DNA from: Blastopirellula marina
GTDB taxonomy: Bacteria > Planctomycetota > Planctomycetia > Pirellulales > Thermoguttaceae
Length of the DNA stretch: 51,695 nucleotides
Assembly: GCA_020721965.1 (NCBI GenBank)
Contig: DYLS01000015.1
Span: 1 to 51,695 of the forward strand
Direction: 5' to 3'
Part shown: in pieces, positions 1 through 51,695 of the stretch
Layout: each line of letters opens with the position of its first letter
Position numbering within the stretch: the stretch's first letter is position 1
Position numbers and translations under genes: made by a program
Notes under the pieces: model-generated
What the model was told of the DNA's origin: nothing
The model's database searches: none
Seen by the model: the letters and a program-made list of their open reading frames with translations, nothing else

Positions 1-136
1 ACGGGGGAACGATAGGCCCATCCCGTTTCGTCCAACCGACAAGATACCAAGATACGTTGTCGGAGAGGGTCGGTCTCCTGTTAGTGTGCCCGGGCGACGC
101 GCACGAAACAAGATTCCGCGGTTTCCTCCCTTACCA

Positions 137-299
137 TTGGACCTTTGCAAAGTCCTCAATCCCCCCTGGGAGAGGGTGGCAAACAGGAGCGCTGCGCAAT
201 TCAGGAAGACAGGGAAAGCCGCTATCATGGGAAAGTGGCTTCGCCCTACCATTTCCCGAGGGAAGGGGCGATCTGCGACCCCAAGTTGCAAAAATCCAG
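137..299 (+). repeat. Miniature inverted-repeat element, family A, copy 1 (163 bp)
   Basis: The left end reads TTGGACCTTTGCAA (137-150). The right end reads TTGCAAAAATCCAG (286-299), its imperfect inverted complement. The flanks TTACCA (131-136) and TCACCA (300-305) look like a 6-bp target duplication with one mismatch. The interior aligns along its length with the copies at 17745-17910 and, reverse-complemented, 29408-29573. It has no coding capacity. It is the most diverged copy and probably the oldest. Confidence 0.8.
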
Positions 300-542
300 T
301 CACCAGATTCTGGCGGATGCTGTAGGCGTCAGGAAGATGCTGTAGGCGACAGAGGAGCTATAGCCATCTGAAGAGCCACGACAGTTCGAAGAAGGGCGGT
401 CCCCAATCCCCGGGCGGCCGGTGCAGCGCGCACGCCTCCCCGCCGCCGCCAACTGGATCGCGCTTTGTGGCCCCCCGGCCGTACCCGTCCAGCGAATTTA
501 CGTGGATCGCCGCCACGAATCCAGGCACTCGCCACCACTGCC

Positions 543-619
543 ACTGCCGCGTTGCGGCTGGGGCACTGCCGCGTCACTCTTACGTCACTGCCGCGTTACT
601 GCTACGGCAGTACCGATGA
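543..619. repeat. Degenerate tandem array, 11-bp period
   Basis: Seven consecutive 11-bp units can be read, the best being ACTGCCGCGTT, ACTGCCGCGTC, ACTGCCGCGTT and ACTGCTACGGC. The phase holds throughout although individual units differ. It lies in non-coding DNA upstream of trxB. No spacers separate the units, so it is not a CRISPR array. Confidence 0.6.
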
Positions 620-661
620 GTTATCCCCATGACGGGGCCGCCAAACCGCCCACGTTTTCCG

Positions 662-667
662 TATAAT
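662..667 (+). promoter_or_regulatory. Candidate -10 box (TATAAT)
   Basis: A perfect TATAAT sits in a short AT-rich patch between two tandem arrays. No convincing -35 hexamer lies 16-18 bp upstream (CGCCAA at 639-644), and the nearest gene start, trxB, is about 410 bp downstream. A promoter for trxB is possible but weakly supported. Confidence 0.3.
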
Positions 668-733
668 AGCCTTTTACCTGTGACGCGTGCCTCGGGGACG
701 CTTACCCTGACGAGCCTGGCGGACGTTAAATGC

Positions 734-869
734 TTGCTAGCGTGAGCTGCTTGGAAACACAGGGCACTTGCTAGCGCTGAATGTTTGCAATCGCCGGATG
801 ATTGCTAGCGATGGATACTCGCCATCGCTGGACCATTGCAAGGGCTGGATACTCACAATCGTTGCCGTG
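734..869. repeat. Degenerate tandem array, 17-bp period
   Basis: Eight units start at 734, 751, 768, 785, 802, 819, 836 and 853, every 17 bp without slippage. Examples are TTGCTAGCGTGAGCTGC, TTGCTAGCGCTGAATGT and TTGCTAGCGATGGATAC; the best conserved part is TTGCnAnCG. It is non-coding: the real trxB start is about 210 bp further on, although the frame stays open through the array. Confidence 0.7.
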
Positions 870-1079
870 GATCGGTGGCACAGCCCTTGCGAGGGAATCG
901 CCGGACCTCTGCCGGATACGCGCCGGCGGCAGCCAGGCATTCCCCGCCGGGCATTGATTGTCGGCAGCGGGCCGCGGTCTGGGACAGTTCGACGAACACC
1001 TCCGAAAGTTATCCGAGCCATTATCAGGGTTGAGGGATTCTTGGAGCACATCGAGCCAGCGAAAACAGGAGAAGCAATC

Positions 1080-2132
1080 GTGGCGGAAATCGAGCGAGTC
1101 ATCATCATCGGTAGCGGACCGGCTGGTTGGACGGCGGCCATCTACGCGGCCCGGGCCGCCCTCAAACCACTCCTCTTCGAGGGCGCGATCAACGAAAAGA
1201 ATGCGCAACAGGGCACGTTGCCGCTCGGTCAATTGGCACTGACGACCGAGGTGGAAAACTTCCCGGGCTTTCCGCCCGGCGATCTCTCGGGCTTTTTGGA
1301 AAGCTCACTGCCGGAAGACCGCCGCGGCTATCTTCCGCCCCACGGCAAGCATGGCGTGAGCGGTCCGGAATTGATGGAGCTGATGCGGGCCCAGGCCGTT
1401 CACTTCGGGACCCGCGTCATCACGGAAGACATCACCCAGGTCGATTTTTCGCGTCGTCCCTTTCGATTGCACGCCTCGAACGGCGAGGAATACCAGGCCC
1501 AGGCCGTGATCGTGGCCACGGGTGCGCGGGCCAATTATCTCGGCTTGCCCTCCGAAGATCGTTTCAAGAATCGCGGGGTCAGTGCCTGTGCCGTGTGCGA
1601 CGGTGCCTTGCCGCGGTTCCGCAATCAGCCGGTGGCCGTCATCGGCGGCGGCGACTCCGCAGTGGAAGAGGCGACCTATCTCACCCACCACGCCTCCAAG
1701 GTTTACTTGGTACACCGGCGCGACACCCTCCGGGCCTCGAAGATCATGACACAGCGCGCCACGGATAACCCCAAGATCGAGATCGCGTGGAATCGCACGG
1801 TGGATGAAGTGCTGGGCGACGATGAAAACGGCGTGACCGCCATCCGCCTGAAAAGCACCGTGGGGGACGACGACCTCACGCTAGAGGTCCGCGGCATGTT
1901 TCTGGCGATCGGACACACGCCCAACACCGATTTCCTGAAGGGGCAACTCGAACTTACCGAAAAGGGCTATGTCAAATGGGTCAAGCCGTTCCGGACCCAT
2001 ACCAGCGTGGAGGGCGTCTTCGCGGCAGGGGACGTGGGAGACGACTACTATCGTCAGGCAGTAACGGCCGCGGCGAGCGGCTGCATGGCCGCCTTGGATA
2101 CCGAGCGGTGGCTGGCCTCGCTCGGCGAATGA
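1080..2132 (+). CDS. trxB: Thioredoxin reductase (NADPH)
   Basis: A cytoplasmic flavoenzyme that passes electrons from NADPH through FAD and a redox-active disulfide to thioredoxin. The product is 350 aa from the GTG at 1080, slightly longer than the usual 310-340. That start is chosen because AGGAGA lies about 8 nt upstream and the protein then begins just before the FAD-binding GSGPAG motif (residues 11-16). The CAVC redox centre is at residues 170-173, the NADPH-binding GGGDSA near 190, and the C-terminal FAD motif GVFAAGD near 315. The frame is open further upstream, but that extension runs through the 17-bp array and is not protein-like. asnS follows by about 70 bp on the same strand, so co-transcription is possible. 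No thioredoxin gene is adjacent. Confidence 0.95.
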
Positions 2133-2204
2133 TCGCGTCGGCGGAACACCGGCCAAGGCATGGCCAACACTTTCAGCCCTGAACCATCAAGAGGATGCGT
2201 GGAT

Positions 2205-3584
2205 ATGGAATGTCTCACCGTTCGCGAGGCGCGGTTGCCGGCGGCAGTGGGCCGCGAGGTCATCTTGCGCGGGTGGGTCCGCACCCGCCGCGATTCCAAG
2301 GGCGGCTTCAGCTTTTTGGAACTGAACGACGGTTCGTGCTTGGGCAACATCCAAGTCATCGTGCCGGGGGAATTGCCGAATTACGATTCCGAAATCCGGC
2401 AATTGACCACTGGTTGCAGCATCCAGGTGGAGGGCCTGATCCAGGCCTCGCCCGGGGAAAAGCAGGCCGTGGAGGTCCTCGCCAGCCGGATCGTCGTCTT
2501 TGGCTGGGCTTCGCCGGAGACCTATCTCCTTCAGAAGAAGCGACACTCCTACGAATTCTTGCGGACGATCGCCCATCTGCGTCCTCGAACCAATTCGTTC
2601 GGGGCCGTCATGCGAGTCCGCAATACCGTGGCCCGATCGATCCACGAGTTCTTTCAGGAGGAAGGCTTTCTCTACATCCACACGCCGATCATCACGGCCT
2701 CGGACTGCGAAGGGGCGGGCGCGATGTTTCGCGTCACGACGCTCGATCCCCAGGCCAATCCTCCTCCCAAGGCGGAAGACGATTTCTTCGGCAAGCCGAC
2801 GTACCTCACCGTGAGCGGCCAGCTCGAAGCCGAGGTCTTCGCCTGCTCGTTGGGCAAGGTCTATACGTTTGGGCCAACCTTCCGGGCCGAAAACTCCAAC
2901 ACCACACGGCACCTGGCCGAGTTCTGGATGGTCGAGCCGGAGGCTGCCTTTTTCGACCTGGCGGCCAACATGGACCTGGCGGAGCGGTTCCTCAAGCGGA
3001 TTCTTCGCGACGTACTGGAACGCTGTAGCGAGGATATGGAGTTCTTTGCCCGCTGGGTGGAACCGTCCGCCATCACCACCCTGGAGCACGTGCTGCAAGA
3101 GGACTTCATCCGTCTCAGCTACACCGAGGCGATCGACATTCTGGCCCGGTCTGGCCAAAACTTCGAGTTTCCCGTCGAGTGGGGACGGGACCTGCAAGCC
3201 GAGCATGAGCGCTATCTGACCGAAACCCATTTCCACAAGCCCGTCATCCTCACTGACTACCCCCGCACCATCAAGCCGTTCTACATGCGTCTCAACGACG
3301 ACGAGCGGACGGTCCGCGCGATGGATGTGCTCTTGCCCCGCGTGGGAGAGATCATCGGGGGGAGCCAGCGCGAAGAGCGGCTCGACGTTCTGACGCAGCG
3401 TATGCAAGAGCAAGGCTTGCGGATGGAGGACTATTGGTGGTATCTGGATCTGCGGCGCTACGGTACGGTGCCCCACAGCGGTTTCGGACTGGGATTGGAG
3501 CGCGCCGTCCAGTTCATTACAGGGATGGGCAACATCCGCGACGTGATCCCTTTCCCCCGCACGCCCGGTAGTGCCGAGTTTTGA
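2205..3584 (+). CDS. asnS: Asparaginyl-tRNA synthetase
   Basis: Class IIb aminoacyl-tRNA synthetase that charges tRNA-Asn in the cytoplasm. With the ATG at 2205 the protein is 459 aa, close to E. coli AsnS (466). GAGG at 2191-2194 is well placed for this start; an in-frame ATG at 2160 would add 15 non-conserved residues. The N-terminal OB-fold anticodon-binding domain occupies roughly residues 1-110 ([15 protein letters not shown]). Class II motif 2 is seen as [20 protein letters not shown] and motif 3 as [12 protein letters not shown] near the C-terminus. The sequence follows AsnS rather than AspS. A 429-codon open frame on the opposite strand is a composition artefact. The gene converges on the minus-strand SH3 gene across a tandem array. 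Confidence 0.95.
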
Positions 3585-3662
3585 TTGCGTCTCGACCGGG
3601 TCGGGCGGGACGCGGTGATGCGCTGCACCACGGCCATGCGGGGCGCCTCATGCCCTGGGAGG

Positions 3663-3915
3663 GCGAATACCCCGTGCTGCTGAAAATGCTGCCATCCATC
3701 GAGAATACCACCAGCCACTGAGAATACCGCGTGCGCCTGAGGATACCGCTAGCCGCTGAGGCTGCCCCGTGGCCCTGGTAATACCGCGTGCCATTGAGAG
3801 TACCTCAGGCCGCTCGGAATACCGTCTGCCCCCGAAGAATTTCGCACGTCCTCGGGGAATATCGCGGGTCCCAGGAGAATATCACGCGTCCCCAGGGAAT
3901 ACAGGAAATACCAGT
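3663..3915. repeat. Degenerate tandem array, 19-bp period drifting to about 21 bp
   Basis: Ten units run in strict 19-bp phase from 3663 to 3852, for example GAGAATACCACCAGCCACT, GAGAATACCGCGTGCGCCT and GAGGATACCGCTAGCCGCT. Two or three units of about 21 bp follow (GGGGAATATCGCGGGTC and similar). It fills most of the gap between the convergent asnS and SH3-protein genes and stops just short of the latter's stop codon. No separate terminator hairpin was seen here. Confidence 0.75.
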
Positions 3916-3927
3916 GCCCCTGGGGAC

Positions 3928-6171
3928 TCAGCGTACCGCCGTTCGTGCCGGGGTTTCGGCGAAACGCACCGCAGGCTCGGTCCCTTCCCGTGCAGGCGTG
4001 GATGCAGGATCGGGTGTGGGTGAGAAAGCGGGTGTGGGTGCGGGATCGGGCATGGCAGCGGGCGTGGGGGCCAGCGTCGCAGCCGGCGTCGGAGCCGGTG
4101 TGGGGCCACGCGAATAAGTTGACACAGCAGCCCGCGAATCCAAAACCGCCACGTGCTCCGCAGTCAGCAAACGCATCTCCCGGCTGCCCGTAAACCTGCC
4201 CATTACGCCCACCGTTCGCCCCACGTGAGCACGCAAGGACAGCCCCGTGGCGGGTTTCACGTACGCCAAAATGCGGCCATCCTCGCCGACCAGGGCATAG
4301 GGCGGGTCCCCCGGCCGACGCACCTGGGCACGGATCAGTCGCCCCACGGCGTCGAATCGACTGCGGCGCAATTCCATGATTTCGCGGGCAAGCTGCTCGC
4401 GTGACGGAATAGGGTGCGATGTCTCCTCTACCAATGCCCCTGCCGTCCCAGTCGGTCCAGAACCGTTTGGCAATAAGGGACGTGATGCCAGGTCGGCGGT
4501 CGTGCTCGCCACCGCGCTCGCCGGAATCACGCTGTTTGAGACTCGGGAATCGCCCGCCCCGTTTGCGGCAGCATCGTTCCGCAAGTCGCTCCCCGCAGAG
4601 ATGGGAGGCAAAACAATGGCCGTCGGCGGCGGGGCAATCCGGGTCGCTCGCTCCGCGGCAGGCAGCGGACCCCGGGGTATGCCCACGGAGGATGCGCTAG
4701 CGGTCGGCCCTTCTCCTGCTACGCCCCGCGAGAGCCCGCCAGCACTGGCCACTGGGGCCGGCGAGCCTGTCCCTGTTATGGTCCGCCATTGAGCGGCGAC
4801 CTGCTCCGCCTGAGCGACTTTCTCTCTCAATCGTGAGATCTGCCGCCGACTCTCCTCATCCGGTGCGGCCGCGTGCAAATCCTCCACCCGGCGCCTCAAG
4901 CCCCGGAGATCCCATGCCTCGGGTCGCTCGGCCAGGCGAGTCGCCAACTCCAATTCCAATGCCCGCATCTGGTGGACGCATTCCTCCGCCGAGAGGGGCG
5001 CAACATTTCGACTTGGCACGAGCGGTGAACGGAATCGAAGACCGGCCGATTCCTGCCCGAACCGCGTGCCTTGGATTCCCAAAGTCTGCTCCCGGAGTAC
5101 GCCCACCGAACCGGCCACCCGGGCCATGGGGACCCAGCGACTGTCCGGGTCGCCTGTGGTCAACGCGCCGGAGGCCACAATCACGCCGGAGCCTTCGCTG
5201 GTACCAACGATTTCCGCGGGGGCATGGTCCGTCTCCACAGGGTCAAGATCCGCAGCGGTAACAACCGCAGGGGCATGATCCGTAGGGGCAACATCCGCGG
5301 GAGTAGCATCCGTAGGGGTATGATCCGTAGGGAGGGCGTGGGTTGCCGTCATCGGCAGAGGGTCTGCTGCGACGCCGGCGACGGCCGAGGTCGGCCCCGG
5401 ATGGGTCGGCACGCCCGTCTCGGACGCCATTCCTGCGCGTGAGGAATCGGTCTCTTGCGGAATGGGCACGGTCGGGATGTGCTGCGGCCTCAAGTCGGCC
5501 GGGCCGCCCGGCGATGCCAGGCCATCCATGCCATCCAACGCATTCGATCCGACCCCGCTGATTTGGCCGTCGCTGCCAGTTCGAGCCGAGTGATCTGACC
5601 GCAGTCCCTTTCCCGATTTCTCCGCTTCTCCGCGCGGCGGCAGCGACCCACCGCTTCCCTCAAGCCGGATCGAGGCCACATGAATCCAGCGAAACTCGCC
5701 AGATGGGGGGCGAATCTTCAACCATGTCTTCAAGCTCGGATCAGGACTCGGCAAGTCGCTTGGTATCTGCTGAACCCCCAGCACCTCCAGCAACTCGCCA
5801 TCCTGCAAAGCCACGTGAGAGAGGCGACGGTCGGGCACATCCACGCCGCCCACATAGCTGGGAACCCCGGACCGCGTGACCTTGGCCAGCCCGTTGGGCA
5901 GGAGTTGAACCGCGTCGGCCAGGACCCAACTGTAACTCCCCTGCGGCGGACGAATCGCGCACCATCCCCCCGGATCGTGACGATAGACTTCCACTTCCGA
6001 ACCGAACGCCAGATACCCTGTCACGGGATACGCCTGGCCGGGACCGCCGCGGACTCTTGCCTGATGTTCGACGACAATGGCCTTGTAGGGGAATGACGCC
6101 GGCCCGCCCTCGCTCCCAAGCGCCGCCGCAAAGATCGCGGATATGATCCCAGCGAAAAACCAAATCTTCAT
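3928..6171 (-). CDS. Secreted SH3-domain protein with long low-complexity linker
   Basis: The product is 747 aa from the ATG at 6171. That start places a signal peptide at the N-terminus (MKIWFFAGIISAIFAAALG); the 104 codons open upstream are arginine-rich and unlikely to be used. Residues about 28-90 form a bacterial SH3 domain (VRGGPGQAYPVTGYLAFGSE, ending WVLAD), and a second SH3-like segment spans about 95-175. A Pro/Thr/Ala-rich linker follows, with five-residue PTDxA repeats at about residues 278-312. A short helical segment (about 430-500) is followed by more linker. A compact C-terminal part (about 640-715, GRLIRAQVRRPGDPPYALVG) precedes a TPAP-type tail. The likely role is cell-wall or envelope binding, by analogy with other bacterial SH3 proteins; no catalytic motif is visible. 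The TPR membrane protein gene lies just upstream on the same strand. Confidence 0.75.
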   Translation of the reverse strand: MKIWFFAGIISAIFAAALGSEGGPASFPYKAIVVEHQARVRGGPGQAYPVTGYLAFGSEVEVYRHDPGGWCAIRPPQGSYSWVLADAVQLLPNGLAKVTRSGVPSYVGGVDVPDRRLSHVALQDGELLEVLGVQQIPSDLPSPDPSLKTWLKIRPPSGEFRWIHVASIRLEGSGGSLPPRGEAEKSGKGLRSDHSARTGSDGQISGVGSNALDGMDGLASPGGPADLRPQHIPTVPIPQETDSSRAGMASETGVPTHPGPTSAVAGVAADPLPMTATHALPTDHTPTDATPADVAPTDHAPAVVTAADLDPVETDHAPAEIVGTSEGSGVIVASGALTTGDPDSRWVPMARVAGSVGVLREQTLGIQGTRFGQESAGLRFRSPLVPSRNVAPLSAEECVHQMRALELELATRLAERPEAWDLRGLRRRVEDLHAAAPDEESRRQISRLREKVAQAEQVAAQWRTITGTGSPAPVASAGGLSRGVAGEGPTASASSVGIPRGPLPAAERATRIAPPPTAIVLPPISAGSDLRNDAAANGAGDSRVSNSVIPASAVASTTADLASRPLLPNGSGPTGTAGALVEETSHPIPSREQLAREIMELRRSRFDAVGRLIRAQVRRPGDPPYALVGEDGRILAYVKPATGLSLRAHVGRTVGVMGRFTGSREMRLLTAEHVAVLDSRAAVSTYSRGPTPAPTPAATLAPTPAAMPDPAPTPAFSPTPDPASTPAREGTEPAVRFAETPARTAVR
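5234..5338 (-). repeat. In-frame tandem array, 15-bp period
   Basis: Seven 15-bp units lie inside the SH3-protein gene, for example TCCGCAGCGGTAACA, TCCGTAGGGGCAACA and TCCGTAGGGGTATGA on the plus strand. They encode a five-residue PTDxA-like repeat in the linker. The period is a multiple of three, so gain or loss of units keeps the frame. Confidence 0.75.
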
Positions 6172-6479
6172 CTCGGCACCGTCCTTACTGCGCCGACCGC
6201 GGCATCCCAAGGCGTAGACTACGAGAAGCGCGAGCACGCGGCGTGACCCGCAAACACCCCTGGTCTTTCCCACCCCTCTCAGACGGCTTCCCAATTTGCC
6301 GACATTCACAGGGCCAGTCGATTTGTGGGCTGCCAATTCTTGCCTCAATCTGCCTCGATGCGCCGCCGGCTTATACGCGATCCAGGAGAATTGGGCAAGA
6401 GCGATCTGGCCCCAAAGCCATCGGGCGCAGCATCGGGGTGCGGCAGGAAAGTATCGGGCGGCCGGCAGGTCGCCACCGC

Positions 6480-7160
6480 TCACGCGGCCGCTCGGTGAAC
6501 CCGGACCTGTTCCACCCGATGCGAGTCCGGGCCTATCTCGTCCATATCAACTTGAGATGCGACGGTCTCCGATTCGGCGGGGGCGGATTGGGTTTGCTCG
6601 GCTGGTGGGACGGCCGAACCCTGTCCCGTCCCGATTATCTTCGCCCGTTTTTCCGCCAAGAGCTGCTTCTCGCGTTGGATCTCGGGATACCATCGCCGGG
6701 CAGCATCCAGCCGTTCGAACTCCCGCAGCAGTTGTTCCGCCGCGTCCAGGCGACCAGTCCGCCGCCATAGCGAGATCAAGAGGAGTAGGGCATCGTCATC
6801 GCGGGGATTCCGCCGGAGCAATCGCCCCAGCAAGGATTCTGCGTGCGACCACTCGCCGCGGAGATACGCCTCCTGGGCTTTGGGGAAAAGGTCCTCCGCG
6901 GGAGAAGGCGATCCCGACCGTTGGCGCCGCTCGCAAATCCTTTCCCAATAAATGGAACCTGCCCAGGCCCCGGCCAGCAGCAGCCAAGCCCCGCGCAGCA
7001 TCAACGGGGGCCAGATCTCTGGCCAAAGTAGCGTGGCAGTCAGGCACAGATGAAACAGCGCGGCATAACCCGCGGCTATGAGAAACGTTCCCCAGCCCGG
7101 TTCCAAGATCAGGGGCACGACCCCCGGCCAGAGGTAGAGGAGCCAGGTCCTCCTGACCAT
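6480..7160 (-). CDS. Membrane-anchored TPR-like protein
   Basis: The product is 226 aa from the ATG at 7160, which is preceded by a good AAGGAG seven nt upstream. The 70 upstream codons are Arg/Cys-rich and rejected. Hydrophobic segments at about residues 5-30 and 33-70 suggest two or three transmembrane helices. A tetratricopeptide-like helical part follows at about 90-150, with AQEAYLRGEWSHAESLLGRL and LLRRNPRDDDALLLLISLWR. The tail is Gln/Glu/Ser-rich. The function is unknown; TPR repeats usually mediate protein contacts. The stop codon lies about 310 bp upstream of the SH3-protein start on the same strand, so the two may share a transcript. Confidence 0.7.
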   Translation of the reverse strand: MVRRTWLLYLWPGVVPLILEPGWGTFLIAAGYAALFHLCLTATLLWPEIWPPLMLRGAWLLLAGAWAGSIYWERICERRQRSGSPSPAEDLFPKAQEAYLRGEWSHAESLLGRLLRRNPRDDDALLLLISLWRRTGRLDAAEQLLREFERLDAARRWYPEIQREKQLLAEKRAKIIGTGQGSAVPPAEQTQSAPAESETVASQVDMDEIGPDSHRVEQVRVHRAAA

Positions 7161-7326
7161 CTTTGGACGCTCCTTCCCACCGTAAGCAACGTAACCCAAA
7201 AAGGAGTCTAGCCGCTTCCATCGGGGCAAGCAAGGCAGAAAAGGCAATATAAGAACAGATCGCCGTGCTATTCGGGCGGATTTCCGACCGAGAAGCAGCC
7301 TGCGACGCATTTGCCCGGCGCAAAGA

Positions 7327-7360
7327 CACGGCGGCCGAAGTCGCATCCTCGACCGCCGTG
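7327..7360 (-). terminator. Possible terminator of gap
   Basis: On the minus strand, CACGGCGG (7353-7360) and CCGCCGTG (7327-7334 on the opposite arm) can pair around an 18-nt loop. A short TCTTT tract follows. It lies about 110 bp beyond the gap stop codon. The long loop and weak T-tract make this tentative. The rest of 7161-7472 shows no gene or other structure. Confidence 0.3.
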
Positions 7361-7472
7361 CGATCATCACAACTCAGGGCGGGAATCTCTCCCAGCCACT
7401 TTCATAAGGTCAACGGAGAACACGGAGGCTGCAAGCTATCCCGCACTCGATCGACCACATGGACTACAGCGA

Positions 7473-8492
7473 CTACAGCTTGGCCAAACGCTCGACCAAG
7501 TCGGCGGTACGGCAGCTATAGCCCCACTCATTGTCGTACCAGCTCACGACCTTCACCATCGAACCCTCCATGACCTGCGTCCAGGGGGCGGCAAACACGG
7601 AGCTGTACGAGCAACCGATGATATCGCTGGAGACGACCGGGTCTTCGGTGTAGAGCAGAATCCCCTTCAGCTTACCCGCGGCCGCCTCTTTGACGGCCGC
7701 GTTGATCTCGGCAGCTTCCACCGGCCGCTTCAGTTCGGCCACCAGGTCCACCACGCTGCCGGTGGGGACGGGCACCCGCATCGAAATCCCGGTGAGCTTA
7801 CCCTTCAGTTCCGGGATAACCAGGCCGACGGCCTTGGCGGCTCCTGTGGAGGTGGGAATGATATTCAACGCCGCGGCCCGGGCACGGTACAAATCCTTGT
7901 GCGGCAAATCCAGCACCCGCTGATCGTTCGTGTACGCATGGACTGTGGTCATCAACCCCCGCACGATGCCGAATTTGTCGTTCAACACCTTGGCGACGGG
8001 GGCCAAGCAGTTCGTGGTGCAACTGGCGTTGGAGATGCAGGTGTGCTGGGGCTTCAATTGATCGTCGTTCACGCCCAGCACGCAAGTGAGGTCCGGCGCA
8101 TCCTTGGCAGGCGCGCTGAGCACGACCTTACGGGCACCGGCCTTGAGGTGAGCACTATAGCCCGGCTTGGCGTCGTCGCCCCGCGAGGTAAACACGCCGG
8201 TGCTTTCCACGACGATTTCGGCCCCCAAATCCTTCCAAGGCAGTTTGAAGGGGTCTTTTTCGGCGCAGACCGGAATCTTCCTCCCGTCGATGATCAGGTT
8301 CTTTTCGTCGAACTCGACCGTGCCTTTGTACTGGCGGTGGACGCTGTCGTATTTGAACAGCATGGCCAACGTCTTCACGTCGGTGATGTCGTTGATGCCG
8401 ACGATCTGGAAGACGTCGGGTTTTTCCATCATGCGGCGTGCCACAAGCCGACCGATTCGACCGAACCCGTTAATGCCAACGCGAATGGCCAC
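7473..8492 (-). CDS. gap: Glyceraldehyde-3-phosphate dehydrogenase, type I
   Basis: A glycolytic and gluconeogenic enzyme that converts glyceraldehyde-3-phosphate, NAD+ and phosphate to 1,3-bisphosphoglycerate. The product is 339 aa from the GTG at 8492, preceded by GGAAGGAGA about 5 nt upstream; an extension to 8612 would not match the family. The N-terminal NAD-binding motif [14 protein letters not shown] is intact. The catalytic cysteine is in [12 protein letters not shown] at about residue 158, with the HAYTNDQ histidine downstream. The C-terminus has the usual [13 protein letters not shown] promoter with consensus-like boxes lies about 160 bp upstream (8660-8688), so this gene is probably transcribed independently of cstA. 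Confidence 0.97.
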
Positions 8493-8659
8493 AATATGTC
8501 TCCTTCCTGTCCAGGACCCCAAAACTTCACCCGCCCGACATGCTTCAGGCGGATCCCTCCAAGACTGCACCCGATTTCGGGGCAATAAGGCAACGCATCC
8601 CTCATCCCGCAATACGGTGCTACGTTAAATTGGTTCCACGCTAACGGTTAGAATACGGA

Positions 8660-8688
8660 ATTATACTGCGCGGAGGCCGTTTTCACAA
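8660..8688 (-). promoter_or_regulatory. Sigma-70-type promoter for gap
   Basis: Read on the minus strand, TTGTGA (8683-8688) is followed after exactly 17 bp by a perfect TATAAT (8660-8665). Transcription would start near 8653, leaving a leader of about 160 nt before the gap start at 8492. Box identity and spacing both fit the housekeeping consensus. Confidence 0.6.
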
Positions 8689-8710
8689 CGGGCCGGAGGG
8701 CGGTTTTGGC

Positions 8711-10633
8711 TCAGCGATCGGCAAGAACCTCGACAGGCGGGGCCTCTACCACAGTAGGTTCCGCCTCGACATCTTTGTGGGCGACAGGCCCACGCAGGAA
8801 GGACAAGATGCCCTCCACCACCAGCCAGGCCGCCATCACCAGCACGACTACCGTCGTCACGAACAGCGACCATTTTTCCTGGTGGTAGAACTGAATCAGG
8901 TTCCAGCCCATGGACCAAGTCGTCATGGTCAACATGAAGAGCATGGGCAACAGCGTAAACCAGACCACGCGGCGCTGCTGATAGAGGTAGATGCTCACCA
9001 CCAGCAGCGCTAGGCCTGCTAGGAGCTGGTTCGTGGTACCGAAGAGCGTCCACAAGGCTTTGCCGGCGGGCACGACGGCGAAAAAGCCGATGCCCAGCAC
9101 GGCCACCAGCGACGCCACGACGCGATTGGAAAGAACAGGAACTCGCAGCGATCGGCCAATCTCCTCCACGTTAAACCGCAATAGTCGCGTGGCCGAATCC
9201 AAGGTGGTCAGGGCAAAGGCGGTGACCGTCACGGCGATGAATGTTTGGCCCAGCGAAAGCGGTATTCCCAGCAGGGACATGAGGTTGGCGCCGCCGCGGA
9301 CGACGGCGTTCAATTGCTTGGCCAGGCCGCCGCCCCCGATGGCGCCCCAGCCCGCGTAAAGGCCGCCCTCTGCCGTCCAATCCATCCTACTCAAAGCTGC
9401 CGTACAAGCCGCGATCACCAGCACGGCCAAGGCCGCTTCCGTCAGCATCGCCCCATATCCGATCGGCACGGCATCCGACTCACGATTGAGTTGTTTGACG
9501 GTGGTCCCGCTGGAAACCAGCGAATGGAAGCCGCTCGCCGCACCGCAGGCGATGGTCACGAAGAGCAAGGGAAACATAGGGGGAGCGTCCGGGACGTTCC
9601 ACCGGATCATGGGGGCGTCGATGTGCGCGTACTCGCTACCCGTAATCGCTGCCACCACCAAACCGCCTCCCAACAGCAACAGCGCAAAGTAAAGCTGGAA
9701 GCTGTTAATGTAGTCCCGCGGTTGCAGCAACAGCCAGACGGGCAAAACGGACGCCAAGAACGCGTAGCCCAACAGGGCTGCGATCCAGGCATAGTTGACC
9801 TTCCATAACACGCTCCCCGGCTTGTTGATCGCACCGAGTTCGGCGATGGGTTTGGTTTGCCTGCGGGCTTGGAAAAAGTCGATGGCCGCCCGGGCACCGT
9901 AGGGCCGGTCAAAAGCCGGTCGTCCCATCTCCGGTTTGGCCGCCTTGGCCTCCTCCAGCAAGGCCTGAGTATTCTGGGAGCAGAACCAGGAGTAGCTTAG
10001 AACCGGCTGCTCCACCCCGTAAACGATCAATCCCGCAAAGACGGCCAGCGCCGCGACGGTGGCTGGAATCAACGCGACCCCGAGACGATAGACGGCCAGG
10101 CCAAAGATCACCGCCACGAGCATCAACCCCGCCGACGGTATCACGGCATCCGGATTGTAATTGACGAACATATCGGCCAAGGTATTGCAGAACGCCCCCA
10201 TGGCCAGGGACATCAAAAAGAAGATGATCAGCAGCGACAGCACTCTCGCCCGAGATCCCATCAAATAATAGGCCACGTCGCCCACCGATCGCCCGCGGTG
10301 CCGGAGGCTGACCAACAAGGATCCCAAATCGTGCACGGCGCCGATGAGGATCGAGCCGAAGACGACCCACAGGAGGGCGGGCACCCAACCCCAGATCACG
10401 CCGATCGCCGGGCCCAGAATCGGCCCCAAGCCGGCAATCGAGGCGAAGTGATGTCCGAACAGAATGGGAATTTGCGTCGGCACGTAATCCACGCCGTCTC
10501 GCATGGTATGAGACGGGGTGGGGCGGCGCGGATCGAGCCCGAACAAGCGGCCCAACCATTTTCCGTACGTGAAATACGCCGCCACCAGAGCGGCCAATGC
10601 TGCAAGCGCCATTACCGCCGCGTTTTCCCACAT
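8711..10633 (-). CDS. cstA: Carbon starvation protein CstA family transporter
   Basis: The product is 640 aa from the ATG at 10633, with GGGAGAAGG about 5 nt upstream. An open extension to 10855 contains no membrane-protein sequence and is rejected. The N-terminus starts with a transmembrane helix, then DPRRPTPSHTMRDGVDYVPT and HHFASIAGLGPILGPAIGV, which are hallmark CstA segments. Many further hydrophobic helices follow, as in the family (about 16). CstA proteins import peptides or pyruvate when carbon is scarce; the substrate here cannot be read from sequence. The gene stands alone on the minus strand upstream of gap. The tail after the last helix is charged and cytoplasmic-looking. Confidence 0.93.
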   Translation of the reverse strand: MWENAAVMALAALAALVAAYFTYGKWLGRLFGLDPRRPTPSHTMRDGVDYVPTQIPILFGHHFASIAGLGPILGPAIGVIWGWVPALLWVVFGSILIGAVHDLGSLLVSLRHRGRSVGDVAYYLMGSRARVLSLLIIFFLMSLAMGAFCNTLADMFVNYNPDAVIPSAGLMLVAVIFGLAVYRLGVALIPATVAALAVFAGLIVYGVEQPVLSYSWFCSQNTQALLEEAKAAKPEMGRPAFDRPYGARAAIDFFQARRQTKPIAELGAINKPGSVLWKVNYAWIAALLGYAFLASVLPVWLLLQPRDYINSFQLYFALLLLGGGLVVAAITGSEYAHIDAPMIRWNVPDAPPMFPLLFVTIACGAASGFHSLVSSGTTVKQLNRESDAVPIGYGAMLTEAALAVLVIAACTAALSRMDWTAEGGLYAGWGAIGGGGLAKQLNAVVRGGANLMSLLGIPLSLGQTFIAVTVTAFALTTLDSATRLLRFNVEEIGRSLRVPVLSNRVVASLVAVLGIGFFAVVPAGKALWTLFGTTNQLLAGLALLVVSIYLYQQRRVVWFTLLPMLFMLTMTTWSMGWNLIQFYHQEKWSLFVTTVVVLVMAAWLVVEGILSFLRGPVAHKDVEAEPTVVEAPPVEVLADR

Positions 10634-11054
10634 GACTACCTTCTCCCAACACTCGGTTACCCAAGGCACGATTGGGATCTTCCCGCCCTCTGCCACTACC
10701 GGCGCGTCCGCGATGTCCCGTTCGCCGAAGTTCGATCCCGCACGCTCGCCCGCCCATCCACGGTCCCGATGAGCAAGAAGTCCATTCAGACCTGCGAGCC
10801 CTTCAGAATACTTCCTCGGGGAAAAAGGGGCAAGAAGAAGAGCGGGTTCTTCCACCTCGGGCTAACGCCTGAGGCTCCTCCGCTGTTGGGCCCACCGACA
10901 CGTATCGCGGAATCATGAGCCACCGGCGAGAGCTGCGGTGAATGCTAGCACACCAACGATCTATCACTAACCGTGGCCCCCCAAGGCTGCGCCGTGGGCA
11001 CCACGCAATCGGCACGGGACCGTGCTCACAGAACAGCTTGCGTGACTGCCCGAT
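10634..11054. other. Intergenic region, no gene seen
   Basis: About 420 bp lie between the end of the GH42-like gene (11055, the 3' side of a minus-strand gene) and the cstA start. Only short frames that shadow neighbours are present. No hairpin followed by a T-tract and no consensus -10/-35 pair for cstA was found. Confidence 0.5.
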
Positions 11055-13709
11055 TCAGTGCGGGTCGGTCCGAAGGACGCGGGTCTCGCCTTTTTGGAGT
11101 TGCAGCGTGATTTTGGGACCGCTCCCCAGGCGTGCGCCCGTCAGCACATCGAGCACTGGCGATGCCGTGTTTGTGTCGATTTCCAGCGGGCCGCTATCCG
11201 CTGCATGGAGCACGAGGAACGGGCCATTGGCATGCACATTGCAATCGGTTTGGGTGAAGAGGTGCACCCCAGCCTTTCGCGCGGCCACGCGGAGCAACTC
11301 GCTCGTCAAACCCGGTGGCCCCACGAAGAGCGAGACTCCATTCTCGGTTTCCCGGAGCGCAATGGCGGGCGATCCGTCGGAATAGACGGCCAAGGTCTCC
11401 TCCGGTGCAGCATCAACGGCCGCAAATAGTGGCCGGATCGAATCCGCGGTACCGATTACTTGGCTCAATCCCAATCGTTTGCCGACCTCCGTGGGCGTTG
11501 CCTGGGCCTGCGGTTGCGATGTCTCGCGCAACTGGAAACCCGTCACCGCCTGCATCGCCTCAGGCGGAGCGACGGCATCCGGCTCCTGATAGCCCGGGGC
11601 GTAACACCAGATTCGCACCGTCCCTTTCGTGACGTCAAGCAACTGGTCGCGCTGTCGCGGCGACAAGCACCAGGGGTTCAGAAAAACGTACAGCTTTGCT
11701 TTTACGCGCCCCGCCACAACATCGTCCAGCAGATATTGGCCATAGGGAGCTCCCATCCGTCCCAAGGGCCTGCGGGCCTCGTACACGGCCGGGCGAGTCA
11801 GCCTGTGGCCATTCGCCGCGACCCGAATCATGCTCGCCTCGTCGAGCACAGCGGCCACCTCGGGGCGAAACGCCCGTGGATGTTGCAGCAAGGTATCGTC
11901 CAGCGGCTGCAAGGCGATCATCTGGGCCCACAAGGCCGGATCGTCGAACCAGCCGCTTGCGCCCAGGTCCATCCACCAGGTTCCAAAGTTCCGCACCGCG
12001 CATTGCCCCGTGTTACGCAGCAACATGGCGATGCTCTGAGCCTGGTTCTCGGCTCCGTCCTGCCAACCGGGGAATCGGCCCAGGGCGATGTGCGTGCGCG
12101 TATCATCCTCGTAGAGCCACAATTTTCCGGCCAGAGCGACGCTCTCGGCCGCCGTCATGGCCGGCGCGCTCTGACCAAGGCCGCGGTCGAAATACGAGAT
12201 CGGCGAACATAGCACGTCGATCTCCGGACATTCCAGCACGCGGCGCAAGGCGTAATGGCCAGAGGTCGCGGGACCATTGGCGACGGCACCGAACTCGAAT
12301 ACATAACCGTAGAAAAACACCACGAGCTTGCGCCCTCGCAAGGCCTCGCGGACAGCCCGGGCGAAATGGCACACGCAATCCGCCATCATCTCCTGCTGAA
12401 ATTGGGCGAAGTCGATCAGGACGCGTTCCCGGATCGGGTCGCGCAACGTGCCGGCTGGTGTCGCGCGGCGAGACTCCGGCGAGGGAACGGCCACATCGTC
12501 CAGACGCACCGCCTCATCCCCCCAAGCCGATCGCAAGGCGGCATCCGAGCCATAGCGGGTCCGGAGCCAGCTCCGCCAGGCTGTTTGCGAGGATCGGGCA
12601 TAACCGTTCAGCGGCGATAACCACGTGTCCTCATAGAACCATTCGCCCGTGTTTTGCCCACACGGGTGATAGCCGATGACGTGCGGGCCGAATGCGGCCT
12701 CCAGGTGCTCGATTAAGGCCTTCAGACGCTCCGCCGCATCGTGGCGATACCTGGGCGAGGCAGGGACGCCCGGCCGCCGCGTTTGACCGTCGCGATCCCA
12801 CAGCATCACGTCATCGGGATTTGCCTGGCTCCACCAGGCCGGGGGATCCATGGGAATCCGCGGCAACAAAAGGGCCTGCTCGTTGGCCTCCAGCACGCGG
12901 TGGCACGCCCGATCCACTGCCGACCAGTCCTCTGGTTCCCCCGGCTTGGGCCACGGCATGGGAATCGGGAAGCTGACGATATTTACACCGGCTTTTGCCG
13001 CCAGTTGGATTTGCGACGCAAACTGCCCCGACGGACCTCCCAAGTAGATGAAGGGTTGCCCCGGCCGATACACGGCCACGTTCAAGGCTGTCGCTGGTAC
13101 AGCCTTCGCCCAATAGCTCACCTGGTAACGATGCCCCTTGGTAAAAGTGAGATTCGGCTTGTGATAGATGTGGAAGTCGGGCCAATTACCGTCCGCGGGG
13201 GCCTTCACGACGATTTCCAGCCCCGCTCCGCCGCCTTTGCCTGCCCCTGCCACCACGCGAACCGTACCAACCGTATTTCGTTGATCTGGAGGCCAAACCG
13301 ACCACTCCCTGTCGAAGGCCCGCATCCCCCCCTGCCCCTCCTGAAATTCGCAAAGCGGCAGGGTCTCCTCGTGCGCCGTTAAGTCCACGATGCGAATATC
13401 ATCGAGTTGCACGCTCGCCGGCTCCCTGTCGCACCTGAAATGCAACGTCCCGTTACCGGGGGCATCGTCCTCGGCCGTGAATTCGAATTGGACCTGCTGC
13501 GGTTCCGGCGTTACCCGGATCAAGCCCGGTCCCGGCGCGCCCCAAAAGATGCGTGCTCGAATGGGCTGGCCGTCGATGGTCAATCGCGGCGCCCCATCCA
13601 CAACCTCAACGCGCGCTGTCTCCAGGGCACTGACACCGGCCGCCTTGATCGGCACCATCGAGATCGCAAGCAGTACTGTCACCCAAAGCGATGGCAAAGG
13701 CCTTCGCAT
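11055..13709 (-). CDS. Secreted GH42-like glycoside hydrolase
   Basis: The product is 884 aa with an N-terminal signal peptide (MRRPLPSLWVTVLLAISMVP) and a good AAGGAG seven nt before the ATG. Residues about 30-230 look like a beta-sandwich carbohydrate-binding part. The central region (about 240-600) has the style of a GH42/clan-A beta-galactosidase barrel: a starting FASQIQLAAKAGVNIVSFPI, then GYHPCGQNTGEWFYED near residue 354, where the glutamate is a candidate acid/base residue. ALAGKLWLYEDDTRTH resembles the second catalytic strand region. The rest resembles a trimerisation-like and beta domain. The substrate is unknown. The next gene upstream on this strand is an exported Gfo/Idh/MocA protein, which suggests shared use of carbohydrate substrates. 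Confidence 0.75.
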   Translation of the reverse strand: MRRPLPSLWVTVLLAISMVPIKAAGVSALETARVEVVDGAPRLTIDGQPIRARIFWGAPGPGLIRVTPEPQQVQFEFTAEDDAPGNGTLHFRCDREPASVQLDDIRIVDLTAHEETLPLCEFQEGQGGMRAFDREWSVWPPDQRNTVGTVRVVAGAGKGGGAGLEIVVKAPADGNWPDFHIYHKPNLTFTKGHRYQVSYWAKAVPATALNVAVYRPGQPFIYLGGPSGQFASQIQLAAKAGVNIVSFPIPMPWPKPGEPEDWSAVDRACHRVLEANEQALLLPRIPMDPPAWWSQANPDDVMLWDRDGQTRRPGVPASPRYRHDAAERLKALIEHLEAAFGPHVIGYHPCGQNTGEWFYEDTWLSPLNGYARSSQTAWRSWLRTRYGSDAALRSAWGDEAVRLDDVAVPSPESRRATPAGTLRDPIRERVLIDFAQFQQEMMADCVCHFARAVREALRGRKLVVFFYGYVFEFGAVANGPATSGHYALRRVLECPEIDVLCSPISYFDRGLGQSAPAMTAAESVALAGKLWLYEDDTRTHIALGRFPGWQDGAENQAQSIAMLLRNTGQCAVRNFGTWWMDLGASGWFDDPALWAQMIALQPLDDTLLQHPRAFRPEVAAVLDEASMIRVAANGHRLTRPAVYEARRPLGRMGAPYGQYLLDDVVAGRVKAKLYVFLNPWCLSPRQRDQLLDVTKGTVRIWCYAPGYQEPDAVAPPEAMQAVTGFQLRETSQPQAQATPTEVGKRLGLSQVIGTADSIRPLFAAVDAAPEETLAVYSDGSPAIALRETENGVSLFVGPPGLTSELLRVAARKAGVHLFTQTDCNVHANGPFLVLHAADSGPLEIDTNTASPVLDVLTGARLGSGPKITLQLQKGETRVLRTDPH

Positions 13710-13881
13710 AGCACGCTCCTTCCGCCAAATGCAGTAGTGATCGTGGGGCTGGATCGCCCCCCTTCAAACTCCCACCCGGTCCGCCGAGGTGGCGCATCTT
13801 CTATCGGGCGATGAGCCGATGCCACCCTGCCCCGGCGATCTCCAACTCGGACCGTGTACCGGTTCCTTCCGCCGCCCAGAT

Positions 13882-15192
13882 TTATGCCGCAAAGGGATCT
13901 CGTTCGGGACGGGAGCGGAGCAGGTTGGCCTCTTCTTCGCCGGGGAATTCCGCCTTGACAGGATCGAAGGTCAACTTCCTCTGCAAAATCCAGGCGATTG
14001 CCGCGGCGTGGCAGGCTGCGTGCGAGTGATACATCACCTCTTCGTTGCACACAGGCTTGCCGCGGGTCTTGACGCAGTCGAAGAAGTTTCGGGCATGAGC
14101 GGAGACATCCAAGCCCTTGACTCGCGAAAGCCCCTCCGGCAACTCGGCCTTCAGCGATTCCGGCTGAAGCTCCACGCCCCCTTCATCGCCGGTCTCGATC
14201 CAACCCCGATCACCCACAAACCGCACGGGACATGTGCCCAAGGCGGTGATGAACTTGGGTGCCCGATCTCCAAATGGGGTCTTCAGAAAATCCAGAATCG
14301 CCGTCAAGCCGTTTGCGTAGCGGCACGTGATTTTGTCGGCGGCAGGCTCATATTCGACGGGCATGGTGTCGTCGGCCCCCGCCGCCCATTGGCACAGATC
14401 GAGCGTGTGGGCGCCCCAATCGAGGAGTCTAGCCCCGGAATCGAAGTCGAACTGTCCCCGCCAGCCACCTTGCACATACGCCTTGTTGTAGGGTCGCCAC
14501 GGCGCAGGTCCCAACCAGAGGTTCCAATCAACGACATCCTTGGACGGCGTTTGTTCCCGCGGCAACCAGGTGTTGTCCAGTTGAGGTTCATAGACGGAGG
14601 CATACAGCGTGTGGAGTTTGCCTAGCTTGCCGCTGTGGGCCAGCTCCACGGCGAATCGGAAATTGGGTACGCTGCGGCGCTGCGTCCCGGCCTGGAACAC
14701 GCGTCCGGTCCGCTTGGCCGTGTCTGCCAGTTGCCGGCATTTCGCGATCGTGATGCCGCAGGGCTTTTCGCTGTACACGTCCTTACCCGCCTCCATGGCC
14801 AGCATCGACGCCGGAGCGTGCCAACGGTCCCCTGTAGCCACCAGCACGGCGTCGATGTCCTTGCGGTCCAGCAATTCGCGCAGATCGCGGTAAACATCGC
14901 ACTTGGTATTGGGGAACAGCTCTTCGACCAGCTTCTTGCCGGCTTCTCGGCGGGATGCTTGCACATCGGCCAAGGCCACGCACTGCACGTCCGGCAGATT
15001 GGACATCGAACGCACGTCGTAAGTAGCCCGTGGGCCAATGCCGATGACACCAAACCGGATGACCTCGCTCGGCGCGGCCGTGCCAACCGCCCCGGCGGCG
15101 GCCGGGGAAATGAGCCATGGCGCGGCGGCCATTGCGCTTGCCGCCAACGACTGACCCAGGAAATCACGACGAGGACGGGACTTCATCCACAT
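13882..15192 (-). CDS. Gfo/Idh/MocA family oxidoreductase with Tat signal
   Basis: The product is 436 aa from the ATG at 15192, preceded by GGAGGT seven nt upstream. The N-terminus carries a twin-arginine signal (RPRRDFLGQS, then an Ala-rich hydrophobic stretch), so the folded, cofactor-loaded enzyme should be exported. A Rossmann NAD(P)-binding motif follows (IRFGVIGIGPRATYDVR). The family's EKP motif is present as YSEKPCGITIAKC, whose lysine is the usual catalytic residue. The C-terminal half matches the family's alpha/beta domain (LLDWGAHTLDLCQWA). Members oxidise or reduce sugars and cyclitols; the exact substrate is not evident. The gene precedes the GH42-like gene on the minus strand, about 170 bp away. 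Confidence 0.9.
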   Translation of the reverse strand: MWMKSRPRRDFLGQSLAASAMAAAPWLISPAAAGAVGTAAPSEVIRFGVIGIGPRATYDVRSMSNLPDVQCVALADVQASRREAGKKLVEELFPNTKCDVYRDLRELLDRKDIDAVLVATGDRWHAPASMLAMEAGKDVYSEKPCGITIAKCRQLADTAKRTGRVFQAGTQRRSVPNFRFAVELAHSGKLGKLHTLYASVYEPQLDNTWLPREQTPSKDVVDWNLWLGPAPWRPYNKAYVQGGWRGQFDFDSGARLLDWGAHTLDLCQWAAGADDTMPVEYEPAADKITCRYANGLTAILDFLKTPFGDRAPKFITALGTCPVRFVGDRGWIETGDEGGVELQPESLKAELPEGLSRVKGLDVSAHARNFFDCVKTRGKPVCNEEVMYHSHAACHAAAIAWILQRKLTFDPVKAEFPGEEEANLLRSRPERDPFAA

Positions 15193-15311
15193 GGTGGGTA
15201 CCTCCACAATCGGGTTTGGGGAATGCAAGACGGTCAGGCAGGATCGACCCGCGGTTAAGCGACACGGTGCCGAACGCACACGCTCCGCATCCAGGGGCGC
15301 TGGATTCGCGC

Positions 15312-15443
15312 CGTTCCGTAATCGGCTCGATAATCGGCTTGATCATCCGTTCGATAATCGGCTTGGTAATCCGTTGGATAGCCCGTTTCGTAATCCGTTT
15401 TGTAACCCCTTGGCTAGCCCGCTTCGTAGCCCGCTTCGTAATA
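15312..15443. repeat. Degenerate tandem array, 12-bp period
   Basis: Eleven perfectly phased 12-bp units were read: CGTTCCGTAATC, GGCTCGATAATC, GGCTTGATCATC, CGTTCGATAATC and so on to CGCTTCGTAATA. It lies in the divergent gap between the Gfo/Idh/MocA gene (minus) and rdgB (plus). Because 12 is a multiple of three both strands stay open, giving spurious four-residue repeat peptides; no start signal supports a gene. Confidence 0.85.
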
Positions 15444-15574
15444 TAGCCGCCACAACACGCCCTGACAAACGGAGGAGGCGAGCCTGCCCCAATCGCCGCC
15501 ACTTACGAACTCCGACAAAACGTGCGAAGCGATTTCATTCCAGCGTGCCGCCACTGCCAAAGATGAAGCATCCA

Positions 15575-15640
15575 GGAAGGACACGAAGTTTCACGAAGGG
15601 CTTATCTTGGTATGCCTTCCTTCGTGTCCCTTCGTGGCCT
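15575..15640. repeat. Inverted repeat with cacgaag/cttcgtg arms
   Basis: GGACACGAAG (15579-15588) and CTTCGTGTCC (15620-15629) can form a hairpin with a loop of about 30 nt, and further cacgaagg/ccttcgtg matches extend it. This type of sequence is a common dispersed repeat in several phyla. No T-tract follows, so it is not called a terminator. Confidence 0.45.
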
Positions 15641-15761
15641 TAGTGGATTATCTTCCGAACCCGTAGTTAAACTAATACGACATGCACAGTCGTTGGGGAC
15701 GTTCTTGCCTTGACCTCGGCAGCGATCGTAAACCCTTTTTTGCCCGCCTCCAGATTCCGGT

Positions 15762-16430
15762 ATGCACATGGCAGCCACTGATTCCTTGGCCATCGTCTTG
15801 GGGACTCGCAACCGCAAAAAGGTCCGAGAGCTGGCGGATTTGGCCGGGTTGGCAGACATCGCATGGCACACCTTGGATGAATTCCCCGCGGTGCCGACCG
15901 TGGAAGAAAGCGGCACAACGTTCGCCGACAACGCCCGACGCAAGGCCCAGGGTTATGCCCGGCTGCTCGGGCGCTGGGTTTTGGCTGAGGACAGCGGCCT
16001 GGAGGTCGATGCCCTGGGCGGCCAGCCCGGCGTGCGATCTTCGCGATTCGCGGGGGAGCCTACCGACGACGCAAAAAACAACGCCCTATTGCTGGAGCGC
16101 TTGCGCGGCGTCCCCGACGAGGAGCGAGGCGCGAAGTTCGTTTGCCACATGGTGCTCGCCAAACCCGACGGCACCGTCGTCGCCGAGACCTTGGGAACCT
16201 GTCGCGGGACGATCCTGCGGGAATTGCGGGGAACCGGCGGATTCGGCTATGATCCGTTGTTCCAGATCGCCGAGTATCACCGCACCCTTGCCGAGCTGGG
16301 ACCGGCCGTGAAGAGCTGTATCAGTCACCGGGGCCGGGCCGCGCGGGCCTTGGTGCCATATCTACTGGATTGGGCGGCCGGACGCTCGCCCCGCGACCGG
16401 CGGGCCAAGATGGATGATGAGGTAGGATGA
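15762..16430 (+). CDS. rdgB: RdgB/HAM1 non-canonical purine NTP pyrophosphatase
   Basis: Hydrolyses dITP, ITP and XTP to monophosphates, cleaning the nucleotide pool in the cytoplasm. The product is 222 aa. Two nearby ATGs (15762 and 15768) are possible and neither has a strong ribosome site. The family signature follows at once: VLGTRNRKKVRELADLAGL. Other conserved blocks are SGTTFADNARRKAQGYARLL, LAEDSGLEVDALGGQPGVRS, GTGGFGYDPLFQI and a C-terminal SHRGRAARAL. The histidine and arginine of SHRGRA belong to the usual substrate site. The HIT gene starts three bases after this stop codon, so the pair is likely co-transcribed and translationally coupled. Confidence 0.95.
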   Translation: MHMAATDSLAIVLGTRNRKKVRELADLAGLADIAWHTLDEFPAVPTVEESGTTFADNARRKAQGYARLLGRWVLAEDSGLEVDALGGQPGVRSSRFAGEPTDDAKNNALLLERLRGVPDEERGAKFVCHMVLAKPDGTVVAETLGTCRGTILRELRGTGGFGYDPLFQIAEYHRTLAELGPAVKSCISHRGRAARALVPYLLDWAAGRSPRDRRAKMDDEVG

Positions 16431-16433
16431 TCC

Positions 16434-16982
16434 ATGAGCATGGAACGGATTTGGGCACCTTGGCGCCTCAGTTACATCCAGTCGGCGGATGGGCCGAGCG
16501 AACCCCCTTTCCCCCAAGACAAGTTGCCCCCCGGCGGTGATCCCGGTTGCTTCCTGTGTCGCGCGGCCGCCGATCCCCTCCCGCCCGAGCGACTCGTCGT
16601 TACGTCCGACGCCGTGACGGTCACCGTTCTGAACCGTTACCCCTACAACAACGGGCACCTGCTCGTGGCCCCGCGACGCCATGTCGGCGAATTGACCGAC
16701 ATCTCCCCCGAAGAGCAGCAAGCCTTGATGTCCGCCGTGAGCCGGATGGTGACACTATTGCGGCGCGCGATGAAGCCGGACGGATTCAACATCGGATTGA
16801 ATCTGGGTCGCGTGGCGGGGGCTGGCCTGCCCGGCCACCTGCACTGGCACATCGTCCCCCGCTGGAATGGCGACACCAACTTCATGCCGGTCCTGGCGGA
16901 CGCCAAAGTCATCCCCCAATCGCTGGATTCGCTCCGCGAACTGTTACAGGCCACGTTGGCGGAGAGGCCGGCCGGCGGCTGA
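16434..16982 (+). CDS. HIT family nucleotide hydrolase/phosphorylase
   Basis: The product is 182 aa with a good Shine-Dalgarno (AGGTAGGA) upstream of the ATG. The fold is the histidine-triad type. The N-terminal block MERIWAPWRLSYI and NRYPYNNGHLLVAPRRHVGE are typical of the AP4A-phosphorylase-like HIT branch. The catalytic triad is clear in GHLHWHIVPRW (HxHxH). FLCRA with a nearby cysteine resembles the zinc-binding variant. Members cleave diadenosine polyphosphates or nucleotide-amine bonds; the exact substrate is not determined. It directly follows rdgB, which also handles nucleotides, so a joint housekeeping role in nucleotide quality control is plausible. Confidence 0.9.
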   Translation: MSMERIWAPWRLSYIQSADGPSEPPFPQDKLPPGGDPGCFLCRAAADPLPPERLVVTSDAVTVTVLNRYPYNNGHLLVAPRRHVGELTDISPEEQQALMSAVSRMVTLLRRAMKPDGFNIGLNLGRVAGAGLPGHLHWHIVPRWNGDTNFMPVLADAKVIPQSLDSLRELLQATLAERPAGG

Positions 16983-17082
16983 TGGTCCCTGCCCCCCGCG
17001 CGTGGATCGGTAATTGCAACCGGTGGGGGGCGCGGCATTGGCAATCCGAGCGACTTGACGATGGTCGCTCACCAGGTCGAAA

Positions 17083-18139
17083 ATGGCGATGATGGATGCT
17101 ATCGAGGGCTGTCGTCTTCGCTTGGATAACCGCATGGTCGAGCATGGGGAAACTTTTACGGCGGGCCGCGTGCAGATTCACGTGGGCGACTGTCGGCAGG
17201 TTTTGATTCAATTGCCGGCCGATTCCGTACAGTGCTGCATCACCTCGCCCCCTTATTGGGGACTGCGAGATTACGAACATCCCGACCAGCTCGGCGTGGA
17301 AGAGTCACCAGAAGATTATGTCCGCAGCCTGGTGGAAGCGTTTCGAGGGGTTCGGCGAGTCCTTCGATCAGATGGCACGCTGTGGCTCAATGTGGGGGAT
17401 GCCTACGCGAGGAACGGGGGGACGGGCCTGTGCAGCCCCAACGCCAAGGTGGGCAATACGCGCAAGCTCATTCAAAGGCGGAACTGCAAAGTGCCCCCCT
17501 GCTGGGGCTTGAAAGATCGCGATCTGATGGGCTTGCCCTGACGCGTGGCCTTTGCGATTCAAATGGATGGTTGGATTCTGCACGCTCACATCGTTTGGGT
17601 CAAGCGAGCGCCCATGCCAGAAAGCGTCCGCAATCGCCCCTCTCGCGCCACGGAAGATATCTTTCTCTTCGCCAAGACCTCAAAGTATTACTACAATAAT
17701 CAAGCAGTTCGAGAAAGGAGCGGCGCGAACCTTCGGAATTATTACTGGACTTTTGCAAACTGCTCCCCTCTCCCTCTGGGAGAGGGCCAGGGGGTGAGGG
17801 TTTGGTCAAATCAGACAAACAAGGCAAACCTTTTCGCGCCTAATTGCCCACAGGCTAACCCTCTCCTAGGGGCCTAGAGGGGCTTGTGCCCCCAATTTGC
17901 AAAAGTCCAGTTATTAGCTGCTTTCGCCCGAGCCTTCCGATTCCGATCATCCCGCGGCGTTTCCCAGCGAACTGGTGCGTCGGTGCATTCTGTTGGGGTC
18001 GCGGCCAGGCGACATGATCCTCGATCCCTTTTCCGGATCAGGGACAACAGACGTCGTAGCGGCCGAATTGCAGCGGCAGGCCATTTTGATCGAGCTGAAC
18101 GCCGACTACGCACAGCAGTCATTGAAGCTCGTTCAATAG
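17083..18139 (+). pseudogene. Disrupted beta-class DNA methyltransferase (m4C or m6A)
   Basis: The remains of an S-adenosylmethionine-dependent DNA methyltransferase. The first part carries the catalytic motif SPPYWGLRDY and runs to a TGA at 17539-17541. That codon sits where the family has tryptophan in a GLPWRVAFA-type motif, so it looks like TGG changed to TGA. Translation in the same frame continues with RVAFAIQMDGW, ESVRNRPSRATEDIFLF and YYYNNQAVRE. A family A miniature element (17745-17910, with TTATTA duplicated) then interrupts the gene. Beyond it the C-terminal part resumes in a different frame, with the AdoMet-binding motif DPFSGSGTTDVV, ending at the TAG at 18137. Removing the element and one TTATTA restores the frame but leaves a TAG at the junction. 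No restriction endonuclase gene is adjacent. Confidence 0.9.
17745..17910 (+). repeat. Miniature inverted-repeat element, family A, copy 2 (166 bp)
   Basis: Perfect 14-bp termini, CTGGACTTTTGCAA (17745-17758) and TTGCAAAAGTCCAG (17897-17910), are flanked by a perfect 6-bp duplication, TTATTA (17739-17744 and 17911-17916). It sits inside the methyltransferase gene and adds 172 bp in all, shifting the frame by one. No transposase is encoded. Confidence 0.92.
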
Positions 18140-18182
18140 TAGTCGCTCACAGGGGTTCTCGTGACTGCAAACGGCTCACCCT

Positions 18183-18225
18183 CTTGTCATTTCGCGCGAA
18201 GCGAGAAATCTTGCGAAGCGACAAG
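18183..18225. repeat. Family C palindromic repeat, short copy
   Basis: The sequence begins CTTGTCATTTCGCGCGAAGC and ends GACAAG, forming an imperfect hairpin. It matches the reverse complement of one end of the longer element at 44690-44788 over about 40 bp, apart from an internal deletion. It lies just before the family B element. Confidence 0.6.
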
Positions 18226-18240
18226 TCTCCTCGAAAGCGT

Positions 18241-18504
18241 TTAGTCCAAACTTCCCTCCGCGAACTAGGAGGATGCTAATTGCAAGTTGTTGCAAGGCAA
18301 TTGTTTACGTCAATTGAGCACCCTGATTCCGCCACCGTTTTCTGTGTACCAGGCGTATCGCGCAACTCATTACATCGCGCAAATCATTACAGGACAATAA
18401 CTTACGAAAAACCATTACACGACTACCGCAAGCAGAGCAAATTAACAGACAATCGTTACGCAGTAATGATTTACGTAAAAACACGTCCAGGAAGTTTGGC
18501 CTAA
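18241..18504 (+). repeat. Miniature inverted-repeat element, family B, copy 1 (264 bp)
   Basis: The termini are TTAGTCCAAACTTCC (18241-18255) and GGAAGTTTGGCCTAA (18490-18504), inverted with one mismatch. The flanks AAGCGT (18235-18240) and AAGCCT (18505-18510) suggest a 6-bp target duplication with one change. The AT-rich interior aligns with the reverse complement of 31689-31928. A short open frame inside is also seen in the other copy but lacks a start signal and is not called a gene. Confidence 0.75.
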
Positions 18505-18680
18505 AAGCCTTGCGCGTCCGCCGCGCTGAAACGATCTTCGCGGAAGCCCAGGTCCCCTTGGAGTCCGCCCTCTATCTGTTCGAGTTGGGGCCGCAATGCC
18601 CGTGCTTCTTCGAGGACGGCAGCCAGCTCGACATGGCCAGCGGCGGGGCCTGTTTGGATGCGGTACCTGCCTGATATCAG
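18501..18680 (-). pseudogene. Coding-like 3' remnant next to a family B element
   Basis: Minus-strand codons give about 58 residues with protein-like composition (TGPAAGHVELAAVLEEARAL, then GGLQGDLGFREDRFSAADAQ), ending at a TAG at 18501-18503. That stop lies within the terminal repeat of the family B element. No start codon with a ribosome site is visible, and the open frame runs back into the 3' end of trpC in another frame. It may be the tail of a gene cut by the insertion, or chance. The product is not recognised. Confidence 0.25.
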
Positions 18681-19486
18681 CTCGCTGCGTCGGGCCGGAT
18701 CGGCTCGCGTCCCAAGAGCCGGTCCACGGCCGCGCCGATGTCGGGCTCGCGCATCAAACTCTCGCCCACCAAAACGGCCTGCACGCCACAATCCGCCAAT
18801 CGCCGAAGATCGGCGTGCGTCTGGATCCCACTCTCGCCCACCACGCAGCGGTCGGCGGGAATCTCCGCCCGCAGGCGGATCGTATGCTGCAAATCCACCT
18901 CGAACGTCCGCAAGTCGCGATTGTTCACGCCGATCAAAGCCACCCCCAATCCGACGACGCGGGGGACATTCCCTGCCTCGTACACCTCCACCAGGGGCGT
19001 CATCTCCCAGTGCAGGACCGCCTCGTAAAGCGAAGAAAGCTGCTCGTCGGACAGGCACTCGGCGATCAGGAGCACGGCATCCGCGCCGTACGCGCGGGCC
19101 TCTAGGACCTGGTACGGGTCGAGGATGAAGTCTTTGCGGAGCACGGGGATGTTCACCGCCCGGCTGATCCCCGCCAGGAAATCCAAATGACCTTGAAAGT
19201 GCGGCTCATCCGTCAGGACGCTGATGCAGGTGGCACCGTGACGCTCATAGATTTGAGCGATTTCGACGGGTTGAAAGTCTTCGCGGATAAGCCCCTTGGA
19301 AGGACTCGCCTTTTTGACCTCGGCGATCAGGGCGATCGAGCGGCTTTGGCGGATGGCCCCCAAGAAGTCGCGTGGCGGCGGGACCGTTTTGATCCGCTCG
19401 AGCAGTTCCGCCTCGGGGACGCGGATCTTGGTCTGCTCGATCTCTTCTCGCTTGGTGGCGACAATGCGATCCAAGATGTTGGTCAT
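18677..19486 (-). CDS. trpC: Indole-3-glycerol phosphate synthase
   Basis: Catalyses ring closure of carboxyphenylaminodeoxyribulose phosphate to indole-3-glycerol phosphate in tryptophan synthesis. The product is 269 aa, normal for a monofunctional TrpC. The N-terminus MTNILDRIVATKREEIEQTK fits the family. EVKKASPSKGLI carries the catalytic lysines. Later conserved parts are VLRKDFILDPYQVLEARAYG, LIGVNNRDLRTFEVD and VVGESGIQTHADLRRL, which together bind substrate and phosphate. The ATG overlaps the stop of the upstream DUF434 gene as ATGA (19486-19483), so the two are translationally coupled. No other trp gene lies in the window. Confidence 0.96.
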   Translation of the reverse strand: MTNILDRIVATKREEIEQTKIRVPEAELLERIKTVPPPRDFLGAIRQSRSIALIAEVKKASPSKGLIREDFQPVEIAQIYERHGATCISVLTDEPHFQGHLDFLAGISRAVNIPVLRKDFILDPYQVLEARAYGADAVLLIAECLSDEQLSSLYEAVLHWEMTPLVEVYEAGNVPRVVGLGVALIGVNNRDLRTFEVDLQHTIRLRAEIPADRCVVGESGIQTHADLRRLADCGVQAVLVGESLMREPDIGAAVDRLLGREPIRPDAAS

Positions 19487-20394
19487 TGTTTGGCCCTTGT
19501 GCCACCGGCGGCGCGGTATGCCGCTGGGTGCCCTTGCGGCTGCGAGGCAGAGACGTGCGCCGCGCCGTCAGCGTCTGGGGTTGTGGCTTCTTCGCGACTC
19601 CCGCCTGTCAGCGGCGGGGCGGGCGTCTTGGCATCTTCCTGGCCACCACCGGCCCGCCAAAGATCGAGAATCCACGGGTTCAGGACTTGAGATTCCACCA
19701 CGTACCGGGCCAGGTTCACCCAGCTTTGGCAGAGGTCCAGGATTCCGCTGTCGGCGGAGGCGACAGGCGTTGCGATCTGAGCCAACGTGGCGTCCGGGTT
19801 GAAGACCAGTTCGACCGTCCAAGCCCAGCCGTGCAAGGCAGCGATCTGTTCGATGCGGCGTTTGAGGCGTCCGCTGTTCGAAACCGGGCGATCCAGATAC
19901 CACCGGCAGGCGGCAACACCATGCTTGTGCAGCGTGCGGCCGATCGCCTCCAGGGCCGCGTCGGTCTCAGCCACCTTGCGGTACGAGCCGTGCATGCTGG
20001 CCATGTCGCGAAGCGCGCCATCCCTCCCCAAAAGCAGCAAGCCGTTAGCCAGGGCGGCCTCCACGGTGGTCAGCACATTGTAGCCGTCCAGGGCCACATC
20101 TTTGCCATTCAGGTCCGCCAAGGCGATCTGCCGCGATTGTCTGCCAGCCGCCTCCTTGGCCGTGCAGGCACAGCGTTCCAGGGCGGTCCTTTGCCGCGCC
20201 GTCAGGTTGTGGCGGTCGCCCACCAATTTCAACGACGACGGCACGGCATAGCCGCGATCCAATAACCAGCACAGGTCCGCGAAGGCCCGCCCCAAACGAG
20301 GTCGTTGCTGGGTCCCGAAAAGCGCGGCATCCTCGGGATGCGGTCCACGGTGGCGGCGAGAATCGGCCATCGCCGTAATTCCACTAGCGCTCAT
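19483..20394 (-). CDS. DUF434/DUF5616 domain protein
   Basis: The product is 303 aa of unknown function. The N-terminal part (about residues 10-75, RRHRGPHPEDAALFG, then LCWLLDRGYAVPSSLKLVGD) resembles the DUF434 domain. The middle (about 90-230, LADLNGKDVALDGYNVLTTV, then VAACRWYLDRPVSNSGRLKR) resembles the domain that follows it in archaeal and planctomycete proteins (DUF5616). The YNVL segment with nearby acidic residues recalls PIN-like or nuclease folds, but that is inference only. The last 50 residues are Ala/Pro-rich and disordered. The ATG at 20394 overlaps the upstream PEBP stop by 11 bp; a second ATG at 20370 is also possible. The stop overlaps the trpC start. Confidence 0.7.
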   Translation of the reverse strand: MSASGITAMADSRRHRGPHPEDAALFGTQQRPRLGRAFADLCWLLDRGYAVPSSLKLVGDRHNLTARQRTALERCACTAKEAAGRQSRQIALADLNGKDVALDGYNVLTTVEAALANGLLLLGRDGALRDMASMHGSYRKVAETDAALEAIGRTLHKHGVAACRWYLDRPVSNSGRLKRRIEQIAALHGWAWTVELVFNPDATLAQIATPVASADSGILDLCQSWVNLARYVVESQVLNPWILDLWRAGGGQEDAKTPAPPLTGGSREEATTPDADGAAHVSASQPQGHPAAYRAAGGTRAKQ

Positions 20395-21241
20395 AGGTCC
20401 CCATCAGTTCGGCCTGCGCCAGGATATGGTCTTTCAGGTCCAGCCACAACACGGATTTGCTGACGCCCGGCTCGATCACCAGCTTGGCGTCCAGGGCGTA
20501 AAGCCGAAAGTAGTAGCGATGGCGCCCGTGTCCCGGCGGAGGCATAGGCCCACGGTAACCGATCGTCTGCCCGCTGGGCCAAGAGTTCTTCCCCTGGAGT
20601 GCGCCGGGGGGTTGCGAAAGCCGCGAGCTTTTGGGCACGTTCTCGGACAAGGCCGTCGCTTCCGGGGGAATCTTGTAGATCACCCAATGGACCCACGGTT
20701 CTTTGGTGGGCGCATCGGGGTCCTCGCAAATCAGGGCTAGCTCGCGTGTGCCCTCCGGAATCCCCTTCCACCCCAAGGGGGGCGAATTGTCCGCACCTTC
20801 CCCAGTGTACTTTTTAGGAATGGGCTTTCCGTTCTCAAAAGCCGAACTCGTGAGTGTGAAGGCCATGACGTCACCTCCTTCCGCTGATAAAGCAGATGGC
20901 GGCGGTGATCCTGAGCCGATGGCTCGATTCGCCTCCGCGTTTGCCCTCGTTTCTCTTCCCGATGGTCCGTATTGCCCTCTGGTTTGCGTTTGGTCCCGCT
21001 CTCCGCTGCCCGCCGTCTCACGGTCTGCGCTCTCGCTGTCCGTTGTGCTGGATGAGGAAGCGGGGGCGGCATCCGGCGTACAGCAAGCGGGTTCCTCCCC
21101 CACCATTTGAAACGCCCTGGCCGATTCGTCGGTCGGCTGCGGCCGATTACACCCGATCGCCACCAATAGAGCGCCCAATAGCAGCGCCACCGCGGGCATG
21201 TGGCGATCCGCTCTCGGTCCCGCCCTGACTTCCGCCTTCAT
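20384..21241 (-). CDS. PEBP family lipoprotein (YbhB/YbcL type)
   Basis: The product is 285 aa from the ATG at 21241, which has GGAGG seven nt upstream. The N-terminus has a hydrophobic stretch ending in AIGC, a lipobox that predicts lipid anchoring. A Ser/Thr/Glu-rich spacer of about 80 residues follows. The PEBP domain begins near residue 105 with AFTLTSSAFENGKPIPKKYT. Family marks are CEDPDAPTKEPWVHWVIY and IGYRGPMPPPGHGRHRYYFR, which line the anion/phospholipid-binding pocket. Bacterial members have no settled function. The gene lies 69 bp downstream of rtcB and overlaps the DUF434 gene, so all probably form one operon. Confidence 0.88.
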   Translation of the reverse strand: MKAEVRAGPRADRHMPAVALLLGALLVAIGCNRPQPTDESARAFQMVGEEPACCTPDAAPASSSSTTDSESADRETAGSGERDQTQTRGQYGPSGRETRANAEANRAIGSGSPPPSALSAEGGDVMAFTLTSSAFENGKPIPKKYTGEGADNSPPLGWKGIPEGTRELALICEDPDAPTKEPWVHWVIYKIPPEATALSENVPKSSRLSQPPGALQGKNSWPSGQTIGYRGPMPPPGHGRHRYYFRLYALDAKLVIEPGVSKSVLWLDLKDHILAQAELMGTYER

Positions 21242-21310
21242 CGCTGCGCCTCCAGACACCAAATCGTCCCCGCTAGCGTGCCGCTCGCATGCGACCAGCA
21301 GGGAGGGAAA

Positions 21311-22774
21311 TTACCCTTTGACCACCCCCAGGGGCCGCAGCCGGGCCACCTTTTTGGCCAGCCCGGCCCGATCCACCACGTCCACCACCACGCTGACATC
21401 TTTATACGCCTCGGGATGTTCCTCCGCGAGCCCTTCCCGGCTGTGCGCTCGGGCGACGATGCCCTTTTCGGCCAGCTCGCGGTCGATCCGCCGCCCCCGC
21501 GCACGGGCGGTGGCCGCGGTACGACTCAAAACCCGGCCTGCTCCGTGGCAGGATGAGCCAAACGTCTTTTGCATGGCCTGGGGCATTCCCACGAGCACCC
21601 AGCTTTCGCGGCCCATATCGCCTGGGATAATGACGGGCTGGCCGACGTGCCGATAACGATCCGGCACCTCGGGGTGTCCCGCGGGGAAAGCACGGGTCGC
21701 CCCTTTGCGGTGCACGCAGAGCAGCTTTTCCTGGCCGTCCACGACCTGCCGCTCCAACTTGGCGATGTTGTGGGCAACATCGTACACCAAGCCCAGCCCC
21801 AGGTCCTCCCACGACTTGCCGAAGAACTCTTGGAAGGCTTCGCGGGTCTGCCACATCAAGAGCTGGCGATTGGCCCAGGCGAAGTTGGCCGCCGCACGCA
21901 TCCCGACAAGGTAGCGTTGCCCCTCGGGGCTGTTCACCGGCGCGCAGACCAGTTGGCGATCGGGAAGCTCGATACCGTATTTCGTTGGGCAGTTGCGCAT
22001 GCTCTTCAAGGCATCGTCACAGACCTGATATCCCAGACCACGTGATCCGGAATGGATCATCACGCAGACCATCCCCTCCTCCAGACCGAATGCCCGGGCG
22101 GCCTGGCGATCCAGGACTTCCTCCACGACCTGGACTTCGAGGAAGTGGTTCCCGGCCCCCAACGTTCCGCACTGGTCACCGCCCCGTTCCTTGGCTGTGG
22201 GGCTGACGCAATCGGGATCGGCATTCGGCAAGGCCCCTTCGGCCTCGGTCAGCGCCACGTCGCTTGGCGTGGCCAACCCGCGCTGGGCCAAATGTTGGAC
22301 GCCGCGAGCCAACAGGGCATCCATTTCGGGGCCGGCGAAGAGGTATGGCCCACCCCTGCCCACGCCCGCGGGCACCCGCCGGAACAGGATGTTGATCAGC
22401 TCGGGTAGGCGAGGGCGGATGTCCTCTGCGTGCAGGTCGCTCCGCATGAGGCGCACGCCGCAGTTGATGTCGTACCCCACTCCGCCGGGCGAGATGACGC
22501 CCCCCTCGTCCGGGTCGGTAGCAGCTACCCCGCCGATGCAGAATCCGTAGCCCCAATGGATGTCCGGCATGGCCAGACTGGCCCCCTGAACGCCTGGCAA
22601 GTACGCTACGTTGGCCACTTGCTCGGGCGCCTGATCGGCCCGAATCTGGTCGATAAGCCGCTCATCGGCGAAGATTCGCCCCTCTACCCGCATTCCCGGC
22701 TTGTAAGATCGGGGAATCCGCCAGGTCGTTTCGTCCACTCGCTGAAGGGGTCCGTGGAATCCGTCCTTTCCCAT
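21311..22774 (-). CDS. rtcB: RtcB RNA ligase
   Basis: Joins RNA 2',3'-cyclic phosphate or 3'-phosphate ends to 5'-hydroxyl ends using GTP and manganese. The product is 487 aa, the normal length. Metal-binding motifs are clear: GVGYDINCGVRL (cysteine at 105), GAGNHFLEVQ and MIHSGSRGLGYQV. SCHGAGRVLSRTAA near the C-terminus contains the histidine that is guanylylated in characterised RtcBs. The C-terminal LRPLGVVKG is also typical. AGGA about 8 nt before the ATG supports the start. No RtcR regulator, RtcA cyclase or archease is adjacent. It heads the minus-strand run rtcB, PEBP, DUF434, trpC. Confidence 0.96.
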   Translation of the reverse strand: MGKDGFHGPLQRVDETTWRIPRSYKPGMRVEGRIFADERLIDQIRADQAPEQVANVAYLPGVQGASLAMPDIHWGYGFCIGGVAATDPDEGGVISPGGVGYDINCGVRLMRSDLHAEDIRPRLPELINILFRRVPAGVGRGGPYLFAGPEMDALLARGVQHLAQRGLATPSDVALTEAEGALPNADPDCVSPTAKERGGDQCGTLGAGNHFLEVQVVEEVLDRQAARAFGLEEGMVCVMIHSGSRGLGYQVCDDALKSMRNCPTKYGIELPDRQLVCAPVNSPEGQRYLVGMRAAANFAWANRQLLMWQTREAFQEFFGKSWEDLGLGLVYDVAHNIAKLERQVVDGQEKLLCVHRKGATRAFPAGHPEVPDRYRHVGQPVIIPGDMGRESWVLVGMPQAMQKTFGSSCHGAGRVLSRTAATARARGRRIDRELAEKGIVARAHSREGLAEEHPEAYKDVSVVVDVVDRAGLAKKVARLRPLGVVKG

Positions 22775-23095
22775 TCAACGCATCCTACTGCAATCCGCTA
22801 GACATCCTCCCCCACGCGCCCACATTACCACGCTTGGCTATCCCGCTGAAGTCGATTATTCCGGAAGATCTGATTACTCGCTCAAATTTGGTTATGGCGT
22901 CAAAATTACCCGCATTCAAAAGCCACGTCACTCAGCGTGGACACCGAGAGAGAGCTGAAACTCCGCGGCCGGGTTCGCCGTCCGCAGCGGTCGGCAACGT
23001 TCCCTTTGCTGGCTTCGCAAGGAGATGCTGGCACCGGGAAGGCCATCCCCCCAACCAATCCCAGACCCGTTTCTTCCTCCTTTTTCCCCCTTCTG

Positions 23096-23183
23096 CTTAC
23101 GCCGCACAACTTACGCTGCACAAGTTACGCTGCACGACCTATACGCCGCACGACTCACGGCTGTGCTGCCTACGCTAAACGAC
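23096..23183. repeat. Degenerate tandem array, 14-bp period
   Basis: Units CTTACGCCGCACAA, CTTACGCTGCACAA and GTTACGCTGCACGA run in strict 14-bp phase from 23096 to 23137. Longer, looser units follow (CCTATACGCCGCACGA and then CCTACGCTAAACGA). It lies in the 500-bp gap 22775-23278 between rtcB and queF, which holds no recognisable gene. Confidence 0.7.
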
Positions 23184-23278
23184 CCGGCAGGCGGCGAGAG
23201 CTGGGATCGGCCTTGCAATCCTCGTGGCGCGGAGGTGCCCTGGCACAAATGCTGGGAAAAATCCGCCGCAACAAAATT

Positions 23279-23650
23279 CTAGGCAGTGGTCGGCGTTTCC
23301 GCGCGGTATTCCGCAGTCACCTTAGTCGTAATTCCGCCTCGCGGCCGGAAATCGGCCGTTACCCGCATCCAGCGGGGGCTTAATACCCCTACAAGATCAT
23401 CCAGGATGCGATTCGTCACGTGTTCATAGAAGATTCCCACGTTACGGAATGCCTGGAGATACAACTTCAGGCTCTTCAGCTCCACACAGAGACGAGCGGG
23501 GACATAAAGGATGGTCATCGTTCCAAAATCCGGCTGGCCGGTTTTGGGACAAACGGATGTGAACTCCGGGCAGACGATCTCGATGGTGTAATCACGGTTG
23601 GGGTACTGGTTTTCAAACGTTTCGAGGATATTCCGGAAATCGGTGGTCAC
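23279..23650 (-). CDS. queF: NADPH-dependent preQ0 reductase QueF
   Basis: Reduces the nitrile of 7-cyano-7-deazaguanine (preQ0) to the amine preQ1 in queuosine synthesis. The product is 123 aa from the GTG at 23650, with AAGGAG eight nt upstream; this is the size of the single-domain (YkvM-type) enzyme. An open extension to 23797 is not conserved. The catalytic cysteine is in [19 protein letters not shown], and the NADPH/substrate motif is [25 protein letters not shown] and [12 protein letters not shown] complete the T-fold. It is divergent from queC, with about 185 bp between the starts. Confidence 0.95.
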
Positions 23651-23835
23651 GGGCAATACTCCTTTCTCACTCTCCCCTATTTTGGCATGATGAGAGAAGA
23701 GCGGGAAGTCGCTTTTGCGGATTTTCGTGGGCGGTTTTGCGGGCCGCTCCGTGATCGTGCGAGAGATCGGCCAGTGCGGGGCGAGAGCGATGGACAACGT
23801 CGAAATCCGGCCTGGGGCCTCGCGTGGGCAACACT

Positions 23836-24564
23836 ATGTCCAACAAAGCGGTGGTGCTTTTATCCGGGGGATTGGATTCCGCGACGGCGGCGGCCGAGGC
23901 CCGCCACGCCGGCTTCGACCTGTATGCGCTGACCGTGGATTACGGTCAGCGGCATCGCTGGGAACTCGCCGCCGCTCGCAGGGTGGCCGAATTTCTCGGC
24001 GTGCAACGGCACGTCTTTCTCAACGTGGATTTGACTGTCTTCGGCGGAAGTGCATTAACGGACCGTCTGCCCGTACCGAAAGATCGGCCCCTGGCTCCAG
24101 AGCGGACAGCCGCGCCGGTGCCTCCTGACATCCCCATCACCTATGTTCCGGCTCGGAACACGATCCTGCTGAGTTTGGCGCTGGCCTACGCCGAAACAGA
24201 GGGGGCGGGCGATATCTTCCTTGGCGTCAATGCCGTGGACTACAGCGGCTATCCCGACTGCCGCCCCGAGTTCTTGAAGGCCTTCCAGGAATTGGCCAAT
24301 CTCGCCACCAAGGCCGGCGTCGAGGGGATGACGGCATTTCGGGTCCACGCCCCCTTGCTCCGCCTGAGCAAGGGTGAAATCATTCGTCGGGGACTAGCGT
24401 TGGGAGTGGACTACGCCCTGACCCACAGTTGCTATGACCCATCGCCCGACGGCCGGAGTTGTGGCCGGTGCGACGCCTGCCAGCTCCGCCGCCGCGGTTT
24501 TGCCGAAGCGGGAGTAGCGGACCCCATCCCATACGCCGACGATGCCGCCCCGAATGCTCCGTAA
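23836..24564 (+). CDS. queC: 7-cyano-7-deazaguanine synthase QueC
   Basis: ATP-dependent conversion of 7-carboxy-7-deazaguanine to preQ0. The product is 242 aa from the ATG at 23836; a GTG four codons upstream (23824) is an alternative, and neither has a strong ribosome site. The PP-loop [10 protein letters not shown] binds [34 protein letters not shown] and [19 protein letters not shown] are QueC hallmarks. The zinc site is seen as [20 protein letters not shown]. queE follows on the same strand about 135 bp later, giving two consecutive pathway steps; QueD is not in the window. Confidence 0.96.
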
Positions 24565-24699
24565 AGCCTTGCCCGGGAGAATACGCAACGCGATGCCATC
24601 GCCAATCGCCGCGATTCAGGACTTCAGGCCCCTGAATCCGGCCCGAGCATACAATGGAAAATGGCGTCACCGTTCAAGACCAGCCAGGAGTGTGCGATC

Positions 24700-25455
24700 G
24701 TGACTCGTGTCCAGCCCCAAGCCACCCTCTCCGTCATCCCGAAATCCGGGGACACGGCTGGGCGATCGTTTCGGTTGGCCGAGATCTTTCCATCCCGACA
24801 AGGCGAGGGGCTGCTGACCGGCACGGAGAGTCTCTTCATCCGTTTCAGCGGCTGCAATCTGCGTTGCCGTTTCTGCGATACCCCGTACGCATCGTGGCGA
24901 CCGGAAGGAGAGCTGTTCACCGTGCAAGACGTGCTGTCTCGCGTGGCCGAGTTCCCAGCCCGGCACATAGTCATCACGGGTGGCGAGCCGATGCTGTTTC
25001 CCGAGTTGCCGCATCTATGCGATATTTTGGTTGGCCAGGGGTATCACATCACAATCGAGACGGCGGGGACTCGCTACCTGTCGCTGAAGTGCCACCTGAT
25101 GTCGATCAGCCCCAAGCTGAGCAACTCCAACCCGGATCCCACCGAGCATCCGCGGTGGTCGGTTTTCCATGGCTGGCGGAGATTCCGACCGGACATCGTC
25201 CAGCAACTGATCAGCGAGCACGATTATCAGCTCAAATTCGTCATCGACCGTCCGGAAGATTGCCAAGAAGTGGCGGCATATTTGCAATACGTACCCACGG
25301 TGCGCAGGGACCGTGTGCTGATGATGCCGCAAGGGACGGACCTAGCCGACTTGGAGCAAAAGCGGCTATGGCTGGAACCATATTGCGAGCGGCATGGCCT
25401 GGTCTTCTGCCCGCGCAAGCAGATCGAATGGTTCGGGTGTCGTCGGGGCACATGA
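24700..25455 (+). CDS. queE: 7-carboxy-7-deazaguanine synthase QueE (radical SAM)
   Basis: A radical SAM enzyme that contracts carboxytetrahydropterin to 7-carboxy-7-deazaguanine. The product is 251 aa from the GTG at 24700, chosen because AGGAG lies nine nt upstream; an in-frame ATG at 24661 would add 13 residues. The substrate/SAM region begins with LAEIFPSRQGEGLLTGTES. The iron-sulfur motif is CNLRCRFC, the standard CxxxCxxC spacing. HIVITGGEPMLFPEL is the GGEP SAM-binding motif, and HITIETAGTRYL and LMSISPKLSNS are further QueE marks. It supplies the substrate of the preceding QueC. Confidence 0.95.
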   Translation: MTRVQPQATLSVIPKSGDTAGRSFRLAEIFPSRQGEGLLTGTESLFIRFSGCNLRCRFCDTPYASWRPEGELFTVQDVLSRVAEFPARHIVITGGEPMLFPELPHLCDILVGQGYHITIETAGTRYLSLKCHLMSISPKLSNSNPDPTEHPRWSVFHGWRRFRPDIVQQLISEHDYQLKFVIDRPEDCQEVAAYLQYVPTVRRDRVLMMPQGTDLADLEQKRLWLEPYCERHGLVFCPRKQIEWFGCRRGT

Positions 25456-25608
25456 GGCTTACCGTTGCAACCGCCGGCCGGACCTTGGCGGGGTCTGACC
25501 CCGTCCCTGGGCAATGGATTGCGTAGCGCCCCCGGCTGGTGCGGAGACCGAAACCGGCGCCGCATTCCGAGCTGGCACAGCGCGATTTGCCGAGCTTGCC
25601 GCGATCGC

Positions 25609-27171
25609 CTACTCCTCCGGCAAGGCGGCCTTCCATCCGGCGTGCAAAAGGTCGGCCAATTCCCGCTGCACGTCGGCATACGCGGGATCGTCCACCAAGT
25701 TTACCGTCTCCCACGGATCATTTTCCAGATCGTACAGCGCGGTCGGGATGGGTGCCTTTTTGCTGAACTCCATGTAGCGATAGCGCTTTGTGCGAACCGC
25801 CTGTCCGAAGGCGTCGTTGTCGTCCTCCACGATGAAGGCCGCCTTTTTCCAATGCCTCTTGGGATTTTCTAGTAGTGGCACGAAACTGGTACCCTGCAGG
25901 TTCTGTGGGAGGTCCAGTTTGAGCAGTTCTCCTAACGTAGGGACAAGGTCCACGAATTCCACGATTTCGTCGCACACCGCCCCGTTGCCCGCCGCCCCCG
26001 GGACTCGAACGATCAGCGGTGCCCGATGCGTTGCTTCCAGCATCGAATACTTCGACCCAAAACCGTGGTCCCCGAGATGAAAGCCATGATCCCCCAGCAG
26101 GATCACGATCGTTTTGTCAGCCAATCCCGTTTTGTCTAAGGCATCCAAAATCATGCCGACATTGTCGTCGACAAAAGTCAAACAGGCATAATAGGCAGCC
26201 AAGGCCTCTTTGGCTTGTTGCGATGTGGGTTGGTGCTGCGTGAAAATGTCGGGATTGCCGCCCGTCGTACGCCGCGGATACGGACAGTTGACAAGACCTT
26301 GAGGCGTAGCGGGGAAGTCGGGCAACGTCGCCGGATCGTACATGGCGACATATTCCTTGGGCGCAACCAGAGGCGTGTGCGGTCGCGACTGCGAAACCGC
26401 CAAGAAGAACTGTCGGCCGCTCTTGGCGAACTCTTCCAAAAGGGCCGCGGCAGTAGCCGCCATGCGATAGTCCCACTCTTGCTCCCGCGTCCGCCCCGAA
26501 TCGCCGTACCGATCCGAATTCCGCCGCAGCCACTGCGCATACTCTCGGCTCTTTTTATCCTTGGGGGCCGGTTGCCAACCCTCTGGCCTTGGCACGGGCG
26601 GGAATTTCAAGATCGGGGCCGGTCCCTGCCAGCCCGCGGGATGCTGCTGATAGTGCTCGATCCGATCGAATGTCGCGAGCTGCTTGTCCGCGTAGTCCAA
26701 GCGATGAAACAACTTGCCGATGACCGCGGTGGAAAAGCCTCGGGCCTTCAACATTTCGGGCAGCGTCACCACGTTGGGCGGCATGACTTCGTCCATCACA
26801 TGGCCGTTCGAGGTAACGCCTGTGGTCAACGGTCGTAGTCCCGTCAAAAAAGACGTTCGCGACGGATTGCAGCAAACTGCCTGAACGTATGCCCGGTCGA
26901 AACGGATGCCGGTTTCGGCGAAACGGCTCAGGTGCGGTGTCCGACAAAGGTGATTACCATAACAGCCCAGGGCCGCCGCATTGCAATCCTCGATGTTGAT
27001 GAACAAGACGTTCATGTTCGAGGTGTCGATCTTCGGCGAGTCCTTTTCCAGTTCCACCCCCGCGGTCGTCGCGACCGAAAAGCACGTGCCCCATAAGCTC
27101 GCCAAAAAGCACAACGGAAAAGCAGACCAAGACCATCTACGTGCCGATACTCGTGTACATCGGATTTGCAT
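25609..27171 (-). CDS. Secreted type I sulfatase (iduronate-2-sulfatase-like)
   Basis: The product is 520 aa from the ATG at 27171, with GGGAGG seven nt upstream. A signal peptide covers about residues 1-38. NVLFINIEDCNAAALGCYGN is the metal-binding start of the sulfatase fold. The active-site signature is complete, CNPSRTSFLTG (CxPSR then TG), so the cysteine should be converted to formylglycine by a maturase encoded elsewhere. GKLFHRLDYADKQ, KTIVILLGDHGFHLGDHGFG and PHTPLVAPKEYVAMYD match the iduronate-2-sulfatase-like branch. The C-terminal PTALYDLENDPWETVNLVDD is typical. It would remove sulfate from polysaccharides outside the cytoplasm; planctomycetes carry many such genes. Confidence 0.94.
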   Translation of the reverse strand: MQIRCTRVSARRWSWSAFPLCFLASLWGTCFSVATTAGVELEKDSPKIDTSNMNVLFINIEDCNAAALGCYGNHLCRTPHLSRFAETGIRFDRAYVQAVCCNPSRTSFLTGLRPLTTGVTSNGHVMDEVMPPNVVTLPEMLKARGFSTAVIGKLFHRLDYADKQLATFDRIEHYQQHPAGWQGPAPILKFPPVPRPEGWQPAPKDKKSREYAQWLRRNSDRYGDSGRTREQEWDYRMAATAAALLEEFAKSGRQFFLAVSQSRPHTPLVAPKEYVAMYDPATLPDFPATPQGLVNCPYPRRTTGGNPDIFTQHQPTSQQAKEALAAYYACLTFVDDNVGMILDALDKTGLADKTIVILLGDHGFHLGDHGFGSKYSMLEATHRAPLIVRVPGAAGNGAVCDEIVEFVDLVPTLGELLKLDLPQNLQGTSFVPLLENPKRHWKKAAFIVEDDNDAFGQAVRTKRYRYMEFSKKAPIPTALYDLENDPWETVNLVDDPAYADVQRELADLLHAGWKAALPEE

Positions 27172-27314
27172 CACTCAGCCTCCCGCAACAGCATGCTGTA
27201 GCCCAACGCGACGCCGCCGATGCCCAGAGTCCGCCTAGCCAATTCATTTTCGGCGGCGTGCGGACACACGCGTACATAATAACACGCCGCGTCATGATTC
27301 AATACTCCGCATTC

Positions 27315-27343
27315 TTGTAATTCAACTGGAGTTCCTGTAGAAT
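27315..27343 (+). promoter_or_regulatory. Candidate promoter for nrfHA
   Basis: TTGTAA (27315-27320) and TAGAAT (27338-27343) are separated by exactly 17 bp, with a leader of about 105 nt to the nrfH ATG. The match to the housekeeping consensus is moderate (4/6 and 5/6). The rest of the gap 27172-27454 shows only weak internal repetition (CATCGTGGCTGGCTC and CATTGTGGCCAGCTC). Confidence 0.4.
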
Positions 27344-27454
27344 TTAGCGGTTATCCGCTATCATCGTGGCTGGCTCTGGCTGGATCGCTGTCATTGTGGC
27401 CAGCTCGATAGCGTGCTCGTTTTCCGGCTCTGGCACTCAGATCGCAAGCTCGGC

Positions 27455-27922
27455 ATGATCAAACTGCCTGTCCCGTCGTGGCCGCTGCTGCTCCTCGCGG
27501 TTCTCGTGGGAGTTCTCCTCGGCTCCGGAACATATACGGTATATTACGCCAACGGCCTCTCCTATTTGAGCAACGATCCCCGGGCGTGCGTCAACTGCCA
27601 CATCATGCGCGACCACTACGACGGCTGGCAGAAGGCCAGCCATCACGCGGTGGCCACCTGCAACGATTGCCATGCGCCACACGCCTTGATCCCCAAATAC
27701 CTGGCCAAGGCCGAGAATGGCTATCGCCACTCCAAAGCCTTCACCTTGCAAGATTTCCACGAACCGATTCGCATCCGGCCGGGCAATGCGGAAATGCTCC
27801 GCCGCAATTGCATCGAGTGTCACCAAGAGATGGTCAGTTGGATCGTGGCCTTGGACGACCCGGAGCACACCTTGAGCTGTGTTCACTGCCACGACGCCGT
27901 CGGACACGGCCCGACCAAATAG
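27455..27922 (+). CDS. nrfH: Cytochrome c nitrite reductase small subunit NrfH (NapC/NirT family)
   Basis: A membrane-anchored tetrahaem cytochrome that takes electrons from the quinol pool and feeds NrfA. The product is 155 aa from the ATG at 27455, typical for NrfH; a GTG at 27413 would extend it by 14 residues. One N-terminal transmembrane helix ([20 protein letters not shown]) is followed by four CxxCH haem motifs: CVNCH, CNDCH, CIECH and [20 protein letters not shown] is typical of NrfH. nrfA starts 12 bp after the stop, so the two form an operon. Confidence 0.94.
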
Positions 27923-27934
27923 AAAGATGGCTCC

Positions 27935-29401
27935 ATGACAGAACCGGAAAAATCGACTTTGCGCTTCAGTCGGCTGGCCTGGATCATTTACGGGATCGTG
28001 GTGCTGGTGACGGCCGCCGCCACGGTAGGCGTGATGGCCATCTGGCAAAACATATCGCTTCGCAAGCAGGAATCGCTACAAACCGTCTTCCAGGTGGTCA
28101 AGCTCACGGAAGACACCGTGGACCCCGCAGAGTGGGGCAAGAACTTTCGCCGACAGTACGACAGTTATAAGCGGACGGTGGATACGGAGCGGACCCGTTA
28201 CGGCGGCAGCGAGGCCTTTCAAAAACTGGACGAAGACCCCCGCTGGCGCGTGTTCTTCCAAGGCTACGCCTTTGGCGTCGACTACCGAGAAGAACGGGGA
28301 CATGCCTACATGTTGCAAGATCAAGACCAAACCGAACGTGTAAGGCAATTCCAGCAGCCGGGGTCTTGCCTGCACTGCCATGCGGCCGTGATCCCGGCAT
28401 ACCGAGAGATGGGCCGCCGGGCCGGCATCAGCGACGACCATCGCCAAGAGCAGATCATGAAGGGCTTCGAGGTGGTTTGCGCGATGCCTTGGACGGAAGC
28501 CCGCAACCTCACCGACGACCAAGGCCGAAAGCTCATCGACCACCCCGTAACCTGCCTCGACTGCCATGATCCGGCGACCATGCAGCTTCGGGTCACGCGG
28601 CCGGGATTCCTGAACGGGATCCAGCGGCTGGCGGAGTCGGACGACGACGTCCCCCATTTCCCCAGCATCCTCCGCTGGCGGAAAGGCCCCCGGGACAAGC
28701 CCTACGACCCCAACCGCGACGCCTCGCGGCAGGAAATGCGGTCCATGGTGTGCGGCCAATGCCATGTGGAATACTACTTCAAGGGTCCCGGCAAACTCCT
28801 CACCTATCCGTGGCACCACGGACTGAAGATGGATCAAGAGGAGGCCTATTACGACGAGGTGAAATTCACGGACTGGAAGCACGGCCGGTCCCAAGCCCCC
28901 ATGCTCAAGGCCCAGCACCCCGAATTCGAAATGTGGAGCCAGGGCATCCATGCCCGTAGCGGTGTGGCCTGCGCCGACTGCCACATGCCTTACGTTCGTG
29001 TGGGAGCGGTGAAGATCAGTGACCACCACGTCCGCAGTCCGTTACTGAACATCTCTCGGGCTTGCCAGACCTGCCACCGCTACCCGGAGGATGAAATCCT
29101 CGCCCGCGCCGAAGCCATTCAAACCCGCACCAAGTCCATGATGGACCGAGCGGAGATCGCCGTCCTGGACCTGATCGAGGCGATCGTGGCGGCCGAAAAG
29201 TCGGGGGTGGATGCGGAGTCTCTGGAAGCGGCACGGCAATTCCATCGGCGGTCGCAATGGCGACTGGATTACGTAGCGGCAGAGAATTCGCTGGGCTTCC
29301 ACGCCCCGCAAGAGGCCGCCCGCATCCTAGCCGAGGCAATCGACATCGCCCGGCAAGGGCAGGTAGCCCTCCCCCGGGTACAAAAGACTGCCGGGAATTA
29401 G
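27935..29401 (+). CDS. nrfA: Ammonia-forming cytochrome c nitrite reductase NrfA
   Basis: Reduces nitrite to ammonium with six electrons on the outer side of the cytoplasmic membrane. The product is 488 aa, with an N-terminal hydrophobic helix (about residues 15-35) that serves as a signal or anchor. Five haem motifs are present: CLHCH (145), CLDCH (207), CGQCH (273), CADCH (346) and CQTCH (377). The first, which binds the active-site haem, is CxxCH rather than the CxxCK of E. coli NrfA, so no special lyase is implied and none is adjacent. DYREERGHAYML holds the active-site arginine region; YPWHHGL and AQHPEFEMWSQGIHARSG are NrfA marks. A family A element begins six bases after the stop codon. 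Confidence 0.95.
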   Translation: MTEPEKSTLRFSRLAWIIYGIVVLVTAAATVGVMAIWQNISLRKQESLQTVFQVVKLTEDTVDPAEWGKNFRRQYDSYKRTVDTERTRYGGSEAFQKLDEDPRWRVFFQGYAFGVDYREERGHAYMLQDQDQTERVRQFQQPGSCLHCHAAVIPAYREMGRRAGISDDHRQEQIMKGFEVVCAMPWTEARNLTDDQGRKLIDHPVTCLDCHDPATMQLRVTRPGFLNGIQRLAESDDDVPHFPSILRWRKGPRDKPYDPNRDASRQEMRSMVCGQCHVEYYFKGPGKLLTYPWHHGLKMDQEEAYYDEVKFTDWKHGRSQAPMLKAQHPEFEMWSQGIHARSGVACADCHMPYVRVGAVKISDHHVRSPLLNISRACQTCHRYPEDEILARAEAIQTRTKSMMDRAEIAVLDLIEAIVAAEKSGVDAESLEAARQFHRRSQWRLDYVAAENSLGFHAPQEAARILAEAIDIARQGQVALPRVQKTAGN

Positions 29402-29407
29402 TCCTAA

Positions 29408-29573
29408 CTGGACTTTTGTAACCTGTGTTCATAAGCTCCCCCCTTTCGTCCGGAAATGGCCGGGTGAGAGCAGTTTACTGCGAAAACGGCTTTCGCTGTT
29501 TTGCCTGACTTGACCAAGCGCGAGACTTGTCACCCCATCTCAGAGGGGGATCAAGCACTTTGCAAAAGTCCGG
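29408..29573 (-). repeat. Miniature inverted-repeat element, family A, copy 3 (166 bp)
   Basis: The termini are CTGGACTTTTGTAA (29408-29421) and TTGCAAAAGTCCGG (29560-29573). Perfect 6-bp flanks TCCTAA (29402-29407 and 29574-29579) are the target duplication. It is exactly as long as copy 2, and its interior matches copies 1 and 2 in reverse orientation. The left TCCTAA begins on the base after the nrfA stop, so the insertion did not damage the gene. Confidence 0.92.
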
Positions 29574-29588
29574 TCCTAAATCGCAGGG

Positions 29589-29626
29589 TCGTTTGCTTGG
29601 CTCAACATCGTTTGCTTGGATCAACA
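29589..29626. repeat. Direct repeat, two 19-bp units
   Basis: TCGTTTGCTTGGCTCAACA (29589-29607) is followed at once by TCGTTTGCTTGGATCAACA (29608-29626), with one difference. The surrounding gap, 29574-30130, holds no recognised gene and no clear promoter for the following CDS. Confidence 0.7.
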
Positions 29627-30130
29627 TATTGCGGCGATGAGACATGACGCGTCGCAGATGTGCTGAGCACATCATGCAATCAGGCGGACTTTGCGTTATA
29701 GGATCAAAAAAGAGTTCGCAAACAGAGCGTTGGGTCCCAAGGCATCTGATGTCGTAGTGCCGTACCCAACGTATGAGCCAATGAACCCAGACGCACCCCA
29801 GGCTACGAATCCAGACGCTGTGAAGAACGGCTATTCGCCAAATCTCACGGCACTTGCTTGCTTTGCCTAGCTTGCCCAATTAAGATCGAATTGTGCCGCC
29901 TTAACGCATCACTGATTTGCTGGCCCTGTAGGTAGCTGGGCGGCGGGGCGGATCGTCGTCGGTTCGTTTGCGAAATGGCGTCCGCCTGTGCGGCGTCCAT
30001 GCGGCAATTTCCATTTCGTCACAAGAAAGGGATCCAAGTAGAACGACTGGGTCGTTCCGCTGGGCAGCCGGGCGCCTTCCAGCCCGTCGGCCGAAAACGG
30101 TCCCGAGACGTTTCGATGGAGAGGCTCCTC

Positions 30131-31540
30131 ATGTATCGATCAGGCTGTGTGCGTCGATGGTTGGGCTGGTTTTTGCCCGCCATGTTTTGGGCAGCGATCT
30201 GCCAATCTCTGACTTTGGCGCAAAATAATCAAAATAATCAAAACGTCCCGGCCAGCGCCCCTGCCGGCGTGCTCGTCAGCCCGGACGGTGTGCTCGGCTT
30301 GCAAACCGCCGCGGACCCCACGGGCAGCGTGATGCGTGCCCGGGCCGCAGCCGCCCGGCAATCCCTCCCGCCCGATATCCTCCGCTATAGCCGACTGCGC
30401 AAGGTCTCGCTGCCACGGCTGGAAAAGGCCATCATCGCCGCCAACGGCACGATCACGGATGAGATGCGCTACATGGCGGGGCTACTGCGAGTCCGCTACG
30501 TGTTCCTCTACCCGGAAAGCGGTGACATCGTGCTCGCCGGGCCGGCCGAGGGCTGGGTGCCCGATCCCGCCGGCCGGGTCGTCGGCATCACCAGTGGAAA
30601 GCCCGTCATCCAATTGCAGGACGTGGTGACGGCCCTGCGGGCCTTCCCCAAGGATCAAGAAGGTCCCGCCGTGATCGGTTGCTCGATCGATCCGACCGAG
30701 GAGGGCCTCCAAAAAATGCAAGAGTTCCGGCGATCGCTAGGCTCCACGTTCCCCCGCGGCCAGGAAGTAACGGTCGCCCGGTACATGAGCACCGGCGTAA
30801 AGAACAGTCTGGGCCTGCAGGAGATCACCATCGAGGGCGTCCCCGCCGACACGCATTTCGCCCACATCCTGGTTGAAGCCGATTACCGCATGAAGCTGAT
30901 CGGCATCGGTCTGGAAAAGCCGCCGGTCCGGCTGACCAGCTTTGTGGAGCGGGCGGCATCATCGTCCGTCCCCCCCAATGCCCTCTTCCGTTGGTACTTC
31001 GTCCCCGACTACCAATGCGTGCGGGTTACGGAGGACAGCGCTGGATTGGAATTGGTGGGCGATGGGGTCAAACTGGTGGGCGAGGACGAAGTGGTGCTTT
31101 CGGGAGGCACCCGCGCCCAGGCCGCCACCTCGAACGCCGCCAGCCGCGCGTTTACCACCAGCTTCACCAAGAAGTATCCCGAACTGGCTGCCCGATCGCC
31201 GGTCTATGCGGAGCTTCGCAACGTGATCGATCTGGCCGTGATGGCCGCCTTCATCCAAAAGAACGATTTCTACACGCAAGCCAACTGGAAGATGGAATTC
31301 CTGGGCGATGAGTCGAAATTCCCCGTCCGGACTTACCCGGCCCCCAAGCAAGTGGAATCGGCGGTGAATGCAATCATCAAGGGGTCGCGCATTATGACTC
31401 CGATCGGTGGCGGCGTCCAGATCGAGACGGAAGAGGCGATCCGCGACGAGAACTTACTCCCCGACGAAGGGAATCAGGTCGGCAAGCTCCGCGAGGAAGT
31501 CAAGGTCTCCCTGCCCGCCGATACCTGGTGGTGGGATTGA
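30131..31540 (+). CDS. DUF1598 family secreted protein
   Basis: The product is 469 aa from the ATG at 30131, chosen because GGAGAGG lies six nt upstream and the protein then starts with a signal peptide (MYRSGCVRRWLGWFLPAMFW). The mature part begins with an Asn/Gln-rich stretch. The body matches the planctomycete DUF1598 family: GVLVSPDGVLGLQT, RKVSLPRLEKAIIAANGTIT, EGWVPDPAGRVVGITSGKPV, CSIDPTEEGLQKMQEF and HFAHILVEADYRMKLIGIGL. No catalytic motif is known for the family and no function is proposed. It stands alone, with a strong terminator 64 bp after the stop. Confidence 0.85.
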   Translation: MYRSGCVRRWLGWFLPAMFWAAICQSLTLAQNNQNNQNVPASAPAGVLVSPDGVLGLQTAADPTGSVMRARAAAARQSLPPDILRYSRLRKVSLPRLEKAIIAANGTITDEMRYMAGLLRVRYVFLYPESGDIVLAGPAEGWVPDPAGRVVGITSGKPVIQLQDVVTALRAFPKDQEGPAVIGCSIDPTEEGLQKMQEFRRSLGSTFPRGQEVTVARYMSTGVKNSLGLQEITIEGVPADTHFAHILVEADYRMKLIGIGLEKPPVRLTSFVERAASSSVPPNALFRWYFVPDYQCVRVTEDSAGLELVGDGVKLVGEDEVVLSGGTRAQAATSNAASRAFTTSFTKKYPELAARSPVYAELRNVIDLAVMAAFIQKNDFYTQANWKMEFLGDESKFPVRTYPAPKQVESAVNAIIKGSRIMTPIGGGVQIETEEAIRDENLLPDEGNQVGKLREEVKVSLPADTWWWD

Positions 31541-31603
31541 ACTGCTCCCTGCGACGCGACGTGGGAGCGTCTCCCGTCGCATTGTCTTCGCTTAGCAAAT
31601 CAG

Positions 31604-31632
31604 CCGCCGATTTCCTGTCGGCGGTTTTCTTT
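31604..31632 (+). terminator. Rho-independent terminator of the DUF1598 gene
   Basis: CCGCCGA (31604-31610) pairs with TCGGCGG (31618-31624) around a seven-nt loop. TTTTCTTT (31625-31632) follows directly. It lies just beyond the DUF1598 stop codon and before a family B element. Confidence 0.8.
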
Positions 31633-31688
31633 GCGCTGAATTGCTCACCGGTGCGCGTCACAAAAATCGGCTGAAAACGAGCGCCCGC

Positions 31689-31928
31689 CTAGTCCAATGC
31701 TCCTAAACGTATTCCTGCGTAAATCATTATTGGGTAACGACATCTGGTTGATTTGCATTGCATACTATGGTCATGCAATAGTTTTTCGTAAGATCTTTTC
31801 CTGTAATGAGTTGCGTGATATGCCGTGTGCACAGAAAGCGGTGGGGGAATCAGGGTGCTCAATGGGCGCAAATCGTTGTTTCTAAGGCACTTGCAATTAT
31901 CACTCCCCCGGGAGGAACTTTGGACTAA
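31689..31928 (-). repeat. Miniature inverted-repeat element, family B, copy 2 (240 bp)
   Basis: The termini CTAGTCCAATGCTCC (31689-31703) and GGAACTTTGGACTAA (31914-31928) match those of the copy at 18241-18504. The reverse complement of the interior aligns with that copy, for example TTGAGCACCCTGATTCC and CGCAACTCATTACA. No clear target duplication remains (GCCCGC against GATGCC). It ends 24 bp from the GT2 gene's stop. Confidence 0.7.
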
Positions 31929-31952
31929 GATGCCGCAGTAGGCACTAGGGCA

Positions 31953-33170
31953 TCAGGCAGGGACGGGCGGCGCCGGAGCGGCCCAAGCGGCTTCGTCCCA
32001 AACGGAGATCGGCTCCGCGCCTTTGGAAGGGGTGCGGCGCGAACGGTAAATCACATTGGCGATGAACCAGCGGTAATCGCGAATGGGGAGAAACGTGGTC
32101 CCCTGCCGTCCGGCCAGCGTCATGAAGCAGAACAGGAGACAGAGGAGGAAGCCTTGCGCGATTAGGACGCAGGCCAGGCCGGCCGCCGAGGTGGCCCAAC
32201 CTGGAATAGCCCAGGGCGTGAACCATCGCACGCCTACCACCAATAGCAATGCCGCGAAGGCTGCTGCAATGCAGGCCGTGCTAGCCAGCAGCAACCGGAC
32301 GCCGACCGTATCCGCGTGAACGGACAGGGCGGAGAGGCCATGCTGGATCAAGCCCGTCAGTCCCATCCCCGATCGCCCGAACGAGCGCCGCACGCGATCG
32401 ACGGGTACCTCGCAGCAGGCCAGCCTGGTCTTGTAAACAGCGGCGGCGTAATGGTTCCAAATCTCCCACGCCGCGGTCAGGCTCTCCAGGTGCCGCCGGG
32501 GAACGACGCTGAAATTGCCCACCCGCCATGATCGGCCCGTCAAAACCCGATACAAACCACGGTAGGCCAGATAGCCGAGGCGGAAGAGCACCCCTTCGGA
32601 TCGTCGGCGGCGGCGTGCAAACACGATCTTGGCCATCCCTTCCTCTTCGGCACGCCGCATCAACCTCGGGACGTCGGCCGGATTGTCTTCACCGTCGCAA
32701 TCCATGACCACGACGCCGTGGCAGGGCAGATGCTCCGCGATATAGGCCAGCCCGATGGCGAGGGCACGCTGATGCCCCAAGTTCCGCCGCAGCCGAAGCA
32801 CGCGGATTTCGTCGATCGCCGCATCGTCAGGCAGGTCCGGGGGCGTCAGGGGGTGGCAAGAGCCGTCGTCGGCCAAGACCACCACAACGCCGCGAGACAA
32901 CCTCCCCGCGGCGGCCTCAGCACGCAAAACGCGGTGCAGCGATTCTACGGTGCGACTTACCGCCGTCTCATCATTGAAAACCGGCATCAACACGACCCAC
33001 GGATGGGCCTTCGCGGCCTCCATCTCCGGGGTAGCATTTCGCTCGTTCAGCGCGGTCGGCATGTGGTTCAATTCCCGTTGGACATCGCGGCTCACCGAAG
33101 CGGCGGGGAAGGCCCAGCGGTCGGAAAGAGACGCCAGGGCCGCCCCGTCCACACCGTTTGGGGACGGCAT
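31953..33170 (-). CDS. GT2 family glycosyltransferase, membrane-bound
   Basis: The product is 405 aa; an internal ATG at 33062 would remove 36 poorly conserved residues and is also plausible. The catalytic domain starts near residue 57 (HPWVVLMPVFNDETAVSRTV). VVLADDGS and VVMDCDGEDNPADVPRLM supply the nucleotide- and metal-binding acidic residues (DxD-type), and LRLRRNLGHQRALAIGLAYI is typical of the dolichol-phosphate-mannose-synthase/GtrB branch. Two transmembrane helices near residues 290-315 and 325-350 anchor the C-terminus. Such enzymes usually load a sugar on polyprenyl phosphate. It is not clustered with the polysaccharide genes 6 kb away but may serve them. Confidence 0.87.
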   Translation of the reverse strand: MPSPNGVDGAALASLSDRWAFPAASVSRDVQRELNHMPTALNERNATPEMEAAKAHPWVVLMPVFNDETAVSRTVESLHRVLRAEAAAGRLSRGVVVVLADDGSCHPLTPPDLPDDAAIDEIRVLRLRRNLGHQRALAIGLAYIAEHLPCHGVVVMDCDGEDNPADVPRLMRRAEEEGMAKIVFARRRRRSEGVLFRLGYLAYRGLYRVLTGRSWRVGNFSVVPRRHLESLTAAWEIWNHYAAAVYKTRLACCEVPVDRVRRSFGRSGMGLTGLIQHGLSALSVHADTVGVRLLLASTACIAAAFAALLLVVGVRWFTPWAIPGWATSAAGLACVLIAQGFLLCLLFCFMTLAGRQGTTFLPIRDYRWFIANVIYRSRRTPSKGAEPISVWDEAAWAAPAPPVPA

Positions 33171-33404
33171 TCCTACTGAATCCTACCTTGCAGGCAGGGT
33201 CCTCGGCGCCCGTGCGAGGATCGAAAACCAGACGCAAAATCGGCGCCGTGCAGGAAGGATTCATCCCACCGGAAGATGGGCGGGCTATACTTGGATGGAC
33301 GCCGAACACGGCGCGCCGAGACAAGGCCGAACTCCGCCTAGTTTTGCGCCGTCCTTATAACCCGCTTTATCGTTACGAACCGCTTGCCATCGCCGGAAAA
33401 CGTC

Positions 33405-34700
33405 ATGCCCCCGCAGGAATTCCTTCCCCGCTGGTTTGCGCCTTTGGTGACGGCGGAACACACCGACCTGAGCGGCATTTTTCTGCGATTGGGGATGTGC
33501 GTGCTGCTCGGGTTTCTGGTCGGCCTGCAACGGGAGCACACGGAGGCCGGGATGCCTGGTCTGCGGACATTCCCCCTCATCACCTTGGCTGGCGGCGTGT
33601 TCGCCATCGTCGGCAGGCTGATCGGCGTTTGGGTTCCGGCGGCGGCACTCTTAACCGTGGTGGCTCTTTTATTCTTTCCCCAATGGCTGCGACTGCAACA
33701 GCGGGAACCCGACCCAGGCATCACCACGAGCATGGCGGCGCTGCTGATGTACGGCGTGGGCGCGCTCCTGCTGCTCACGCGGTTGGAGGTCGGCGTGGTG
33801 GTTGGCGGAGCCATCGCCGTCATGCTCCAGTTCAAACCCGAGATGCGTCACCTGTCGGATCAGTTGGGGGCCGAGGACCTCCGCGCCATCATGCAATTCG
33901 TGTTGATTTCCTGCATCATCCTGCCAGTGCTGCCCGATACACCGATCGATCCGTACGGCGTCATCCGCCCCTTCAACGTGTGGCTCATGGTAGTGCTGAT
34001 CGTGGCCCTGAGCCTGGGCGGATACATCGCCTACAAATTCATGGGCCGGGCGGCAGGAGTGTTCCTCACGGGGCTGCTGGGCGGGGCCGTCTCCAGCACC
34101 GCCGCCACGATCAGCGCCGCGCGGCAGGTGAAGGCCGATGCGGGCCTTTTCTCGGCCGCCCACGCCATCGTCCTCTTGGCCTCCGCGGTGATGTTCGCAC
34201 GCGTTTTCGTCGAAATGCTGGTCGTCAATCCCAGATTTCTGGCGAATTCGGCCTCGCCTCTCCTGATCATGGCGCTGGCTACCCTCCTTCCAGCCTTCGC
34301 TCAATGGCGACGCGCCCGGCAGACTCCACCACTGATCGCCGACGCGAAAAACCCCACGCAAATGCGGGCGGCCATCCTGTTCGCGATTGCGTACGCCGTG
34401 GTGTTGTTCCTCGTGGCGGCAGTCAAGGATGCCCTGGGAGACCGCGGCCTGTTTGTTCTAGCGTTTTTCTCCGGGCTGCACGACATGGACGCCGTTACGT
34501 TATCGCTGGCCCGCATGGCTTCCACGGATGAAGCCATCCTCGCCAATGGCTGGCGTTACCTGGTGATTGCGATCATCGCCAATATGGTGGTGAAGTCAGC
34601 GTTTGCAGGGCTGCTCGGCGCCTGGAAGCTGGGGCGCGGCGTGGCCCTATCCTTTGCAATCCCCACAGCAGCGGGGATCGCTTTAGTCCTGCTGCTTTAG
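33405..34700 (+). CDS. MgtC/SapB family protein with DUF4010 domain
   Basis: The product is 431 aa of integral membrane protein. The ATG at 33405 is preferred over a TTG at 33384. The N-terminal MgtC-like domain (about residues 25-145) shows LGFLVGLQREHTEAGMPGLR, then FPLITLAGGVFAIVG. The C-terminal half (about 185-425) has the helices of DUF4010, with FLTGLLGGAVSSTAATISAA and FFSGLHDMDAVTLSLARMA. At least ten hydrophobic segments are visible. The role is unknown; MgtC proteins affect magnesium and virulence in other bacteria, but this two-domain branch is not characterised. It stands alone. Confidence 0.88.
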   Translation: MPPQEFLPRWFAPLVTAEHTDLSGIFLRLGMCVLLGFLVGLQREHTEAGMPGLRTFPLITLAGGVFAIVGRLIGVWVPAAALLTVVALLFFPQWLRLQQREPDPGITTSMAALLMYGVGALLLLTRLEVGVVVGGAIAVMLQFKPEMRHLSDQLGAEDLRAIMQFVLISCIILPVLPDTPIDPYGVIRPFNVWLMVVLIVALSLGGYIAYKFMGRAAGVFLTGLLGGAVSSTAATISAARQVKADAGLFSAAHAIVLLASAVMFARVFVEMLVVNPRFLANSASPLLIMALATLLPAFAQWRRARQTPPLIADAKNPTQMRAAILFAIAYAVVLFLVAAVKDALGDRGLFVLAFFSGLHDMDAVTLSLARMASTDEAILANGWRYLVIAIIANMVVKSAFAGLLGAWKLGRGVALSFAIPTAAGIALVLLL

Positions 34701-34967
34701 CACCGTGGCGTTGGGCAGCAGCTCCAGCCGGACACGCCAACCCTTGGTGTGTCACCTTCCGCTCCGGTAGGTCATCCAGAAAATGCCAAGCCTTTGTGGG
34801 CCAGCCGCTGTCCACGGCATAAAATGAAGAAGAAGCAATCCGAGGGCTGATCGGCAGGTAGGCGTGCGGCAGCCGGGACGCGCCGCAATGGCGTGGGATA
34901 CGTGGGATAAACGACTCCGAGCCCACCAAGGCCGCCGCCCTCCCGCAAGGCTCGGCGAGGTGAAGGC
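34701..34967. other. Intergenic region with a possible short gene tail
   Basis: On the minus strand just after the MgtC stop, a short frame ends in WRVRLELLPNATVLKQQD and a stop. It has a protein-like look but is closed by a stop a few codons upstream. It may be the end of a decayed gene or chance. No promoter or terminator was identified. Confidence 0.25.
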
Positions 34968-36110
34968 ATGGGCCAGCGCGTCATCGATCCACCCCAGGTA
35001 GCACCGGACGAGCAGGGCACCCGGCCCGGCGGCTGGTGGCACCAAAAAGACGACAAGGTGGTCTGCGACCTTTGTCCCCGCGCTTGCGTGCTGGGCGAAG
35101 GGCAACGCGGGTTCTGCTTTGTGCGCCAGAATCTCGGCGGCCAGATGGTCTTAACAACCTATGGCCGCAGCACCGGTTTCTGCATCGATCCCATCGAGAA
35201 AAAACCCCTGAACCACTTCTTTCCCGGTAGCGCTGTGCTCTCCTTCGGTACGGCGGGATGCAACCTGGGCTGCAAGTTCTGCCAGAACTGGTCGATCTCC
35301 AAGTCGCGGGAGATACGCCAGTTGAGCGAGCGAGCGTCGCCCCAGGCTATTGCGGGCGCCACGCGGTCTCTGGGTTGCCAGAGCGTGGCCTATACCTACA
35401 ACGACCCCATCATTTTTGCCGAATATGCCATCGACACGGCCAAGGCCTGTCGCGAGGCGGGCATCCTGAATGTGGCAGTTACGTCGGGATACATCAGCCA
35501 CGCTGCCCGACCCGCCTTTTTCCGATTCATGGACGCCGCCAATGTCGATCTGAAAGGTTTTACCGAAGATTTTTATTGGAACCTTTGCAGCGGACACTTG
35601 CAGCCCGTGCTCGACACGCTCCGCTACCTAGTCCACGAAACCGACGTTTGGGTCGAGATCACGACCTTGCTAATCCCCAGGGCGAATGACTCGTCCGAGG
35701 AGCTTCGGCGCATGTGCGACTGGATCACGGAGCATTTGGGGACGGACGTGCCGCTGCATTTCACGGCCTTTCATCCCGACTTCCGTTTGCAAGACCGCGG
35801 CCCCACTCCCATCCAGACCCTGAACACCGCGTATGACATCGCCTGTCAGACGGGGTTGAAGTATGTGTATACGGGCAATTGTTACGACGTAGCGCGTCAA
35901 AGCACCTATTGCCCGGCTTGCCACCGCTGCGTGATCGAGCGGGAGGGCTACACCATTGGCCGATACTTTCTGAAAGGCAACCATTGTGCGCATTGCGGCG
36001 CGGAGGTGCATGGTCGTTTTGACGCTGCTGGACAGCCCGGCCAATGGGGCAGCCGGCGGCAGCCCGTCCCCATCGCAATGTTCGAGCAACGCATGAATCG
36101 AAAGGCTTGA
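34968..36110 (+). CDS. amrS: AmmeMemoRadiSam system radical SAM enzyme
   Basis: The product is 380 aa. An N-terminal cysteine motif (CDLCPRACVLGEGQRGFC) precedes the radical SAM motif GCNLGCKFCQNW. The pattern IDPIEKKPLNHFFPGS followed by VLSFGTAGCN is characteristic of the AmmeMemoRadiSam branch, relatives of pyruvate-formate-lyase-activating enzymes. AYTYNDPIIFAEYAIDTAKA and AANVDLKGFTEDFYWNLC also match. A C-terminal pair of CPAC and CAHC motifs suggests an additional metal site. The system's reaction is not established to my knowledge. The next gene carries both the AMMECR1 and Memo partners, so the full set lies in two consecutive genes. Confidence 0.94.
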   Translation: MGQRVIDPPQVAPDEQGTRPGGWWHQKDDKVVCDLCPRACVLGEGQRGFCFVRQNLGGQMVLTTYGRSTGFCIDPIEKKPLNHFFPGSAVLSFGTAGCNLGCKFCQNWSISKSREIRQLSERASPQAIAGATRSLGCQSVAYTYNDPIIFAEYAIDTAKACREAGILNVAVTSGYISHAARPAFFRFMDAANVDLKGFTEDFYWNLCSGHLQPVLDTLRYLVHETDVWVEITTLLIPRANDSSEELRRMCDWITEHLGTDVPLHFTAFHPDFRLQDRGPTPIQTLNTAYDIACQTGLKYVYTGNCYDVARQSTYCPACHRCVIEREGYTIGRYFLKGNHCAHCGAEVHGRFDAAGQPGQWGSRRQPVPIAMFEQRMNRKA

Positions 36111-36442
36111 GAGCGGCGGGATCGGCAGGAGTTGACACCGACCGATGGATCGGGCAAACCGATCGAAAGCCTCGAACAAAGAGATCGAAGCAATCGGGCG
36201 GGTCGCTCCGGGCGGCCTTGGGCGAGCGTCAGGGTGCGTACCGATCCGGCAATTCCCAAGCCACGTAAAGCGAGCCGGTAGTCGCAAGATGTCGGTCTGC
36301 GATTCAAAATAAAGGCGCTGGCGATCCCAGGTCGATTCTCACAGCAGGTCGGCCCTGGATTCGTCGCGACGGTGAACTCGACTGCGAATCACCGGGAACC
36401 GAACCGATCCCTCGACTTTTTCTGTAAGCAAGGATGTTTGCC
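36111..36442. other. Intergenic region inside the AmmeMemoRadiSam locus
   Basis: About 330 bp separate the radical SAM gene from the AMMECR1-Memo gene. The region is rich in GATCG-containing words but shows no phased tandem array, gene, terminator or consensus promoter. Confidence 0.4.
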
Positions 36443-38512
36443 ATGAACTTCACCTCCGCATCAGGGCAGCACGGCGTTCCGGAAAACGGTGGCGATAAGG
36501 TCGTGCCGCATCCGCCTCAACTTTCGCCGGCTGATCGCGAGACGGTCTTACGGACCGCCGCCCAATGGGTCGCGGCATTTGTGGGGGGACCGGCGACCGG
36601 CAACGTCCCGCCCTTGCCGCAGGAGGTCGGCTCGCTTCCCGTCTGGGGAGTCTTCGTGAGCCTCAAGCGGGGCGAAAAGCTCCGCGCGTGTTGTGGGTGG
36701 CTGGGTGAGAGCATTACCTTGGGCACGGCCCTGCGGTCGGCGGCAGAGCTGTCCGCCAAACACGATCTGCGTTTTCCGCCCATCCGGCCGGAGGAACTGC
36801 CCGACCTGACCGTCGAGGTCTGGCTCCTGTGGGGGCTGGAGACCGTCACGGAAAAAGGAGAGGCCCGCATTCAAGCGGTGGAAATTGGGCGTCACGGCCT
36901 CATGATTTCGCGTGGCCAATCCTCGGGCCTCCTTCTGCCTGGGGTAGCCACGGAGCACGGCTTCGACGCGCGGACCTTTTTGGAACACGTCTGCTTGAAA
37001 GCCGGTTTGCCGCGCAGTGCGTGGCTCGAAGCGGATACCGAACTGAAGCGATTCGAGGGCTTTGCGCTCAGGGCAGCGGTACGGGACTTTGGGGACGACG
37101 CCTCGGGCATCACCCACAGTTCGAGCGCAACTGGACCGGGGCGGGGGGATGTAAAGCGATTGGCGGCCCTGGCGCGGAACAATCTGGGGGCCTTGGCCTT
37201 CGGGGCGGTGCCCACTTGGTATGCGCCCAATCTCTACGACGGTCAGGTGCAAGGATTGGTCCTGACGATCAAAACGGCGGACCAGGGCGAGCGGGTGCTG
37301 GAGGCGGGTCGTGTGCTGCCTGCCGCCGAGATTCCCTTGCAGGCCACCTTGGCCGATCTGATCAAAACTGCCCTGTCCGGCCTCGAATCGGTAAGGCAAG
37401 ACCCCCAGTCGGTCTCGGCCCTCCGCGTGGGTTTGACCGTCTTGCGAAATCCACGAAGGCTAGGAACAGGTCCCACCTGTGATTTGACAGACTTCGACCC
37501 TCAGACGCACGCGCTATGCGTGGTTTGGGAGGATCGCTGGGCGCTCGCGTTTGATCCCCAAGCCGGCAAGGAAGCCGTGCTCCGCCAGGCATTGGCACGT
37601 CTGCGATGCGCCGCGGCGGAGGAGGCCGCAATTTGGCGACTGGATTGCTTGGGGACAGAGCCGCGGATCGAATTGGGAAACGTTCGATTGCCGCTGGCTG
37701 GGGCCTCTGTGCGACGCCCCGCCGTAGCCGGTCGCTTTTATCCCGAAGACCCAAAAGAACTCAACGAAGCCCTCCAGTCCATGCTGCCGAAGGATCGCGG
37801 CAACGAGAAATGGGCGGGGGCGCTCGTACCACATGCGGGCTGGATCTATTCTGGCAAGCTGGCCGCCCAGGTCTTTGCACGGATCAAGTTTCCCTCCAAG
37901 GTGCTGATCTTCGGACCCAAGCACGTCCCGCAGGGTTCCGATTGGGCGGTAGCGCCGCACCGCACCTGGGCCTTGCCGGGTTTGAGCCTGCACTCCGACC
38001 CCGAACTGGCGCAGCGGATCGCGGAGTGTGTGCCCCCCTTTGAGGCCGACGCCGTTGCCCATGCCGCCGAGCACTGCATCGAGGTCCAACTCCCTATCGT
38101 GGCGCGTTTGGCGCCTGCTTCTCAGGTGATCGGCCTCGTCCTGCGCGAGGGCACTTACGATATGCTATGCCAGGCCGCCGATGCCTTGGCGAAACTCCTC
38201 GAATCCCTCCCCGAGCTGCCGCTCTTGGTCGTTTCCACGGATATGCACCACTACTCCGACGATGCCACGACGCGAAAATTGGATGCGGCGGCCATCGCGG
38301 CCCTGCGGAATCTGGACTCCCGACAACTTTGGGACACCGTTCGCCAGCGCGGCGTCAAGATGTGCGGCTATCGCCCTGTCGTGCTGGTCATGGAAACGCT
38401 CCGCCGCCTGGGGAAACTCCACCGTTGCGAACCGGTCGGCTATGCCACCAGCGCGGATGCCTCGGGCGACACCCGCGAGGTGGTGGGTTACGCCGGGTTG
38501 CTGTGGAATTGA
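36443..38512 (+). CDS. AMMECR1-Memo fusion protein of the AmmeMemoRadiSam system
   Basis: The product is 689 aa from the ATG at 36443 (AAGG nine nt upstream; an ATG three codons earlier is possible). Residues about 28-215 form an AMMECR1 domain, where the usual LRGCIG motif reads LRACCGWLGES. Residues about 235-415 are a middle region I do not recognise (ALAFGAVPTWYAPNLYDGQV, then TCDLTDFDPQTHALCVVWED). Residues about 420-688 form a Memo domain: VRRPAVAGRFYPEDP, LVPHAGWIYSG and GPKHVPQGSDWA supply the histidines, EHCIEVQLPIV follows, and KMCGYRPVVLV has the conserved cysteine. The two domains are usually separate proteins (A and B). It follows the radical SAM partner on the same strand. Confidence 0.9.
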   Translation: MNFTSASGQHGVPENGGDKVVPHPPQLSPADRETVLRTAAQWVAAFVGGPATGNVPPLPQEVGSLPVWGVFVSLKRGEKLRACCGWLGESITLGTALRSAAELSAKHDLRFPPIRPEELPDLTVEVWLLWGLETVTEKGEARIQAVEIGRHGLMISRGQSSGLLLPGVATEHGFDARTFLEHVCLKAGLPRSAWLEADTELKRFEGFALRAAVRDFGDDASGITHSSSATGPGRGDVKRLAALARNNLGALAFGAVPTWYAPNLYDGQVQGLVLTIKTADQGERVLEAGRVLPAAEIPLQATLADLIKTALSGLESVRQDPQSVSALRVGLTVLRNPRRLGTGPTCDLTDFDPQTHALCVVWEDRWALAFDPQAGKEAVLRQALARLRCAAAEEAAIWRLDCLGTEPRIELGNVRLPLAGASVRRPAVAGRFYPEDPKELNEALQSMLPKDRGNEKWAGALVPHAGWIYSGKLAAQVFARIKFPSKVLIFGPKHVPQGSDWAVAPHRTWALPGLSLHSDPELAQRIAECVPPFEADAVAHAAEHCIEVQLPIVARLAPASQVIGLVLREGTYDMLCQAADALAKLLESLPELPLLVVSTDMHHYSDDATTRKLDAAAIAALRNLDSRQLWDTVRQRGVKMCGYRPVVLVMETLRRLGKLHRCEPVGYATSADASGDTREVVGYAGLLWN

Positions 38513-38606
38513 TATATTTGGCCGATCCCGGGTAAGATAGGGCAAGAGGCAGCCCCACGCGGAATCTGCATTCTCGGAACATTCCAGCCCCACGTGCACC
38601 ACATTC

Positions 38607-39254
38607 ATGAGCGACGACTTCGATCCCTATCGCAAATGGTTGGGCATCCCGCCCAGCGAACAGCCGCCCAACCACTACCGCTTGCTGGGAATCGCCCCCT
38701 TCGAAACGGATCGGGAGGTGATACAGAACGCGGCGGATCGTCAGATGGGGCATGTGCGAAAGTTCCAGGCGGGGCCGTACGCAAGCGACTGTCAAAAGCT
38801 GCTCAACGAACTCGCCGCCGCCCGGGTCTGCCTGCTCGATCCCGCACGGAAGCGAGAGTATGATCAACGTCTGTTCACGGAGTTTCGCGCGTCGGGTAAA
38901 CCACTGCCGTATCCCGTCGCCGAGGCCTGGTCCGCTGAGAGCACGGCGCCAGAACACGGTTCCGAAACGGGTCAGGCCGAGGAAGACGGTCCCGCCCTGA
39001 AGGTCCGTCCCATCCCGCCGGCGCCAACAACCGTCCGCTTCAACGCCGATCTGGCGGAGGAAAAGGAGGGCTGGCAGTTTTCGGACCCAACGGCTACGTC
39101 ACGGGCAACATCTCGACCTACCCACTTCGTGTACCGCCGGCGATCCGATCCGTGGCGCAGCCCTATGACGCTGGCCCTGCTGGTCGTCCTGCTACTTCTC
39201 GTTGCCACGGGAGGAATCTTGCTGGTCGTATTTCGCGACGAGCTGTTTCGATAA
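38607..39254 (+). CDS. Planctomycete J-domain-like membrane protein
   Basis: The product is 215 aa. The N-terminus DPYRKWLGIPPSEQPPNHYR begins a region that recurs at the start of many planctomycete proteins. It continues as YRLLGIAPFETDREVIQNAA, RQMGHVRKFQ and LNELAAARVCLLDPARKREY, which resembles a DnaJ J-domain without the HPD triad. A disordered Glu/Pro-rich stretch (about 105-165) leads to one C-terminal transmembrane helix (LALLVVLLLLVATGGILLVV), so this is probably a tail-anchored protein facing the cytoplasm. The function is unknown. Its last 92 bp overlap the end of the convergent Wzy-like gene. Confidence 0.8.
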   Translation: MSDDFDPYRKWLGIPPSEQPPNHYRLLGIAPFETDREVIQNAADRQMGHVRKFQAGPYASDCQKLLNELAAARVCLLDPARKREYDQRLFTEFRASGKPLPYPVAEAWSAESTAPEHGSETGQAEEDGPALKVRPIPPAPTTVRFNADLAEEKEGWQFSDPTATSRATSRPTHFVYRRRSDPWRSPMTLALLVVLLLLVATGGILLVVFRDELFR

Positions 39255-40731
39255 CAGCAGAGCCACGGCATAACCCTGCGGTAGCGAAAAGGAGCAGATT
39301 GACCTGCGGGATGATCGACACGTCATGGAACAGGCCATTCACGGCATAACCGATGATGGTTGCGCCCAGGAGCAAGGCCGTCCCACGCCCTGGCCGGTGC
39401 TGGGAGGAATCATAAACTCTGCGGTGGGCCTCGCGGAACCAGAGGCCCAGCATGAGGAGAAATCCAGCCAATCCCACGACGCCGGTTTCCACCAGCAGCG
39501 AGAGGAACACGTTGTGTTGCGTGTAGGGCCTTGCTCGTTCGAGGGGATAGGGGCCAGTGCGTTCCGACAAATAGGGGAGCTTCGCGCGATCGTATTGTCC
39601 CAAACCAAAACCGAGTAGCGGTCGGTCCTCGACCATACGCAGAGCAAGGGAGGCCAAAATGGGCCGCAGCCGCACGGATTCGGCCGCCGCGGAGGCGTTG
39701 AGGTCTCGATCGCGCTTCAGTTCCAGCACCTTGCCGGAGAGCAATACGGCGGCCAGCACCGCGGCAGCCAAACCGGTCAGCACGAGGCGTCGGCGGAGTT
39801 CCGGCCGCGTGATCCCCGCCGCCAGCCACAACGTTGCAGCCCCCGCCGCCAGCCAAACGCTCCGCGTGAGCGTGGCAACCTGCCCGAATCCGATGAGAGC
39901 ACCGGCCAGGACCAGCAACAAGCGCCGTCGTTGGGACGCCGCGGGCCACAGTGCCCAGAGCGCCGCCCAGGCCGCCAGCAATAGCACCCCATTGCCGACG
40001 GGATTGAGGAGCGGTCCCCGCGCGCGGCCGAAGAACTCCGCATAATCCCGCGACGCAATGTAGCGTGGCCAGATCCAGCCTGTTGCCCCGGATACCTCAC
40101 AAATGGCGATGAGGGCGAGATACACTCCAACCACCGCACAAATCATCAGCGCGGTTTGCTCCCCACGCGAGCCGATCGCCCCCGTTCGCAAGGCGAGGTA
40201 CACTCCCAGCGGCATGGCGTAATAGAATAACCAGCGCGACAGCGCCGCCTGCACGTCTCCATCGGCAGCCGCAGCCCATCCGGCAGATACCGCCAAATAC
40301 AACACCCAAACGCAGGGTATCCAGTCGGTCGCCAAGTCAAAGGTAATCCATCGCCCAAGCGAGCGATCTTGCCGCGGATCGTGAGTGCTGCATTGCATCG
40401 GCCAGCCGCACCAGAGGGAGGTCACGGCGCTGTCCCGCATTCCAAGCCCTCCTCGGGCCACTGGCGCGGAGATCGGCTGGGAATCGCGTGATCGCGCCCA
40501 CCACGCCCATTGGACGAGCATTACAACCCAAAGGACGCGGTCGATGGTGATAGGAATCGGTGAGGTCTCCCAATGGAAGAAGGGATAGCCGAGAAACACC
40601 GCGGCCAGCACGACGCCCGCGGCGGTCGCCGCCGGTCCGAACGCAACAACGAACCGTCCTCCCCATGTCGCCAAAAGGAGCGCCGCCAGCCCGGCGAAGA
40701 ATGCGAGGTCGGAGGCCGTCACAGTAACCAT
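39163..40731 (-). CDS. O-antigen ligase/polymerase-like (Wzy/WaaL family) membrane protein
   Basis: The product is 522 aa from the ATG at 40731, with AGGAG ten nt upstream; an ATG at 40770 would overlap the preceding gene. About ten to twelve transmembrane helices are visible. The family's periplasmic-loop pattern is clear: RPLLGFGLGQYDRAKLPYLS, then RPYTQHNVFLSLLVETGVVG, as in Wzy_C/O-antigen ligase domains. RARGPLLNPVGNGVLLLAAW lies before it. The protein would polymerise or attach polysaccharide repeat units at the outer face of the inner membrane. It follows the Wzz-like gene by 20 bp. The tail (RREIRPARFLPWQREVAGRP) overlaps the end of the J-domain-like gene on the other strand by 92 bp. 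Confidence 0.87.
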   Translation of the reverse strand: MVTVTASDLAFFAGLAALLLATWGGRFVVAFGPAATAAGVVLAAVFLGYPFFHWETSPIPITIDRVLWVVMLVQWAWWARSRDSQPISAPVARGGLGMRDSAVTSLWCGWPMQCSTHDPRQDRSLGRWITFDLATDWIPCVWVLYLAVSAGWAAAADGDVQAALSRWLFYYAMPLGVYLALRTGAIGSRGEQTALMICAVVGVYLALIAICEVSGATGWIWPRYIASRDYAEFFGRARGPLLNPVGNGVLLLAAWAALWALWPAASQRRRLLLVLAGALIGFGQVATLTRSVWLAAGAATLWLAAGITRPELRRRLVLTGLAAAVLAAVLLSGKVLELKRDRDLNASAAAESVRLRPILASLALRMVEDRPLLGFGLGQYDRAKLPYLSERTGPYPLERARPYTQHNVFLSLLVETGVVGLAGFLLMLGLWFREAHRRVYDSSQHRPGRGTALLLGATIIGYAVNGLFHDVSIIPQVNLLLFATAGLCRGSAVIETARREIRPARFLPWQREVAGRPAGPAS

Positions 40732-40751
40732 GGGTGTACGGCTCCTGGCGA

Positions 40752-42572
40752 TCAAGTATTGCTGGAGCATCCCGCCGCCGCGTTGACCAGCGCCGCCGTA
40801 AAGCTCAGGGCGTGATGATCCGTGCCAGTCGGCAGACGCCCGTCCTCCTCAGTCCATAGAGGCATCACGGATGGGCCTGCCAAAGCGGCTTCACGTGCAA
40901 CATCCTCTTCCTTCGCGGAGGGCTTGCTCATGGCCTGAGCCTCGGCCATCGGATCGGGCGAAGTCTCGCCTTCTGCTGCGAAGTGCAGTACAGGTTCTCC
41001 GCTGGGCGGCTCCTTCGTCGATGGGGCTGGCGTGCCTTGGACGTGCCGTGCTGCCTCGTCTTCACGGCTTGGTCGCGTCTCCGCGCCGCTGGGATTCGCG
41101 TCGGCGCTCGAATACGCCACCCATCGGCTCTCCGTAACAAAAGATGCAGCCGACCCGCCCGAGGATTCTTGCGGCGTCGGAAGGGCCGCGGTCTTTAGCG
41201 GTATACTCCAAGCCAAGATGCCGAGACCAAAGAGAATTCCCGCGACCAGTCCAACACCCAGCACGGCCGCCTTTCCTGGCCCGACCGGATCCAATCCCGC
41301 CTCGGCGTTTTCGATGGGGATCACGAGTTGGGCCGATGCCAGGGACTCGGCAGCTAGTCGCGCATCGTCCCTCCGCTGACGGGCAGTTTGCAAGACGGCC
41401 AGGCGTTGTTCCCGCTCGCTTACCAGATTGGCGTATTCTACTCGCTTTGCCGCCAGATCGCGGATTTCGCTGTCCAGCGTGGCGAGCCGGGACTGCACAA
41501 GCTCGCGTCTTGCCCGCAACTCGTCGCATTCCGACTTCAAGATTGACAGAAATGCGGCGACTTCCTCGGAGAGTCGGTCGTGAATCTCGCGTTCGGCCGC
41601 AGTGGCGGCCACGACGTCGGGGTGATTTTCCGTCATGCGGCTGCGTACTTCGGCCAGTTTGACCTGCGATTCGACCCAGGCCGTCTTCCACTTCTCGATA
41701 CTGGGTTCCTGTTTGATCAAGGCATTGGCGGCGTTCAATAGCCGTGCGGGATCGACCAGGGCGGATTGCACCTCTCGCAGCAGCCCTTCCGTGTCGGCAA
41801 GGCTGGTCTCGACGGCACGCAGTTCGGCGTTCCCCTCCAAGACTTTTCTGGTCAACGGCGTATCGTTGGAGGCGCCGGTAGCCCAGGCCCGCATCTCGGG
41901 CAAATAGGTACCCAGTTCCTTTTCCAGTGCTGCCAGTCGCCCGTTGATTACACGGAGTTCCGATTCGGCGGCGCGTACGGCTTGCTCCCATTCGGCCACG
42001 GCGGCCGCGGCCCGCTCCCGCCGCAGAAGGCGCCATTTCTCGTCGGCCCGCCGACAAAGGCTCTCGACGAGCTTGATGGCCCGGCCGCGATCCTCGTCAC
42101 GAATCCGAAGGCACAGAATATCCGATGAACCGAGATCGGCCCCCTGCGGCGGCGTGATCTGGATCGCCTTGCGGAGCCGCTCGATCTGCCGCAATGGGAT
42201 CTGCGCGATCCTCTCGCCCCCTGCGGGGGAGGCCGCCTTGCCGTCCACCTCACGCAGCGTCGCCTCCAGTACGTCCCGGGAACGCACCAGTTCCACCAAG
42301 GTCTCCTGTAACGATTTCCGCTGATCACCGTCCAGCCAGCGGGAATCTCCCTCCAACGATGCGGCCTGCGGGCGCACGCTGACAGTTTGTGTCGCCTCCC
42401 ACTGGGCTGGGCGGACGATCACGTACGCCACGGTGGCCAGCCACACCACCAGCGCCGGCAGCAGCCACACGGCGGGGCGCCGCCAGGCCAGTTGCCAAAA
42501 GCCACTCGACGGTTGCGAGTCTCCCACAAACCTCGAACGCCCTTCGGCGCTACCTCGAAACCAGTCCACCAT
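40752..42572 (-). CDS. Wzz/GumC-like polysaccharide chain-length protein
   Basis: The product is 606 aa from the ATG at 42572, with GGAGA seven nt upstream. An N-terminal transmembrane helix (about residues 35-58, VWLLPALVVWLATVAYVIV) and a second one near 435-460 (AAVLGVGLVAGILFGLGILA) enclose a long periplasmic region. That region is mostly helical, with coiled-coil heptads at about 185-225 and 330-400 (ELRARRELVQSRLATLDSEI). This is the layout of polysaccharide co-polymerases that set chain length. No tyrosine kinase domain follows the second helix; instead there is a disordered tail of about 140 residues. The Wzy-like gene lies directly downstream. Confidence 0.88.
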   Translation of the reverse strand: MVDWFRGSAEGRSRFVGDSQPSSGFWQLAWRRPAVWLLPALVVWLATVAYVIVRPAQWEATQTVSVRPQAASLEGDSRWLDGDQRKSLQETLVELVRSRDVLEATLREVDGKAASPAGGERIAQIPLRQIERLRKAIQITPPQGADLGSSDILCLRIRDEDRGRAIKLVESLCRRADEKWRLLRRERAAAAVAEWEQAVRAAESELRVINGRLAALEKELGTYLPEMRAWATGASNDTPLTRKVLEGNAELRAVETSLADTEGLLREVQSALVDPARLLNAANALIKQEPSIEKWKTAWVESQVKLAEVRSRMTENHPDVVAATAAEREIHDRLSEEVAAFLSILKSECDELRARRELVQSRLATLDSEIRDLAAKRVEYANLVSEREQRLAVLQTARQRRDDARLAAESLASAQLVIPIENAEAGLDPVGPGKAAVLGVGLVAGILFGLGILAWSIPLKTAALPTPQESSGGSAASFVTESRWVAYSSADANPSGAETRPSREDEAARHVQGTPAPSTKEPPSGEPVLHFAAEGETSPDPMAEAQAMSKPSAKEEDVAREAALAGPSVMPLWTEEDGRLPTGTDHHALSFTAALVNAAAGCSSNT

Positions 42573-43189
42573 ATCCAAATCTCCTGCATCCCGCAGCGAA
42601 AGCGGTGAAAATCATCGTCAGTGTATGACTCGGCCACTTGTCATCCCGCGAACCCCCGGTGCATCGCAATGCCGGGCGGCGACAGGCCCTTAAGGTAACC
42701 GGTCACGGGTAAAACAATGCAGAAAACGCGGTGCTTTCACCAGCCGTATAACAAAGACGCCCTGTTCGTGGACCCCGATTGCTCAAGGGAACCACGAAAA
42801 GTGATAACCGATACGGCGTGACACCTCGAATCTTCCGAGTACGGTTACGCCTTAAGTAAACCTAGCTCACATCAACGACGGCACCCGGGACCCAACAGGC
42901 GACGAACTTTCATTTTCCAGCAACCACCTAAGGCCGATCGTGCGGATTCTGGCGACTTTGGCGGACACGCGATTGAGATGCGGAATGAATTTGTGCCGAG
43001 ATGGAGAATAATTGCAGGCGACGCTTGCGTTACTCCCCGAATGTCCCACACTTTTCAAAGACCGCTTCAACGATTGCATCCGAAACCGGGGCGAAATGAA
43101 GCGATTCGCACGCCAAACGTCAGGCAAACGGGACATGCGCACTCGCGGGAGACGCGACCCTCCGAGGGTGCCGCCATAGGAATCCATAC
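42573..43189. other. Divergent intergenic region of the polysaccharide locus
   Basis: About 620 bp separate the minus-strand wzz/wzy-like pair from the plus-strand acetyltransferase gene, so promoters for both directions are expected here. No convincing -10/-35 pair, operator palindrome or gene was found. A minus-strand frame through 42867-43760 has Arg/Pro-rich, shadow-like content. Confidence 0.5.
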
Positions 43190-44521
43190 ATGAGTAGCTT
43201 GCTGCTAGCGTCAGAGCCTGTTCCGTCGCAGCTTGCCCCGCCGCGTGCCACGGTCGGGCCGTCCACCGGCCGCGTGCTGCGGTTGCGATCCCTCCAGGAG
43301 GTCGAACGTTACGCCGACGCATGGGACGCCCTTGCCGGCGACCATCCTTTCCGTGGCCGGACATGGAGCATGAACTGGTGGCAAACGTATGGGCAGCCCT
43401 CCACCTGGCGTCGGTCGGTCGAGCTTGCCGTCCTGCTTTGGATCGACGGCGAGAACGAGGTACTCGCCATCGCCCCCTGGTATCTTTCGCGGCATCCGCT
43501 GTGGGGTCGCGTGGTAGCCTTTCTGGGTAGTGGCGAAGTCTGCGGAGATTACCTGGCGATGCTGTGTCGCCCAGGCGAAGAGGACCTGGCTGCCCAACGA
43601 TTCGCGGAATACCTGCTACGCGATCGTTTTCCCGCGAAAGAGGCCGATTGTCCTGGCGACGGTTCGAATTCGCGGCAGTCAACCCACCTCCAGCCTTCCC
43701 GTCGCCATCGGCTTTCCTGGGATTGTCTGGAATTAAGCGGTGTGGAATCCGCCGAGCCAACCATGCGCGCGCTGGTCGACTACCTGCACGGGCACAACTG
43801 CCTGATCGATCATCAACCCGATGTCAACGGTTGGCAAATCCCCTTGCCCAACACATGGTCCGACTATATGGCTGGCCTCTCCGCCAATGCGCGGAGGCGA
43901 TTCCGTCGTTTATCAAAGATGTACTTCTCCGACCCGCGGCTCGAACTCCGCCGCGTGGAGACGCCGGACGCGTTGCAAACCGGGTTCGCTATTCTCGAAC
44001 AACTGCATCAGGCGCTATGGAAGAGCCGCGGAATGCCAGGCTGCTTTGCATCCCCTCGCTTTCGTCAATTCCATTGGCGGCTTGCGCACGACTTGTTGGC
44101 GCAGGGTCGCCTGAACCTGGTTTGGCTGGAGTGGGAAAACCGGCCGATCGTGGCTGAGTACCAATTTCTCTCCAAAACCACCGTTTACGCCTATCAGTCT
44201 GGGATGGCTCCCGACGCCTTGCACCTTTCGCCAGGAAATTTGGGAAACCTGATTTGCATCGACAGGGCCATTCGAGAAGGCTACCAAAGCTACGATTTTT
44301 GTCGCGGCGACGAACCGTATAAGGCGTATTTGGGGGCAAAACCGCGTCCCCTCTGCCGATGGCGGGTTTCGGCCCCGCACCCCTTGGCGAGACTCCGTTT
44401 TCGGTTGTGGCAGTTTGCCCGAGCAGTCAAGCGAACGCGCCGTAAGATGGATCGCCCGGCCTCCGTCGAGGCCGAAACCGATGCGCCTTGCAGCCCGGGT
44501 GAGCCTCATGCTCGCGAGTGA
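43190..44521 (+). CDS. CelD/BcsL-type GNAT acetyltransferase
   Basis: The product is 443 aa. It belongs to the GNAT-fold family often found in cellulose and exopolysaccharide loci. The N-terminal half has WDALAGDHPFRGRTWSMNWW and VLAIAPWYLSRHPLWGRVVA. The C-terminal half has ANARRRFRRLSKMY, RLNLVWLEWENRPIVAEYQF and YQSYDFCRGDEPYKAYLGAK, the last being the conserved family motif. The tail is basic. It would acylate a sugar or lipid intermediate; the donor and acceptor are unknown. It is the first plus-strand gene of the exopolysaccharide locus, followed by a deacetylase. Confidence 0.85.
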   Translation: MSSLLLASEPVPSQLAPPRATVGPSTGRVLRLRSLQEVERYADAWDALAGDHPFRGRTWSMNWWQTYGQPSTWRRSVELAVLLWIDGENEVLAIAPWYLSRHPLWGRVVAFLGSGEVCGDYLAMLCRPGEEDLAAQRFAEYLLRDRFPAKEADCPGDGSNSRQSTHLQPSRRHRLSWDCLELSGVESAEPTMRALVDYLHGHNCLIDHQPDVNGWQIPLPNTWSDYMAGLSANARRRFRRLSKMYFSDPRLELRRVETPDALQTGFAILEQLHQALWKSRGMPGCFASPRFRQFHWRLAHDLLAQGRLNLVWLEWENRPIVAEYQFLSKTTVYAYQSGMAPDALHLSPGNLGNLICIDRAIREGYQSYDFCRGDEPYKAYLGAKPRPLCRWRVSAPHPLARLRFRLWQFARAVKRTRRKMDRPASVEAETDAPCSPGEPHARE

Positions 44522-44689
44522 TCCGCAACGAATTGGCAGCGGATTGGCAATACCATCACAGGCATTACCGGCAGGATGGGGCGATTTTTCCCACACGACT
44601 TTTCTTCGTAACCGTTCACGGCTGAGCTATAACGGAAACGATTTGCGAAACAGCGAGGATTGTTCGGAGGTTCCTTCGGTCTGGAATGG

Positions 44690-44788
44690 ATTGTCATTTC
44701 GATGAGCGTTAGCGAGGGGGAATCCTAACCCTTGTCGGCAAGAGCTTCCGCGCTCCGCAAGATTTCTCGCTTCGCTCGAAATGGCAAG
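44690..44788 (-). repeat. Family C inverted-repeat element (about 99 bp)
   Basis: TTGTCATTTCGATGAGCG at the left and CGCTTCGCTCGAAATGGCAA at the right are imperfect inverted copies. One arm translates as FRAKREILR, a peptide commonly seen as a false ORF in such repeats. The arm matches 18183-18225. No target duplication is clear. It lies in the 335-bp gap between the acetyltransferase and deacetylase genes. Confidence 0.6.
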
Positions 44789-44856
44789 TAAACGAGCCTT
44801 TCTGGAGGCACGGAACCCCTGGGAACGACTACTTTTTTTCGAAACCGGCGACCGCC

Positions 44857-45861
44857 ATGCAAAACAACTGGAGATTGCCTTTGCTGAGGGCGTACTACTG
44901 GGCCACGTTGCCGGCACGCAGACGGCGCTTGCGCACCTGGGCCGCGGACGGTATCGCCCCCATCACGATCCTGTTTTACCACCGGGTGCATGAAGACCGG
45001 GCCACCCCTTGGACAACGCATCCCAGGGCCTTCCGACGGCAGATCGCCTGGTTGCTGGACCACGCCGATCTCGTCTCGCTGCAAGAGGCCCAGACGCGTT
45101 TGCAGCGCGGCAATTTCAGCTGTCGACCCACGGTGGCCATTACCTTCGACGACGGCTACGAGGACAATCTCGCCTCCGCTCTGCCCTTGCTGATTCAACA
45201 TGCCGTTCCTTGCACTTATTTTGTGACGGCCGAAAATGTGCTTCGTGGCCTGCCCTTCGAGCACGACCGAGCGTACGGGGTCAGCCCCCGGCCACACACC
45301 GCGGCACACATTCGCGATCTGGCCGCATCGGGCGTGGAGATCGGCTCGCACGCTTGGAGCCACCGCGACTTCGGAGCCTTGGATGCCGATACCACGCGTC
45401 GCGAGTTCATCGATTCGCGCCGCGCGCTGGAGGACATCATCTCCGCACCGATTACGCGGTTTGCGTTTCCGTTCGGCCGGCCCGAGAACGCGCCGCCACA
45501 TGCCATCGCCCTAGCGCGCGAGTGCGGCTATGGCGCGGTCTGCACGGCCTACGGCGGATACAACGTCCCCCCCTGCGACGGCTTCGTACTCCGGCGATTC
45601 CATGGAGACGATCCCTGGATTCGGATGGCGAATCGGGTAACGGTGGATACTCGCCTGCTCGATGTGCCCTGGGGCGTTGCGGCGGCTGCGATGGCTTGCG
45701 ACGCGAACCGTGGCATCCCCCCCGCAATCAGCCAGGCGCGATCGCCGTCGCCTGCCGCGACCAGCGACGCCCTCGCACTCTCGCACGTGGCCGCCACACC
45801 GCTTGAGGTCGCGAATCCAACTTCCAACCGTCCGTCCGAATGGGACGCTGCCGTCCCCTAG
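44857..45861 (+). CDS. Polysaccharide deacetylase (NodB domain, CE4)
   Basis: The product is 334 aa. The NodB domain spans about residues 35-255. ILFYHRVHEDRATPW starts it. TVAITFDDGYEDNLASALPL holds the catalytic and metal-binding aspartates, VEIGSHAWSHRDFGAL provides the HxxxH metal ligands, and RFAFPFGRPENAP is the next motif. The last 70 residues are low-complexity. No signal peptide is evident, so the enzyme may act at the membrane or in the cytoplasm. It would remove N-acetyl groups from a polysaccharide or its intermediate. It lies between the acetyltransferase and the flippase-glycosyltransferase gene. Confidence 0.9.
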   Translation: MQNNWRLPLLRAYYWATLPARRRRLRTWAADGIAPITILFYHRVHEDRATPWTTHPRAFRRQIAWLLDHADLVSLQEAQTRLQRGNFSCRPTVAITFDDGYEDNLASALPLLIQHAVPCTYFVTAENVLRGLPFEHDRAYGVSPRPHTAAHIRDLAASGVEIGSHAWSHRDFGALDADTTRREFIDSRRALEDIISAPITRFAFPFGRPENAPPHAIALARECGYGAVCTAYGGYNVPPCDGFVLRRFHGDDPWIRMANRVTVDTRLLDVPWGVAAAAMACDANRGIPPAISQARSPSPAATSDALALSHVAATPLEVANPTSNRPSEWDAAVP

Positions 45862-45906
45862 CAACGCCAAGGTGGCCTCACCCCCGCGACCAGTCCCAAG
45901 GTTTCC

Positions 45907-48900
45907 ATGACACAGGCAATGACTTCTCAGACCGAACCGACTCCACTAGGGGCCGCTGCCGCAAGCCTTGACCCGGTTCGCGATTCCGACCCCGCTCAGC
46001 GCGGCGGCCTCACCGGCACACTCGCCGGGAGCGTCATGTTGGTGATGGCCGCGGCCGTTCTCCAACGCGGCGTGGGTTTCATCCGCGCAACCTGGTTTTG
46101 CCGACAACTCGACCCCCGAGAATTGGGGCTATGGGATGCCGCCTTCGGTTTCCTGATGACGGCCGGGCCGCTGATCGTCCTGGCCCTGGCTGGCTGCCTG
46201 GGGCGGTATGTCGAGCACTACCGGAGCCGCGGGCGATTGGGGACCTTCGTACGGCGCACGGCGACGGCCTACGCCCTTTTGGCCGTCCTGGGCACGGCCG
46301 TGATCTTTCTGGCCGCGGAGCCCCTGGCCAGCCTTCTCTTCAACGACCGCCAGCAAGTGGGGACCGTCCGCCTATTGGCCGGTGTGCTGCTGATCGTCAC
46401 CGCGTTCAACTTTACGTACGAACTGATGACCGCTCTCCGTCGCACCACCTGGATCGCCGGTTTGCAGTTGACCAATAGCCTGCTCTTCGCAGCCATCGGC
46501 GCGGGATTGCTGCTTTGTTGGCAGGCTACCGCCGTGAGCGTGATCCTGGCCTACGGCGCGGCGTGCGCTGTGACGGTCGTAGCGGCGTTGTGGGGGCTGC
46601 GCAATTATCCTTTCCACGATTCCCAGTCGGGAAGTCCGCCAACGCACCGCCAATTCTGGCCCAAATTATTGCTCTTTAGCGTGTCCATTTGGGCCGCCTC
46701 GACCGTGTCGAACCTGTTCGAGACGGCCGACCGATACATGATCTTGCATCTCTTGCCCGATGGTCCAGCCGCCGCCCTCACCCGGCTGGGCGACTACCAC
46801 GCATCGCGATTGGTCCCCACCTTGATGGTCTCGCTTGCCGCCCTGGTCGCCGCGGTTGCCATGCCGCACTTGAGCCACGAATGGGAGGCGGGCAGGCACG
46901 CTGCCGTGGGCGCCCAAGTGCGATTGTTGCTGAAGCTCTTTGGCGGCCTGCTTCTTTTAGCCTCGGCCGTTCTGCTCTGGCTGGTACCCGTACTCTTCGG
47001 CGTCCTGTTTGCGGGCAAATATCCTGCGGGATTGGCCATCCTGCCCCTCACCATCATCTACTGCTTATGGTATGCCATGTTCGTGATCCTCCAGAACTAC
47101 GTCATCTGCTGGGAAAAGGCCTCCCTGGCGGGAGTGGCGATGGCACTGGGTTTGGCTGTGAACATCGCGTTGAATGGCCTCCTGCTGCCGATTTTCGGGT
47201 TGCCGGGCGCGGTGGCCGCTACCGCCACGGCAAACTTCGCGGCCCTCGCATTGCTGGCCGTGATGTGCCGTGGCCTCGGTTGGCAGCTCGATCGCGGTAC
47301 CGCCTTCGCCTTCGCCCTCCCTCTGTTCGCGCTGGCCGAACCGGCAATCTTCTCGGCCGTGCTGGGCGGCGTCATCGTTTGGGCATGGTGGGGTAAAACC
47401 CTTCTTACCCCCGAAGAAAAACGATTGATCGAGGCATACCTGAAACGTATCCTGCCCCTTTCCCGCCAGCGGTCCGACATCCCTGCGGACGGCGGGGCGG
47501 GTTCGCCGGCGTCGGGCCTCACGGCCTCTTCTACGGTCCGTACCACGGTGTCTTCTACGGCTTGTTCAACGGTCGCGTCCACGGATCGTTCCACAGTCTC
47601 GTCCACGGTCTCTTCTCCGGTTTCGTCTCCGGTTTCGTCTCCAGTATCTTCAACCGTCTCCTCTCCGGTGTCTGCGACCGTCTCGTCTCCGGTCTCTTCC
47701 ACGGCCCATCCGCGATTGGCATTCGAACCGCAAGCCCAGAACGCGGCACCAGCCGTCGTGGGGGTCTCCCGGCCTGCACGGACCGAGAGCAAGGCCCTGT
47801 CGCTTGGCACAACACAAGTCGCGAAGAATCCCATTTCTCTCCACCCCGCACAACTTGAGAGGAAACCCATGTCTCTCCGCACTGCCCAGTCCATCCGGTA
47901 CGCCCCAATCAGCCCCTTCTGCCGTCGCCACGTCCATCGGCCGCTGGGAAACCGCGAACCGCTGCGTGTCATGTTCGTCATCACCTGCATGCCCGTAGGA
48001 GGTGCGGAAAGGTTGCTAGTGGAAATTGTGCGGCGGCTGGACCGGCAGCGTTTCCAGCCGGAATTGTGTTGCCTGAAGTATCTGGGACCACAGGGAGAGG
48101 TGCTCGCTGAGGAGGTGCCCACCTTCTCGGGCCTATTGGCGAACAAATATGACCTTCGCGTTCTGCCGCGTTTGACGCGGTTGATGCGGCAGCGACGGAT
48201 CGATGCTGTGATAACAGTAGGGACGGGCGGGGACAAAATGTTTTGGGGGCGATTGGCGGCGTTTCTGGCGGGCGTGCCCGTCATCGCCTCGGCCCTCCAT
48301 TCCACCGGCCTTCCCGACCACGTGGAGCGACTCAATCGTTTGCTGGCCCCCATCACGGACGCTTTCATCGGGGTCGCCGCAAGCCATGGACGCTACTTGG
48401 CCGAGCACGAAGGCTGCCCAGCCGATCGGGTGCAAGTGATCGTCAACGGCGTGGATACTCTCCGCTTTCGCCCCATGCCGCCCGATTACGAGCTGCGCCG
48501 CCAGCTCAGCGCAGAGGAGCACCACCACGTCGCGGCGATCGTGGCGGCACTGCGACCGGAGAAGAATCACGAACTCTTTCTCCAGGCGGCCGCGAGGATA
48601 TTCGCCGTGGACCCAGAGGCCCGATTTTGGATCATCGGCGATGGCTGGCGGCGTGAATCCCTGGAGCGCATGTCCGCCACCTTGCTGCCGCCCGGCATCG
48701 TGCATTTCCTGGGCACCCGGGGTGACGTCCCCGAACTCTTGTCCTGCACGGATGTGGTAGTGCTCAGCTCGCACATGGAAGCCAATCCGCTCTCCATTCT
48801 CGAGGCGATGGCTTGCGGCAAGCCCGTGGTGGCCACCCGCGTCGGCTCGATCCCGGAAAATATCGACGACGGCGTCCACGGCTGTTTAGTGCCGCCCGGA

Positions 48901-49200
48901 GATGCCCAGGCCTTGGCGGACCGCTGTCTGGAACTCTTTCGCAATCCACAGTTGGCCCAAGCCATGGGGCTGGCCGGCCATGCCCGGGTGATGCGGCAGG
49001 CCTCGATCGAACGCACCGTCCTCGGATACGAAGACCTGATCCTGCGAATTTATGCCGCCAAATGCGGTGGATCTATACCAGATCGCGATACCGCACCGAA
49101 CGAGGTCCAACAGGAGAGCCGCCGCCAAAAAGATGCCTTCCTCGCCGTATGCGACACCGAAATCCCCGCATCCGAAGCAGCGCCGGTCTTGATGCAGTGA
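45907..49200 (+). CDS. Flippase-GT4 glycosyltransferase fusion (or two in-frame genes)
   Basis: One open frame of 1097 aa. Residues about 35-510 are a Wzx-like polysaccharide flippase with 12-14 transmembrane helices (GGLTGTLAGSVMLVMAAAVL, then LQRGVGFIRATWF). Residues about 540-600 are a Ser/Val/Thr/Pro repeat coded by 12-bp tandem units, followed by three 12-residue SLxxxQ repeats (632-667). Residues about 685-1060 are a GT4 (GT-B) glycosyltransferase: FVITCMPVGGAERLLVEIVR, VIVNGVDTLRFRP, IVAALRPEKNHELFLQAA, and EANPLSILEAMACGKPVVAT with the ExxxxxxxE motif. The ATG at 47869 has a good Shine-Dalgarno, so the GT4 part could be translated separately. It would export lipid-linked units and add sugars in the same pathway as the neighbouring genes. 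Confidence 0.8.
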   Translation: MTQAMTSQTEPTPLGAAAASLDPVRDSDPAQRGGLTGTLAGSVMLVMAAAVLQRGVGFIRATWFCRQLDPRELGLWDAAFGFLMTAGPLIVLALAGCLGRYVEHYRSRGRLGTFVRRTATAYALLAVLGTAVIFLAAEPLASLLFNDRQQVGTVRLLAGVLLIVTAFNFTYELMTALRRTTWIAGLQLTNSLLFAAIGAGLLLCWQATAVSVILAYGAACAVTVVAALWGLRNYPFHDSQSGSPPTHRQFWPKLLLFSVSIWAASTVSNLFETADRYMILHLLPDGPAAALTRLGDYHASRLVPTLMVSLAALVAAVAMPHLSHEWEAGRHAAVGAQVRLLLKLFGGLLLLASAVLLWLVPVLFGVLFAGKYPAGLAILPLTIIYCLWYAMFVILQNYVICWEKASLAGVAMALGLAVNIALNGLLLPIFGLPGAVAATATANFAALALLAVMCRGLGWQLDRGTAFAFALPLFALAEPAIFSAVLGGVIVWAWWGKTLLTPEEKRLIEAYLKRILPLSRQRSDIPADGGAGSPASGLTASSTVRTTVSSTACSTVASTDRSTVSSTVSSPVSSPVSSPVSSTVSSPVSATVSSPVSSTAHPRLAFEPQAQNAAPAVVGVSRPARTESKALSLGTTQVAKNPISLHPAQLERKPMSLRTAQSIRYAPISPFCRRHVHRPLGNREPLRVMFVITCMPVGGAERLLVEIVRRLDRQRFQPELCCLKYLGPQGEVLAEEVPTFSGLLANKYDLRVLPRLTRLMRQRRIDAVITVGTGGDKMFWGRLAAFLAGVPVIASALHSTGLPDHVERLNRLLAPITDAFIGVAASHGRYLAEHEGCPADRVQVIVNGVDTLRFRPMPPDYELRRQLSAEEHHHVAAIVAALRPEKNHELFLQAAARIFAVDPEARFWIIGDGWRRESLERMSATLLPPGIVHFLGTRGDVPELLSCTDVVVLSSHMEANPLSILEAMACGKPVVATRVGSIPENIDDGVHGCLVPPGDAQALADRCLELFRNPQLAQAMGLAGHARVMRQASIERTVLGYEDLILRIYAAKCGGSIPDRDTAPNEVQQESRRQKDAFLAVCDTEIPASEAAPVLMQ
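47524..47703 (+). repeat. In-frame tandem array, 12-bp period (15 units)
   Basis: Fifteen 12-bp units with consensus GTCTCKTCYACG run without slippage and encode SSTV/SSPV repeats. They are followed by three 36-bp units (47800-47835, 47836-47871, 47872-47907) encoding SLxxxQ repeats. Together they make up most of the linker between the flippase and GT4 parts. The opposite strand also stays open. Confidence 0.85.
47857..47871 (+). promoter_or_regulatory. Internal ribosome binding site and ATG before the GT4 part
   Basis: GAGAGGA (47857-47863) is followed after five nt by an ATG (47869-47871) in the same frame as the upstream flippase. The ATG is the last codon of the second 36-bp repeat; the matching codon in the first repeat is ATT with a poorer upstream sequence. 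It could start a separate GT4 protein of about 443 aa. Confidence 0.5.
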
Positions 49201-49408
49201 TGGCACAGGTCCTCCGGCACCAGTCCGTGTCGGCACCGGGCCGTCGGCACCGGGCCGCATATCCCACGCCTTTGCAGCGCTGCCAAATGGCACCGCCAGG
49301 GTTTCGTCCCGGAACACCGTTTGGGTTACCCCCGGCGACCCTCCACAGTGACCTTTCACAGTGACCTTACGTGGCGACATTACGTGGCGACTTTACGCGG
49401 GGACATCT
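49201..49408. repeat. Two degenerate tandem arrays, 14-bp and 13-bp periods
   Basis: From 49201, units TGGCACAGGTCCTC, CGGCACCGGGCCGT and CGGCACCGGGCCGC show a period of about 14 bp (one unit is 16). From 49331 to 49408, six units in strict 13-bp phase include CACAGTGACCTTT, CACAGTGACCTTA, CGTGGCGACATTA and CGTGGCGACTTTA. They begin directly after the GT4 stop. The rest of the gap to 49631 holds no recognised gene. Confidence 0.7.
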
Positions 49409-49631
49409 GTGATCGCGTTTTCATGACAGCCTCGCACCCACCGCCCTGAAGCGATTCAGGGGAACGATCTGCCTTGGAATAAGCTAGACTTCCCTTGGAG
49501 CAGTCATGCTCCTGGTGATCGGGGACCGCGACGTTCGCAACGGGGCGGATCGCGTCCATTCAATGTATTGCCTTGACAAAAAGGCGCAGGGATCGCGGGC
49601 GTCACCCCATCGGGCAGGGAGAAGGTCCATC

Positions 49632-51317
49632 ATGTTGTGGCTGTTCTTTATCGTGGTGACCGCGCTGAACCTGGCCTTGGGGGTCGCTACGGCAATCTAT
49701 ATACGCGGCCAACTGGACCATCTCCGCACGGACGAAGCGACGGAGATCGCGAAAGCCGCCGCGGCATCAACCGGCGGTACCCGAACGAGAAAAGCCCGCG
49801 AGCCTGCGTCGGAGCCGCCCACGGCGGATTCCAAAACCGCCGCCCCAAGCTCCCGACTGGACCGTGACGAGGCGGTGCCTGCCGACCTCGCCGAGCCTCG
49901 CGACAGTCTTGCAGGGAATCATCCCCCTCACCCCACCGATACCGACCCAGCGGGAGACGAAACAGGTCCCGTCGGCGCTGGCTCGACGGGAGTGGATCCG
50001 GAACCGGCCCAGCCCTCGGCCCAGGGCGAAATTCAATCCGATGATTGGGCCAAGGTGACCGCGGAGATCGCCAAGGGCGAAGTGCGCGAGGACTTCTTCG
50101 AGAACGGCTCCGGCGGGTCATCGCCCCTGGGAGACGCTGCAACGAGTGATCCTCCCGGGCCGGACGACCATCCCGCAGCCGCCGAGGGCGCAGCGGACCA
50201 CAAATCCGCGGAAACGGAGGCTCTCGAAGCCGCCGCGGAAGATTCAGCGGCCACCGACATCGATGACGACACAGAAGATCTCGAATCCATCTCCGCCGCG
50301 CTGCAACGGAACGCCGAGTGGGAATCGCGTCTGGTTATGATGGATTCCGATCTGCATCTCTCCGCAGCCGCCAATTCCGCCGACGTGGCCAAGGCGTTGG
50401 ATCGTGTTTCCCGACTGGGCCGGGATTACCTGGCCGATCTCGCCACGCTGCGAGAGAATTTCCCCCAGGTGGATCATCCCCTCCCCGAGGTAACCCTGGT
50501 CCGCGAGGATCTGCTAGCCGACTGGGAGGCGACTGCCGCGGCAGCGCAGGCGGCCTTGCACGAGCTTGCTCTACTAGACGCCCGCGGTGACTTTGCCTCC
50601 ACGCAGCATCAAATGCGGATCCTCTGGAATCGATTGTTGTCGGAGTGCTACCGTCTGCGGGATCGGTTGCAGTGGGCCTTTGCCGCCCGGGCGACCTGCG
50701 ACGGCATCGACTCCTCGAACTTCCCCAGTGAGCGTCTGGACCCTCGGACGGGATATCTGACACCGCTGGGGCTGCACCTGCACCTCCGCCCGTGGTGGGA
50801 TAGCGCCGGCCGGCTTCATCGTCCTCTTTTGGCCGCCCTCATCGACGCCGACCGGCTTCGCGAGTGGAACGAACGGCTCGGCCACCCCGCGGTGAACGAC
50901 GTAGCGGTCGCCCTCGCCAATTTTATCCGTCAAATCCCCCGGCAGGAGGCGGTCTTTGCCCGCCTGGGCGCCGCTCGATTCCTCCTTCTCAGCAGCGAGC
51001 TGGACGCCCGAAGTTGGACCCAATTGGTGGAAAAAATCCGCCAATCCGTGGAGACAGCGTCATTCGAGTACCAAGGACACGCGATCCAATTGACTATCGC
51101 CGCCGCCGTGGCGGAATTGAGCGCCGACGACACCTCACGGAGCTTTTTCGACCGCCTGGAGACGGCTTTGGCGGAAGCCAAGCGAGCCGGAGGAAACCGA
51201 ACCTACGCCGATAACAAGGGGCAGGCGACCCCCATCGTTCCCGCCAACCTCAAGGTCCACGAGCAAACCATTCACGTGGACGCATCGGTGTCGGAACCGG
51301 TGGCCGTCGAATCCTGA
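49632..51317 (+). CDS. Membrane protein with degenerate GGDEF domain
   Basis: The product is 561 aa from the ATG at 49632 (GGAGAAGG upstream). One N-terminal transmembrane helix (LWLFFIVVTALNLALGVATA) leads to an acidic Pro/Ala/Glu-rich region (about 45-210). A helical region of about 150 residues follows. The C-terminal part (about 405-545) has the GGDEF-domain layout: LDPRTGYLTPLGL, LLAALIDADRLREWNERLGH, then the strand where GGDEF should be, which reads RLGAARFLLL, and ALAEAKRAGGNRTY at the end. The signature is therefore lost and diguanylate cyclase activity is unlikely; a binding or scaffolding role is inference. It lies downstream of the polysaccharide genes. Confidence 0.7.
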   Translation: MLWLFFIVVTALNLALGVATAIYIRGQLDHLRTDEATEIAKAAAASTGGTRTRKAREPASEPPTADSKTAAPSSRLDRDEAVPADLAEPRDSLAGNHPPHPTDTDPAGDETGPVGAGSTGVDPEPAQPSAQGEIQSDDWAKVTAEIAKGEVREDFFENGSGGSSPLGDAATSDPPGPDDHPAAAEGAADHKSAETEALEAAAEDSAATDIDDDTEDLESISAALQRNAEWESRLVMMDSDLHLSAAANSADVAKALDRVSRLGRDYLADLATLRENFPQVDHPLPEVTLVREDLLADWEATAAAAQAALHELALLDARGDFASTQHQMRILWNRLLSECYRLRDRLQWAFAARATCDGIDSSNFPSERLDPRTGYLTPLGLHLHLRPWWDSAGRLHRPLLAALIDADRLREWNERLGHPAVNDVAVALANFIRQIPRQEAVFARLGAARFLLLSSELDARSWTQLVEKIRQSVETASFEYQGHAIQLTIAAAVAELSADDTSRSFFDRLETALAEAKRAGGNRTYADNKGQATPIVPANLKVHEQTIHVDASVSEPVAVES

Positions 51318-51389
51318 TCGCCGATCCCGCTGGTCGAGGTGCCGGTCGCTCGGGCTGCCGCATCGGCCCCAATGGCAACACGGGTACCC

Positions 51390-51497
51390 GGTGCGACAGC
51401 ATGACTCGGTGCAGCACTGTTCTACGGTGCCATACTGTTACATGGCGCATCACCGGTACGGGTTGCGGCATCTGTGTGAGTAGCCGCATCCTCCGCG
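51390..51497 (-). repeat. Degenerate tandem array, 18-bp period, overlapping a gene end
   Basis: Six 18-bp units: GGTGCGACAGCATGACTC, GGTGCAGCACTGTTCTAC, GGTGCCATACTGTTACAT, GGCGCATCACCGGTACGG, GTTGCGGCATCTGTGTGA and GTAGCCGCATCCTCCGCG. On the minus strand the array supplies the last 25 or so codons of the CPBP gene as six-residue repeats, and its stop codon (51422-51424) lies within the second unit. Confidence 0.75.
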
Positions 51498-51695
51498 ACC
51501 ACTTTGCCACGTCCGCAGTGTACCAATACGACTAGCACCAAAAAGTCGTAAGCGGCGTGCGTCACGACCGGCACCAGCAGGTTGCCTGTCAGCGCGAAGC
51601 AGCATCCCAAGTACGCGCCCAAAACCGCGGCGCCGACGACGTAGAGGCGGGTCAAGGGATGGGCCAGGCCGAAGGCTACGGCCGCCATGAGGATG
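51422..51695 (-). CDS. CPBP/CAAX-type intramembrane protease, C-terminal part
   Basis: Only the C-terminal 91 or so codons are in the window; the start lies beyond the right edge. AVAFGLAHPLTRLYV contains the second catalytic motif (FGxxH), and VVTHAAYDFLVLVVL is the third motif (HxxxD) of the family. Two hydrophobic helices are visible between them. Members are membrane-embedded metalloproteases with roles from protein processing to bacteriocin immunity. The last 25 residues (AEDAATHTDAATRTGDAPCN) come from an 18-bp tandem array and are probably not part of the fold. Confidence 0.75.
   Translation of the reverse strand, partial: ILMAAVAFGLAHPLTRLYVVGAAVLGAYLGCCFALTGNLLVPVVTHAAYDFLVLVVLVHCGRGKVVAEDAATHTDAATRTGDAPCNSMAP

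Follow-up and report, generated by a model that had tools for sequence, protein, structure and literature searches.

The window analysed here, that is the whole stretch of 51,695 nucleotides from a member of the Thermoguttaceae (Planctomycetota, Pirellulales), contains a DNA methylase gene (17083-18121, forward strand) that is split by a short element and is otherwise broken as well; the portion before the insertion matched PF01555 with 38.8 bits. This element, copy 2 (17745-17910, forward strand, 166 bp), begins with the 14-bp terminal inverted repeat CTGGACTTTTGCAA (17745-17758, forward strand) and ends with its partner (17897-17910, reverse strand), both perfect, and is bracketed by the 6-bp repeat TTATTA (17739-17744 and 17911-17916). 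Two further copies are present. Copy 1 (137-299, forward strand, 163 bp) has 2 mismatches in one terminus and 1 in the other and lies between TTACCA (131-136) and TCACCA (300-305), which differ at one position. Copy 3 (29408-29573, reverse strand, 166 bp), with one mismatch in each terminus, lies between two copies of TCCTAA (29402-29407 and 29574-29579) in the orientation opposite to copies 1 and 2. Perfect termini at both ends are thus confined to copy 2 among the window copies. The first-pass annotation of this DNA had described the three copies with these positions, lengths, orientations and flanks, as well as their common 14-bp termini, and all of this was borne out. With up to 2 mismatches allowed, the terminus matched seven sites in the window, where 0.26 were expected and none of 100 shuffles reached seven. 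Six of them are the ends of the three copies; the seventh (828-841) is unpaired and lies within an ORF. Elsewhere in the window, an ORF of 1097 aa (45907-49200) resembles, by eye, a polysaccharide flippase and a glycosyltransferase joined by a low-complexity link of SSTVSSPVS-like repeats and is a possible fusion.

The genome of origin (G000; 4.95 Mb in 380 contigs, 97% complete) held 48 pairs of perfect termini spaced 130-160 bp apart, the reversed-pattern control giving none. With one mismatch allowed, single termini numbered 151 + 147 (control 0), which corresponds to about 150 copies by the count of ends, if nearly all of them are paired. The earlier expectation that three copies in the window announce many in the genome was thereby met. 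Copy 2 belongs to a young subfamily of 21 copies with a mean pairwise identity of 0.934, copies 1 and 3 to an older, degenerate set of 29 copies with 0.720. Conservation in the old set was 0.99-1.0 for the ends versus 0.77-0.79 for the interior, a comparison biased by the picking of most copies by their perfect ends. In one copy of this genome (L179, contig C110) the right end was repeated (13 bp), and the 6-bp duplication was perfect only with the outer version.

A search of related genomes with these ends, as proposed in the first-pass annotation, found perfect-ended pairs in 5 of 147 genomes, the own one included: 57 pairs in a second Thermogutta genome (G003), 2 in G043 and one each in G032 and G014. 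Two further congeners, G001 and G002, had neither perfect-ended pairs nor bare termini; across the family, a bare terminus was present in 20 of 119 genomes. The 55 copies compared in G003 had a mean pairwise identity of 0.941, and element lengths in the two Thermogutta genomes ranged from 162 to 187 bp. A named collection yielded 63 stretches with a terminus pair, 56 of them from Thermogutta sp. MAG AS27yjCOA_190, which is G003; the remainder came from three Pirellulales MAGs (four stretches), a Phycisphaerae MAG (one) and an Elusimicrobia MAG (two). MITE-like elements in which these ends enclose unlike interiors were found in G008 (203 bp), in the Phycisphaerae (180 bp) and in the Elusimicrobia (176 and 180 bp); the unlikeness was judged by eye and, for the latter two lineages, by clustering as well. 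A single pair of 14-bp ends hence encloses unlike interiors in two phyla. The viral contigs searched contained no MITE pairs and no transposase relatives.

Some shorter or compound arrangements were also seen. A 73-bp form, with one hairpin between the same ends, occurred in G043 (L061, L063, L064), where it resembles a deletion derivative of the 166-bp form, and in G014 (C126, 10-82). In G008, a 22-bp palindrome consisting of two fused ends alone, with near-duplicated flanks (L053, 1446-1467; L089, 2477-2498), may be either a minimal element or an excision scar. In G003, an ORF of 589 aa lies between two MITEs about 2 kb apart (L051, contig C346), the first of which has its own perfect CTCTAA duplication. 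This 2135-bp terminus pair was considered as an autonomous element and rejected, being two MITEs around an ORF with weak TPR matches only.

The 6-bp target duplication that the first-pass annotation had read from three copies turned out to be general in the family. Flanks were identical over 6 bp in 24 of the 49 own-genome rows (which include one element twice, with alternative right ends), in 36 of 58 from G003 and in 5 of 7 from other genomes; mismatched pairings of flanks gave expectations of 0.21, 0.32 and 0.00, respectively. Flanks at most one base apart were present in 33, 42 and 5 of these rows. Among the 25 own-genome rows without identical flanks, 16 differed at two or more positions, and the two Elusimicrobia copies had no 6-bp duplication. 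Identical 7-bp flanks occurred in 2, 7 and 0 rows (9 of 114), identical 4-bp flanks in none of the 49, 58 and 7 rows. The duplicated 6-mers tended to start with T and to end with A. Such a T....A target could mean a 4-bp duplication next to a longer inverted repeat, and it therefore matters that targets with another end base, CTACAA, CTCTAA, TCCCAT, CAGTAA and TTGAAC, were also duplicated in full.

The insertion of copy 2 also left a readable empty site. Congener G001 has an uninterrupted ortholog of the DNA methylase gene, a 313-aa ORF, and when the two window flanks were placed on it separately and without gaps, their overlap was exactly 6 bp whether flanks of 60, 90, 120 or 150 were used. 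Identities to this ortholog were 37/60, 55/90, 75/120 and 98/150 for the left flank and 39/60, 63/90, 83/120 and 104/150 for the right one. The first-pass annotation had named empty sites without a single copy of the 6-bp flank as evidence against its reading; G001 shows the single copy, at one of the three window sites. For copy 3, the intergenic flank in G003 has diverged and was uninformative. Target duplication is thus of constant length: 6 bp prevails among the copies with a duplication and is also the length at the empty site.

These observations bear on a rival view in which the copies would be intergenic repeats without mobility, either REP/BIME-like or hairpins of an RNA type, spread by recombination or RAYT and not by a transposase. 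Hairpin interiors do occur in several relatives: the interiors of eight copies from other genomes folded with z-scores of -5.0 to -10.4, and the triplex motif described below is by itself a dispersed repeat in many genomes. However, the interiors of the three window copies gave z-scores of -2.0, -0.9 and 0.1, no more extreme than those of 20 control stretches, which averaged -0.12 and went down to -2.58; with its ends included, copy 2 reached -5.0. The 6-bp duplications and the 6-bp overlap at the empty site count against immobile repeats as a full account, as do 14-bp ends identical across two phyla and the existence of a transposase-encoding element with the same ends. We consider an origin as immobile repeats extremely improbable. 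The copies have terminal inverted repeats, are short, lack a transposase gene and are dispersed in multiple copies, as MITEs are, and they are very probably a non-autonomous MITE, moved by the transposase of an insertion sequence of ~1.43 kb whose 14-bp ends are identical to theirs.

That insertion sequence came to light in other genomes. In G004, three termini lead into a transposase frame that is broken or cut each time. When 396 genomes from the order were searched with a 177-aa piece of this transposase, 10 contained relatives, and in five of the ten (G004, G007, G018, G104 and G218) a terminus with 0-1 mismatch adjoins the transposase. The neighbouring terminus had 2-3 mismatches in G015, G069 and G078, sites with 3 mismatches only were present in G379, and there was none in G155. 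In G218 the element is complete (L100, 880-2311): 1432 bp with both ends, the right one with 1 mismatch, and an open frame of 449 aa inside; in the four other genomes it is partial or broken. The first-pass annotation had supposed that a relative elsewhere mobilises the copies and had proposed looking for a full-length element with the same ends, a transposase and 6-bp duplications. The G218 element supplies the ends and the transposase, and from the shared ends we infer that such a transposase moves the MITE in trans; the duplication around the G218 element, the one copy seen with both ends, is imperfect (TTATAT/TTATTA). That the autonomous element duplicates 6 bp is deduced from the MITE copies and from related insertion sequences. 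The 1.43-kb insertion sequence is likely to be the mobiliser of the MITE.

This autonomous partner, present in other genomes, was not found in G000. Searches for relatives of this transposase found none in G000 or G003, the two genomes with the most copies of the 166-bp form. Conversely, G004, G007, G018 and G104 had no perfect-ended 166-bp copies (G218 was outside that search), so that the MITE and the candidate mobiliser did not turn up in the same genome. The copies in G000 may therefore now be orphans, or the insertion sequence may be unassembled. Two DDE_5 elements, one with both ends in G043 (L091) and one truncated by a contig end in G008 (L092), were set aside as mobilisers: they are related, but their ends are CTGCACTTTCTGAA or CTGCACTTTCTTAA.

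That no IS701-like gene was found in the MITE-rich genomes speaks for a different transposase as mobiliser, for example one of the DDE family IS1634, with the IS701-like elements sharing the ends by chance or descent. For IS1634, duplications of 5-6 bp in AT-rich sequence are given in the available text of De Palmenaer et al. 2008 (PMC2266710), and G000 has three PF01609 transposase fragments; in L017, one of these and a degenerate MITE are some 1.2 kb apart. These fragments were rejected as the mobiliser, since the nearest terminus-like sites belong to that degenerate MITE and do not flank them as ends. Moreover, the terminus with 0-1 mismatch adjoins one and the same transposase type in five genomes, the IS1634 model gave just 20.5 bits on the G218 transposase (cut-off 100), and relatives with 6-7-bp duplications lie, like that transposase, outside the clade of 4-bp elements described next. 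A mobiliser of another family is, in our estimate, very unlikely.

The transposases exceeded the cut-off of 150 bits of the IS701 model NF033540 (L100, 180.8 bits; L099, 172.5 bits). In the available text of De Palmenaer et al. 2008 (PMC2266710), nearly all members of the IS701 family are described as duplicating exactly 4 bp of target, and the family is given a length of 1400-1550 bp and the end consensus ---YACT-Y--YR. The length of the G218 element falls within this range, and the ends CTGGACTTTTGCAA share ACT-Y--YR, all consensus positions matching except position 4, which is G instead of Y. The duplication of the MITE, however, is 6 bp (sometimes 7) and not the 4 bp of this description. 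Ends and duplications were compared with the transposase tree. They were sought in 38 and 20 more IS loci, many of which had no clear ends and were left unlabelled; nine readings gave 4 bp and eight gave 6-7 bp (four copies in G489, one each in G615, G471, G512 and G778). Several labels involved a choice: L232, labelled 4, can be read as ACTAGT (6 bp) or, if the inverted repeat is taken as longer, as CTAG (4 bp), L259 (6 or 4) was labelled 6 and L364 (7, 5 or 3) was labelled 7, whereas L358 (5-6) and L242 (5 to 9) stayed unlabelled, L242 sitting in the 4-bp clade. A first tree omitted loci without a phmmer match; for the final one, 12 loci were added via a profile and L110, a long branch, was removed. 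In this tree of 34 rows all nine 4-bp rows fell into one clade of 18 with support 100/98, and all eight 6-7-bp rows as well as the CTGGACTTTTGCAA rows L099 and L100 lay outside it; the tree is midpoint-rooted, and the rows outside need not form one clade. With its transposase outside the supported clade of all nine 4-bp relatives, the 6 bp of the MITE agrees with the position of the transposase. The putative mobiliser group is IS701-like rather than classical IS701, and the IS701-like element outside the 4-bp clade makes a convincing candidate mobiliser. More widely, this suggests that elements labelled IS701 may divide by duplication length, 4 versus 6-7 bp, in a manner matching the transposase tree.

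As for the interior of the MITE, an alignment of copies from Thermogutta and from three more Pirellulales showed two facing modules in common, the left one composed of CCCTCTCCC..GGGAGAGGG..GGGTGAGGG and the right one inverted, with a TTAGGGTGAGGG junction. From our own reading of Table 1 in the available text of Holder et al. 2015 (PMC4666352), we take the left module for a type B-like form and the right one for type A of the G/C-rich intrastrand triplex motif described there. In copy 2 the left module (17766-17800, forward strand, starting 21 bp from the left end) matched the pattern CCCTCTCCC-loop-GGGAGAGGG-loop-GGGTGAGGG exactly, and the right one (17847-17882, reverse strand), read from sequence, appears as a degenerate type A-like motif with a TTAG junction that is inverted and faces the first; this second motif was better preserved in other genera than in copy 2. 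An exact-pattern search of G000 found no exact motif in the old copies 1 and 3. Across G000, 17 of 18 exact motifs began 21 bp inside a terminus with 0-1 mismatch, the eighteenth did not; 13 of the 17 also had a right end with 0-1 mismatch, three were cut by a contig end and one was without a right end. The exact motif was absent from G001 and G002, and Thermogutta thus offers a motif-bearing genome (G000) for comparison with genomes without an exact match.

More widely, the motif was present in 101 of 397 genomes of the class, the reversed control giving none in the rows inspected. The MITE matched 45 plasmid records, none over more than 80% of the element, and among the matches listed, 30 records matched the triplex module only (MITE positions 17-60). 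Six plasmid loci from cyanobacteria and Cupriavidus, five with outward-facing pairs and one with a single motif, had no such ends by eye. In Pseudanabaena galeata plasmids (L371, L372, L376), triplex motifs were observed inside annotated DNA methyltransferase or DUF559 genes. Motif pairs of other Planctomycetota (8 distinct from G042, 7 from G955/G922/G889, 3 from G914 and 2 others), inspected by eye, had flanks without a common terminal repeat beyond the motif's own hairpin, and the motif pairs at five E. coli loci, again by eye, had no such ends and no clear duplications. Since the motif occurs elsewhere without these ends, the MITE is one carrier in the order and not a general explanation of the motif's spread. 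Conversely, the same ends around unlike interiors indicate that the triplex motif is not needed for mobility.

Taken together, a DDE transposase of the ~1.43-kb insertion sequence would recognise the 14-bp ends and insert the element at T/A-rich 6-bp targets, which would be duplicated in the process; it would presumably act on the MITE in trans, by the standard DDE reaction. The same ends around unlike interiors in G008, Phycisphaerae and Elusimicrobia suggest that recognition depends on the ends. The interior would then be passenger DNA, an inverted triplex-motif pair in Thermogutta and other Pirellulales and unlike sequence in other lineages. We found no earlier description of this MITE family in the open-licence literature, although ISfinder or a subscription journal may hold one; the same literature gave no match for GGACTTTTGCAA, nothing joining the IS701 family and MITE, and nothing relevant by title joining Thermogutta and MITE.

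In conclusion, the family is ordinary in its mechanism and more interesting in its distribution and in its cargo, which is unexpected. As in bacterial MITEs, the copies are shorter than 200 bp, have terminal inverted repeats and target duplications, carry no gene and are numerous, and their ends are identical to those of a transposase-encoding element. They differ in that the interior, by eye against L100, is unlike a shortened mobiliser, and in that several unlike interiors are found within the same ends. The available text of Holder et al. 2015 (PMC4666352) puts the triplex motif in over 260 genomes, lists five pairs in inverted arrangement from E. coli (TMECO) and reports triplex formation of the E. 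coli motif in vitro, not shown in vivo; that text states that no association with transposons or transposases was found. The exact fit of the left module of copy 2 and the inverted array of two modules in the Pirellulales copies link the MITE to this motif, and four of the five E. coli pairs described there face inward, as do the modules of the MITE. A wider reading, in which the "genomic instability" reported around triplex motifs would be partly transposition, seems rather unlikely to us. Unlinked to mobile elements in that account, which left its dispersal unexplained, the motif lies here inside one, and the MITE gives it a mobile carrier.
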